The position numbers were made by a program, and so were the translations under genes. From the NCBI GenBank assembly GCA_016782645.1, contig JADHYC010000014.1:1-45496 (forward strand): DNA of 45,496 nucleotides, in the 5' to 3' direction. This document shows positions 1 through 45,496 of this stretch, piece after piece (position 1 is the first letter of the stretch; each line of letters begins with the position of its first letter). The stretch is from Fidelibacterota bacterium (GTDB lineage: Bacteria > Fidelibacterota > UBA2242). Below the pieces are notes generated by a model. The model did no database searches. It was not told the origin of the DNA and worked only from the letters and a program-made list of their open reading frames with translations.

Positions 1-2
1 CT

Positions 3-1889
3 GCCCTTTATGAATTTAATAAGGGAAAAAAAGGGCTATTGGATCCACCTATTTCAAGATTCGATTATATACCCGAAAAAGTAAAATCTATTAGAGTTTC
101 TAAACTTTTATCTGATTTCTATCCGGATTCTCCTGTTATGCCACTTGTTGGAATAACGCAGGATCGTCTCGTGATCGAGATCATGCGTGGATGCACTCAG
201 GGATGCAGGTTTTGCCAGGCGGGTATGATTTATAGACCAGTCAGGGAAAGACCCCCTGAGGATATTGTGAGTCAAATTCATGAATCGTTACCGAAAACAG
301 GTTATAATGATATATCCTTGCTCTCTCTTTCAACATCAGATTATACTGGATTAGATGATATTATAAGAAAAATTTCAGGTGATTTAATTGCTCAACGTAC
401 ATCAATTTCTCTTCCCTCACTTCGGCTTGATAGTTTTACTGAGAGCATAGCAAAGTTGACTAAATATGCACGAAAATCTGGATTAACATTTGCTCCGGAA
501 GCCGGATCTTCAAGACTTAGGCAGGCAATTAATAAGCATATTACCGATGATGAATTGCTTCAATCTACAGAAATAGCATTACAGAACGGGTGGAGATTAT
601 TGAAGCTCTATTATATGTTAGGTCTTCCAACTGAAACGGAAGCCGACATTGATGCTATCGCCGAGCTTTCAAGGAAAGTTATTCGAGTCGGAAAGAGGCG
701 GCTTTCTCTCAATATTACGCTTTCAACATTTATTCCTAAGCCATTTACTCCCTTTCAGTGGGAAGAACAAAACTCTGTGGAAAAGATTCAGAGCAAACTG
801 GATACTATAAAACCTGTACTCAGGTCGCTAAGAAAAGTAAAGGTGATGGCTCGTGATCCTGTGTGTTCACAATTAGAAGGTGTGATTTCGAGAGGGGATA
901 GAAGAATAGCAAATGTAATTTTTGAAGCCTGGAAGCACGGCGCAAAATTCGATTCATGGCGGGAATATTTTTCAGCTGAAATCTGGGATAATGCTTTTAA
1001 GAAAGCCGGGGTTGATTCTCAAGAATATATATCAGAAAGAGAAGAAGATAAACCCTTATCATGGGATATAATAGACCCTTTAATAAGTAAAAATTATCTT
1101 CTTAGTGAACGAGAAAAATCATATATAGGTGAGACAACACCTGACTGCCGTAGTGGATGTACAAGATGTGGTGTTTGTAAACCTAATATTCTGGACATGA
1201 TAATTGTTGGCAGTAAGAAAGAGACAACTTTTGATTATTTTATTGAGAAAGGTGAAGGAAAATTTAGTCCGGTAAAATATCGCCTGAAATATCGAAAAGG
1301 AGAGGAAATACGATTTACATCGCAGCTTGATATACTTCGAATATTCCAACAAGCTTTGCGGAGAGCTAAACTAAATCTTGTTTACTCACAAGGGTTTAGT
1401 AAAAGACCTAAGATTTCTTCAGGCTTCTCATTACCTCTTGGTTATACTTCAGATGAAGAATATATCGAAATAACCTTAAAAAATAGAGTTCCCAAACTAT
1501 GTGAACGTATTAATATTAACCTCCCTGATGGTTTAAAAGTCATAAGTTCTTTAGAGATACCAATAAAATCTCCTGCAATCTCCAATTTAGTTAACGGAAT
1601 AGATTATGAAGTAAATTTTCATACTGAATTGCCTGGAAATATTAATTACCTGATAAATAATCTATTATCAAAAAGAGAATTTGTTATCAACAGGGAGCGT
1701 GGTAAAAAACCAAAACGAATTGATATTCGTAGATATATCAGTTCTATTACAGAGGGAGATAAAAAATTACTTATAAAAGTAAATGTAGAAGATGGGAGTA
1801 CTGTAAGAATAAGTGAGATCCTTGAAACATTAAGCTTAGAAAAATTTCCCCTTCAGGTACATCGACTAAAAATGTATTTAAAAGAGTGA
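3..1889 (+). CDS. Radical SAM protein with C-terminal DUF2344 (TIGR03960/TIGR03936 fusion), 5'-partial
   Basis: The reading frame is open to the left edge, so the gene starts outside the window; the TTG at 39 is internal, because codons from 3 onward are also open and protein-like. The radical SAM cluster motif MRGCTQGCRFCQAG (CX3CX2C, first Cys codon at 192) is typical of the TIGR03960 family, whose N-terminal B12-binding-like domain would lie off the window. A second Cys group (DCRSGCTRCGVC) is encoded near 1142-1177. From about 1270 the protein becomes a DUF2344 domain (YRKGEEIRFTSQLDILR, then QGFSKRPKISSGFSLPLGY). The family's reaction is not established; it is usually encoded beside RNase G and ribosomal protein L21, as here, which suggests an RNA or translation-related role. 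The rng start follows 25 nt after the stop, so the genes are probably co-transcribed. Confidence 0.9.
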   Translation, partial: ALYEFNKGKKGLLDPPISRFDYIPEKVKSIRVSKLLSDFYPDSPVMPLVGITQDRLVIEIMRGCTQGCRFCQAGMIYRPVRERPPEDIVSQIHESLPKTGYNDISLLSLSTSDYTGLDDIIRKISGDLIAQRTSISLPSLRLDSFTESIAKLTKYARKSGLTFAPEAGSSRLRQAINKHITDDELLQSTEIALQNGWRLLKLYYMLGLPTETEADIDAIAELSRKVIRVGKRRLSLNITLSTFIPKPFTPFQWEEQNSVEKIQSKLDTIKPVLRSLRKVKVMARDPVCSQLEGVISRGDRRIANVIFEAWKHGAKFDSWREYFSAEIWDNAFKKAGVDSQEYISEREEDKPLSWDIIDPLISKNYLLSEREKSYIGETTPDCRSGCTRCGVCKPNILDMIIVGSKKETTFDYFIEKGEGKFSPVKYRLKYRKGEEIRFTSQLDILRIFQQALRRAKLNLVYSQGFSKRPKISSGFSLPLGYTSDEEYIEITLKNRVPKLCERININLPDGLKVISSLEIPIKSPAISNLVNGIDYEVNFHTELPGNINYLINNLLSKREFVINRERGKKPKRIDIRRYISSITEGDKKLLIKVNVEDGSTVRISEILETLSLEKFPLQVHRLKMYLKE

Positions 1890-1914
1890 TAAAAGATTTT
1901 AACAGGGTTTTATA

Positions 1915-3468
1915 ATGGATAAGACAATATTAATTAGTGAAACATCAAAAGAGACAAGAATAGCCATCCTTGAAAATGGAGATCTGGTTGAATTCTTTGT
2001 TGAAAAGCCGGAAAGAACAAGAATGGTTGGCAATATTTACAAAGGGAAGGTCGAAAATGTTGCGCAAGGAATTCAGGCAGCTTTTGTTAATATCGATAAT
2101 AAACAAAATGCGTTTCTCCCTTTTTCAGAGATAGGTGATCCAACATCAGTTACTACTATGATGGAAAGTATCAGTCGTGATGAAGAAGAAGACAATGAGG
2201 AAGAAACGGAATTAAGATCTCGTGGAAGGAGATTTCCTCAAATTGGAGAAATTAAACTAACAAAAGGGCAGGATATACTTGTACAGGTTATTAAAGAGCC
2301 CTTCGGTACAAAGGGAGCCAGGGTTACAACTGATATATCTATTCCCGGGAGATTCCTTGTGCTTGTTCCAAATGTTGATTTTATAGGAATTTCAAAGAAG
2401 ATATATAATGTCTCTGAAAAAAAGAACCTGAGACGGATTGCATGTTCTATAAAACCGAAAAAATTCGGTCTGATCATCAGAACAGTTACTAAAGGGAAAG
2501 ATAAGAAAACGTTAAAAGCTGAACTTCAAAGTCTTATGAAAATATGGCACAGCATAGAAGAAACAGTGAAGGAAAAACCAGCACCAATTTGTGTATATAG
2601 AGATATGGAAATGGCAGCATCTGTTATTCGCGACTTACTTACACCTGATGTAGAAAAAATCATCGTTGATACTAAACATCTGTATAGAAATTTACATTCG
2701 TATATAAAATCAGTATCGCCGGAATTTATTAGCAAGCTCGAATACTATCATTCGAGAAATCCTCTTTTTGAACAAAATAGCGTTGAAAAGGAATTTGAAA
2801 AATCTCTTAATAAAAAAGTCTGGCTAAAAAGTGGTGGATTTATTGTGATCGAGCATACTGAAGCGATGACTACAATTGATGTAAATAGTGGAAAATTTAT
2901 AGGAAAAAAAGGCCACGAAAAGAACTCGCTGAAGATTAACCTCCAAGCAGCGAAAGTGATCGCTAGACAGCTCAGACTTCGTGATATAGGTGGATTAATT
3001 GTAATAGATTTTATCGATATGGAAGAGGGAGAAAATAGAAAGAAAGTAAATCTGAAACTTCGACACGAATTGCGGAAAGATAGAGCAAAAGTATCTTTGT
3101 CACCGATTTCGGAATTTGGTCTCCTCGAGATGACCCGGCAGAGAATTCGGCTAAATCTTCTCTATGCAGTAAGTGAGGAATGTCCAACATGTCATGGCTC
3201 AGGACGAGTTACTTCAAAAGAATCTTTAGTAACTAAAATTGAAAGTTGGTTTAGACGTTATAAAGTAAAATCTAAAGAGAGAAAATTACATTTGCATGTT
3301 CAACCGGAGATAGCCGAGTATCTTAATGAATCGACAGGTCACCTTCTTAGAAGAGTTCAATTGAAAAATTTAATATGGATAAAAATTTTCAAAGATACTT
3401 CGGTAAACATTAATGAGTTTAGAGTGTTTTCAGCAAGGACAGGAGAAGATATTACTGAAAAATATTAG
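1915..3468 (+). CDS. rng: Ribonuclease G (RNase E/G family)
   Basis: Endoribonuclease for rRNA and mRNA processing. The 517 residues contain an N-terminal S1 domain (about 35-125), then the RNase H-like and DNase I-like catalytic core. The metal-binding motif TIDVNSGKF gives D322, and VIDFIDME gives D365; their 43-residue spacing equals that of the catalytic Asp pair of E. coli RNase E as I recall it. The Zn-link is CPTC (C423/C426, followed by HGSG). There is no long C-terminal degradosome scaffold, so it is RNase G-like rather than RNase E-like. The S1 domain carries a very acidic, low-complexity insertion (roughly residues 83-104, many E/D then RSRGRR) that standard RNase G lacks. It lies between the radical SAM gene and rplU, a common bacterial order. 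The ATG start follows a weak AGGGT-type ribosome site. Confidence 0.95.
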   Translation: MDKTILISETSKETRIAILENGDLVEFFVEKPERTRMVGNIYKGKVENVAQGIQAAFVNIDNKQNAFLPFSEIGDPTSVTTMMESISRDEEEDNEEETELRSRGRRFPQIGEIKLTKGQDILVQVIKEPFGTKGARVTTDISIPGRFLVLVPNVDFIGISKKIYNVSEKKNLRRIACSIKPKKFGLIIRTVTKGKDKKTLKAELQSLMKIWHSIEETVKEKPAPICVYRDMEMAASVIRDLLTPDVEKIIVDTKHLYRNLHSYIKSVSPEFISKLEYYHSRNPLFEQNSVEKEFEKSLNKKVWLKSGGFIVIEHTEAMTTIDVNSGKFIGKKGHEKNSLKINLQAAKVIARQLRLRDIGGLIVIDFIDMEEGENRKKVNLKLRHELRKDRAKVSLSPISEFGLLEMTRQRIRLNLLYAVSEECPTCHGSGRVTSKESLVTKIESWFRRYKVKSKERKLHLHVQPEIAEYLNESTGHLLRRVQLKNLIWIKIFKDTSVNINEFRVFSARTGEDITEKY

Positions 3469-3470
3469 AC

Positions 3471-3499
3471 TTGACATATCTTAATGGAATACATAAATT
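3471..3499 (+). promoter_or_regulatory. Candidate sigma70-type promoter for rplU-rpmA
   Basis: TTGACA at 3471-3476, a 17-nt spacer and TAAATT at 3494-3499 lie directly after the rng stop codon. A start near 3506 would leave a leader of about 30 nt with an AAAGAGGAAATT ribosome site before rplU. The -35 is perfect and the -10 matches 4 of 6 positions. It would uncouple ribosomal protein synthesis from the upstream operon. Confidence 0.5.
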
Positions 3500-3535
3500 C
3501 ACCCGCCTTTTTTAAAGAGGAAATTAGAGAGTCTT

Positions 3536-3967
3536 ATGAAAGAAGTTAACTACGCTATTGCAGAGATTGCTGGTCAGCAGATTATTTTAGAGCCTGGTAA
3601 GAAGGTCTCGGTGCCGAAGCTCGAGGTTGAAGAAGGAGCAAAATATACTGCCGACAAAATTCTCTATATTCGACAGGGTGAAAAAGTAAAAATTGGAAAG
3701 CCCTATGTTAGAGGTGTTTCTGTCGAGACAGTGGTTAAAGAGCACAAACGAGCTGACAAGATAATTGTATTTAAAAAGAAACGTAGAAAAGGGTACAAAG
3801 TGAAAAAAGGTCACCGTCAGCCTTTCTGTGTGCTTGAAGTGGGTGAGTTCAAAACTGGAGCTAAAAAGCAGACGAAAAAGGCGGCTCCAAAAGTAAAACC
3901 CGAGCCTGAAGAAAAGCAAGTTGAGAAATTAAAAGAGAATATAGGAGCTAATAAAAATGGCACATAA
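3536..3967 (+). CDS. rplU: 50S ribosomal protein L21 with charged C-terminal extension
   Basis: Large-subunit ribosomal protein that binds 23S rRNA. Residues 5-103 match L21 ([18 protein letters not shown] at the start, then [18 protein letters not shown]). L21 is usually near 103 residues, whereas this protein has 143; the extra 40 are rich in Lys, Glu, Pro and Ala and look disordered. The end of the gene overlaps the rpmA start by 11 nt, so translation is probably coupled. The ATG is preceded by AGAGGAAATTAGAGAG. The extension is unlikely to be a frameshift artefact, because codon use stays even and it ends just past the start of rpmA. Confidence 0.95.
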
Positions 3968-4208
3968 AAAAGGTGTTGGAAGTTCAAAAAACGGTCGTGA
4001 TAGCAATGCTCAGAGATTAGGTGTAAAGCGCTTCGGTGGACAGTATGTTACCGCTGGCTCCATTATTATCCGTCAGAGAGGTACAAGAATCCACCCCGGC
4101 GATAATGTCGGTGTTGGTGGTGATTATACACTTTTTGCTCTTATTGACGGCATTGTAAAGTTCGGAAGAAAAGGACGTAGCAGGAAAATAGTCAGTATTG
4201 TAGCTTAG
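3957..4208 (+). CDS. rpmA: 50S ribosomal protein L27
   Basis: Large-subunit protein whose N-terminal tail reaches towards the peptidyl transferase centre. The 83-residue product starts [16 protein letters not shown], the expected L27 tail with no leader peptide to be cleaved (the Firmicutes extension is absent). [22 protein letters not shown] is also family-typical. The start codon lies inside the end of rplU. A good intrinsic terminator follows, so this gene ends the operon; obg, a frequent downstream neighbour in other phyla, is not here. Confidence 0.97.
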
Positions 4209-4212
4209 ATAC

Positions 4213-4270
4213 ATCCCGCAATTTTAAAATAGGGTTCCTCCCACTTTCCCTTATAATTTGCGGGATTTTT
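4213..4270 (+). terminator. Intrinsic terminator after rpmA
   Basis: ATCCCGCAA (4213-4221) pairs perfectly with TTGCGGGAT (4258-4266) and is followed by a T run. The loop is long (36 nt). It is directly after the rpmA stop codon. Confidence 0.75.
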
Positions 4271-4312
4271 ATATACTCAATCTTACTTTTTAAAGTGGAC
4301 TCATAATTTTTC

Positions 4313-5107
4313 TTAACGGGAGTGAACCCAAAATAGGAATTTAGTAAGTTCGATATTATTTCTGAAAAAATACCGGGCTTTTGTGATTCTGTTTATATTC
4401 TCATCAATTATAACCGAGTATCCGTAAAGGTTAGATTTTTTAAATGCCGGCTCATCGCTAATGTCATTACCAAAGTAGATTACAAGCGGAAATGAATTGC
4501 CATCTCTTGGCAATAAATTCAGTATCTTTTCAACCGCTTTTCCTTTACCCCACATACTTTTTGGGCGAACTTCTATGAGTTGTTTGTGTTTGATAATTTC
4601 TAATTGCTCGGGTGAATCTATGTGATTTTCCACAATATTGCATATCCTTTGAATTTTAAATTCATCGTTTATCGGTAGTTTAATTTGCAATGCAAAGCCA
4701 AAGTTATGTACAATACTATCAATTGGATCATCACTAAGTTCCATAAATAAATTTTCGTATATGCTTTCTAACTTATGGCGAATCATACCCAATTTTGGAA
4801 ATCGCCATGAAAATTTTATGCCCTCGATCTCATATCCTAAGCTCCCTGCAAGTATCACCTCTGTGGTATTAAATATTTTACGTAAATTATCTAAAGTTTC
4901 AATACTAATTATGCCTACATACAAATTCTGCAGAGACGCAATCCATTGAAGATGATTAATAATATTCGAGTAGTTATTGTGAGTATGGTTCAAATCCGAT
5001 GCTATTAAAGTGTCAAAATTAAATAGGAAGCAGACTTTTCTATTTGAGGAGAGGATTTTTAATAAATTCGGGATTTCATTATTGAATGGAATTAGCGTTT
5101 GTTTCAT
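4313..5107 (-). CDS. Trehalose-phosphatase-like HAD protein with altered nucleophile motif
   Basis: 264 residues with the layout of OtsB-type trehalose-6-phosphate phosphatases. Matching motifs are GSLGYEI (88-94, OtsB GxxGAEI-like), VRPKSMWGKGKAVEKIL (180-196, with the motif III lysines) and YFGNDISDEPAF (211-222, OtsB GDDxTDEDAF-like). Motif I, normally DxDGT with the first Asp as nucleophile, reads N30-F-D32-T-L here: the nucleophile is Asn and the glycine is missing. Motif II (normally SGR) is ISIET. Known HAD chemistry needs that Asp, so the protein is probably not a normal phosphatase; a binding or regulatory role is possible. No otsA partner is nearby. It starts 36 nt after the DUF1343 gene and probably shares its transcript. 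Confidence 0.75.
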   Translation of the reverse strand: MKQTLIPFNNEIPNLLKILSSNRKVCFLFNFDTLIASDLNHTHNNYSNIINHLQWIASLQNLYVGIISIETLDNLRKIFNTTEVILAGSLGYEIEGIKFSWRFPKLGMIRHKLESIYENLFMELSDDPIDSIVHNFGFALQIKLPINDEFKIQRICNIVENHIDSPEQLEIIKHKQLIEVRPKSMWGKGKAVEKILNLLPRDGNSFPLVIYFGNDISDEPAFKKSNLYGYSVIIDENINRITKARYFFRNNIELTKFLFWVHSR

Positions 5108-5143
5108 TTGAAATTATATTACGAAATAATTAATATTTTTCTG

Positions 5144-6445
5144 TTACTTATAAATTTTGTATTGCTGTGATATCTTGTAAAACCGATGAATATCTTTTTC
5201 CCAGCTTTTAAATAGTTCATCAAGCGGTTCATTATTTTCAATTACTTTTCGTAATTTATCACTTCCATAAAGTTTGTCGATCCATGTACCGCGCCACTTA
5301 AATTCCTTTTGGTACATTTGTTTGGCTTTCTTTAATATACGGATTATTGCATTTACAGGCTTAAAATCGTTGCGGTTAGTTATTTGTATTTTAGCTCCAC
5401 CGCATTGTTTATTTTCGTATTTAGGCTTATAAGCTACATTAGGGATACTGATTGGAGTAAAAGTAGAGGGTTCGAAAATTGCTCCTTGAATGTCGAGTGA
5501 ATTCAGTTCTCTGGCAAATGTTTGACCATTAATCCAGGGAGCACCAAACTTTAGGAAAGGTGAATCTGTTCCTCTACCTTCTGAAATATTTGTACCTTCC
5601 AGTAAACAGAAGCCTGGATAGACTATTGCTGTTTTTAAATTTGTCATATTTGGAGAAGGTGAAATCCACGGTAAGTCTGTTTCATCGTACCAGAGTTCAC
5701 GCGTCCAGTTCTCCATTTTAACTATGTGTAAATCTATATTTACTGCATTTGTAATATAACCTTCACCACAAATTAATAGAGCCAATTCACCAGCAGTTAA
5801 ACCATATCGAACAGGGATCGGGTACATGCCAACGAACGATCTGTATTTTAATTCAAGCAGTGGACCTTCTATTCTGTCTCCACGAATTGGATTAGGGCGA
5901 TCTAAAACCACAAAAGGAATTCCATTTGCTGATGCACTCTCCATAGCGTTGGACATTGTTGAAATGTAGGTATAAAATCGTGCTCCTACATCTTGAATAT
6001 CATAAACTAATATATCAACGTATTTTAGCATTTCTTTTGTTGGTTTCCGATGTTTTCCATACAGGCTATATATTTTTGCACTTGTTTTTGAATTAACATC
6101 ATTTTTAATTTTTCTGCCATCAGCATGTGAACCGCGGTAACCATGCTCGGGAGCGAAAATTGCAGTCACGCTGCATTTTCCACTTTCATTAAACAAATCA
6201 ACAATATGCCGACCATTCTTATCTCTGGATGTATGGTTACAAATTATACCAATTTTTTTACCCTTGAAAAATTCAAATTTTGAAGCTATGACTATATCCA
6301 AGCCCATTTCTATAGTCATTATTGTTTTTACTTTATCATTTTGCATTTTAATAGCGGATTCTCTGCTTTTATTGCCACATTTACAAAGGAATAACAAGGT
6401 GAACAGTGAAAATAAAAAAAACAAATTTATATTAATGTTTTTCAT
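5144..6445 (-). CDS. namZ: DUF1343 family secreted protein (NamZ-like exo-beta-N-acetylmuramidase)
   Basis: The 433-residue protein belongs to DUF1343, the family of the exo-N-acetylmuramidase NamZ (B. subtilis YbbC), which removes terminal MurNAc from peptidoglycan fragments. Visible family segments are KKIGIICNHTSRD, FAPEHGYRGSHADG, DILVYDIQDVGARFYTYIS, PFVVLDRPNPIRGDRIEGP and EGTNISEGRGTDSPF. The N-terminus has a hydrophobic stretch (about 7-21) followed by LCKCGN, so it is exported and may be a lipoprotein, although this is not a clean lipobox. It is first in a two-gene minus-strand operon with the trehalose-phosphatase-like gene. Role inferred: cell-wall turnover or scavenging. Confidence 0.88.
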   Translation of the reverse strand: MKNININLFFLFSLFTLLFLCKCGNKSRESAIKMQNDKVKTIMTIEMGLDIVIASKFEFFKGKKIGIICNHTSRDKNGRHIVDLFNESGKCSVTAIFAPEHGYRGSHADGRKIKNDVNSKTSAKIYSLYGKHRKPTKEMLKYVDILVYDIQDVGARFYTYISTMSNAMESASANGIPFVVLDRPNPIRGDRIEGPLLELKYRSFVGMYPIPVRYGLTAGELALLICGEGYITNAVNIDLHIVKMENWTRELWYDETDLPWISPSPNMTNLKTAIVYPGFCLLEGTNISEGRGTDSPFLKFGAPWINGQTFARELNSLDIQGAIFEPSTFTPISIPNVAYKPKYENKQCGGAKIQITNRNDFKPVNAIIRILKKAKQMYQKEFKWRGTWIDKLYGSDKLRKVIENNEPLDELFKSWEKDIHRFYKISQQYKIYK

Positions 6446-6610
6446 AAAGTTATTAGAAAACCAACTCTCGATAATTTTTAAACTGAATCCTTTACGTTTA
6501 AAAAGAAACGCTCATCTATTAGTAAATTCGGATAAATAAGAGGAGATTTAGAAAACGATTAAAAAATTGCAATCAGTATATAATCTTGTCAAGTTATCCC
6601 TAAAAAGCAT

Positions 6611-6642
6611 AAAAAAAGCCCGATTCTATATGAGAACCGGGC
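6611..6642 (-). terminator. Intrinsic terminator after the ferredoxin gene
   Basis: On the minus strand GCCCGGTTCT pairs with AGAATCGGGC (one G-U wobble) around a five-base loop and is followed by seven Ts. It begins a few bases after the ferredoxin stop codon and isolates that gene from the DUF1343 operon downstream. Confidence 0.85.
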
Positions 6643-6648
6643 AAGAGA

Positions 6649-6840
<192 letters not shown>

Positions 6841-6879
6841 CTAGATCTCCTATTTTTAAATTTTTCGAAAATCGGCGAA

Positions 6880-6908
6880 AATTTAATCATTCATTTACTG
6901 TAAGACAA
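6880..6908 (-). promoter_or_regulatory. Candidate promoter for the ferredoxin gene
   Basis: On the minus strand TTGTCT (6903-6908), a 17-nt spacer and TAAATT (6880-6885) precede the ferredoxin by about 40 nt. Each box matches the sigma70 consensus at 4 of 6 positions, so support is modest. The same TAAATT -10 occurs upstream of rplU. Confidence 0.35.
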
Positions 6909-6995
6909 CAGCTCTAACACATTACTTTTTAAATTATGTTTGAATTCCTTACATTATGTTCGATTTTTTTTGCAATTGTTTATATGGAATTATAG

Positions 6996-7024
6996 TTGAT
7001 AAATTTTTTTGATTTGTTTATTAA
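6996..7024 (+). promoter_or_regulatory. Candidate promoter for the MFSD1-like transporter
   Basis: TTGATA (6996-7001), a 17-nt spacer and TATTAA (7019-7024) sit about 47 nt before the transporter ATG, in the divergent region shared with the ferredoxin. The -35 matches 5 of 6 and the -10 4 of 6. The surroundings are very T-rich, so chance is a concern. Confidence 0.35.
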
Positions 7025-7070
7025 AATTCTCCCAACCGATCCAAATTAATATCAGAATAGGTAGGTAATA

Positions 7071-8363
7071 ATGAAAGACAACATCGGTACACAAAAATTA
7101 GTCAAAGAACCAACACCATTGTATCGTTGGATAGTGCTAGTCTTTATTAGCCTCGCAATGTTTGGTAACTACTATGTTTATGATGCTATCAGCCCTCTTG
7201 CGGATCTGCTCAAATCTCAGCTTCATTTTTCAGATAAGAACATTGGGATGCTAAATGCTATTTACAGCATTCCAAATATAATAATGGTTTTGATTGGCGG
7301 GTTAATTATAGATCGCATAGGAACAAAAAAATCATCCTTTATTTTTTCATTTTTATGTATGGTAGGTGCGTTTGTTACAGCTTTCAGTGGTGGAAGCTTC
7401 CCGGTGATGGTAGCAGGCAGGTTAATCTTCGGACTTGGTGCTGAATCTCTAATAGTCGCTATCACTACCATACTGGCGAAGTGGTTCAAGGGCAAGGAGC
7501 TCTCTTTTGCATTTGGATTAAATCTAACTGTTGCACGATTGGGTTCATTTGCCGCTTTAAATTCGCCTACATGGGCAATGTCTTTCTATGAAACATGGAA
7601 GGCACCACTTATTATTACTACAGTAGCAGCTGTAATATCTGTTTTATCTGTTATCCTTTACATCGTAATGGAAGTAGAAGCAAAAAAGAGATATACATTA
7701 TTAGGAGCAGAAGAGAAGCAGGACAAAATTGTTTTAAAAGAGATATTTTCATTTAAACCTTCTTTCTGGTTCATCACTTTGCTCTGCGTAACTTTTTATT
7801 CAGCCATATTCCCGTTCCAGACATTTGCTATAAAATTGTTCATTGAACATCATGGACTTACGAGAGGAGCAGCTGGATTTGCTTCGAGTGTGATCACTCT
7901 GGCATCAATGATTGGAACTCCTTTATTTGGGCTTTTCATAGATTGGAAAGGTAAACGAGCGAGTTTAATGATTCTCGGTTCACTAATGATTGTTCCAGTT
8001 TATCTCTTAATGGTATACACTCCCATTCATCCTCTTATACTTATGTCCGTCATGGGACTTGCGTTCTCGCTTGTCCCTGCAGCCATGTGGCCGTCAATAG
8101 CACTGATCGTGGAAGAGAAAAAATTGGGAACGGCTTATGGTTTAATGACAATGATACAAAATATCGGATTGGCAGGATTTAATTTACTGATCGGTTGGGC
8201 AAACGATATTAGCACTACAAATGGCATAACAGATTATTCGCTGGGAATGTGGTTTTTCTCTATCACCGGCTTTGCCGGACTCTTTTTTGCCATAATGCTG
8301 AGAAGGCAAGAAACCGGACCGAATGGTCATGGTCTGGAATTAGGGAGAAAAGCAACTAATTAA
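7071..8363 (+). CDS. Major facilitator superfamily transporter, MFSD1-like
   Basis: 430-residue inner-membrane secondary transporter with about twelve hydrophobic segments and a short cytosolic N-terminus. The segment AGRLIFGLGAESLIVAITTI followed by AKWFKGKELSFAFGLNLTVARLGS closely resembles the signature region of eukaryotic MFSD1 (GRFVFGIGGESLAVAQ..., WFKGKELNLVFGLQLSMARIGS, from memory), a lysosomal dipeptide uniporter. The loop GGLIIDRIGTKKS is the usual MFS motif A region. The substrate is therefore possibly short peptides, by family only. A GTAGGT-type ribosome site lies before the ATG. It is probably transcribed alone: a hairpin and a new promoter follow it. Confidence 0.85.
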   Translation: MKDNIGTQKLVKEPTPLYRWIVLVFISLAMFGNYYVYDAISPLADLLKSQLHFSDKNIGMLNAIYSIPNIIMVLIGGLIIDRIGTKKSSFIFSFLCMVGAFVTAFSGGSFPVMVAGRLIFGLGAESLIVAITTILAKWFKGKELSFAFGLNLTVARLGSFAALNSPTWAMSFYETWKAPLIITTVAAVISVLSVILYIVMEVEAKKRYTLLGAEEKQDKIVLKEIFSFKPSFWFITLLCVTFYSAIFPFQTFAIKLFIEHHGLTRGAAGFASSVITLASMIGTPLFGLFIDWKGKRASLMILGSLMIVPVYLLMVYTPIHPLILMSVMGLAFSLVPAAMWPSIALIVEEKKLGTAYGLMTMIQNIGLAGFNLLIGWANDISTTNGITDYSLGMWFFSITGFAGLFFAIMLRRQETGPNGHGLELGRKATN

Positions 8364-8395
8364 ATTTGTTGAGAGAAAGAATAAGAAATGAACCG

Positions 8396-8417
8396 TTTCC
8401 TGAGATGCATCAGGAAA
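8396..8417 (+). other. Perfect hairpin downstream of the MFSD1-like gene
   Basis: TTTCCTGA (8396-8403) pairs perfectly with TCAGGAAA (8410-8417) around a six-base loop, 33 nt after the stop codon. No T run follows on either strand, so it is not a classical intrinsic terminator. It may protect the 3' end of the transcript or act in Rho-dependent termination. Confidence 0.45.
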
Positions 8418-8448
8418 AATGATTTCAATATTTTACCTTTGCCAATAG

Positions 8449-8477
8449 TTGACTTTAAAAGCCAATTTGAGTAAAAT
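8449..8477 (+). promoter_or_regulatory. Promoter for the potassium channel operon
   Basis: TTGACT (8449-8454), a 17-nt spacer and TAAAAT (8472-8477) match the sigma70 consensus at 5 of 6 positions each with ideal spacing. A start near 8484 leaves a leader of about 35 nt carrying AGGATAAG before the TTG start codon. Confidence 0.65.
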
Positions 8478-8518
8478 CCCTCTATGAAATATTGAGTAAT
8501 ATAGGATAAGATAAAGTT

Positions 8519-9661
8519 TTGAATGTTACAGAAGTATTAAAGTCTATTATAAAAAAACCTATTGTAAAAGTTTTTCTCGCTTTTTTGCTACTGACTTTTA
8601 TCGCCTCGTTACTTGTATTACACTTCGAAAGGAAGACAAATCCTTCCGAGTATACAAATGTCTGGGACTCGATATGGTGGGCTTTAGTAACGGTATTCAC
8701 AGTTGGATATGGAGATATCAGACCAATTACTTTTGGCGGTCGCATGGTGGCAATTGTTGTAATGTTTGCAGGTATTTCACTGCTTTCACTGATTACAGCT
8801 ACCATTTCATCAATTTTTGTATCAAAAAAAATCAGGGAGGATAGAGGATTGGAATCTATTAAATGTGAAAACCATATAATCATTTGTGGGTGGAATAATC
8901 GCGCAGAATCAATTATTGAGACAATTTTTTTATTATCAAAACAAAAGCATCTGAAAATGATTTTGATTAATGAATTGCTTGAAGAAGAAATTAACACTAT
9001 TTTGGATAGATTTAGAAAATATAAAGTCAAATTTATACGTGGTGATTATACTCGACATGCTCCACTAGAACGTGCTAATATAAAAGACGCTAATGCAGTT
9101 ATACTTTTACCTGATCTGGCGCAGCTTGATTTTTCAGCCGCTGATGACAAGACGCTTCTCGCTACTCTAAATATCAAGTCAAGTCATTCGAAGTTAAAGG
9201 TAATTGCATTTATAATGAATCAGGAAAATGAGGTACACTTAAAACGAGCCAAAGCGGATGAAATCTTTATCAGCGATCAATTTGCGGACTTTCTTATTGC
9301 CAGCAATGTTTTGGAACCGGGTTTAACGAATGTTCTTTCGGAGATTCTGAATCCGGAAGGTAAAAATACAATTTCCTCATTTCCAATTCCACCGAGATTT
9401 CAAGGTAGAAAATATGAAGAGCTTTTTCAGTACTTTAAAAATCAACACAAATTTTTGCTTTTAGGAGTTGTGGCTGAAGTTGAATCGATAGGTGTCTCTG
9501 ATTTCTTGTTGGCGGATACATCTTATCTTGATGCCTTTATTGAGAAAAAATTGAAGGAAGCCGGTAAGGGATTAGGTGAAGAAAATAAAGTATTAGTAAA
9601 TTTGAATCCTGATGATGATTATATTATTCAGGAAAATGAAAAAGCAATTGTTTTGAAATGA
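8519..9661 (+). CDS. MthK-like potassium channel with C-terminal RCK (TrkA-N/TrkA-C) domains
   Basis: 380-residue two-helix potassium channel subunit. TM1 is at about 18-36, the pore loop contains the selectivity filter T61-VGYGD66, and TM2 is at about 74-95. An RCK/TrkA-N Rossmann domain follows (ENHIIICGWNNRAESIIE, about 116-133, resembling MthK HVVICGWSE), then a TrkA-C domain at about 280-380. In MthK such domains form a ligand-operated gating ring; the ligand here is unknown. The start is TTG at 8519: an in-frame stop lies at 8507 and no ATG occurs before TM1, and AGGATAAG is upstream. The last codon overlaps the start of the cyclic-nucleotide-binding gene in an ATGA, so the two are translationally coupled. 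Confidence 0.92.
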   Translation: MNVTEVLKSIIKKPIVKVFLAFLLLTFIASLLVLHFERKTNPSEYTNVWDSIWWALVTVFTVGYGDIRPITFGGRMVAIVVMFAGISLLSLITATISSIFVSKKIREDRGLESIKCENHIIICGWNNRAESIIETIFLLSKQKHLKMILINELLEEEINTILDRFRKYKVKFIRGDYTRHAPLERANIKDANAVILLPDLAQLDFSAADDKTLLATLNIKSSHSKLKVIAFIMNQENEVHLKRAKADEIFISDQFADFLIASNVLEPGLTNVLSEILNPEGKNTISSFPIPPRFQGRKYEELFQYFKNQHKFLLLGVVAEVESIGVSDFLLADTSYLDAFIEKKLKEAGKGLGEENKVLVNLNPDDDYIIQENEKAIVLK

Positions 9662-10188
9662 TTATGAGAAAAAAACAGAAGATTAATAATATTATAAGAT
9701 TACAGGAATACGAGATTTTCTCTGGACTTTCAGAAGATCAGATAGACCAATTCTGTAAAGCTCTGAAGCCTATTCGGTTCGATAAAGGAGATATAATTCT
9801 TCAGGAAGGGGAAGTTGGAAATTCAATTCTTCTCCTTTTAGATGGAAAAGTAGAAATAACTCTGGCGCTCACACTTCAAACAAGTCATAGTCAAATAGAT
9901 ACGCGAGAGAAAAGTCTTATTGAATTATCAGGTGACAATCACCCATTCTTCGGCGAAATGAGCTTGTTCAGTGATGATGATAAGCGAACTGCTACAGTTA
10001 AAGCAATTACCACGTGCCAGATTGGAAGATTAGACAAAAAAGATTTTTTCAATATATGTAATTCTTACCCTGAAATTGGTTATAATGTGATGCAAAATAT
10101 TTCTCGTGTTCTATGTAAGCGTCTGAAACAGGCAAACCAGAACGTACTCAAACTTACGACAGCATTTAGTCTGATGGTTGAAACTTAG
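9658..10188 (+). CDS. Stand-alone cyclic-nucleotide-binding domain protein
   Basis: 176-residue protein that is essentially one cNMP-binding beta-roll. It begins IFSGLSEDQIDQFCKALKPI, continues with EGEVGNSILLLLDGKVEI, and has a phosphate-binding cassette FFGEMSLFSDDDKRTATV with E100 and R110, the residues that usually contact the ribose and cyclic phosphate. A short helical C-terminus follows. There is no DNA-binding helix-turn-helix, so it is not a CRP-type regulator, and no transmembrane segment. The 4-nt ATGA overlap with the channel gene suggests it is a separate regulatory subunit of that channel. An insert between the beta-strands (about 76-86, LQTSHSQIDTR) is longer than usual. Ligand binding is inferred. 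Confidence 0.88.
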   Translation: MIMRKKQKINNIIRLQEYEIFSGLSEDQIDQFCKALKPIRFDKGDIILQEGEVGNSILLLLDGKVEITLALTLQTSHSQIDTREKSLIELSGDNHPFFGEMSLFSDDDKRTATVKAITTCQIGRLDKKDFFNICNSYPEIGYNVMQNISRVLCKRLKQANQNVLKLTTAFSLMVET

Positions 10189-10313
10189 TATTTCTTTATC
10201 AGCGCGAACCTCTCCAGAGGAGTCTCCAAAGGAGTCCTTCGTGACCGTTGTGACTGGTTCGCATATAAATTTAGTGGCACGAACCACCGATCCATAGAAT
10301 TGAAGGGATATAA
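10189..10313 (+). other. Structured leader upstream of valS
   Basis: This 125-nt gap contains several inverted repeats: GCGAACC (10204-10210) with GGTTCGC (10256-10262) enclosing CCTCT-CC-AGAGG (10209-10220) and CTCC-AAA-GGAG (about 10224-10234), then GTGG-CACGAA-CCAC (10274-10287). It ends with AAGGGATATAA, the ribosome site for the GTG start of valS. It is much more GC-rich than its surroundings. It could be a cis-regulatory leader or a decayed palindromic repeat. I do not see a complete T-box or an internal terminator. Confidence 0.4.
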
Positions 10314-12977
10314 GTGGCAGTTCAGTTAGGAAAAGTTTACACTCCGAAAGATGTTGAATCAAAATGGTACAAGTACTGGCAGGAAAAAGGATATTTCCAC
10401 GCTAAAACCGGTATGGATAAAAAATCGTTTGTTATTGTAATTCCTCCTCCTAATGTAACCGGCATGCTCACGATGGGTCATGTACTGAACAATACAATTC
10501 AGGATATTCTCATCAGACATGCTCGAATGAAAGGATATGAGACCCTCTGGCTTCCGGGGACTGACCATGCCGGAATTGCTACACAGAATGTAGTTGAGCA
10601 AAATCTGAAAAAAGAGGGAAAAACACGTTATAACTATGGACGTGAAGATTTCACAGCGCTTGTCTGGAAATGGGCGTTGAAACATAAATCTATAATCTTT
10701 AATCAGTTGCAAAAAATAGGGTGTTCTTTTGATCGGCAGCGGGAAAGATTCACTCTTGATGATGGATTATCCTACGCTGTCCGGAAGGTATTTGTTCATT
10801 TGTATAAAAAGGGATTAATCTATCGAGGAAGAAGAATAATTAACTGGTGTCCGGTCTCAAGAACTGCACTTTCTGATGAAGAGGTTATTCATAGAGAAAC
10901 CAAAGGTAATTTATGGTATTTCCGTTATCCATTGGAAGACAAGTCGGGTTATGTTACTGTAGCCACTACCCGACCTGAAACTATGCTGGGTGATACTGGA
11001 GTAGCAGTCAATCCAAAGGATGAAAGATATTCAAAATTGGTTGGGAAGAATGTAATTTTGCCTATTCAGAATCGCACCATTCCAATAATTGCTGATGATT
11101 TTGTAGATCCGGAATTTGGTACAGGTGCTGTAAAAGTAACACCTGCTCACGACCCTAATGATTTTGAGATCGGACGGAGGCATGGTCTGGAGCAGATAAA
11201 CGTAATGAATCCGGATGGCACTATGAACGAAGCAGCAGGTTCTATAGTTAATGGAAAGGACCGATTAGAAGCCAGGAAGATTGTTGTCGAAGAAATGAAA
11301 AGACTTATCTTGCATGAAAAAGTTGAGGATTATGTTCATAGTGTTGGATATAGCGAACGTGCTGGCGTTATGATCGAACCGTATCTGTCAGAGCAATGGT
11401 TTGTTAAAATGAAACCATTAGCCAAACCGGCGATAAAAGTTGTTGATGAGAAGAAGATAAAATTTCATCCTGAGAGATGGCATAAAACTTATAATCACTG
11501 GATGACCAATATTAGAGATTGGTGTATCTCACGGCAGCTCTGGTGGGGACATCGTATTCCTGTTTTTTATTGTGAAAGTTGCCAGTGGCAGGATGCATTA
11601 ATTGATGATCCTGATAAGTGTCCTGAGTGTGGCTGTAAAGTTTACCAGGATACCGATGTTCTGGATACCTGGTTCAGTTCTTGGCTCTGGCCATTCTCTA
11701 CAATGGGCTGGCCTGATAATACTGAGGACTTAAGGGATTTCTATCCGACGAATGATCTTGTTACGGCACCGGATATCATATTTTTCTGGGTAGCAAGAAT
11801 GATTATGGCAAGTCTTGAATTCATTGGTGAAGTTCCATTCCGCGATGTTTACTTTACAGGGATTATTCGTGATATACAGGGACGGAAAATGAGTAAATCA
11901 CTCGGGAATTCGCCCGATCCCCTGGTTCTTATTGAAAAGTATGGTGCAGATGCTTTGCGTTATGGTATAATGTTGATAGCACCGCAGGGACAGGATATTC
12001 TGTTTTCTGAGGAGAGGCTTGAAGTCGGTCGAAACTTCATGAATAAAATCTGGAATGCTTCACGCTTTATTTTGATGAACCTTGATGATGAAAACATCAT
12101 AGAAGAAAAATTTGATCCGGATAGACTTAATCTCGCTATTGCTGATAAATGGATTCTCAGTCGGCTGACAAGAACAATTCACAGAGTAAATCATAATTTG
12201 AACCGGTACCGTTTCGATGAGGTTGCAAGAAGTATATATGATTTTGTGTGGAGCGACTTCTGCGATTGGTATATTGAACTTATAAAAGAGAGGCTTTATA
12301 AGAAATCTGAAGTTGAAAAGCATAAAGCATTATCAGTCGCTATCTATATTATAAAAAGTTTTCTAAAACTTCTGCATCCATACGCCCCTTTTATTACAGA
12401 AGAAATTTACCAAAAGCTGAAAAGTAAAGACGAAGCGGATATCATAGTTTCACACTGGCTGAAAGCCGAATCCAGATTTGAAGATAAAGCTATTGATGAA
12501 AAATTCTTTATTATTCAAGATATAATCACATCACTAAGAACTGCCCGCAGTGAAATGAATATTCCACCATCCGCTAAATTGCGTTTGATTGTTAGAGGTT
12601 CAGATGAGGAGATTCCGGTTTCCCTGTTAAAGGACTCAGAAATATATGCTTATGTCAAGAGCCTTGTGCGAATCTCTGAAATTACAATATCCGGAGATGC
12701 TGAGAAACCACATCCATCATCATCAGTTATTGTCAGAGGGACGGAATTTTTTATTCCTCTCGAGGGAGTTATTGATATCGAAGCGGAAAAGGCGAGACTC
12801 GAAAAAGAGATTAATAGAATAGGAGGGTTGCAAAAATCTATTCAATCTAAACTCTCGAATCATAATTTTATTACAAGAGCGCCTAAAGAGATAGTTGCTC
12901 GAGAAATAGAAAAAGAGAAGTTTAATAGAGAACAGATAGAAAAATTAAAAGCAAACCTAAAATCATTGTTGAATTGA
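10314..12977 (+). CDS. valS: Valyl-tRNA synthetase
   Basis: Class I aminoacyl-tRNA synthetase that charges tRNA-Val; 887 residues, normal length. The HIGH-type motif is PPPNVTGMLTMGH (H56), the KMSKS motif is K525-MSKS529, and the editing (CP1) domain between them includes TTRPETMLGDTGVAVNP. A Zn-type cysteine group CESCQWQ...CPECGCK is encoded around 11571-11638. The C-terminal tRNA-binding coiled-coil arm starts with DIEAEKARLEKEINRI near residue 815. The start is GTG at 10314, with AAGGG about 8 nt upstream. It may be expressed from the channel operon or through its own structured leader. Confidence 0.98.
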   Translation: MAVQLGKVYTPKDVESKWYKYWQEKGYFHAKTGMDKKSFVIVIPPPNVTGMLTMGHVLNNTIQDILIRHARMKGYETLWLPGTDHAGIATQNVVEQNLKKEGKTRYNYGREDFTALVWKWALKHKSIIFNQLQKIGCSFDRQRERFTLDDGLSYAVRKVFVHLYKKGLIYRGRRIINWCPVSRTALSDEEVIHRETKGNLWYFRYPLEDKSGYVTVATTRPETMLGDTGVAVNPKDERYSKLVGKNVILPIQNRTIPIIADDFVDPEFGTGAVKVTPAHDPNDFEIGRRHGLEQINVMNPDGTMNEAAGSIVNGKDRLEARKIVVEEMKRLILHEKVEDYVHSVGYSERAGVMIEPYLSEQWFVKMKPLAKPAIKVVDEKKIKFHPERWHKTYNHWMTNIRDWCISRQLWWGHRIPVFYCESCQWQDALIDDPDKCPECGCKVYQDTDVLDTWFSSWLWPFSTMGWPDNTEDLRDFYPTNDLVTAPDIIFFWVARMIMASLEFIGEVPFRDVYFTGIIRDIQGRKMSKSLGNSPDPLVLIEKYGADALRYGIMLIAPQGQDILFSEERLEVGRNFMNKIWNASRFILMNLDDENIIEEKFDPDRLNLAIADKWILSRLTRTIHRVNHNLNRYRFDEVARSIYDFVWSDFCDWYIELIKERLYKKSEVEKHKALSVAIYIIKSFLKLLHPYAPFITEEIYQKLKSKDEADIIVSHWLKAESRFEDKAIDEKFFIIQDIITSLRTARSEMNIPPSAKLRLIVRGSDEEIPVSLLKDSEIYAYVKSLVRISEITISGDAEKPHPSSSVIVRGTEFFIPLEGVIDIEAEKARLEKEINRIGGLQKSIQSKLSNHNFITRAPKEIVAREIEKEKFNREQIEKLKANLKSLLN

Positions 12978-13108
12978 TCTAATGTGTAATCGAATAGAGG
13001 TTTCTTTTATTTTTATAAGAATGTCCAAAGAGGTTGTGGATAGAGAAAGAGTAAAAATTTTTGATTAAAAAGTAGCTCTTACCGGATATTAAAAAACCAC
13101 AATATATT

Positions 13109-13324
13109 ATGAAAATTAAAAAAAGTCCAAATCATAAGATATACATACAGGTGCTTCGTCAGATGTCGCCTGAAAAAAGGTTACTTAAAGCATTTGAGTT
13201 ATCCGAATTTGCAAATCAACTTTTTATTCATGGATTACATAAGAGGTACCCAAATCTTCCGGATAAAGAATTTAAAAAGATTCTTATGGAGCGGCTCAAT
13301 AAATGTCACAACAGGAATTATTAA
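13109..13324 (+). CDS. Small conserved protein paired with a nucleotidyltransferase
   Basis: 71-residue basic protein with no export signal. The central pattern MSPEKRLLKAFELSEFANQL followed by GLHKRYPNLPDKEFKKIL recalls a family of short helical proteins (SPEQKL...ELYE...GLRxRYP) that commonly precede DUF6036/AbiEii-like nucleotidyltransferases in bacteria. It overlaps the next gene by 22 nt, so the two are coupled. Function is unknown. The partner arrangement resembles minimal nucleotidyltransferase/antitoxin-like modules, but nothing in this sequence proves toxicity or neutralisation. No clear Shine-Dalgarno precedes its ATG. Confidence 0.7.
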   Translation: MKIKKSPNHKIYIQVLRQMSPEKRLLKAFELSEFANQLFIHGLHKRYPNLPDKEFKKILMERLNKCHNRNY

Positions 13325-13869
13325 AAAAGGTCATACAAGTACTAAAACAAGCTGGAATCCAGTATATGTTAACAGGTTCTGTAGCCTCTAGTTTACAAGG
13401 TGAACCCAGATCAACCCATGACATAGATATAGTCGTTTCTATCCGAGAATCGGAAGCTCATGAATTAGTTAAGGCATTCTCACCAACTGATTTTTATTTA
13501 GATGAAAGAAGTATTTTTGATGCAATTAATAGCCAAAATATATTCAATCTGATTGATTTAAAGGGAGGAGATAAGGTTGATTTTTGGATATTAACCAGTG
13601 AGCCTTTTGACCTGTCTCGTTTTTCACGTAGTTATAGTGAAAAGTTCATGGGGATAGAAATGCGAGTATCCAGTCCAGAGGATACAATATTGGCAAAATT
13701 AAGATGGGCAAAACTTTCTGGTGGAAGTGAAAAACAATTTACCGATGCCTTGCGAGTTTATGAGGTACAGTACGGGAAATTAGATATAAGTTATATTGAG
13801 CATTGGGCAAAGAAATTAGATATTGAATCATTATGGAGACGTTTGACGGGCGAAGCAGAACTAGAGTAA
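13303..13869 (+). CDS. Nucleotidyltransferase-fold protein (DUF6036/AbiEii-like)
   Basis: 188 residues with a polymerase-beta-type nucleotidyltransferase core. The active-site motif is G25-S26 ... D40-I-D42 (within TGSVASSLQGEPRSTHDID), and D93 in KVDFWIL is the likely third metal ligand. PEDTILAKLRWAKLSGGSEKQ and YIEHWAKKLDIESLWRRL near the C-terminus are typical of this family, whose members accompany the short protein upstream. It probably transfers NMP to, or otherwise modifies, an RNA or protein target. The ATG at 13303 has GGAG 10 nt upstream, inside the preceding gene. It could be a defence or stress module; no transposase is nearby. Confidence 0.82.
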   Translation: MSQQELLKKVIQVLKQAGIQYMLTGSVASSLQGEPRSTHDIDIVVSIRESEAHELVKAFSPTDFYLDERSIFDAINSQNIFNLIDLKGGDKVDFWILTSEPFDLSRFSRSYSEKFMGIEMRVSSPEDTILAKLRWAKLSGGSEKQFTDALRVYEVQYGKLDISYIEHWAKKLDIESLWRRLTGEAELE

Positions 13870-13973
13870 TTAGTACATATTCATGATTCTCAATGAATAA
13901 GGATAAATTATAACATCATTACCGTAAACAATCAATAAGAGTAAATGTTAAAAAATGAACACGAAAGGATACT

Positions 13974-15356
13974 ATGAAAATGTTAAATAAAAAGCTCATT
14001 TTTGTGTTCCTTGTCTTAACTTTTGTCGTCATCATATTCGCAGAACAGTCGATCAAAAACACACAGGTAACCGTTTATAATGACAATTTGGGGCTGGTTC
14101 GTCAAATCCGAACTTTAGATTTAAAGAAGGGCATGTCTGAAATTAGAATTGAGGGAGTCTCGGCAAAAATTGATCCTACTTCTGTTCATCTAATATTTCC
14201 CAAACAGGCAAAAAAAGTTGAAATCCTTGAGCAGAATTTCCTTTATGATCTTGTGAGCTCTTATAAAATTTTCGAGAAATATACTGGTGAAACAATTGCT
14301 TATAGACTCGAGAACGGAAATGAAATTACGGGTCAGCTCCTTAATGTGGATGGCAGCAAATTGATTCTTAAACTTCCGGAAGGTGGTATCAGGATCGCAT
14401 CTACTAAAACAATTTTAGACTATGAATTTCCGTCACTGCCTGAAGGACTTATTTTAAAACCTACGCTCCAATGGCTACTGGATTCTAAATATAAGGGAAG
14501 CACTGATGCGGAACTAAGTTATCTCACAGAGGGAATGAGCTGGCATGCTGAATATGTGATGATACTTGAAGAAAATGAACGAGATTTTTTGTTATCATCA
14601 TGGATATCGCTTGATAATAATTCCGGTGCAACTTACGAAAATGCCAAAATGAAACTCGTTGCAGGAACCATCCACAGAGCGCCCGTTCGGAGTAGAGCTT
14701 TAATGGAAAGGGAGACACAATTATCACCACCCCTGGCAAAGGGAAGAGGATTTAAAGAAAGAGAATTATTTGATTATCATCTATATGACCTTCAGCGTCC
14801 CGTAACTATCAAGGATCGTGAAATAAAACAGGTTGCTCTGTTTGACGAGGTTTCTGCCTCTGCGGTAAAGTTCTATATTTTTAGTAATTTTGCCAATTCC
14901 GGATCAGAGAAACCATTATCAGTATATCTGCGGATTGATAACTCAAAATCTAATAACCTAGGTTTTCCTCTGCCTGAGGGAGTTGTTAGAATATTTAAGA
15001 AAGATATAGATAAAACACTGCAACTTATTGGTGAAGACAGAATTTCACATACGAGTAAAGATGACACTTTGCATCTTGAAATAGGTAAGGCATTTGATGT
15101 TAAAGGTAAACGAGTTATTAAAGAGAGAACAAAAGTTTCTAAACGTTCTGAAAAAGTCTCAGTAGAGATCAAGATATTTAACAGAAAGAATAAGAATATA
15201 AAAGTTGAATTGCATGAAAGTCATTCTGGTGACTGGTTTGTTAAAAATGCAAGTCATAATTATATTAAAAAAAGCAACTCTTTGCTTGTTTTTCCTATTG
15301 ACTTAAAAGCAAACCAAACGATTACAGTTAATTATACATTTCAAAAAAAGTGGTAG
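13974..15356 (+). CDS. Secreted DUF4139-domain protein
   Basis: 460 residues with an N-terminal signal peptide (KKLIFVFLVLTFVVIIFA, cleavage near residue 24). The start of the mature part, VTVYNDNLGLVRQIRTLDL, and SEIRIEGVSAKIDPTSVHL are the usual beginning of DUF4139 proteins; the DUF4139 region proper (SYLTEGMSWHAEYVM onward, about 180-460) is beta-rich. No enzymatic motif is apparent. The gene sits 10 nt before recG, probably by chance of operon order rather than by shared function. Located in the periplasm or at the cell surface; function unknown. Confidence 0.8.
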   Translation: MKMLNKKLIFVFLVLTFVVIIFAEQSIKNTQVTVYNDNLGLVRQIRTLDLKKGMSEIRIEGVSAKIDPTSVHLIFPKQAKKVEILEQNFLYDLVSSYKIFEKYTGETIAYRLENGNEITGQLLNVDGSKLILKLPEGGIRIASTKTILDYEFPSLPEGLILKPTLQWLLDSKYKGSTDAELSYLTEGMSWHAEYVMILEENERDFLLSSWISLDNNSGATYENAKMKLVAGTIHRAPVRSRALMERETQLSPPLAKGRGFKERELFDYHLYDLQRPVTIKDREIKQVALFDEVSASAVKFYIFSNFANSGSEKPLSVYLRIDNSKSNNLGFPLPEGVVRIFKKDIDKTLQLIGEDRISHTSKDDTLHLEIGKAFDVKGKRVIKERTKVSKRSEKVSVEIKIFNRKNKNIKVELHESHSGDWFVKNASHNYIKKSNSLLVFPIDLKANQTITVNYTFQKKW

Positions 15357-15365
15357 TAAGTCTCT

Positions 15366-17483
15366 TTGTCCAGGCAAATCTCCAAACAATCGCTTTCGTA
15401 TCTCAAGCCTGAAACTCCAATAATTTATGTAAAGGGAGTTGGTCCGAAGCGTGCCGATGCTCTTGAAGATTCCGGCATTAAAACTTTTAGTGATTTGATA
15501 TATAGATTTCCTCGAAGATACCTCGACCGCAGTACAATAACTCCAATTGTGAAATTAAAAGTTGGAACAGAAGCTACGATAGTTGGTAAGGTTTTTTCAC
15601 AAAATTTTGTTAAGACAAGGCGTAGGTCTTTTTACCAGGTTTTAATAGGTGATGAGAGCGGACAAATTAAATGCATCTGGTTTAATGGTATAAAATATAT
15701 TAAGGATGCTTTTAAAACAGGTGATATGGTTGCAATGAGCGGTCGCATTGATTTTTTCAATGGTCCTCGTTTAATTCATCCGGATTATGACAAATTGGAA
15801 GCTGGTGAATGGGACCCGATTCACACCGCAAGAATTATCCCCCTCTATCCTTCAAGTGCTTTTCTTAAAAAAGTGGGATTAGATAGTCGTGGAATAAGAA
15901 GACTATTGAGACCGATACTTGAGCAATTCCCTCTATCCTTCGACGAAATCTTGCCTGAATCCATAATTAGCAAATTTGAACTTACTGAAATAAATGAGGC
16001 TCTTCGTCAAATTCACTTTCCTGAATCTATAGAATATCTAAATAGAGCTCGTAAAAGGTTTAAATTCGAGGAGCTGTTTTTTCTACAGCTTCTGCTGGCT
16101 GTAAAACGACAGGGTATTAAAGCAACCAAAAAACCCTTCAAATATGAATCTCCGGGACCTCTTTTAAAGAAAATATATGATAAACTTAGTTTTGAGCTTA
16201 CAGATGCGCAAAAGAGAGTTATTCATGAAATATGGGATGAAATGAAATCTCCTGAGGTCATGAATCGTTTGCTGCAGGGTGATGTAGGTTCAGGTAAAAC
16301 AATTGTGGCGCTCCTTTGTGCAAGTATTGCAATCGGGAATGGTTTTCAAGTTGCCGTAATGGCGCCCACTGAAATTCTTGCAGAACAGCATTACAGGAAC
16401 TTAAAACTACTCGGTGAACCGGCTGGTATTGAACCGAGATTATTAATAGGAGGTCAACCGAAAAAGGAAAGGGAGAAGATACTCGGAGAAATAGAAAGCG
16501 GTGCTATTTCTCTTGTAGTGGGAACGCATGCATTGATTCAGGAAGGTGTAGAGTTCAAGAACCTCTCTCTTGTAATAATTGACGAACAGCATAGATTTGG
16601 TGTTGTTCAGCGGAGTAAGCTTATCGGGAAAGGACTGAATCCCGATGTTTTGGTAATGACAGCCACTCCAATACCGCGGACACTTAGTATAACTCTCTAT
16701 GGTGATATGGATGTATCTATTATTGACGAAATGCCGGCAAAGAGAGGAAAGATAATTACAAAGATCATAAATGAAGACCGTCTTGCCGATGTTTATAAAT
16801 ATATTGGAGAGCAGGTAAAAAAAGGGAACCAGGTATATATTGTTTATCCTCTTATTGATGAATCGGAGAAGTTAGACCTCCAGGCTGCTATTCAGGGGTT
16901 TGAGTATCTTAAAAAAAATGTTTTCCCCGATTTAAATCTTTCTTTACTGCATGGCTCAATGAGTAATGCTGAAAAAGACGAGATTATGAGGTCTTTTGTA
17001 AACGGAACTGTAAACATTCTTGTGAGTACAACCGTTATTGAAGTTGGGGTGGACAACCCCAATGTTACTATCATGCTGATTGAAAATGCTGAGCGTTTTG
17101 GGCTTACCCAGATTCACCAGCTTCGGGGGAGGATTGGACGTGGTGAAAAAAATAGCATCTGTATTTTGGTAGAACGAAAGAGGACAGAGATTTCACACAG
17201 GAGATTGAAGACAATACTCTCGACGACAAACGGGTTTGAAATATCCGAGGAAGACCTTAAATTACGCGGTCCCGGTGAGTTTTATGGTACTAAGCAACAT
17301 GGATTTCTAAAAATGAAAATTGCAGACTTAATTTCTGATAAGGAGTTACTCAAAATAGCCAGGCGTGAAGCATTCCAAATATTAGACGATGATCCTCATC
17401 TCAGGCGTACTAATAATAAATATGTGCGTAATCATTTAATAAAGAATTACTCAGAATATTTAGAATTCATTAATGTTTTATAG
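15366..17483 (+). CDS. recG: ATP-dependent DNA helicase RecG
   Basis: Superfamily 2 helicase that remodels stalled replication forks and Holliday junctions. The N-terminal wedge/OB region (about 20-160) includes YVKGVGPKRADAL and YRFPRRYLDRS. Helicase motifs are GDVGSGKT (305-312), DEQH (406-409), TATPIPRTLSITLYGDMD, TTVIEVGVDNPN and QIHQLRGRIGRG. The length of 705 is normal, and the family C-terminal region (GPGEFYGTKQHG) is intact. The start is TTG at 15366: an in-frame TAA lies at 15357 and no earlier start exists. It follows the DUF4139 gene by 9 nt without a strong ribosome site, so translation may depend on read-through from upstream. Confidence 0.97.
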   Translation: MSRQISKQSLSYLKPETPIIYVKGVGPKRADALEDSGIKTFSDLIYRFPRRYLDRSTITPIVKLKVGTEATIVGKVFSQNFVKTRRRSFYQVLIGDESGQIKCIWFNGIKYIKDAFKTGDMVAMSGRIDFFNGPRLIHPDYDKLEAGEWDPIHTARIIPLYPSSAFLKKVGLDSRGIRRLLRPILEQFPLSFDEILPESIISKFELTEINEALRQIHFPESIEYLNRARKRFKFEELFFLQLLLAVKRQGIKATKKPFKYESPGPLLKKIYDKLSFELTDAQKRVIHEIWDEMKSPEVMNRLLQGDVGSGKTIVALLCASIAIGNGFQVAVMAPTEILAEQHYRNLKLLGEPAGIEPRLLIGGQPKKEREKILGEIESGAISLVVGTHALIQEGVEFKNLSLVIIDEQHRFGVVQRSKLIGKGLNPDVLVMTATPIPRTLSITLYGDMDVSIIDEMPAKRGKIITKIINEDRLADVYKYIGEQVKKGNQVYIVYPLIDESEKLDLQAAIQGFEYLKKNVFPDLNLSLLHGSMSNAEKDEIMRSFVNGTVNILVSTTVIEVGVDNPNVTIMLIENAERFGLTQIHQLRGRIGRGEKNSICILVERKRTEISHRRLKTILSTTNGFEISEEDLKLRGPGEFYGTKQHGFLKMKIADLISDKELLKIARREAFQILDDDPHLRRTNNKYVRNHLIKNYSEYLEFINVL

Positions 17484-17595
17484 GAGAATTAAAAATTTCG
17501 TGTATAATCCAACCTGCCTGTAAATCAGACAGATATAGTCAGAATAAATCATCTTTTTACAAAGAAGATATATATGTAATATGGCTTTTACCCAA

Positions 17596-17624
17596 GTGTT
17601 AGGCGACATTTTTTTGGCGAATTC
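17596..17624 (+). repeat. Left arm of an imperfect inverted repeat flanking the restriction-modification genes
   Basis: GTGTTAGGCGACATTTT... ending TTTGGCGAATTC is a near match to the reverse complement of 20436-20468. Shared blocks are GTGTTAGG, GA, TTGGCG and ATTC. Its GTTAGGC also fits the integron attC R' core consensus GTTRRRY. The arms bracket exactly the two-gene module and suggest a mobile cassette boundary. Confidence 0.5.
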
Positions 17625-17629
17625 ACTAA

Positions 17630-17635
17630 TATAAT
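17630..17635 (+). promoter_or_regulatory. Candidate -10 element for the restriction-modification operon
   Basis: A perfect TATAAT lies 47 nt before the endonuclease ATG and just inside the left inverted repeat. No convincing -35 box is seen at 17 nt; the sequence there is T-rich. It would let the module carry its own promoter. Confidence 0.4.
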
Positions 17636-17682
17636 GTCAAAAGAAAATATAAATATCGTAACACATAATCAGAGGATTAACT

Positions 17683-18516
17683 ATGACTACGTTTGAACTT
17701 GGTTCAGCTACAGCTAAAGGAGGTTTCTCTAACGAAAAGGCTGTTTGTGATAAATTTAATAATTGGGAAACCGACAATGAGGCACAAATTTGGCTTAAAG
17801 TCATGGGATACGACACCAGACAGATTGATTTTGTTACTGCAATTCATATTCCAACGAGAATGAAAAGAACGGATGTTGAAAGATTAGGATTAAAAGAGAG
17901 TTATGAAGAATTGATGAGGTTCAAAAAGGCGGATGCCCAATTGAGAATTATGATTACTATTGGAAAGATAGTTAAGATTGAAAATTTGTCACTAAAGAAA
18001 GCAAATACAGACGCGGATTATAATCAGGTAGATAAAAGACGGGTGGAAACATACCAAGAAATATGGGAATTTGATGATAATGTAGCCTTTGGACTTAAAC
18101 TTTTTACGGGAGAAATTGATCCGACTTCTCATCTTGAGAAAATTAAGAATAAGATGTTAAGAGACAAGAGAAGAATGTTTCTTGATGAACTTCCAGAGGA
18201 CTTAAGAAATAAAATTTTAAACTTCTTTAGTGAAAATAAAATCCTTGTGGTTACGGATATACTAAAAGGCAGAGGAGGGTTGTCCGCTAACTGGATATTA
18301 GTAACAAGGTACAATAGAAAAGATGACACTACTACATGGATTCTAAAGGATATCAACGTAGCAATGAATTTTTTTGGTTTTGGGAATGTAAGAATGTCTC
18401 CACGAGGAAGTTTATATATTGGAAGAATTACTATGCAAAGAAAAGGGGGTACTCCAGATCCAACAAAATTACAATTCAAAATAAAACCGTGCGAATTATT
18501 TAAATTGAGGAAGTGA
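17683..18516 (+). CDS. HinP1I-like type II restriction endonuclease (predicted GCGC specificity)
   Basis: 277 residues that resemble R.HinP1I (about 247 residues, cuts GCGC) along most of the length, from recalled sequence: ELGSATAKGGFSNEKAV, EAQIWLKVMGY, VDKRRVETYQEIWEFDDNV, TDILKGRGGLSANWILV and LSPRGS-like SPRGSLYIGRITMQRKGG. HinP1I's active site is D62-X18-Q81-X-K83; here it is D84-X18-S103-X-K105, with the same spacing but Ser for Gln. About 22 extra residues precede the catalytic Asp. It would cut foreign DNA lacking host methylation. The ATG follows AGAGG. The next gene, a DNA methyltransferase, begins at its end, giving a complete restriction-modification operon. Specificity is inferred from homology, not shown. 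Confidence 0.85.
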   Translation: MTTFELGSATAKGGFSNEKAVCDKFNNWETDNEAQIWLKVMGYDTRQIDFVTAIHIPTRMKRTDVERLGLKESYEELMRFKKADAQLRIMITIGKIVKIENLSLKKANTDADYNQVDKRRVETYQEIWEFDDNVAFGLKLFTGEIDPTSHLEKIKNKMLRDKRRMFLDELPEDLRNKILNFFSENKILVVTDILKGRGGLSANWILVTRYNRKDDTTTWILKDINVAMNFFGFGNVRMSPRGSLYIGRITMQRKGGTPDPTKLQFKIKPCELFKLRK

Positions 18517-18518
18517 AT

Positions 18519-20408
18519 ATGATATGCTTAGCAAAGGTAAAGTTTGACTTGAGGGACCCTGATGAGCTTTATTTTGCTCATAGGGAAATAGATAGTTTAT
18601 TGGGAACAAAGACAGAATTTGTTAAGACTATCGCCTTCCTTATTAAAGAGAAACCTTTTAACTTGATTAATGATGAAGTTGTCCATTTAATTACTCGGTT
18701 AGTTTATATGGGTGAAGGGCAAGGATATTTGGCTGAAATACCGATTCGGGAAATAATAAGCGTAGTAAAAAAAGCAACCTTTTTCAGAGAAATATATGTG
18801 ATTTTTAAGGCAAAAGACAATGCAGAAATATTAAAAGACCTATTTAAGAAATTAGGAATAACATTAAGTGATGGACAATTAGAGAATCTAAGAATAGACC
18901 ACAATTCCTATACCCAAATTTTCTTAAAGAATTTGTCTCAAAAGAATAAATTAGTAGTAATTAGATTTTTACCCTTCCAAACACTTTTTGAATATGCAAC
19001 TGAAGTAAAGAAACTTCCAGCCGCAGTATTCCGTCCTAAAAAAAGTGAGAACTGGGTAGATTATTTCAAAGAAAAAGAGACTGGAATAGAAAAAGGTGTA
19101 AGAGAGTTACTTGAACATATTAAAACTGGTCATTATCGTTCACCCCACTTTGGGCTTGGGAAAAATAATATTGGTGATTATGTAGATTGGGCATCTACTG
19201 ATCTAAGAAAACCGTTTCTTCATTACCTCCACAAATATAAAGGAAAGGGAGACCCAAGAATATCACGTGCTATGATAAATTTACTGAAAGTGCAAGAGGG
19301 AGACACAATATTAGACCCTTTTGTAGGCTCGGGAGCATTTATTGCTGATGCCCCCACAATGGGATTAAATGCAATTGGTATAGAGGTTTTGAATATAGGA
19401 AAAATGATTGCTGAAGTTAAATGTAATCTGGGAATCAATATAGTATATTTACGAAATTCCATAATCAAATTATTTGAATCTATAGATGGTACACTTTTCG
19501 AACAAGACATAGGGAATGCTTTAACAGAAATTAAGGAGAAAATTAGAAAAAATACTGGTAATAGTAGAGCTTATGAAAATATTAGACCACATTTGGCTAA
19601 AATCGTATTTTTAAAGAGAGGAATAAATAATATAGATAATGAAGAAACAAGGAAATTTCTTCTAACTCTCTTGAGTCAAAAGATTGTAGAATATTCCGAA
19701 AAAAGGAGAGGATGGGATATAATTAACACCTTCAAATCTTATGTTGAAGATAGATACTTAACATTGTACGCCACTAAAAACCTAGCAGAAATACTCGGTG
19801 TAAATCTTAATGATGGTAAAGTCACAATAATTAGAGGCGATTCAACAAATATGTCAATGATCAAAGATAATTCTATTGATGGAATGCTTACCTCTCCTCC
19901 TTATTTTGATGCTTTAAATTATATTGGCAATAACAAAGTATCAATTATAATCCTGGGTTTGGATGGTGATCTCACCTGGGAATCTACAAAACAATTTTAC
20001 GAAGCAAAACATAGAGATGAAAGAAAACATGAAACTTTTTCACTCTTTATCAGCGATCGATATTTCTCTATTCAACTACCTCTATCTAATGTAAAACTTA
20101 TAGAATTATTACAGAAATCCCGAAGAGTTTATAAATCAAGAGTTGTTGAAAATTACCTGAAGATGATGAAACTTTCATTTGAAGAGTGCTATCGTGTTTT
20201 ACGAAATAATAGGTATTATTTAATGGTAGTGAGCAAATATCACAAATGGATAATAAATGGACAGGAACAAACAATAGAAACATCGTCTATATTGGCAGAC
20301 TTAGGAAAATCTGTAGGTTTTAAAGTAGTAGATGTTATTGAGCACGGTTTATCAAAAGCTGATAAAGGTAAGATTGGAATAGAAGATATACTGGTTTTCC
20401 AAAAATGA
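18519..20408 (+). CDS. Amino-DNA methyltransferase (TSPPY type, THUMP/Trm11-like order)
   Basis: About 629 residues. The AdoMet-binding motif I is DPFVGSGAF (DNA about 19314-19340) and the catalytic motif IV is TSPPY (19890-19904), separated by about 185 residues that may hold the target-recognition domain. Motif I before IV with a long insert is the alpha-like order, and the stretch before motif I (RKPFLHYLHKYKGKGDPRISRAMINL) recalls Trm11-type THUMP methyltransferases. TSPPY is usual for N4-cytosine enzymes. The GTG at 18513 is only 2 nt after GAGGA, whereas the ATG at 18519 has good 8-nt spacing, so I chose the ATG. It should protect the host against the adjacent nuclease. It is not an m5C enzyme: I see no PCQ motif. 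Confidence 0.85.
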   Translation: MICLAKVKFDLRDPDELYFAHREIDSLLGTKTEFVKTIAFLIKEKPFNLINDEVVHLITRLVYMGEGQGYLAEIPIREIISVVKKATFFREIYVIFKAKDNAEILKDLFKKLGITLSDGQLENLRIDHNSYTQIFLKNLSQKNKLVVIRFLPFQTLFEYATEVKKLPAAVFRPKKSENWVDYFKEKETGIEKGVRELLEHIKTGHYRSPHFGLGKNNIGDYVDWASTDLRKPFLHYLHKYKGKGDPRISRAMINLLKVQEGDTILDPFVGSGAFIADAPTMGLNAIGIEVLNIGKMIAEVKCNLGINIVYLRNSIIKLFESIDGTLFEQDIGNALTEIKEKIRKNTGNSRAYENIRPHLAKIVFLKRGINNIDNEETRKFLLTLLSQKIVEYSEKRRGWDIINTFKSYVEDRYLTLYATKNLAEILGVNLNDGKVTIIRGDSTNMSMIKDNSIDGMLTSPPYFDALNYIGNNKVSIIILGLDGDLTWESTKQFYEAKHRDERKHETFSLFISDRYFSIQLPLSNVKLIELLQKSRRVYKSRVVENYLKMMKLSFEECYRVLRNNRYYLMVVSKYHKWIINGQEQTIETSSILADLGKSVGFKVVDVIEHGLSKADKGKIGIEDILVFQK

Positions 20409-20435
20409 GTAAATTCAATAAAAATGAATGCAACG

Positions 20436-20468
20436 GAATGAACGCCAAGCAAAGCAATCTCCTAACAC
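20436..20468 (-). repeat. Right arm of the imperfect inverted repeat flanking the restriction-modification genes
   Basis: GAATGAACGCCAAGC... ending CTCCTAACAC is the reverse-complement partner of 17596-17624 with a few mismatches and gaps. It starts 27 nt after the methyltransferase stop codon and overlaps the first box of the attC-like site. Confidence 0.5.
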
Positions 20469-20555
20469 AGCATATACACTACGGGTTTATATCCTTTTCC
20501 CTGGGGACTTCCCAACTTCATTTGGAATTATTCGTATATGCTATAAACGTTATAC
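20461..20555 (+). repeat. attC-like palindromic site downstream of the methyltransferase
   Basis: CCTAAC (20461-20466) and AGCATATAC (20469-20477) are answered by GTATATGCT (20534-20542) and GTTATAC (20549-20555). The nine-base inner arms are perfectly complementary and the outer TAAC/GTTA also pair, giving the R''-L''/L'-R' layout of an integron attC of about 95 nt. The outer box GTTATAC deviates from GTTRRRY at one base. It would make the restriction-modification pair a cassette. No integrase gene is in the window. Confidence 0.45.
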
Positions 20556-20588
20556 ACAATCACGGATACTAAACGAAGAGGAGCTATT

Positions 20589-20948
20589 ATGCCAGAAGAT
20601 AAGATTGATAAAAATCAAATGCTTTTTCTCGGATTAATTCAATCATTGACTGCAAATGCCTGGATTCAGATGGGAAAGCAGAAAAATCCTCTTTCTGATA
20701 AAATCGAGCGCAATTTGCAAGAAGCATCGTTTGCAATTGACATGCTCGAAATGCTTCAAGTAAAAACAAAAGGCAATCTGAACGGTAATGAATCAAGGAT
20801 ACTTGAAAGAACGATTTCCGAACTTAAAATGAACTACGTTGATGAAAAAATTAAAGAGGATAAAGAACCAAAAAAGGAATCAAAAGAAGAAAAAGAGGCA
20901 GATAAGAAAGAAGAAGAAAAGAAAGATAAAGAAAACAAATCCTCTTAA
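20589..20948 (+). CDS. DUF1844 family protein
   Basis: 119-residue cytosolic protein. Residues 8-84 match DUF1844 (FLGLIQSLTANAWIQMGKQ, then NLQEASFAIDMLEMLQVKTKGNLN and ESRILERTISELKMNYV), a predicted helical family of unknown function found in many phyla. The last 35 residues are a Lys/Glu-rich tail, probably disordered. The start has a strong GAGGAG ribosome site. It is 58 nt upstream of the DUF2723 gene and may be co-transcribed with it. Its 5' region lies next to the attC-like site, so its original promoter may have been separated by insertion of the restriction-modification unit. Confidence 0.85.
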   Translation: MPEDKIDKNQMLFLGLIQSLTANAWIQMGKQKNPLSDKIERNLQEASFAIDMLEMLQVKTKGNLNGNESRILERTISELKMNYVDEKIKEDKEPKKESKEEKEADKKEEEKKDKENKSS

Positions 20949-21006
20949 CATAAAATAATACAACAAACATAGAATCTCTCATAGAAATCTAAATTAAAGG
21001 ACTATT

Positions 21007-23844
21007 ATGAATTATTTCAAGAACAACAGGGAAAAAGTAATACTTACACTTCTGACATTCTTATTAAGTTTTATTGTATACATGGATACATTGGCACCCA
21101 CAGTATCCTTCTGGGATTGTGGTGAATTCATCGCAACTTCATATACTCTTGGTGTACCTCATCCTCCCGGAAGTCCTCTATTTCTTTTAATCGGTAGACT
21201 ATTTTCTATGTTACCCATTAGCAGTGATATTGCATACCGTGTAAACATTATATCACCTATAGTCAGCTCTTTAGCAGTTATGTTTCTCTTTCTGATAATT
21301 GTGAAGTTACTCAAGAGTTGGGGGAATCCCAAAACTCCTTTGCATAAACTGGCTGTATATGGAGGAGCATTTATAGGAGCAATGACATTTGCTTTTACTG
21401 ATAGTCACTGGTTTAATGCGGTTGAGGCTGAGGTTTATTCATTCTCAACATTTTTAACAGCAATAGTTGTCTGGCTCATCCTCAAATGGGAAGAACATGC
21501 GGACAAACCGGGACATGAGCGTTATCTTTTGATCATTGCCTATATAGTTGGTTTGGCGTTGGGTATCCACTTACTCAATTTATTGGCGGTCTTTTTTATT
21601 GCGTTGATTATCTATTTTAAAAAGACAAAGGTTTCATCTATTCCGTGGCTAATTGCTGATTTAGTTATAGGAGTGGCAGTCATTGGGATAATCTTTTTAA
21701 TTTGTTTGCAATTAGAAGTTTCTTTCTCGGTCAAGGCTATATTATCTCTCGGTTCATTCTTATTGATTTACATTTTATTATTTAAAAAATCCAAAAAATC
21801 TCGGATGAAAGAGCATGCGCGGAATGTTTTAGTAGCCGTATTAGCATCCGGAATTTTTTTAGTAATAAATAGCGGTGTTATTCGGGGTTTGCCCAAAATT
21901 GCAGATAGTTATGGAGTCTTTGCCGTTGTGGTTCTTGTTATAGCTGTTTTTGCTGTTACGATCTGGGTAATATGGAAAAAACATAACTTAATTTCTTTGG
22001 CATTAATGTTTTTAGTTCTAATACTTATAGGCTATTCTTCTTATACCACCATTTTCATTCGGAGTAGCCAGAATCCTACTATAGATGAGAATGATCCGGA
22101 AACTACACATCAGGCAGTAGCATACCTTGAGCGTGAGCAATACGGCAGACGCTCTTTTACTGATATTTTTGATAGAAAAGTTTGGAAGCCGGAAGCAGCA
22201 TATAAATATAAAGGCAAAAGTGGTATGTACTACTTATGGAATTACCAGATAAAAAAAATGTATATTCGCTACTTCAACTGGCAGTTTGTCGGAAGAAATA
22301 AAGCGAATGTAAACCTATTTCAATTTATTCTTCCATTTCCATTTTTAATTGGCATATATGGTCTTTTAATTCATTTCAACAAAGATAAACATAAAGCTTT
22401 GGCAGTTCTTGCCCTATTTCTTTTTACAGGATTGATGATCGTCCTGTATTTAAATCAAGACGATCCTCAGCCGAGAGAACGAGATTATTCTTACGTTGGA
22501 TCATTTTTTGTCTTCTCAATTTGGATTGGTGTAGGTGCAACTGCAATTATTAGTCATTTAGCAGAGTTAAAGAATGAGAAGCTAAGGAAACCATTAACTT
22601 ACCTTGTTACTATTGCTCTCCTTATTGCACTTCCTGTGAATCTTCTGAGAGCCAACTATCACGAACATAGCCGCAAAGGTAATTATGTTGCATCAGATTA
22701 CTCTTATAATATCCTCCAAACATGTGAACCAAACGGTGTAATTTTTACTAATGGCGATAATGATACTTTTCCCCTCTGGTATTTACAGGAGGTAGAAGGT
22801 ATTCGTAAAGATGTGCGGGTTGTTAATTTGAGCCTATTAAATACACCATGGTACATTAAGCAGCTTCGAAATAACGAGCCAAAAATCTCAATAGGTAGAT
22901 TAAGTGATGAGGATATAGACAGATTAACTGTTATTCCATGGAAAGAAAGTAAGGTCAAAGTTTCTGTTCCTCCAGGCACTGATCTTCCACCTATGGAATG
23001 GAATTTAAAACCAACTATAATGAAAAAGGGATTAAGGGTTCAGGATATTATGATCCTTCAGATACTGGAAGCCAATAGATGGAAACGACCAATCTATTTT
23101 GCTGTGACCGTCTCTCCTAGCAACAAACTCAGTATGGATCCTTATCTCCAGATGGAAGGCTTGGCATTTCGAGTACATCCAAGAAAAGTCAAAAGGATCA
23201 GTTCGGAAAAAATAGAGCACAATTTATATCATGTATACAAATATAGAAATCTCAACAATCCTGATGTTTATTTTAATGACAATATCATTAAGCTGATTGG
23301 CAATTACCGTTCCGGATTCTTTCAGTTGGCGGTTGATAGACTTTACAATAATGATAAAGAAGGGATGTTGGCAGCACTTGACTCAATGGCTGTCAGGCTG
23401 CCAGAGGAAGTGGTTCCAATAAGAAATAAAGATATCTATTTGCAGCTGGGATTGCTCTATCATGAGGGGGAAAAATATACAAAGTTAGAGGAAGGAAGAA
23501 GATTTGGGGAACTTGAGAGAAGATTAGCCAATCTTATTAATAGGGACAACGTTTCTGTTAAGGAGCTTATTAAATACTCAAGTATTTATGTTCAACAATT
23601 GCAAGATTATGAAGCAGCTCTTTCCATACTTGAAGATTTATACCCCAAAAATTATAAAAATCCAGAAGTTATAGGATTACTTGTTAAAGTGTATGAAGCA
23701 ACAGAGAATTATGGTAGTGCGGTTGAAATCCTTGATGATTGGCTGAGATTTCATCCCGAAGATAAAAGTGCAGCATCTATGCGGGATCTGTACAAATCCA
23801 AGATACCGAAGCCAGGTGAAGCAGAGAAAGATACAGTAGGATAA
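21007..23844 (+). CDS. DUF2723 membrane protein (predicted protein O-glycosyltransferase, GT-C fold)
   Basis: 945-residue polytopic membrane protein. The DUF2723 signature is DTLAPTVSFWDCGEFIATSY followed by GVPHPPGSPLFLLIGR (about 27-60); the acidic pair near WDCGEF sits where GT-C enzymes of the protein O-mannosyltransferase type have catalytic acids. About a dozen or more hydrophobic segments extend to about residue 550. The rest is a soluble C-terminal part that includes NGDNDTFPLWYLQEVEGIRKDV-type sequence and a TPR-like helical end (YEAALSILEDLYPKNYKNPE). It probably transfers sugars to exported proteins in the envelope. A GT2 enzyme is encoded 28 nt downstream, fitting a shared surface-glycan role. 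The substrate is unknown. Confidence 0.85.
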   Translation: MNYFKNNREKVILTLLTFLLSFIVYMDTLAPTVSFWDCGEFIATSYTLGVPHPPGSPLFLLIGRLFSMLPISSDIAYRVNIISPIVSSLAVMFLFLIIVKLLKSWGNPKTPLHKLAVYGGAFIGAMTFAFTDSHWFNAVEAEVYSFSTFLTAIVVWLILKWEEHADKPGHERYLLIIAYIVGLALGIHLLNLLAVFFIALIIYFKKTKVSSIPWLIADLVIGVAVIGIIFLICLQLEVSFSVKAILSLGSFLLIYILLFKKSKKSRMKEHARNVLVAVLASGIFLVINSGVIRGLPKIADSYGVFAVVVLVIAVFAVTIWVIWKKHNLISLALMFLVLILIGYSSYTTIFIRSSQNPTIDENDPETTHQAVAYLEREQYGRRSFTDIFDRKVWKPEAAYKYKGKSGMYYLWNYQIKKMYIRYFNWQFVGRNKANVNLFQFILPFPFLIGIYGLLIHFNKDKHKALAVLALFLFTGLMIVLYLNQDDPQPRERDYSYVGSFFVFSIWIGVGATAIISHLAELKNEKLRKPLTYLVTIALLIALPVNLLRANYHEHSRKGNYVASDYSYNILQTCEPNGVIFTNGDNDTFPLWYLQEVEGIRKDVRVVNLSLLNTPWYIKQLRNNEPKISIGRLSDEDIDRLTVIPWKESKVKVSVPPGTDLPPMEWNLKPTIMKKGLRVQDIMILQILEANRWKRPIYFAVTVSPSNKLSMDPYLQMEGLAFRVHPRKVKRISSEKIEHNLYHVYKYRNLNNPDVYFNDNIIKLIGNYRSGFFQLAVDRLYNNDKEGMLAALDSMAVRLPEEVVPIRNKDIYLQLGLLYHEGEKYTKLEEGRRFGELERRLANLINRDNVSVKELIKYSSIYVQQLQDYEAALSILEDLYPKNYKNPEVIGLLVKVYEATENYGSAVEILDDWLRFHPEDKSAASMRDLYKSKIPKPGEAEKDTVG

Positions 23845-23872
23845 GTATCTATATTTGAATAATTATAAATAA

Positions 23873-24925
23873 TTGGTTGATGACTTGAATACTCACAGTC
23901 CAATTGTTTCGGTTATAATTCCACATTGTAATGGAGAAGATATTCTCAGAGATTGCCTTTCCTCTTTATATCAAACATCCAAAATGGATATAGAAGTAAT
24001 TCTTGTTGATAATGCTTCAACTGACAACAGCATTTCGATGGTTAAAAAGAAGTTTCCCGAGGTAAAAGTTGTTTCCCTCCCGGAAAACCTGGGATTCGCA
24101 GGTGGTTGTAATAGAGGTATTAAAGAATCTTCTGCTCTTTATGTTCTGATACTGAATAATGATACAGTTCACAAAATGGGTTGGATTGAATATTTAGTGG
24201 AAAAGATAAAATCTCGTTCTACAATAGCGGTTGTTCAGCCTAAGTTATTATCATATCAAGATAATGACTATTTCGACTACTCCGGAGCTGCAGGTGGTGA
24301 AATTGATATATTTGGTTTCCCTTTCGCACGCGGACGGATTTTTAAAAAAATTGAGAAAGATAATGGTCAATATGATAATGTGTCAGATCGAATTTTCTGG
24401 GCTTCTGGAACAGCCTTTCTTGCAAGAAAAGAACTTCTTATAAAGGCGGGATTATTTGATGAATCATTTTTCGCTCATATGGAAGAGATAGATTTACAGT
24501 GGCGTTTGCAGCTTATGGAATATGAAATCGTAGTAGAACCAAAATCAGTTGTATGGCATCGTTCCGGATATACTCTTGGTGCTGAGTCTCCATTTAAAAA
24601 ATATCTCAATCATCGGAATAGTCTGTTCATGTTTCTCACGAACTACTGTTTTATGCTGACTATTTATCTATTACCAATAAGGATTTTTCTTGATGATATT
24701 GCAATATTTTTTTCTTTAGTTCATTTTGACTTTGGTAGAATATTTGCAATATTGAAAGCACACTTTTGGATTATTACACACCCTAAAACAATTCTAAAGA
24801 AGCGTAAAAAGGTTAAATCCTTAAGAATAGAAAAGGATCAGCAAATGCTGCGTTATATTTATCCTGGTTCTATAGCTTTAAATTATTTTCTATTCGGGAA
24901 AAGGAAATATTCGGAATTTATGTAA
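23873..24925 (+). CDS. Family 2 glycosyltransferase (rhamnosyltransferase-like)
   Basis: 350 residues with a GT-A fold. The nucleotide-sugar site begins VSVIIPHCNGEDILRDCL, with VDNASTDNS (about 45-53) as the first acidic motif. NDT (about 97) corresponds to the DxD-equivalent region, and FDESFFAHMEEIDLQWRLQL (about 200-219) holds the catalytic-base region with the ED-like pair. A hydrophobic stretch near 255-290 suggests membrane association. The start is TTG at 23873 immediately after an in-frame TAA (23870); TTG at 23885 is an alternative, and neither has a good ribosome site. It probably acts with the upstream DUF2723 enzyme in surface glycan or glycoprotein assembly. Confidence 0.88.
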   Translation: MVDDLNTHSPIVSVIIPHCNGEDILRDCLSSLYQTSKMDIEVILVDNASTDNSISMVKKKFPEVKVVSLPENLGFAGGCNRGIKESSALYVLILNNDTVHKMGWIEYLVEKIKSRSTIAVVQPKLLSYQDNDYFDYSGAAGGEIDIFGFPFARGRIFKKIEKDNGQYDNVSDRIFWASGTAFLARKELLIKAGLFDESFFAHMEEIDLQWRLQLMEYEIVVEPKSVVWHRSGYTLGAESPFKKYLNHRNSLFMFLTNYCFMLTIYLLPIRIFLDDIAIFFSLVHFDFGRIFAILKAHFWIITHPKTILKKRKKVKSLRIEKDQQMLRYIYPGSIALNYFLFGKRKYSEFM

Positions 24926-24944
24926 CACAAATCCTGTCCCGAAG

Positions 24945-24987
24945 AGATCCCGTTGGAAAAGGGATCTATTATGAGACACTCTTTTTT
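24945..24987 (+). terminator. Possible terminator after the glycosyltransferase
   Basis: AGATCCC (24945-24951) pairs with GGGATCT (24961-24967). A run of six Ts follows only at 24982-24987, so the spacing is unusual for an intrinsic terminator. It lies between the plus-strand glycosyltransferase and the convergent DUF4835 gene. Confidence 0.35.
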
Positions 24988-25063
24988 ATGAGGGGTAACG
25001 TTAAAATCAATTTTCGTGTAATCAAATTGGTTTTCTTACCGGATAGTATCCAAAAAACATGAT

Positions 25064-25909
25064 CTAATCTTTAAAAATCGCTTTGTATATTTTTTCGTTG
25101 TCGGGGTCCAGATCAATTAACATTTTCCGTTGTTTTTCATTTCCAAAATCTCTTAACATTTTTGCTAATTCTCTGGCGTGAACATCAAGGAAAATGTGTG
25201 TATAGCGTTCGCGTGTATTTTGTGCAAAGACATCATCCAAACATTTCAGGGCTTTGTCAATAACCTCGGAAATCTGTTTAGTTTCGTCCTGGTCAATCAT
25301 GTCAACTATTGACCAATAATGGTATTTGAATAGTCTATAATCACGAATTTGTAAAATTTCATCTAATTCTTTCAGGCGCCTTTTAAAACCGTGTGGTCTT
25401 TCTGACATTTGAGCTCTCATTGCAATATCTCGAGCCTTTTCATAAGCGTTATTACCTCCAAGAGGCTCATAGGTATCAAGTTCGCCAGCTATTAGCATAA
25501 ATGCATAAAAGTCTAAAGTACTGGTGAGTGAATGTGGCATATCGGTATGTACAACTGGATCATTTGTATTGTAAACGAATTTAAATGTTTTTTCAAGAAA
25601 TCTCTGGTCTCCTGGCTTATTTGAGATAAATACCTGGGATGTGAATACTCTTTCAAAACCACTTGTATTCACACTTTGTGGGAAAAATCGAATACTGAAT
25701 GGGATTTGAATTCCATACTTATTATCAATCCAATCATAGTTCTCGAAATATGGCGGTAATATTTGCTCTAAAGTTTTTAAATCGTTCCTCTCTTTTTCTG
25801 GCATCCGCTCATTTGAAATTTCGACATTAACATCCATAAACTGGGCTATTGCACTAGCGCTTAGAACCACTATGAAACAGAATATTAATAGTGCTCTGAC
25901 GGTTTTCAT
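25064..25909 (-). CDS. DUF4835 family protein (PorD-like, type IX secretion-associated)
   Basis: 281-residue exported protein. The signal peptide is MKTVRALLIFCFIVVLSASAIAQ. The pattern that follows (VNVEISNERM, LEQILPPYFENYDWIDNKYG, FTSQVFISNKPGD, LTSTLDFYAFMLIAGELDTYEPLGGNNAY) matches DUF4835, the family of PorD, an accessory protein of type IX secretion in Bacteroidota. The reading frame extends upstream, but an AAGGGG ribosome site is 7 nt from the ATG at 25909 and only 1 nt from the ATG at 25915, so 25909 is the start. It is monocistronic and faces the glycosyltransferase gene. A PorV/PorQ homologue occurs at 37610. The core T9SS genes are not in the window. Confidence 0.78.
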   Translation of the reverse strand: MKTVRALLIFCFIVVLSASAIAQFMDVNVEISNERMPEKERNDLKTLEQILPPYFENYDWIDNKYGIQIPFSIRFFPQSVNTSGFERVFTSQVFISNKPGDQRFLEKTFKFVYNTNDPVVHTDMPHSLTSTLDFYAFMLIAGELDTYEPLGGNNAYEKARDIAMRAQMSERPHGFKRRLKELDEILQIRDYRLFKYHYWSIVDMIDQDETKQISEVIDKALKCLDDVFAQNTRERYTHIFLDVHARELAKMLRDFGNEKQRKMLIDLDPDNEKIYKAIFKD

Positions 25910-26029
25910 ATTCATTCCCCTTATTTTCTCAAAATATAATAAATTTAATAGATACTTGAAATGAGAATTAATAATTGACATCGTAGTAATTATACAAACT
26001 GTTAAAGTGATTGTTCAAGAAAATTTTAA

Positions 26030-26058
26030 TTGAAATTGAGATTTATTCTTACTATTCT
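26030..26058 (+). promoter_or_regulatory. Candidate promoter for the LPP20-like lipoprotein
   Basis: TTGAAA (26030-26035), a 17-nt spacer and TATTCT (26053-26058) lie about 40 nt before the ATG. The boxes match at 5 and 4 of 6 positions. A self-complementary ATTCTTTTAAAGAAT follows at once. Confidence 0.4.
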
Positions 26059-26096
26059 TTTAAAGAATTATCTGAGGGTTATTAATAGGAGAAAGC

Positions 26097-27566
26097 ATGA
26101 AAAATTATTTCATTTTAAAAGTAAAATATCTTGTTCCATTTATAATTCTCTGTATTTCCTCATCACTTTTTGTTACCTCATGTTCTAATAACTACTATGA
26201 GAAACGTGTAACCGAAACTCCTAGACCCTATTGGGTAGATAATCCCACTGCTGGAATTTATATAGGTATTTCACACAAATTCCCTGATGAAGCAGATGCA
26301 CGTGCCGATGCAATTAATGATGCTAAAAGACAAATTATTGAATCTCTTGGAGGTATAATCGAGAGTGAATTTGTTGATGAAATAGTAGAGTCTTCCGGTA
26401 AAATCACAACGACCGATGCTTTTACACGTTCAAGAGTTAAGGTTATTTCGAGAAATATAATTGCTGTTAAGCCTGAAAATATTTTTGTTGAGAAATGGCA
26501 TAAACAGTCAGGCAGATATTCCACAACTTTATATCAGGTTTATGTAGTAGTGCCTTTTTCTGAGGTGAAGCATAAAATATTTATGAAAGAACTGGTTAAT
26601 GAAACGTATAATCTTGGTAATAAAAGATATAAAGAATCAATGGATTTAGCTTTTCAAGGGCGAATATTTCTGGCGATAGATCAGCTTATGACAGTTAAGG
26701 ATAACATTTCGCCTCTTTCAGATATTACCGGTCTTGCGCCATCAGATCTCAAAGAGATAAATTCTCTTAAAGAAAATATTAAAGCAATGATTGAAGAAAT
26801 AAAAACCGGTGTTCGCATAGAAGGAAAGGGTGACCGTCAGCCTGCAAAGCTGGGGGCTCCTCTCGAGGAACCTTTAAAATTGTCGGTTTTCTGGCAAAAA
26901 GGAAATAAACGATTTCCCATTTCAGGTTTAAAAGTTGATTTCAAACTTATAGAAGGCAAAGCAACATTTACACCCAATTCTCTCACAGGTGAGGGAGGTG
27001 TTGCTTTTTGTGAAGTCAGGGATATTTCCTCAGCAGGAAAAATTGAGATAGAGGCAAATGTTCATTTTCCTGAAGGCTATGATATAAAACAAAGTAGATT
27101 TATTTATCACTTGCTTTCTGAGAATAAAGTAATTGTCAAAATAATCGAAACCAACTTAGAAAAACCTGTAGATATCTCATATTTGGAAAACACATTATTG
27201 CAGCAATTGACTGATAAGGGATTCACTGCTATTGAAAATGATATCTTCAGTAAAATTTCCAAGAGTCAGATTGAAACAGGCGAACCTGAATATATTGCTG
27301 AATTGGTAAATGATTTAAACGCTGATTTAGTATTGTTAGGAACAGTTTCATCTGGTCAGGTAAATAAGATTCAGGAAGGGTTTTTCTTTGCCCGTGCTCG
27401 AGGAGTTATCAGGGTTTTTAATATTGAAAAACAAAAAGTTGTGGGAAATTACATTGTAGAAGATAAAGAAGCAGGCAACTCTGAGGAAAATGCAGGCACA
27501 AAAGCAATATCCAAAGTAAGTGATCAATTAGTTCAAAAACTTCTTTCTGAAATGGGATTGTATTAA
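26097..27566 (+). CDS. LPP20-like lipoprotein with Ig-like and C-terminal alpha/beta domains
   Basis: 489-residue predicted lipoprotein: the lipobox is VTSC with C29 as the acylated residue. Residues 42-165 resemble LPP20/FlgT-N domains (PYWVDNPTAGIYIGISHKF, then ADARADAINDAKRQIIESLGG). A beta-rich segment with SLTGEGGVAFCEVRDISSAGK (about 255-345) looks like a bacterial Ig or invasin-like domain. The C-terminal 130 residues (YLENTLLQQLTDKGFTAIEN, LNADLVLLGTVSSG, IRVFNIEKQKVVG) look like the FlgT middle-domain or TolB N-like fold common in outer-membrane lipoproteins. It probably sits at the inner face of the outer membrane. AGGAGAAAGC precedes the ATG. The exact role is unknown. Confidence 0.72.
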   Translation: MKNYFILKVKYLVPFIILCISSSLFVTSCSNNYYEKRVTETPRPYWVDNPTAGIYIGISHKFPDEADARADAINDAKRQIIESLGGIIESEFVDEIVESSGKITTTDAFTRSRVKVISRNIIAVKPENIFVEKWHKQSGRYSTTLYQVYVVVPFSEVKHKIFMKELVNETYNLGNKRYKESMDLAFQGRIFLAIDQLMTVKDNISPLSDITGLAPSDLKEINSLKENIKAMIEEIKTGVRIEGKGDRQPAKLGAPLEEPLKLSVFWQKGNKRFPISGLKVDFKLIEGKATFTPNSLTGEGGVAFCEVRDISSAGKIEIEANVHFPEGYDIKQSRFIYHLLSENKVIVKIIETNLEKPVDISYLENTLLQQLTDKGFTAIENDIFSKISKSQIETGEPEYIAELVNDLNADLVLLGTVSSGQVNKIQEGFFFARARGVIRVFNIEKQKVVGNYIVEDKEAGNSEENAGTKAISKVSDQLVQKLLSEMGLY

Positions 27567-27582
27567 ATCTGTATAAATGTAT

Positions 27583-27779
27583 TAGCGAACTGACAGTTCG
27601 CTATGCCGATCAGGCTACTGTCCGGATTCGGCACTAAATTTTTGGTTCTGGTATGAGTTTACTCATAACAGAATTGGACCGATTAATTTCAATATCCCGG
27701 CAGGGTCGGGACTAATTTTTATAAGTTGCGTTGTAGGGTTAATCCTCTGAATAATATTCGATGCTATCCTGATAGTATC
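27583..27779. other. Cluster of five hairpins in a convergent intergenic region
   Basis: Between the LPP20-like gene and the minus-strand MFS gene lie TAGCGAACTG-A-CAGTTCGCTA (27583-27603, perfect), GCCGA/TCGGC (27605-27632), a 16-pair stem with wobbles and one mismatch around TTTA (27641-27678), TCCCG/CGGGA (27695-27711), and GATGCTATC-CT-GATAGTATC (27760-27779). Such density suggests a structured RNA, a 3'-end processing region, or remains of palindromic repeats. The first palindrome shares GCGAAC with the valS leader. Confidence 0.5.
27695..27720 (+). terminator. Possible terminator for the LPP20-like gene
   Basis: TCCCG (27695-27699) pairs with CGGGA (27707-27711) around a seven-base loop, followed by CTAATTTTT. 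It is the only hairpin of the cluster with a T run on the plus strand. Confidence 0.45.
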
Positions 27780-27782
27780 ATT

Positions 27783-29051
27783 TCAATGATTAGAATTTAC
27801 ATGCTCATTTCTTATAATTTTTTCTGCTAATTTTGCTTCTGCTACTCGTACTAAAGGATAAAGTAGGATTAGGACACAAGCCATTAACGCGATTGCAATG
27901 CCTACACCCAATTGGTCGGCAAGAACCCCGACAATTGGCGAAAAAATTGCGATAAAAAGGGTTTTTAATTGCGATTCTACAGACAGTCCAGTTGCCATTA
28001 ATTTACAAGGAATGGTTTCGCTTATGTAGCTAACATTCATCGGGCGACGGACATTTTGCATCATATAAAGAAAGATGAACAGTATGATTGAAATAATGGG
28101 TATTTGCCAATTGTAAAATAATCCACTCATTATTGTTACAAAAATGCCGAACAAGAAGGTAATATTGATCGCTTTTGGTAGATTTCTGAAGCGATGTGAA
28201 AAAGCAGATGCATTTTTACTTGCATACGATGTTAGATTGTATAAAAGGAAGAAAACAGCAGCGATAATTACAGCACTTCGTTGGTCGTCTTTCATAGTTA
28301 GAAGTATCGGCAGCGAGATTGCAAATGATTTTAAGATCGGCTGAAGGTAATCTTTAACCGATTTGAATAGACCATCATATAGTGAAGAGTTTAAGATTCC
28401 GCGTCGAAATTCTACTCGTTTGAAGATATGGATAAAATCTTTCCAATTAGGTCTGTTCTTTGATTTTTTTAAAGAAAATTGCAGTCCATTTAGTTCTTTG
28501 GGGTAAGACATCATAAGAAATAGTTCTATGATATAAGGTACAATAGTAGCAAGAAAAATTATTCGGTATTTGCCAGTAAAAAAAACCAGAGCTCCGGCAA
28601 CCAACGAGGAAAGTGCAGAGCCTTTTTGTGACCAGCTTCGCGTATGCCCATAATATTCCGTCTTAAGATGAGAAATATTTTTAATTTTGAGGTAATCAAA
28701 GATCATTGCTTTATGTGTACCTGTACGAAAGGCTTCACCAACAGCAAAAAGAAACATTGCAATTATAAAAAGGCTATATTTTAAAGATGTATAGAAAATT
28801 ATAAAAGAGAGAATGTAAGCCAGGAAGGAAGAGATCATTGAGTTTTTTCGCCCGAATAAATCTGCAATAATACCTGTTGGTAATTCCAGGACTGTAGCGG
28901 ATATTTCACGAACAGAAAAGAGTACCCCAATCTGTAAGTAAGACATCCCTATTGAACGGAAGAAAAGCAATATAAATGGATCGAAGAAACGTAGATTTTT
29001 AAGAAATCCATAGGAACAAAATTTATAATACTGCAGGTCTTTAGGTATCAT
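27783..29051 (-). CDS. Major facilitator superfamily transporter
   Basis: 422-residue integral membrane protein with about twelve hydrophobic segments. The MFS loop signature is GIIADLFGRKNSMISS (about 60-75), and LLFFRSIGMSYLQIGVLFSV with EISATVLELPTG is typical of the drug/multidrug-like MFS subgroup with an ELPTG helix 2. The substrate cannot be predicted. Its ATG overlaps the rlmN stop by 4 nt (ATGA), so the genes are translationally coupled. It shows no close relation to the MFSD1-like transporter at 7071. The hairpin-rich region follows its 3' end. Confidence 0.88.
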   Translation of the reverse strand: MIPKDLQYYKFCSYGFLKNLRFFDPFILLFFRSIGMSYLQIGVLFSVREISATVLELPTGIIADLFGRKNSMISSFLAYILSFIIFYTSLKYSLFIIAMFLFAVGEAFRTGTHKAMIFDYLKIKNISHLKTEYYGHTRSWSQKGSALSSLVAGALVFFTGKYRIIFLATIVPYIIELFLMMSYPKELNGLQFSLKKSKNRPNWKDFIHIFKRVEFRRGILNSSLYDGLFKSVKDYLQPILKSFAISLPILLTMKDDQRSAVIIAAVFFLLYNLTSYASKNASAFSHRFRNLPKAINITFLFGIFVTIMSGLFYNWQIPIISIILFIFLYMMQNVRRPMNVSYISETIPCKLMATGLSVESQLKTLFIAIFSPIVGVLADQLGVGIAIALMACVLILLYPLVRVAEAKLAEKIIRNEHVNSNH

Positions 29052-30100
29052 GAATGTATCTCATCGGTATAAAGCTGACCGCATGCGGCTGCAATGTCTA
29101 CTCCTTTGCTCCTGCGAACTGTTACTATAAAGGGAGCACGGTAAACCTCTTTTATGAATTTTTCAAGCGTTTCTTCACTTGGGCACTTGTAAGTAACATG
29201 TCTATTTTCGTTGAAAGGGATGATGTTTAATTTACATGGGATAGGACTCAATAGTTTCACTAATCTGCGGGCGTCTGAATGCGAATCGTTGAAATCTGCA
29301 ATGAGAATATATTCAAAAGTCACTTTTTTATGAGACTTTCGTGTATAGAACAAAGATGCCTCGAGCAGTTCTTTTATGGAATATTTTTTATTTATAGGGA
29401 CAAGTTGATTCCTCTGATCATCTGTGGTTCCATTCAATGATATTGCGAGTTTAAATTTATGTTTCTCTTCAGCATATCTGTACATAGCAGTCGTTATACC
29501 ACAGGTCGAGATTGTAATTTTCCTGGCTGATATTTCCTGCCCACATTCACTATTTAGAATATTTGCTGCATTTATTGTATTTTCGTAATTCAAAAACGGT
29601 TCTCCCATTCCCATAAACACAACATTTGTAATAGGCATTTTTGAGTTAGAATTTATCCACAATAATTGGTCAACTATTTCACCTGTAGTTAAATTGCGTT
29701 TAAATTTCATAAGACCCGTTGCACAATGGGGACATCTGATTGGACATCCAACTTGAGTGGATAAACAGACGGTAACTCGCTTACCTTCTATCATGTAGAC
29801 TGATTCAATTAGGTTCCCATCATTTAGTTCAAATAGATATTTTATTGTCTTGTCCAATCCGGATTTGACGATTTTCTTTTCTTTTATAGTAGTCAGTATA
29901 CATCCTTTTGATAATTTTTCTCTGAAGTTTTTTGAAAGGCTTGACATTTCATCAAAAGACCGAACTCCTTTTTGATACATCCACTGAAATAGCTGTTTGG
30001 CGCGAAATGGTTTTTCGCCAATCTCTTGCATCCACTGCTCGAGTTGTTCGAGAGTTAAACCTTTTAATGTTTTTATGCTGCTTATTGATTCTAACTTCAA
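29048..30100 (-). CDS. rlmN: 23S rRNA (adenine-2503-C2) methyltransferase RlmN
   Basis: Radical SAM enzyme that methylates C2 of A2503 in 23S rRNA (and A37 in some tRNAs). The cluster motif is C119-X3-C123-X2-C126. The two catalytic cysteines of the mechanism are present: C112 (VTVCLSTQVGC) and C340 (IAAACGQL), equivalent to E. coli C118 and C355. GMGEPFLNY is also diagnostic. The length of 350 is slightly shorter than E. coli. The start is TTG at 30100; an in-frame TAG lies six codons upstream and no ATG occurs before WMQEIG, with AGGAAAA upstream. It is the first gene of a two-gene operon with an MFS transporter. Confidence 0.96.
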   Translation of the reverse strand: MKLESISSIKTLKGLTLEQLEQWMQEIGEKPFRAKQLFQWMYQKGVRSFDEMSSLSKNFREKLSKGCILTTIKEKKIVKSGLDKTIKYLFELNDGNLIESVYMIEGKRVTVCLSTQVGCPIRCPHCATGLMKFKRNLTTGEIVDQLLWINSNSKMPITNVVFMGMGEPFLNYENTINAANILNSECGQEISARKITISTCGITTAMYRYAEEKHKFKLAISLNGTTDDQRNQLVPINKKYSIKELLEASLFYTRKSHKKVTFEYILIADFNDSHSDARRLVKLLSPIPCKLNIIPFNENRHVTYKCPSEETLEKFIKEVYRAPFIVTVRRSKGVDIAAACGQLYTDEIHS

Positions 30101-30151
30101 ATAGTTAAATTTTTCCTAGTTTATTGTATTTTGATTTTTTCAGATGAGTCC

Positions 30152-30180
30152 TGTATAGGAAGTGAATAAGAAATTGACAA
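30152..30180 (-). promoter_or_regulatory. Candidate promoter for rlmN
   Basis: On the minus strand TTGTCA (30175-30180), a 17-nt spacer and TATACA (30152-30157) lie about 50 nt before the rlmN TTG. They match the consensus at 5 and 4 of 6 positions with ideal spacing. Confidence 0.5.
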
Positions 30181-30385
30181 AGAATTAACTTTTGACTTTG
30201 TATGAAATACCAAGCGAGACCTTTCCACTGAGTTCAATTTTTCACTTTTGAAAATATTATCAATATTTTTGAATGCTTTTGATATACGATCAAACTGGAT
30301 TAATATAAAAACAATTTTATCGTTGGGCAAGTTACAAAAGACTATTTCAAAATTCATTTTTTTAAGATTAATTATCAATCCCAAA

Positions 30386-30414
30386 TTGACATTCAAGCCA
30401 TATCGAGTTATATT
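30386..30414 (+). promoter_or_regulatory. Promoter for TonB receptor A and its operon
   Basis: A perfect TTGACA (30386-30391), a 17-nt spacer and TATATT (30409-30414, 5 of 6) give the strongest promoter in the window. Transcription from about 30421 leaves a 34-nt leader with GGGGAG 7 nt before the TTG start. Confidence 0.7.
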
Positions 30415-30454
30415 TAAACCCAGTTATGAATAATTTACGCAGGGGAGAATTACT

Positions 30455-33352
30455 TTGAAAATCATAAGAAAATTGGTCCTTTTATGGATATTTATTTTGC
30501 CATTGTCTCTAATTGCCGGAACTACAGGGAAAATCAGTGGCAGGGTAGTAGACTCTCAATCTGGTGAACCTCTAATGGGAGTAAATGTTTTTTTAGAGGG
30601 AACGTATCTTGGAGCTTCAACTGATATCAATGGTGAATATTTTATTATCAATATTCCTGCTGGTTTTTATAATCTTCGATCTGAGATGATTGGCTATACC
30701 ACATACCGATTGAAAGATCTCCGGGTCATGATAGATCTCACCACACGTGTTGACATTGATCTGTCTTCTACAGTTCTCGATCTTGGTGAAGTAGTTGAAG
30801 TTGTAGCAAAACGCCCAATAGTTCAAATGGATGTCACATCCGGGCAGTCAATTATATCCGCTCGAGAATTAAAATCTATGCCTGTAGAGTCATTTACTGA
30901 TGTTTTGACTACAAAAGCCGGAATAACAACAGGAGCTGGCGGTGCAATGCATATAAGAGGTGGAAGATCTTCAGAGATCGGATATCTTGTAGATGGAATT
31001 TCGGTCTCTGATCCTTCCTGGGGAGGAATGCCTGTTGGTATTGAGAATTCGATTATACAGGAGCTTAAGGTCGTAAGTGGTACTTTTAACGCGGAGTACG
31101 GTCAGGCAATGTCTGGAATAGTAAATATTGTTACAAAAGACGGGGGTAATAAATATTCTGGGGAAATCTCAACTTATATTGGTGATTGTATCAGCAATCA
31201 TAATGAGATATTTATGAACATTGATGACATAAACCCCAATAGTATCACCAATTTAGAGATCAATCTGAGTGGACCTGTTCCGCTTTTTAGTAAGCGGTTA
31301 AAATTTTTTACTTCTTATAGAAATTATTGGAATGAAGGTCGTTATTACGGGAAGCGTGAACACAATACCAATGATGTAATGTTTCTTCAACCACAAACAG
31401 CTTCAACTCTTGTGAATAGTCCTTTTAGGGATGAATTAAACTTCTTCGAAGAGTTTTACGATGCCAACAACAATGAAAAGTATGATGGCGGAGAACCTTA
31501 TCAAGATGTTAACGCAAATGGAGCTTATGATTTTGGAGTAGACCCTTTTACTGATTTTAACAATAATGGAATTTTAGATGGTGAATACTTTATTGACTAT
31601 GACGATGACCAAGAATGGAATAGCGGCTTCTCCGGTGACAACTCTTATGTACCTATGGCATGGTATAAAAAATATTCCCTTCAGACAAAATTTAGTCTCC
31701 AGATTACACAAAAAATGAAATTTAAGTATAACATCTTGACTTCTAAAATTAATAATAAAAGCTATAATAGCACTTACCATCGGTATAAATATAATCCTGA
31801 TGGGCAGCCAACAAGATATCGTTCAAACTGGACTCACATTCTGGATTTTAGCCATACATTAGGTCAAGGATTGTATTATACACTAAAATTTTCTCAATTG
31901 TATTCTACTGATGAAAATTATAAATATAAAAATTGGCAGGATAACAGGTACTATCCCGGCATACTTCTTTATGCATTGGGGCATGAGTTCTATGGTGGGG
32001 GTGTTTATCCCGAATACACATGCAGGAAAAATATATCTAATATTATTGACTTCGACCTAACATGGCAAAAGAATAAGATACACCAGATTAAAACCGGTAT
32101 AGAAGCAAAATTCCATACAATGAAATATAGATATTATTCGGTAATTATAGATGAAGCCACTAACTGGAATCCAACAATTTACTCTCCGGATAAAAGTACT
32201 ACTCACAATACCTATGTTCGTAATCCTTACGAATTGGCATATTATATTCAGGATAAAATTGAACTTAAGGATATGATAATAAATATTGGTGTACGCTTTG
32301 ACTACTTTAGTGCAAATTACAATGTTCCGGTGGATTTAAGAGACACACTATTAATTGCTGAAAATCGGTTAAGCATTAATGACCTGGAAGTGAAAAAGGT
32401 TGATGATAAGTTTCAATGGAGTCCTAGACTTGGTATTTCATATCCAATAACTGACATGGGAAACATACATTTTTCTTATGGACACTTTTTTCAAATTCCG
32501 TCCTATGCATATCTTTACTCGAATCCGGAGTTTGAAATTATTTCTGGATCATTTAATAGCAGAATAGGTAACGCCAATCTAAACCCGCAAAAAACAGTGA
32601 AGTACGAGATAGGTTTTACACAAGGATTAACAACGAATCTCAGGCTGGATGTTACCGGTTACTATAATGATATTAAAAATCTGTTAAGTAGTTCTATTCA
32701 TGAGTTATATAGTGCAGGCGATAAATATACTCGCTATACCAATCAAGATTATGGTAATGTTAAAGGTGTAACTATATCTTTGGAACAGAGAAAAATTGGT
32801 TTAGTGGGAGCTGCATTGGATTATACATTTCAGGTTGCTAGAGGTAATGCCTCCGATCCAAATGCTGTATTTTATGATAATCAGACGCAGCCTCCCCGTG
32901 AAAGTGAAAAGAAGGTTGTTCCACTCGATTGGGATCAGACGCACTCATTAAACATTAATGTGATGGTAGGTCCGAAAGATTGGACTCTATCGCTGATAGG
33001 AAGACTTTATTCAGGACTGCCATATACCCCACAATTTCAGGGCTATCGTTTAGACAAAGAAAATAGTGAGAGAAAGCCAGGACAGATGACCTGGGATCTC
33101 TATGGGAATAAGATTTTTAAAGTTGGAAATATTCGATTGTCTGCTTTTATTAAAATCTATAATCTTTTTGATAAACTTAATGAAAGATATGTGTTTAACG
33201 ATACCGGACGTGCCACATATTCACTTACACCTAATTATACTCCAGATCACGGGGACGAATATGGACGTCATCATCTCTCGGATTATTTAAATTATTCATG
33301 GTATTACAAGATGCCGAGAGAGGTACGCGTCGGTTTTTCAATTGGATTTTGA
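30455..33352 (+). CDS. TonB-dependent outer-membrane receptor A with Ca-loop insertion
   Basis: 965-residue outer-membrane protein. A signal peptide (1-22) is followed by a CarboxypepD_reg-like domain (about 25-105: GKISGRVVDSQSGEPLMGVNV), a plug domain (about 120-225: MHIRGGRSSEIGYLVDGISVSDP, FNAEYGQAMSGIVNIVTKDGG) and a beta-barrel that ends in a Phe. Residues about 335-388 hold a run of Asp/Asn-rich loops (DANNNEKYD, DVNANGAYD, DFNNNGILDG, DYDDDQEW) resembling dockerin/EF-hand calcium sites, unusual within a receptor. The TTG start is supported by GGGGAG 7 nt upstream. It is first in an operon with a large secreted protein and a PorV/PorQ homologue. The ligand is unknown; receptor B at 41532 is a paralogue. 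Confidence 0.92.
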   Translation: MKIIRKLVLLWIFILPLSLIAGTTGKISGRVVDSQSGEPLMGVNVFLEGTYLGASTDINGEYFIINIPAGFYNLRSEMIGYTTYRLKDLRVMIDLTTRVDIDLSSTVLDLGEVVEVVAKRPIVQMDVTSGQSIISARELKSMPVESFTDVLTTKAGITTGAGGAMHIRGGRSSEIGYLVDGISVSDPSWGGMPVGIENSIIQELKVVSGTFNAEYGQAMSGIVNIVTKDGGNKYSGEISTYIGDCISNHNEIFMNIDDINPNSITNLEINLSGPVPLFSKRLKFFTSYRNYWNEGRYYGKREHNTNDVMFLQPQTASTLVNSPFRDELNFFEEFYDANNNEKYDGGEPYQDVNANGAYDFGVDPFTDFNNNGILDGEYFIDYDDDQEWNSGFSGDNSYVPMAWYKKYSLQTKFSLQITQKMKFKYNILTSKINNKSYNSTYHRYKYNPDGQPTRYRSNWTHILDFSHTLGQGLYYTLKFSQLYSTDENYKYKNWQDNRYYPGILLYALGHEFYGGGVYPEYTCRKNISNIIDFDLTWQKNKIHQIKTGIEAKFHTMKYRYYSVIIDEATNWNPTIYSPDKSTTHNTYVRNPYELAYYIQDKIELKDMIINIGVRFDYFSANYNVPVDLRDTLLIAENRLSINDLEVKKVDDKFQWSPRLGISYPITDMGNIHFSYGHFFQIPSYAYLYSNPEFEIISGSFNSRIGNANLNPQKTVKYEIGFTQGLTTNLRLDVTGYYNDIKNLLSSSIHELYSAGDKYTRYTNQDYGNVKGVTISLEQRKIGLVGAALDYTFQVARGNASDPNAVFYDNQTQPPRESEKKVVPLDWDQTHSLNINVMVGPKDWTLSLIGRLYSGLPYTPQFQGYRLDKENSERKPGQMTWDLYGNKIFKVGNIRLSAFIKIYNLFDKLNERYVFNDTGRATYSLTPNYTPDHGDEYGRHHLSDYLNYSWYYKMPREVRVGFSIGF

Positions 33353-33495
33353 TGGAAATTTCAGGTGATAGATTGAAAAATAGAGAATCTGATTTTAAAG
33401 AAGTTAGTTTTTACCAGCTCAATTAGGTGAGATTAAAATTGGAAACTGTGAACAAGAATTTATTTGTTACGATGTTAATACAAAGAGGAGATTAC

Positions 33496-36400
33496 ATGAA
33501 TAGAAAGATAGCTCTATTTCCTTTTATCTTAATAATTTTACTTTATTCAATCACATTAAATGCTAAAGAAGTACAATACTTTGTTCATCCTAAAACAGGG
33601 CGAATGATTAAAAAGCCTGATAAGGGTTCATCGATTGCAGAGTGGAAAGAGTATCACGATTTCGAAAGATGCCTGTATAAAACAGTCGGTAGAATAGATA
33701 GAGCTTCCGGTATTCACAAAGGAAATCGGGTAAGAACTCTTTTTTACAATTATGGTACAATTGGGAAACCCAATACTGAACCGTCCCTCGAATGGCCCAT
33801 AGGCAGCAATGAAGGGTATGGCTTTGAATTCGGTATTATGGTTGGGGCAAAAGTTCGGACAGCCAGCGGAACATGGAAATATATTTTGTCAGAATCTCTT
33901 GATGATGGAGATAGATCTCCTGGTGGTGCTTCCTGGGGCTGGGAACCACTACAAGGTTACCAAGACCCCAGTCGCTCTGATATTGCAATGAGTACGGCTC
34001 CAGATATTAATCATGATGGTAAACCTGATTCCTGGCCTGCATCTTGGTGGGACGACTATTTTAAAGACCATATCTGGCCTGGTGAATACGGTTATGGTAT
34101 TACTACTGCTGATGAAGAGAGTTACTGGGTAATGGACGATTATTATAATAAAGAATTCAACCGCACATTTTTCAACTATCCTTCTGAAGAAGAGGATCTT
34201 GCGGATAATGGTCAAATAGATGAGATTTATCACTCTGACATTAAAGATAACTATTATTACCCGGATACAAGTGATTTTGAACGAGGTGGTCTTGGGCTTG
34301 AATCTCTATGCCGCGGATACCAGTGGGCACATACTTTAGCACAGGACTGTATTTTCTTTATTTATGAAATAACGAATGTTGGAACAGAGGATCTTAGTGA
34401 AACAGTATTTGGAATGTTTGGTGATCCTCACGTGGGAGGCGCTAACGATTATTCTGATGATGATGCTTTCTATGATACAAAAATAGATATGGTTTATGCG
34501 TGGGATCATGATTCCCGTGGTGATGGTGGGTTTCGACCGGGATATTTTGGCTATAAATTTCTCGAAAGTCCCGGTGAACCATACGATGGAATAGATAATG
34601 ATGAAGATGGAATGATTGATGAATCTATGCAAGATGGTATTGATAATGATGGTGACTGGATGTCTTTTGATGATTATAATGGAAATAGCATTTGGGATGA
34701 AGATGAAGATTTAAATGATGATTTGGGTACAGACGGTGTTGGACCAAAGGATGCTAACTATCCAGGACCTGATCTCAACGGTACGCAGGGTAATGGAATA
34801 CCAGATCTTGGTGAGCCGAATTTTGATGAGACAGACCTTGATGAAGCAGATCAAATTGGACTTACTGCATTTAGTGTTGTCACTTATGGTGAATTACATC
34901 CCAGTCAAGATGAAACATTCTATAATCTGATGACTTCAGAGATTGTAGATTCACTTTTCCAGCAGACAGCTGATAATGTATTTTTATATTCTTCCGGAAC
35001 GATAAATCTCAGACCAGCTGATACCCGTCGTTTTTCCATAGCCCTGCTATTTGGTTATGATAAGAATGATCTGTACCATTCTGCAGGCATTGTCCAGCAA
35101 ATCTACAATGCAGGTTATAGATTTGTAAAGGCGCCTGAAAAGCCTAAACTCTCCGCTTTTGCAGGAGATGGTTATGTCACTCTTTATTGGGATACTCGTT
35201 CTGAATATTCCCGTGATCCTGTTTATGGATTTGACTTTGAGGGATATGCAGTTTATAGATCATCAGATTTCGGTTTCAATGACCCATTTGTAATTACAGA
35301 TTCACAAGGCAATCCAAAATTATGGAAACCGATCGCACAATTTGATCTTGTTAATGAATATGAAGGTCCTCATCCTGTTGAGCAGATTAATGGAGTTCAT
35401 TATTACATGGGGGATAATACAGGACTTGCTCACTCGTTCAAAGATACGACAGTTGTAAATGGAGTGACATATTACTATGCTGTTGTCGCTTACGATACAG
35501 GTTCTGTAAAGAATAATGTGCCACCAACTGAATGTACAAAAAATATAGAAAGAACTATCACGGGTGAAATAAGACCGGATATAAATACAGTCATGGTTAC
35601 GCCTCAAGCTCCATCCGCAGGTTATCAGCCTCCGGAATTTTCGCTGTCTGACGAGAACACGAATTTTGGCGGTACAGGAAAGATATCTATTTCTATTATA
35701 AATCCTACTGAAGTTGTAGATGACCAGATATATGAAATACGTTTTACCGATGAGTCTATGGATTCTGTCGATAATGATAACGATGGATTACTTGATTCTC
35801 TTGATTTTGATGAGTTAACAATGAATACTGTCTACTATGATCTGGTGAATATTACCAATCCAGATAATCCTATTGTACTATATACCCAGTCTAAATACCT
35901 GAATGGTGAAGATCACAACCCATATATTAATGGATTGAAGGTAAGAGTGTGGAATGATGGGATAAAAATAGATGAGAGTAATACAGGTTGGATAGCAGGA
36001 GACTGTAATTACGATATTTCTGTTTCAGTATATTCGGCGGGAGCTGGCGGAGTTGCTTATCCTGCTGATTATGAGCTTACTATTCTCGATACAATTATTG
36101 GGAAATCATATAATAATAAAGATGTTAATTTCAGTTTTATAAATCTTACAACGGGTGATACAGCAGTATTTGTTTATTTTTCTAAATCGAAAGGAGGTCG
36201 TCTACAATCTGATGAAAGAATTCTCCCAATCATATTTGCCGGTTTAGCGTATAAAGGTACATGGGATATTAAAATTAAAGCACCTATTAAAAAAATACAG
36301 GAAATATTTCAGGACAACACTGGCACATTATGGTTCGGTGCAGATGAAACTACTGATAGAGGGTTAGCAAGATATGCTAAGAATAAGTGGACAACCTATA

Positions 36401-37578
36401 GCAGCCCGGATATTCAGGGTAATAAAGTAACATCATTTACTGAAGGGATGGGACAGGTTTATATAGGGACTGAAACGGGATTAAACTATTGGAATGGATA
36501 TGAAATGCTTGATGTTAATGATGTATATCTTGCAGATATCAAAATAAGAACAATGATTACAGACAAATATGGATCCATTTGGATAGGTACTGCCGGGGGA
36601 ATAACTATTTTTGAACAAGAGAAACAACCGTATAATATAATTAGCGGTGTTGATAGTATTCCTTCAAATGATATCTATTCTATGTTCTATGATTCACAAA
36701 ATCGGATCTGGATAGGTACTGATAAGGGAGTAACTATCGTTGACAATGGTAATTGGACTCCTTATAATGATATAGGCTTAAATAGTACAAAAGTTATTTC
36801 CTTTACAGAATGGAATGGAAAAATCTGGGCTGGTACAAGTAAGGGGCTCTCCTATTTCAGTGAAAATACCTGGAACGCTGTACAATCTGAATCACTGCCT
36901 GATAAGGAAATCCTTGATATCATTCCGTACGATGATACTCTTTATATTGCTTTGAAGGGTATAGCAGTGGAAAATGGACTTTACAAAAGTTCAGATGGTT
37001 TTAATTTTACTCAATTAACGTTGGAAACCGGGGAGCTTACTGATAATGAAGTTTCTGCTCTCTATGTTGATAACCTGAATCGTTTAATCATTGGGAATAA
37101 AAACGGAATTGATATCTATAGCAAGGATGATGGTTGGAGTAGTTACAATCCTCAACCGGGTGATATTTTTCGTGTTAGCACTAAAAAACCTTTTTCACAT
37201 TTGGATGTATATCAGTTTACAACAACTGCTGCAAAAATAGGGAAGGAAAAAGCGAAAGATGATCTTGATAAAATAGCTGTTGTGCCCAATCCTTATGTTG
37301 CCACTGCGATATGGGAGTCTAAACCGGATTTTGTAGTAGGGAGAGGGGAGCGAAAAATATATTTTATAAATTTGCCAAATAGAGGTACTATTCGGATATA
37401 TACACTTAATGGCGAACTAGTTAAAAAGATTCCAATAGAAAACAACATCTTTAATGGCGCTATTTCATGGAATCTTATGAATGAGGATAACCTTGAAATA
37501 GCATATGGAATTTATATATATCATGTGGATGCTGGCGATTATGGCAAAAAAATCGGTAAGTTTGCAATCGTTAAATAA
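33496..37578 (+). CDS. Large secreted protein with Ca-binding loops, beta-propeller repeats and T9SS-like C-terminus
   Basis: 1360 residues. The frame is open from 33427, but the ATG at 33496 has GAGGAG upstream and a signal peptide (NRKIALFPFILIILLYSITLNA) directly after. The N-terminal third is a domain shared with the partial gene at 44305. Asp-rich loops (GIDNDEDGMIDES, GIDNDGDW, VDNDNDGLLDS) are encoded at 34584-34740 and 35769-35815. An FN3-like segment lies around 35140-35540. Six or so two-component-regulator-type propeller repeats (GSIWIGTAGGITIF, NRIWIGTDKGVTIV, GKIWAGTSKGLSYF) are encoded at 36280-37170. The end (VVPNPYVATAIW, then IRIYTLNGELVKKI and YGIYIYHVDAGDYGKKIGKFAIVK) resembles a type IX sorting domain. 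Probably surface-exposed and working with receptor A; function unknown. Confidence 0.85.
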   Translation: MNRKIALFPFILIILLYSITLNAKEVQYFVHPKTGRMIKKPDKGSSIAEWKEYHDFERCLYKTVGRIDRASGIHKGNRVRTLFYNYGTIGKPNTEPSLEWPIGSNEGYGFEFGIMVGAKVRTASGTWKYILSESLDDGDRSPGGASWGWEPLQGYQDPSRSDIAMSTAPDINHDGKPDSWPASWWDDYFKDHIWPGEYGYGITTADEESYWVMDDYYNKEFNRTFFNYPSEEEDLADNGQIDEIYHSDIKDNYYYPDTSDFERGGLGLESLCRGYQWAHTLAQDCIFFIYEITNVGTEDLSETVFGMFGDPHVGGANDYSDDDAFYDTKIDMVYAWDHDSRGDGGFRPGYFGYKFLESPGEPYDGIDNDEDGMIDESMQDGIDNDGDWMSFDDYNGNSIWDEDEDLNDDLGTDGVGPKDANYPGPDLNGTQGNGIPDLGEPNFDETDLDEADQIGLTAFSVVTYGELHPSQDETFYNLMTSEIVDSLFQQTADNVFLYSSGTINLRPADTRRFSIALLFGYDKNDLYHSAGIVQQIYNAGYRFVKAPEKPKLSAFAGDGYVTLYWDTRSEYSRDPVYGFDFEGYAVYRSSDFGFNDPFVITDSQGNPKLWKPIAQFDLVNEYEGPHPVEQINGVHYYMGDNTGLAHSFKDTTVVNGVTYYYAVVAYDTGSVKNNVPPTECTKNIERTITGEIRPDINTVMVTPQAPSAGYQPPEFSLSDENTNFGGTGKISISIINPTEVVDDQIYEIRFTDESMDSVDNDNDGLLDSLDFDELTMNTVYYDLVNITNPDNPIVLYTQSKYLNGEDHNPYINGLKVRVWNDGIKIDESNTGWIAGDCNYDISVSVYSAGAGGVAYPADYELTILDTIIGKSYNNKDVNFSFINLTTGDTAVFVYFSKSKGGRLQSDERILPIIFAGLAYKGTWDIKIKAPIKKIQEIFQDNTGTLWFGADETTDRGLARYAKNKWTTYSSPDIQGNKVTSFTEGMGQVYIGTETGLNYWNGYEMLDVNDVYLADIKIRTMITDKYGSIWIGTAGGITIFEQEKQPYNIISGVDSIPSNDIYSMFYDSQNRIWIGTDKGVTIVDNGNWTPYNDIGLNSTKVISFTEWNGKIWAGTSKGLSYFSENTWNAVQSESLPDKEILDIIPYDDTLYIALKGIAVENGLYKSSDGFNFTQLTLETGELTDNEVSALYVDNLNRLIIGNKNGIDIYSKDDGWSSYNPQPGDIFRVSTKKPFSHLDVYQFTTTAAKIGKEKAKDDLDKIAVVPNPYVATAIWESKPDFVVGRGERKIYFINLPNRGTIRIYTLNGELVKKIPIENNIFNGAISWNLMNEDNLEIAYGIYIYHVDAGDYGKKIGKFAIVK

Positions 37579-37609
37579 ATTAAAAATGAAATAACTATAG
37601 GTTTATAAT

Positions 37610-38656
37610 ATGAAAACTTTTATTAGAGTCATTACTTTTTGCGCTATTTTTATTTTAATTTCAATAGAGATTTCAGCTCAATCAAAGGTTGGAACAACCG
37701 GCGCACAGTTTCTCAAGATAGGAGTTGGACCACGTGCTTCATCTTTGGGTAATGCTTTTGTAGCTTTGGCGGACGATGCAACTGCTCTTTACTGGAATCC
37801 CGCCGGTATTTCAAGGATTAATATGAATTCTGTTTATGTCAATCATACGGAATGGCTTGCAGGTATTTCTCATAATTATGGCGCTGTGATAATCTCCCTA
37901 CCCGGATATGGTACCGTTGGAGCTAGCTTTACTTCACTGAATATGGAAGAGATGAAGGTAAGGACGGAAGAGCAGCCAGATGGGACGGGAGAGTGGTTCG
38001 ATGCAAGTGGCATTGCAATGTGCTGTTCTTATGCTCGTAATTTAACTGACCGTTTTTCAATAGGGTTTAATGCTAAATATATAAGAGAACAAATTTGGCA
38101 CATGAGCGCAAATTCTTTTGCTATTGATGTAGGGACATTATTTCGTACTCGTTTTAAAGATATGAAAATAGGTATGTGCATTTCAAACTTTGGTGGAAAT
38201 ATGCAGCTTAAAGGAAGAGATGCTCTTATAAATTATGATGCAGATCCATATGTCTCTGGAAATAATGATAATATTAATGCTCATCTTGATACCGAAGGGT
38301 GGTCCTTACCACTTATATTCCGTGTTGGAGTTGCTCTTGATGTAATTAATAATCCATTTATGCGAGTTACTACTGCAATTGATGCTATACACCCGAATGA
38401 CGTTGATGAGTATTTGAACATTGGAACCGAGGTTGTATGGAATGAAATGATTGCTCTAAGGGCAGGTATTAGACATTTGGGGAATGATATTTTTTCCGGT
38501 AAAACAATTAAATTTTTAGGAAGTGGGAATTTTACATTAGGTGCAGGATTAAATTATCCTCTTTACAATACGCTAAAAATAGGAGTTGATTGGGCATTTG
38601 CTGACTATGGTAGGCTCGAAAAAACCCAGCGCTTTTCTTTATCAATAATCTTTTAA
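37610..38656 (+). CDS. PorV/PorQ-family outer-membrane beta-barrel protein
   Basis: 348 residues with a signal peptide ending ISAQ (about residue 24). The start of the mature protein, TTGAQFLKIGVGPRASSLGNAFVALADDATALYWNPAGI, is the standard opening of the PorV/PorQ (UPF0164) family, which is related to FadL-type barrels. It ends with Phe, as expected for outer-membrane insertion. PorV shuttles type IX cargo to the cell surface in Bacteroidota, so its place 32 nt after a gene for a T9SS-like cargo is meaningful. It could also be a general barrel of unknown use; such paralogues are numerous in FCB genomes. Confidence 0.88.
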   Translation: MKTFIRVITFCAIFILISIEISAQSKVGTTGAQFLKIGVGPRASSLGNAFVALADDATALYWNPAGISRINMNSVYVNHTEWLAGISHNYGAVIISLPGYGTVGASFTSLNMEEMKVRTEEQPDGTGEWFDASGIAMCCSYARNLTDRFSIGFNAKYIREQIWHMSANSFAIDVGTLFRTRFKDMKIGMCISNFGGNMQLKGRDALINYDADPYVSGNNDNINAHLDTEGWSLPLIFRVGVALDVINNPFMRVTTAIDAIHPNDVDEYLNIGTEVVWNEMIALRAGIRHLGNDIFSGKTIKFLGSGNFTLGAGLNYPLYNTLKIGVDWAFADYGRLEKTQRFSLSIIF

Positions 38657-38671
38657 TATAGTTAATCCTAA

Positions 38672-39859
38672 ATGAGAATATCTTTTTTTATTTTTCCGCT
38701 AATTTGGTTATCAATAGCTACAGGACAGGTTTACGAATTAGCAACCGAATATAAAACTGTCCCTGAACTTCACAATATATTAGTTGAGCCTGATTCAGCT
38801 AATCTAATTCCAGGCTGTTATATATATTCGCATAGTTTTAAGAAAGTTGAAAAAAATGAAGAGGCTATAGCATGCTGGAATAACGCCAGTAATGTAGTTA
38901 TCTCGCCTGATTGCAAATATTTAGGATTGATATCACTACTTGATAAACCCAAGAATCCTACTGAAAAGCAGGAGTTCACATTTAATGCTTTTAATGCTAT
39001 AGGTGAGAAGATTTGCTCTATTAAAAGTTCTTTTATAAATGACGATGGAATTCCACAATTTGTTTTTTCTGAATCTAAAAATGTGTTGGTCATGGTTTCC
39101 CCATTTGGTGATCATATCAAGTTTTATAATAATAAAGGAAAAATGATTAGGGAGAAATTCCTTTTTTCCGGTATGAGACATAGCTATAGAGATCCCAAAG
39201 AAGTTTTTAGTAATGATGGAAATTACTTCCTTTTGAATATAACTAAAAAAATTGATACATCTGATAAATTGCAACCTGACCTCTTTATGTTGTCTTCAAT
39301 TGGAGAACAGATTTGGACTTATCAACTGCCTCTACACCATGCGGAAACTATAGGAATCTCTGATCATGGTAAATATTCAATCGTTTCCGGTCCACCATCT
39401 TTACCAGAGTCGCCTCAGCCTGAATTTCAAACTGTACTTTTAAACAGCGAAGGAAAATTAATTGAGATATATCCCTTTAATTTTAAATATTATGATTTTG
39501 ATGATAATGAGTCATGGCTTTTATTAGCAGATGAATATATTCTCAGACTTATTCGTCTTTCTGATGGGAGTGTTTATTTTTCAAAGGCTTTAGGTCGTGA
39601 TAGAACAGTAATTTCTGATATCGCAATTTTATCTAATGGAGAAATCGCTATTACTGTCGGAGTTGAATCCTATAAAGATGATCATGTTATATACAATCGT
39701 CCTGAAATAACTGTTTATTCTTATGAGGGTAATATTCTATTTCATCGTAGGTTTGATGGAGACTATACATGTTATGGAAAAATTCTTGTCTCTAAAAGCG
39801 GGAGTCAGATGGGCATTACACTACAAAACAGATTTGTAACTTTCCAAAAAGTTAAATAA
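38672..39859 (+). CDS. Secreted beta-propeller-like protein of unknown family
   Basis: 395 residues with a signal peptide (about 1-18, FIFPLIWLSIATGQ). I do not recognise a named family. The sequence alternates short beta-strand patterns that look like WD40/quinoprotein-type blades: NVVISPDCKYLGLISL, FVFSESKNVLVMVS, EVFSNDGNYFLLNI, GISDHGKYSIVSG, AILSNGEIAITVG and LVSKSGSQMGITL, six blade-like repeats in which a [SD]xxGxY-type turn precedes a hydrophobic strand. It begins 15 nt after the PorV/PorQ gene, so it belongs to the receptor A operon. Likely located in the periplasm or at the surface, perhaps an accessory of the large secreted protein, which also carries propeller repeats. Confidence 0.65.
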   Translation: MRISFFIFPLIWLSIATGQVYELATEYKTVPELHNILVEPDSANLIPGCYIYSHSFKKVEKNEEAIACWNNASNVVISPDCKYLGLISLLDKPKNPTEKQEFTFNAFNAIGEKICSIKSSFINDDGIPQFVFSESKNVLVMVSPFGDHIKFYNNKGKMIREKFLFSGMRHSYRDPKEVFSNDGNYFLLNITKKIDTSDKLQPDLFMLSSIGEQIWTYQLPLHHAETIGISDHGKYSIVSGPPSLPESPQPEFQTVLLNSEGKLIEIYPFNFKYYDFDDNESWLLLADEYILRLIRLSDGSVYFSKALGRDRTVISDIAILSNGEIAITVGVESYKDDHVIYNRPEITVYSYEGNILFHRRFDGDYTCYGKILVSKSGSQMGITLQNRFVTFQKVK

Positions 39860-40107
39860 GTGAAGTTTTATTTAAGCTATTTCTTAATTGAGGGTACCAA
39901 TCACAGTTAAATTTAGTGAGGGATTAAAGAAATTCAATTATTTACCAATTGTTGCTGTTCATTTGTTACTATTCCGTTCAAATTTGCTGATTATCAATAT
40001 CTAGACTCAAAACCTCTTGAAGCAGTTTATTACAAACGCTTTTAGGAGCAATCATTAGTTATTTAACCTCAAACATACATTACAAAAATTAACAGGAGTA
40101 TTTAGAT

Positions 40108-40746
40108 ATGCTGAATTATATCTGGCTTGCACTCATGGTGATTGCCTTAATTGTCGGTGCAATTAATGGACGTATTGAGGCGGTAACAAAAGCTGCGATG
40201 GATTATGCTGCTACTGCCGTGGATATTGCATTGGGACTTATTGGGATTATGGCTCTCTGGTTGGGTATCATGAAAATTGCCGAGAAAGGCGGAATTATCA
40301 AGATGTTATCGCGTGTCATACGCCCGGTTGCAAAATTCCTATTCCCAAATATTCCATCTGACCATCCTGCAATTGGAACAATGTTAATGAATATTATTGC
40401 AAATTGGCTTGGACTCGGAAATGCAGCTACCCCCCTTGGCTTAAAGGCAATGGATGACCTTCAGAGCTTAAACAAATCGAAAGATACCGCTACAAATGCA
40501 ATGGTTGTTTTTCTTGCACTTAATACTGCCAGTATAACTATTATTCCAATGACAGTTATTGCTGTGCGGGCAAAACTTGGTTCGGCAAATCCTTTTGAGA
40601 TTATAAGCACCGCCGTTTTTGCATCTACTTGTGCTACTATCGCAGCAGTAATAGCCGCTAAGCTTTTGCAAAAGCTTCCGGGGATTCGAAAATCAGATCC
40701 CAATCGTATTGATACTGAAAAAGAGGAAGGAGAAAAAAATGCTTGA
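40108..40746 (+). CDS. spmA: SpmA-like nucleoside-recognition (Gate) domain membrane protein
   Basis: 212-residue membrane protein matching spore maturation protein A: GAINGRIEAVTKAAMDYAAT, ALWLGIMKIAEKGGIIKMLS, then FPNIPSDHPAIGTMLMNIIAN and GLGNAATPLGLKAMDDLQ. This is the Gate (nucleoside recognition) fold. In B. subtilis SpmA/SpmB are needed for spore core dehydration, but the pair is common in non-sporulating bacteria, where its cargo is unknown. AACAGGAG lies upstream of the ATG. The gene overlaps spmB by 8 nt. The 248-nt gap before it shows no promoter that I trust. Confidence 0.9.
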   Translation: MLNYIWLALMVIALIVGAINGRIEAVTKAAMDYAATAVDIALGLIGIMALWLGIMKIAEKGGIIKMLSRVIRPVAKFLFPNIPSDHPAIGTMLMNIIANWLGLGNAATPLGLKAMDDLQSLNKSKDTATNAMVVFLALNTASITIIPMTVIAVRAKLGSANPFEIISTAVFASTCATIAAVIAAKLLQKLPGIRKSDPNRIDTEKEEGEKNA

Positions 40747-41350
40747 TTCACTTTCTACCTCAGTTGTAATTGATACGATAAGTCAGGTGGCGCAATCAAC
40801 TTCTTCCGAGTCCCTTTTTGTAATTATAATGAAGGGGTTCTCAAATTATGCTATACCTTTCTTACTCCTTATTATACCTATTCTTGGATTTGCAAAAAAA
40901 GTAAAAGTTTATGAAGCCTTTGTAGAGGGTGCCAAAGATGGTTTTACCGTTGCGATAAAAATCATTCCGTTCCTTGTGGCAATTTTAGTGGCGATTGGAA
41001 TGTTTCGTGCATCGGGTGCAATGGATTACTTTGTATATTTGCTTTCGCCGATAACAAATCTTATTGGTATGCCAGCGGAAACGCTTCCGGTTGCTCTTAT
41101 GCGACCGTTATCCGGTAGCGGGACCTTAGGAATCGTGACAGAACTTATGAATGAGCATGGACCGGATTCGTTTATAGGTCGCCTTTCTTCCACAATGTTC
41201 GGAAGTACTGAGACAACATTTTATGTGCTTGCAGTATATTTCGGCGCAGTTGGTATAAAAAAATCTCGCCATGCTGTGGCTGCTGGTTTGATTGGAGATG
41301 TTGTAGGACTTCTAATGGCGGTATTTATTTGCCGTATTGTATTTGGATAG
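40739..41350 (+). CDS. spmB: SpmB-like nucleoside-recognition (Gate) domain membrane protein
   Basis: 203 residues from the ATG at 40739. The frame runs further upstream, but AAGAGGAAGGAG is 6-8 nt before this ATG, which decides the start. Typical SpmB stretches are AFVEGAKDGFTVAIKIIPFL, AIGMFRASGAMDYFVYLLSP, LPVALMRPLSGSGTLGIVTE and FGSTETTFYVLAVYFGAVGI. It forms a pair with SpmA and presumably a heteromeric inner-membrane complex. The overlap of 8 nt with spmA points to coupled translation and fixed stoichiometry. It sits between the two receptor modules, with no obvious functional link to them. Confidence 0.9.
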   Translation: MLDSLSTSVVIDTISQVAQSTSSESLFVIIMKGFSNYAIPFLLLIIPILGFAKKVKVYEAFVEGAKDGFTVAIKIIPFLVAILVAIGMFRASGAMDYFVYLLSPITNLIGMPAETLPVALMRPLSGSGTLGIVTELMNEHGPDSFIGRLSSTMFGSTETTFYVLAVYFGAVGIKKSRHAVAAGLIGDVVGLLMAVFICRIVFG

Positions 41351-41476
41351 ACGGCATGAATTTTTATAGGGTTCTTTGTTATTTTTTTAGAGAGTTATAA
41401 AATAGAACTTTAGTGTTTTTTGAATATTCATGATTCTTTTATTGTTGTTATTATCATCTAATATTTTTAAATATGC

Positions 41477-41506
41477 GTGGTTTTTTAAAACAGCAACCAC
41501 ATTTTT
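41477..41506 (+). other. Hairpin followed by T run in the leader of receptor B
   Basis: GTGGTT (41477-41482) pairs with AACCAC (41495-41500), followed by ATTTTT, 26 nt before the receptor B start. It could terminate spmB transcription or attenuate receptor B expression. The stem is only six pairs, with possible extra T/A pairs in the loop. Confidence 0.35.
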
Positions 41507-41531
41507 GGGAATAAAAAAGTGGGGGAGTTAA

Positions 41532-44288
41532 ATGAAGCGCTTACTATCACTTGGGCTGATAACCATTTTTTTTAGTAGTTCAATCACTTATGCTGGAATT
41601 TCAGGTAAAATCTCTGGCAGTGTGATTGATTCACAGACGCAAATGCCCATGATTGGTGCAAATGTTGTCATCGAGGGTACTACATTAGGTGCAGCTACAG
41701 ACGCAAACGGCAATTTTGTAATTATCAATATCCCACCAGGAACTTATGATTTAAAAATAACTATGATTGGCTATGAGGCTGTTGTTGTTAAGGGTATTCG
41801 TGTAAAAATTGATCTAACCTCTAAAGTTCAGGTTAAAATGATATCAGCTGCGCTTAACTTGGGTGAAGTAGTGGTTACTGCAGAGCGACCTTTAATTCAG
41901 ATGGATGTTACTTCTTCACAGGCAATTATCGGGAGTGAGGAAATAGAAGAAATGCCGGTTGAGGAATTTGAACAAATTGTAAAGTTACAGGCTGGAGTGG
42001 TTGAAGGTAGCGGAGGCGAAATTCATATCAGAGGAGGGCGATCCAGAGAGATTGTTTATCTCATTGATGGTATTTCAGTTACCGACCCTTATAATAATAG
42101 TATGGGCGTTGAGATAGAAAATAACGCCATCCAGGAGCTTCAGGTCATTAGTGGTACATTCAATGCTGAGTATGGACAAGCGATGTCAGGTATAATTAAT
42201 ATTGTTACAAAGGAGGGTAGTTTTAGCAAATACTCAGGTAAAATCTCTGTCTATGTGGGTGATTACTATACTAAGGATACCGACATATATTATCGAGGAG
42301 ATAAAATTCGTGTTAATAATCTTACTGATATTAAGGGAAGTATTAGCGGTCCCGTTCCCTTTTTCATGAATGTAGCATCGTTTTTTATATCCGGTAGGAA
42401 GAATAAGGATTTAGGTTATTACTGGGGTAAAAGATTGTATAATCCTGACACATTTGTACAGGATTCAACACATATCGAATGGTTTCTGGATTTTACTAAT
42501 TTGGGTGACGGTAAATATGTTCCTATGAATCCGTCAGATCAGGTTTCGCTGCAAGGGAAATTGTCATTGAGGTTAACACACTCGATTAAATTAACACTAA
42601 GTGGTCAGGGAAGTAATACCTGGTACCAAACTTACAGCCACGTCTATATTTATAATCCTGATGGAAGACCCAATATGTATAGCAATAACCGTAATGGAAT
42701 TTTTACATTTAATCACACACTATCCTCACGAACTTACTATTCATTAAAATATTCCTACACTGAAAATAAGTATAAGCAGTATGTCTATGAAGACCCTGAG
42801 GATTCAACTAAATATAATACCGATCCTCTTGTTTTTAACCTTTTTTCAGGATATAAGTTCTATTTGAGCGGAATGTCTATGAGACATTTTTATAGGACTT
42901 CAATATTCAGAACTGTAAAATTTGATTATAACAGCCAAGTTAGCTTAAGTCACCTGTTGAGATTTGGTTTTGAATATAAGAATACATCACTTGACCGTCT
43001 TGATTATAACGTTCAAGTGAACAAGGAAACAAATTGGATACCTAAAATACCAAAATATGATCCTGGAGATCCTTCTACAGAGATTTACAGATCAAGTGTA
43101 AATTACGATAAATCCTACAACAATCCATACGATTGGGCTGTCTATTTACAGGACAAGATGGAATTTCAGGATATGATTGTTAATGCAGGACTACGCTATG
43201 AATACTTTAATGCGAATGGAAAAGTGTTAGCAGACCCGAGAGACCCGAATCCGTATTCTCCAATTTATCCAACTAATAGATTCCATGACGATAACGGGGA
43301 CGGTATACAGGATCCCGGTGAGTTAGACAAAACTGATGAAGAACGGCTTGCTTATTGGTTTAAAAAATCCAAACCCAAGACCCAGATTAGCCCCAGGGTC
43401 GGAATTGCTTATCCTATAACGGATAAGGGCGTAATTCATTTTTCTTATGGACACTTTTTGCAAATGCCACCACTTTCATACATGTATTTGAACCCTGATT
43501 TTGAGGTGGGTCCGGGATACTCTTCTACAATCGGAAATTCGGATCTCGAACCCCAGCGTACCGTTCAATATGAAATTGGATTACAGCAGCAAATAGGTTC
43601 TGACATTGCTTTTGATGTCACAGGATTTTATAAAGATGTAAGAAATCTCACAAGCGCTGAAGTAATAGAGACTTATGAAGCCGGTAAATTTTACTCTAAG
43701 TACATCAATTATGATTTTGGTAATACAAAGGGGATAACACTTTCCTTGACAAAACGTAGAACAGGATTGATATCAGCTTCGGTTGATTATACATTCAGTA
43801 TTGCTGAAGGTAATGCTTCTGATCCAAATCAGACTTTCTGGGATACGCAATCTGGTGCTGAGCCTCAGAAGCAGCTTATTTTTCTTAATTGGGACCAGAG
43901 ACATACACTGAATGCAACTATTTCTATTTCTCAAACTCGCTCCTGGGGAATCAGTTTCTTGGGATATTATGGCAGTGGTTTACCTTATACACCATCGAAT
44001 GTATCAGGGGACCCTGAGACGTTTAAGAACAGTGCACGAAAACCTCCACAATATAATGTTGATATGAGAGTTTTTAAGAAGTTTAATATAGGACGGAATA
44101 AAATTTCCCTTTTGTGTAATGTATATAATTTATTTGATCAGAGGAATATGAGGTATGTGTTTGCAAGAACAGGTCGTGCAGATTATAATATTAGAGAGGG
44201 TCAGTTGACCGATGTTGGATATGATGTACGACCTGATTATTATACCTCACCTCGTTTGATAAAGATTGGTGCTGAGATAGAATTATAA
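41532..44288 (+). CDS. TonB-dependent outer-membrane receptor B, paralogue of receptor A
   Basis: 918 residues. A signal peptide (about 1-21) is followed by a CarboxypepD_reg-like domain (SGKISGSVIDSQTQMPMIGAN, to about 105), a plug (IHIRGGRSREIVYLIDGISV, FNAEYGQAMSGIINIVTKEG) and a barrel ending IGAEIEL. It aligns with receptor A throughout; examples are HFSYGHFLQMP versus HFSYGHFFQIP, and the near-identical pattern of the last barrel strands. The long Asp-rich insertion of receptor A is absent, but a short Ca-type loop DDNGDGIQDPGELDKTDEE occurs (DNA 43286-43345), in the region of receptor A that is also insertion-prone. GGGGGAG precedes the ATG. A paralogue of the large secreted protein follows 16 nt downstream. 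The ligand is unknown. Confidence 0.92.
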   Translation: MKRLLSLGLITIFFSSSITYAGISGKISGSVIDSQTQMPMIGANVVIEGTTLGAATDANGNFVIINIPPGTYDLKITMIGYEAVVVKGIRVKIDLTSKVQVKMISAALNLGEVVVTAERPLIQMDVTSSQAIIGSEEIEEMPVEEFEQIVKLQAGVVEGSGGEIHIRGGRSREIVYLIDGISVTDPYNNSMGVEIENNAIQELQVISGTFNAEYGQAMSGIINIVTKEGSFSKYSGKISVYVGDYYTKDTDIYYRGDKIRVNNLTDIKGSISGPVPFFMNVASFFISGRKNKDLGYYWGKRLYNPDTFVQDSTHIEWFLDFTNLGDGKYVPMNPSDQVSLQGKLSLRLTHSIKLTLSGQGSNTWYQTYSHVYIYNPDGRPNMYSNNRNGIFTFNHTLSSRTYYSLKYSYTENKYKQYVYEDPEDSTKYNTDPLVFNLFSGYKFYLSGMSMRHFYRTSIFRTVKFDYNSQVSLSHLLRFGFEYKNTSLDRLDYNVQVNKETNWIPKIPKYDPGDPSTEIYRSSVNYDKSYNNPYDWAVYLQDKMEFQDMIVNAGLRYEYFNANGKVLADPRDPNPYSPIYPTNRFHDDNGDGIQDPGELDKTDEERLAYWFKKSKPKTQISPRVGIAYPITDKGVIHFSYGHFLQMPPLSYMYLNPDFEVGPGYSSTIGNSDLEPQRTVQYEIGLQQQIGSDIAFDVTGFYKDVRNLTSAEVIETYEAGKFYSKYINYDFGNTKGITLSLTKRRTGLISASVDYTFSIAEGNASDPNQTFWDTQSGAEPQKQLIFLNWDQRHTLNATISISQTRSWGISFLGYYGSGLPYTPSNVSGDPETFKNSARKPPQYNVDMRVFKKFNIGRNKISLLCNVYNLFDQRNMRYVFARTGRADYNIREGQLTDVGYDVRPDYYTSPRLIKIGAEIEL

Positions 44289-44304
44289 TGGAGAAGTAAG
44301 AGTT

Positions 44305-45496
44305 ATGATTAAGATAAAGAAAAACTGGATTACATTTCTTTTATTAGTTATTACTATACCTGTAATAATATTCGCTGCTGATGGGAAACCTGATACACAG
44401 ATAAAAAAATGGTGGTTTAGTAAAAACACAGGGACTGTAGGAGCTGTCGATAGAAAATCTGGAATTATGGATGGAAACTTAATATTAACTTTATTTTACA
44501 ATTTCGGTGGTATAGGGAACTGGGGAATTGCAGGGAGACTTAATTCCGGTATCTATCCGAAAGGTTCTGGAAGAAGTTATTTTGCGGAATTTACACCTAT
44601 AATCGGTGCTGAGTGTTATAATGTCCATGGTGGAAATCCAATCCATATTTTTAGTGATGGTATTGTTGTGGATTCGAGAAATCAGATGGATAAGGATGAA
44701 AATAACAAGCAACTTGGGTTTGATCCTCTACCCGGATATGCAAACCCACTTCAAGACAAAATTGCAATGAGCGATGATCCTGAATCATGGCCGTCAAGTT
44801 GGCCTGACAGAGATGATTCATGGAGTGGTTATTGGAATGGACAATACGGGAAATATGTAAGAGGAGACCTCGAGACCTATTTTGCAATGAGTGACTTTGG
44901 GAATGACGAATTTCCCTTCTATCCAATGAATCATCCTGATTATAACCATAAGATAGGTGATCTGATAGTACTAAACGCATCAATAGAATCTATGTCTCTT
45001 GTTAGTTCAGATTATATATTTGATCCGGATAAAATCAGGGTCTATGGAGATAAAGATGTACTGAAGGTTTATAATGGAAACAAAGAAAAAAATGCTGACT
45101 TTTATGAAATAGTGGGCATTGGGGATTTGAATTCGGAAGGACTGTCAAATACTCTGTTATTAAAAGGTTCATTTGAAACGAGTTCTGTAAGAAATCAGGA
45201 TGATGTAGAATATTCAATAATGAGAGGAAATAAGAGGGGATTAGGCTTTCAGGTTGATGTTAGAGGTTACCAATGGACTCATCCTGCCGCTGAGGATTTA
45301 ATTATATGGACTTATTGGATTACCAATGTTAGCGACTATAGCTACGAAAAAACTATGTTTTCAATATATGGTGACGCTGATGTTGGGGATGATGGTGATC
45401 AACATGATGACTGTGCATGGTTTGATCGAAAAAACTCTATTGTTTACCAGTGGGATAGAGACATGTGGAGTAATGTTAAAGGCGGATTTAAGCCGG
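44305..45496 (+). CDS. Secreted protein paralogous to the 33496 gene, 3'-partial
   Basis: The frame is open from ATG 44305 to the right edge (397 codons), so the gene continues outside the window; GGAGAAG lies upstream. It starts with a signal peptide (KKNWITFLLLVITIPVIIFA). It parallels the N-terminal third of the 1360-residue protein: MSDDPESWPSSWPDRDDSWSG versus the MSTAPDINHDGKPDSWPASWW region, RGYQWTHPAAEDLIIWTYWI versus RGYQWAHTLAQDCIFFIYEI, and VYQWDRD versus VYAWDHD, each at similar spacing. By analogy it may also end in propeller repeats and a sorting domain. It is the second gene of the receptor B unit and repeats the order receptor then secreted protein seen at 30455-37578. Confidence 0.85.
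   Translation, partial: MIKIKKNWITFLLLVITIPVIIFAADGKPDTQIKKWWFSKNTGTVGAVDRKSGIMDGNLILTLFYNFGGIGNWGIAGRLNSGIYPKGSGRSYFAEFTPIIGAECYNVHGGNPIHIFSDGIVVDSRNQMDKDENNKQLGFDPLPGYANPLQDKIAMSDDPESWPSSWPDRDDSWSGYWNGQYGKYVRGDLETYFAMSDFGNDEFPFYPMNHPDYNHKIGDLIVLNASIESMSLVSSDYIFDPDKIRVYGDKDVLKVYNGNKEKNADFYEIVGIGDLNSEGLSNTLLLKGSFETSSVRNQDDVEYSIMRGNKRGLGFQVDVRGYQWTHPAAEDLIIWTYWITNVSDYSYEKTMFSIYGDADVGDDGDQHDDCAWFDRKNSIVYQWDRDMWSNVKGGFKP

What the first reader, a model, noticed from the sequence alone, without database searches (positions are those of the whole stretch)
4313..5107. Trehalose-phosphatase-like protein lacking the HAD nucleophile
Motif I reads NFDTL instead of DxDGT: Asn30 replaces the nucleophile and Gly is missing, while motifs III and IV (K188/K190, GNDISDE) are kept. 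This fits a pseudophosphatase that binds a sugar phosphate but does not hydrolyse it, coupled to a cell-wall muramidase gene.
Basis: partly seen in the sequence, partly recalled or inferred. Interest (0 to 1): 0.5.

Follow-up and report, generated by a model that had tools for sequence, protein, structure and literature searches.

The report
Dead trehalose-phosphatase-like protein beside muramidase gene
A family of uncultured bacteria keeps a protein shaped like a sugar-phosphate-cleaving enzyme whose key cutting residue is replaced in every family member found, almost always right behind a gene for dismantling cell-wall sugar, so it probably now senses or organises rather than cuts.

Summary
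ORF 4313-5107(-) is a trehalose-phosphatase-fold protein (PF02358, 60 bits; AF2 pLDDT 87; best solved match M. tuberculosis OtsB2, Z 22.4). Asn30 sits where the Asp nucleophile belongs. It is no error: the gene is in 13 genomes of one bacterial family, with Asn there in 12, Ser in 1, Asp in none. It is still under purifying selection (dN/dS 0.15-0.22, 5 pairs). It follows a NamZ muramidase gene in 12 of 13 genomes. "Binds a sugar phosphate" is unproven. Trehalose-6-phosphate is an unlikely ligand: its specificity residues are lost, and its synthase was found in only 6 of 13 carriers. Most likely a cytosolic pseudophosphatase serving peptidoglycan-sugar salvage as regulator or adaptor. New variant of a known kind: inactive TPP domains are known in plants; I met no description of a stand-alone bacterial clade beside NamZ.

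The parts
4313..5107 (-). pseudo-trehalose-phosphatase (HAD-IIB fold, 264 aa)
   Evidence: PF02358 60.3 bits over cut-off 27; TIGR00685 55.4 bits, under its cut-off 68.05; AF2 pLDDT 87.4, pTM 0.85; 5gvx Z 22.4, rmsd 3.5, 250 aligned
5018..5020 (-). Asn30 codon in the nucleophile position of motif I
   Evidence: N in 12, S in 1 of 13 family members; D in 19 of 19 canonical rows, 18 of which were selected for DxDGT (same columns)
5012..5014 (-). Asp32 codon (general acid/base position), kept in 12 of 13, Glu in 1
4466..4468 (-). Asn214 codon in the first Asp position of motif IV
   Evidence: A6 S3 N1 D1 G1 V1 of 13; D in 19 of 19 canonical rows
4454..4456 (-). Asp218 codon, second motif IV Asp, kept 13 of 13
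5144..6445 (-). NamZ exo-beta-N-acetylmuramidase gene, 36 bp upstream, same strand
   Evidence: PF07075 282 bits, PF20732 171 bits; adjacent in 12 of 13 carriers
7071..8363 (+). divergent MFS transporter, related to MFSD1
   Evidence: MFS_1 167 bits; PDB 8r8q E 1.2e-52; a homologue in this place in 10 of 13 carriers (the window, L027 and L029 at 58-59% identity, and seven others at 32-34%); L019 and L013 end at contig edges, L020 has another gene

Best explanation
The protein is a neofunctionalised pseudophosphatase. A trehalose-phosphatase fold in an ancestor of one Neomarinimicrobiota family lost its nucleophile and metal site and was retained as a non-catalytic cytosolic protein, probably co-transcribed behind the muramidase NamZ. 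I think it acts as a regulator or adaptor of peptidoglycan amino-sugar salvage: its remaining phosphate pocket (Ser68, Lys/Arg188, Asp218) would bind an amino-sugar phosphate such as MurNAc-6-phosphate or GlcNAc-6-phosphate, and it would pass that state to a partner protein through its newly conserved residues. SHOWN by computation: fold prediction, residue losses, clade-wide fixation, purifying selection, gene order, presence of MurQ and AnmK in the genome. INFERRED: no phosphatase activity (about 0.93), co-transcription, amino-sugar-phosphate ligand, regulatory role.
For: Fold: AF2 pLDDT 87.4; the top 11 VIA rows are trehalose phosphatases or TPP-fold proteins (Z 22.4 to 15.2). Loss: nucleophile Asp 0/13, motif I Gly 0/13 and Thr 0/13, motif II Gly 0/13, first motif IV Asp 1/13. 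In B. malayi TPP, D213A left no detectable activity, and Asp213, Asp424 and Asp428 bind Mg (passages of PMC4081830). Kept for something else: dN/dS 0.154-0.217 in 5 pairs versus 0.184-0.275 for NamZ in the same pairs (three of the five pairs share three sequences). New fixed residues F29, E93, I94, F99, W101, P104, L106, P182, W186, K194, L198, P207, N226, I238 are each 13/13; among the 19 canonical rows W101 occurs in 12, P104 in 9 and each of the others in at most 5. Context: NamZ directly upstream in 12 of 13, 12-52 bp apart in 11 of those 12. In sister family f4 (G020), NamZ with a 72.7% identical divergent transporter is followed by nagB, an amino-sugar-phosphate enzyme. MurQ with AnmK beside it is in the own genome, and MurQ is over its cut-off in 14 of 15 family genomes searched.
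Against: rplU or rpmA lies on the other side in 13 of 13 carriers, so the NamZ adjacency is partly inheritance of a block. G005 keeps the protein but has no NamZ beside it and no MurQ over the cut-off, so the link is not obligatory. G007 and G011 have NamZ and the transporter without it. NamZ homologues occur in 55 of 61 genomes, far beyond the 13 carriers. NagB was not found in the own genome (found in 12 of 15 family genomes), and G020, the nagB precedent, shows no MurQ. In the sister species (L019) a 291-bp spacer separates the two genes. In one of five pairs (L024/L025) this protein's dN/dS is higher than NamZ's. NamZ looks exported and this protein does not (by eye), so they are unlikely to touch. 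No ligand or partner was tested; the remaining pocket residues do not name a ligand.
Confidence: 0.36

Rival explanations
1. Pure scaffold: a dead HAD fold that binds no sugar phosphate and works only by protein-protein contacts, for example with the transporter or a kinase.
For: The canonical cap residues are lost (E130, K132, H139 columns 0/13). Many of the newly fixed residues are hydrophobic (F29, F99, W101, P104, L106, L198, I238), as an interface would be.
Against: Ser68, Asp218 and Glu219 are 13/13 and position 188 is K or R in 13/13, which a pure scaffold need not keep; they could also be structural.
Confidence: 0.32
2. Pseudo-TPP that senses trehalose-6-phosphate, as has been suggested for inactive TPP domains of eukaryotes (recalled).
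For: Descent from TPP (PF02358 in 13 of 13). A trehalose-phosphate synthase domain is present in 6 of 13 carriers, in ORFs that also hold DYDGT.
Against: No synthase (PF00982) found in 7 of 13 carriers including the own genome (MAGs, some only 70-72% complete, so absences are soft). Cap and hairpin residues invariant in 19 TPP rows are lost.
Confidence: 0.08
3. Still an enzyme, using another chemistry or substrate in the same cleft.
For: General acid/base Asp32 (12/13), Lys/Arg188 and Asp218 remain; purifying selection.
Against: Known HAD phosphoryl transfer needs the motif I Asp (established knowledge; D213A without detectable activity in PMC4081830, passages). The first Asp of motif IV is lost in 12/13. 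No obvious conserved replacement nucleophile; Cys26 (12/13) lies four residues upstream in the strand.
Confidence: 0.12
4. Decaying relic, sequencing error or recent mutation of an ordinary TPP.
For: One carrier has Ser instead of Asn (L013), motif I is variable downstream, and two relatives have the locus without the gene.
Against: Intact frames in 12 other genomes at 33-94% identity, Asp in none; dN/dS about 0.2; own clade with 100/100 support.
Confidence: 0.03

Closest known systems
Trehalose-6-phosphate phosphatase OtsB2 (PDB 5gvx, M. tuberculosis) and PF02358
   Same: Fold and cap type; VIA Z 22.4, rmsd 3.5, 250 aligned, 19% identity; family-profile match 55.5 bits.
   Different: Nucleophile, motif I Gly-Thr and motif II Gly absent; motif II Arg, first motif IV Asp and cap E/K/H/R absent or kept in at most 3 of 13.
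Inactive TPP domains of plant TPS proteins
   Same: TPP domain without detected TPP activity, under purifying selection (passages of PMC3414516).
   Different: Those are fused to a synthase domain in eukaryotes; this one stands alone in a bacterium next to NamZ.
Candida albicans trehalose synthase regulatory protein C-terminal domain (PDB 5hus)
   Same: TPP fold in a regulatory protein; VIA Z 17.8.
   Different: Part of a trehalose synthase complex (recalled); no such complex is indicated here.
OtsB1 (Rv2006) of M. tuberculosis
   Same: Bacterial TPP homologue without TPP activity (passage of PMC11046441).
   Different: 1327-aa protein (same passage). Its possible counterparts in this phylum (L113 of G033, L017 of G053) keep DYDGT; that they are counterparts rests on recall of the OtsB1 domain order.
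MurNAc salvage of Tannerella forsythia (N-acetylmuramidases, MurT, MurK, MurQ)
   Same: Muramidase, MurNAc uptake and MurQ in one salvage pathway (passages of PMC10465942); NamZ and MurQ are present here.
   Different: No pseudo-TPP is mentioned in the passages seen.

Membership tests
Trehalose-phosphatase family PF02358 (by descent) | profile score over Pfam gathering cut-off | tested here: met
   60.3 bits versus 27; 13 of 13 members match PF02358 at E <= 0.01
Trehalose-phosphatase family PF02358 (by descent) | HAD core with C2 cap fold | tested here: met
   AF2 model pLDDT 87.4; 5gvx Z 22.4
Active T6P phosphatase (TIGR00685 equivalog) | score over NCBIfam equivalog cut-off | tested here: not met
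   55.4 versus 68.05 bits
Active T6P phosphatase (TIGR00685 equivalog) | motif I DxDGT with Asp nucleophile | tested here: not met
   N 12, S 1, D 0 of 13
Active T6P phosphatase (TIGR00685 equivalog) | motif IV GDDxTDE metal site | tested here: not met
   first D in 1 of 13 (L019; N in the window), T in 0 of 13; D218 and E219 in 13 of 13
Active T6P phosphatase (TIGR00685 equivalog) | hairpin and cap residues invariant in canonical rows | tested here: not met
   H at 90: 0/13; E at 130: 0/13; K at 132: 0/13; H at 139: 0/13; R at 141: 3/13; each 19/19 in canonical rows
Active T6P phosphatase (TIGR00685 equivalog) | hydrolyses T6P | not testable with these tools
   needs assay
Pseudophosphatase (HAD) | catalytic residue loss fixed in a clade under purifying selection | tested here: met
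Pseudophosphatase (HAD) | no phosphatase activity, ligand or partner binding retained | not testable with these tools
   needs assay
NamZ exo-beta-N-acetylmuramidase (neighbour) | NamZ_N and NamZ_C domains | tested here: met
   PF07075 282.1 bits, PF20732 171.2 bits

The most novel reading that the evidence does not exclude
A trehalose-phosphatase was turned into a bacterial receptor for a cell-wall sugar phosphate (MurNAc-6-P or GlcNAc-6-P): a dead HAD enzyme that reads the output of NamZ-driven peptidoglycan salvage and controls a kinase, MurQ or the transporter.
Probability: 0.2. Interest if true: 0.65.

Novelty: new variant of a known kind. Interest (0 to 1): 0.45.

Why it matters
A literature search for pseudophosphatase with haloacid dehalogenase and nucleophile returned no paper in the held library. 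A bacterial clade in which the catalytic Asp is replaced by Asn (12 of 13) or Ser (1 of 13), with a new set of invariant residues and an operon-like link to a known cell-wall pathway, gives a testable case of how a sugar phosphatase becomes a non-catalytic protein. It also warns annotators: the gene passes the Pfam cut-off for trehalose-phosphatase, while in 7 of 13 carriers no trehalose-phosphate synthase was found, so a trehalose pathway inferred from it could be wrong.

Tried and rejected
Sequencing error or recent mutation: rejected (0 of 13 family members have Asp). Origin from the OtsAB-type fusion protein of the same family: not supported. The 12 fused TPP domains score far worse against the family profile (full-sequence E 8e-7 to 0.01) than the stand-alone TPP of G028 (7.9e-21), and the 13 form their own clade (100/100); the nearest canonical relative is unresolved because the tree is midpoint-rooted.

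Weak similarity of residues 109-181 to ribosomal protein S10 (E 0.029 to 0.98 for the S10 rows; 0.093): treated as chance, since no S10 row appears in the family-profile search and the segment is the TPP cap.

PHROGs gave nothing for this protein or the 70-aa ORF. The genome-contig scan by single sequence (close relatives only) found only L018; it has the contig length, 9,419, and the identity of L019 (G001), so I took them as one record and counted it once.

Literature: pseudophosphatase + haloacid dehalogenase + nucleophile: 0 papers; pseudoenzyme + trehalose-6-phosphate phosphatase + inactive: 0; trehalose-phosphatase + inactive + Tps3 + Tsl1 + regulatory: 1, not opened; Marinimicrobia + peptidoglycan + muramic acid: 1, unrelated by title; NamZ + trehalose + muramidase + operon, at least 3 of 4: 32 papers, of which only 8 were listed, all with NamZ count 0. 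No claim of absence in print is made beyond these.

Limits: absences in MAGs are soft. G002 was first counted as lacking the gene; its contig starts inside an AhpD-like gene at the place where the locus would continue, so it cannot be scored, leaving 13 of 15 assessable family genomes. The profile search is not a census of TPPs: it did not report the fused TPP domains of six family genomes that one search found. Of the 19 canonical rows, 18 come from loci L096-L113 (18 of 18 loci kept) and were accepted only if they had DxDGT, so motif I there is by construction; the other columns are not. In the alignment rows over 400 aa were cut to their last 330 residues, which misplaced L017; that alignment was not used for counts. 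In one search ORFs under 110 aa without a window match were not printed. Start codons in relatives were chosen mechanically, so spacers are approximate. B. malayi residue numbers are mapped by motif order; that sequence was not in my alignment.

Full report
WHAT IS THERE. The ORF at 4313-5107 (minus, 264 aa) matches Pfam Trehalose_PPase with 60.3 bits (cut-off 27) but stays under the NCBIfam trehalose-phosphatase equivalog cut-off (55.4 versus 68.05). Its AlphaFold2 model from 13 aligned family members is good (pLDDT 87.4, pTM 0.85), and the best solved structures are trehalose phosphatases or TPP-fold proteins: 5gvx Z 22.4, rmsd 3.5, 250 aligned, then 6qj6, 5dxl and others down to 4ofz Z 15.2 at rank 11 (Foldseek also puts 5gvx first). 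Asn30 in motif I was read directly from the DNA.

IT IS FIXED IN A CLADE. A search of 61 genomes, own included, and then of 245 genomes of the phylum with the family profile gave 20 genomes with a match in the latter. Thirteen lie in the window's own family (f1), each with one uninterrupted copy. The other seven matches (G028, G033, G049, G052, G053, G232, G235) carry DYDGT. The one named relative is a Candidatus Neomarinimicrobiota MAG. In the 13 family members the nucleophile position is N in 12 and S in 1; the second Asp is D in 12 and E in 1. Four further MAFFT settings give the same columns. The 13 form one clade with 100/100 support against 19 canonical rows, on a branch of 1.87 changes per column to the midpoint root.

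HOW MUCH IS LOST. I compared the 13 with 18 canonical TPP domains of the same phylum plus E. coli OtsB. Positions invariant in the 19 canonical rows, and their survival in the family: nucleophile D 0/13; motif I G 0/13 and T 0/13; motif II G 0/13 and R 3/13; H at 90 0/13; cap E 0/13, K 0/13, H 0/13, R 3/13; E at 179 2/13; motif IV first D 1/13 and T 0/13. Survivors: D32 12/13, S68 13/13, K188 10/13 (R in 3), D218 13/13, E219 13/13. Motif I of the canonical rows is by construction (18 of 19 were selected for DxDGT). In the Brugia malayi enzyme Asp213 (nucleophile), Asp424 and Asp428 bind Mg, Thr253 and Lys398 presumably contact phosphate, replacing Asp213 leaves no detectable activity, and cap residues including Gln332, Lys334 and Arg337 matter for T6P turnover or binding (passages of PMC4081830). 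By motif order these correspond to Asn30, Asn214, Asp218, Ser68, Lys188 and the lost cap positions.

IT IS NOT JUNK. Pairwise dN/dS is 0.207 (window/L019), 0.169, 0.170, 0.154 and 0.217 in five pairs, against 0.232, 0.275, 0.239, 0.213 and 0.184 for NamZ in the same pairs; three of the pairs share three sequences, so they are not independent. At the same time the family has its own invariant residues (F29, E93, I94, F99, W101, P104, L106, P182, W186, K194, L198, P207, N226, I238), many hydrophobic. This is the pattern of a protein that changed job.

SURROUNDINGS. NamZ (PF07075 and PF20732) lies directly upstream on the same strand in 12 of 13 carriers; the spacer is 12-52 bp in 11 of them and 291 bp in L019. 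The exception, G005, lacks NamZ there and also lacks MurQ over the cut-off. G007 and G011 have rng, rplU, rpmA, an AhpD-like gene, NamZ and the transporter in order but no pseudo-TPP. G002 ends at a contig edge inside an AhpD-like gene. In G020 of a sister family, a 72.7% identical transporter and NamZ are arranged likewise and the next gene is nagB; in G016 and G017 NamZ is followed by a NagC/ROK-like gene (the G017 one scanned). The own genome has MurQ with AnmK next to it, so MurNAc-6-phosphate is probably a real metabolite there; NagB was not found in it but was in 12 of 15 family genomes. PF00982 synthase was found in 6 of the 13 carriers and not in the own genome.

CAUTIONS ON COUPLING. 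rplU or rpmA lies on the other side in 13 of 13 carriers, so shared descent of a block explains part of the NamZ adjacency. NamZ homologues occur in 55 of 61 genomes, so NamZ does not need this protein. NamZ appears exported (N-terminal hydrophobic segment, by eye) while this protein has no such segment, so a link would run through the pathway and not through direct contact.

MECHANISM. Most likely a cytosolic, non-catalytic TPP-fold protein serving peptidoglycan-sugar salvage as a regulator or adaptor, with a residual phosphate pocket. Steps shown: predicted fold, losses, fixation, selection, gene order. Steps inferred: no activity (about 0.93), ligand, partner. The main rival is a scaffold that binds no sugar phosphate.

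PRECEDENT. TPP domains of plant TPS proteins lack detected activity and are under purifying selection (passages of PMC3414516); M. tuberculosis OtsB1 has no TPP activity (passage of PMC11046441); the C. albicans trehalose synthase regulatory domain 5hus has the same fold. The idea of a dead TPP is therefore known; a stand-alone bacterial clade next to NamZ was not met in the searches (the last listed 8 of 32 papers).

Noticed in passing
window 7071-8363 (+): The MFS transporter beside NamZ matches MFSD1 (PDB 8r8q, E 1.2e-52, the only PDB hit at E <= 0.001), described as a lysosomal dipeptide transporter (titles and abstract starts of PMC11252000 and PMC10990142 in the listing). A bacterial MFSD1-like transporter next to a muramidase may move cell-wall dipeptides.
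   Followed up: partly
L082 4936-5688 (-) (G020, sister family): The slot after NamZ is filled by nagB, where the window family has the pseudo-TPP.
   Followed up: partly
L019 7049-7339: In the sister species about 255 extra bases with inverted ends (GTAACTGTTCACGG / CCGTGAACGGTTAC, by eye) sit between NamZ and the pseudo-TPP, like a MITE.
   Followed up: no
window 4313-5107, residues 109-181: Weak similarity of the cap to ribosomal protein S10 (E 0.029 and above), probably chance.
   Followed up: partly
window 6691-6903 (+): 70-aa ORF between NamZ and the transporter, 93% identical in L019 and weakly matched in L027; no NCBIfam or PHROGs match.
   Followed up: partly
L023 7535-7885 (+) and equivalents: AhpD-like gene between pseudo-TPP and rpmA/rplU in 6 of 13 carriers (L013, L020, L023, L025, L026, L027; by sequence, only L023 scanned) and in G007 and G011; not seen in the window genus.
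   Followed up: no
L113 2615-4204 (-): A longer ORF with a canonical TPP domain and an upstream HAD-like stretch, next to an 800-aa ORF; by recall it resembles the domain order of M. tuberculosis OtsB1.
   Followed up: no
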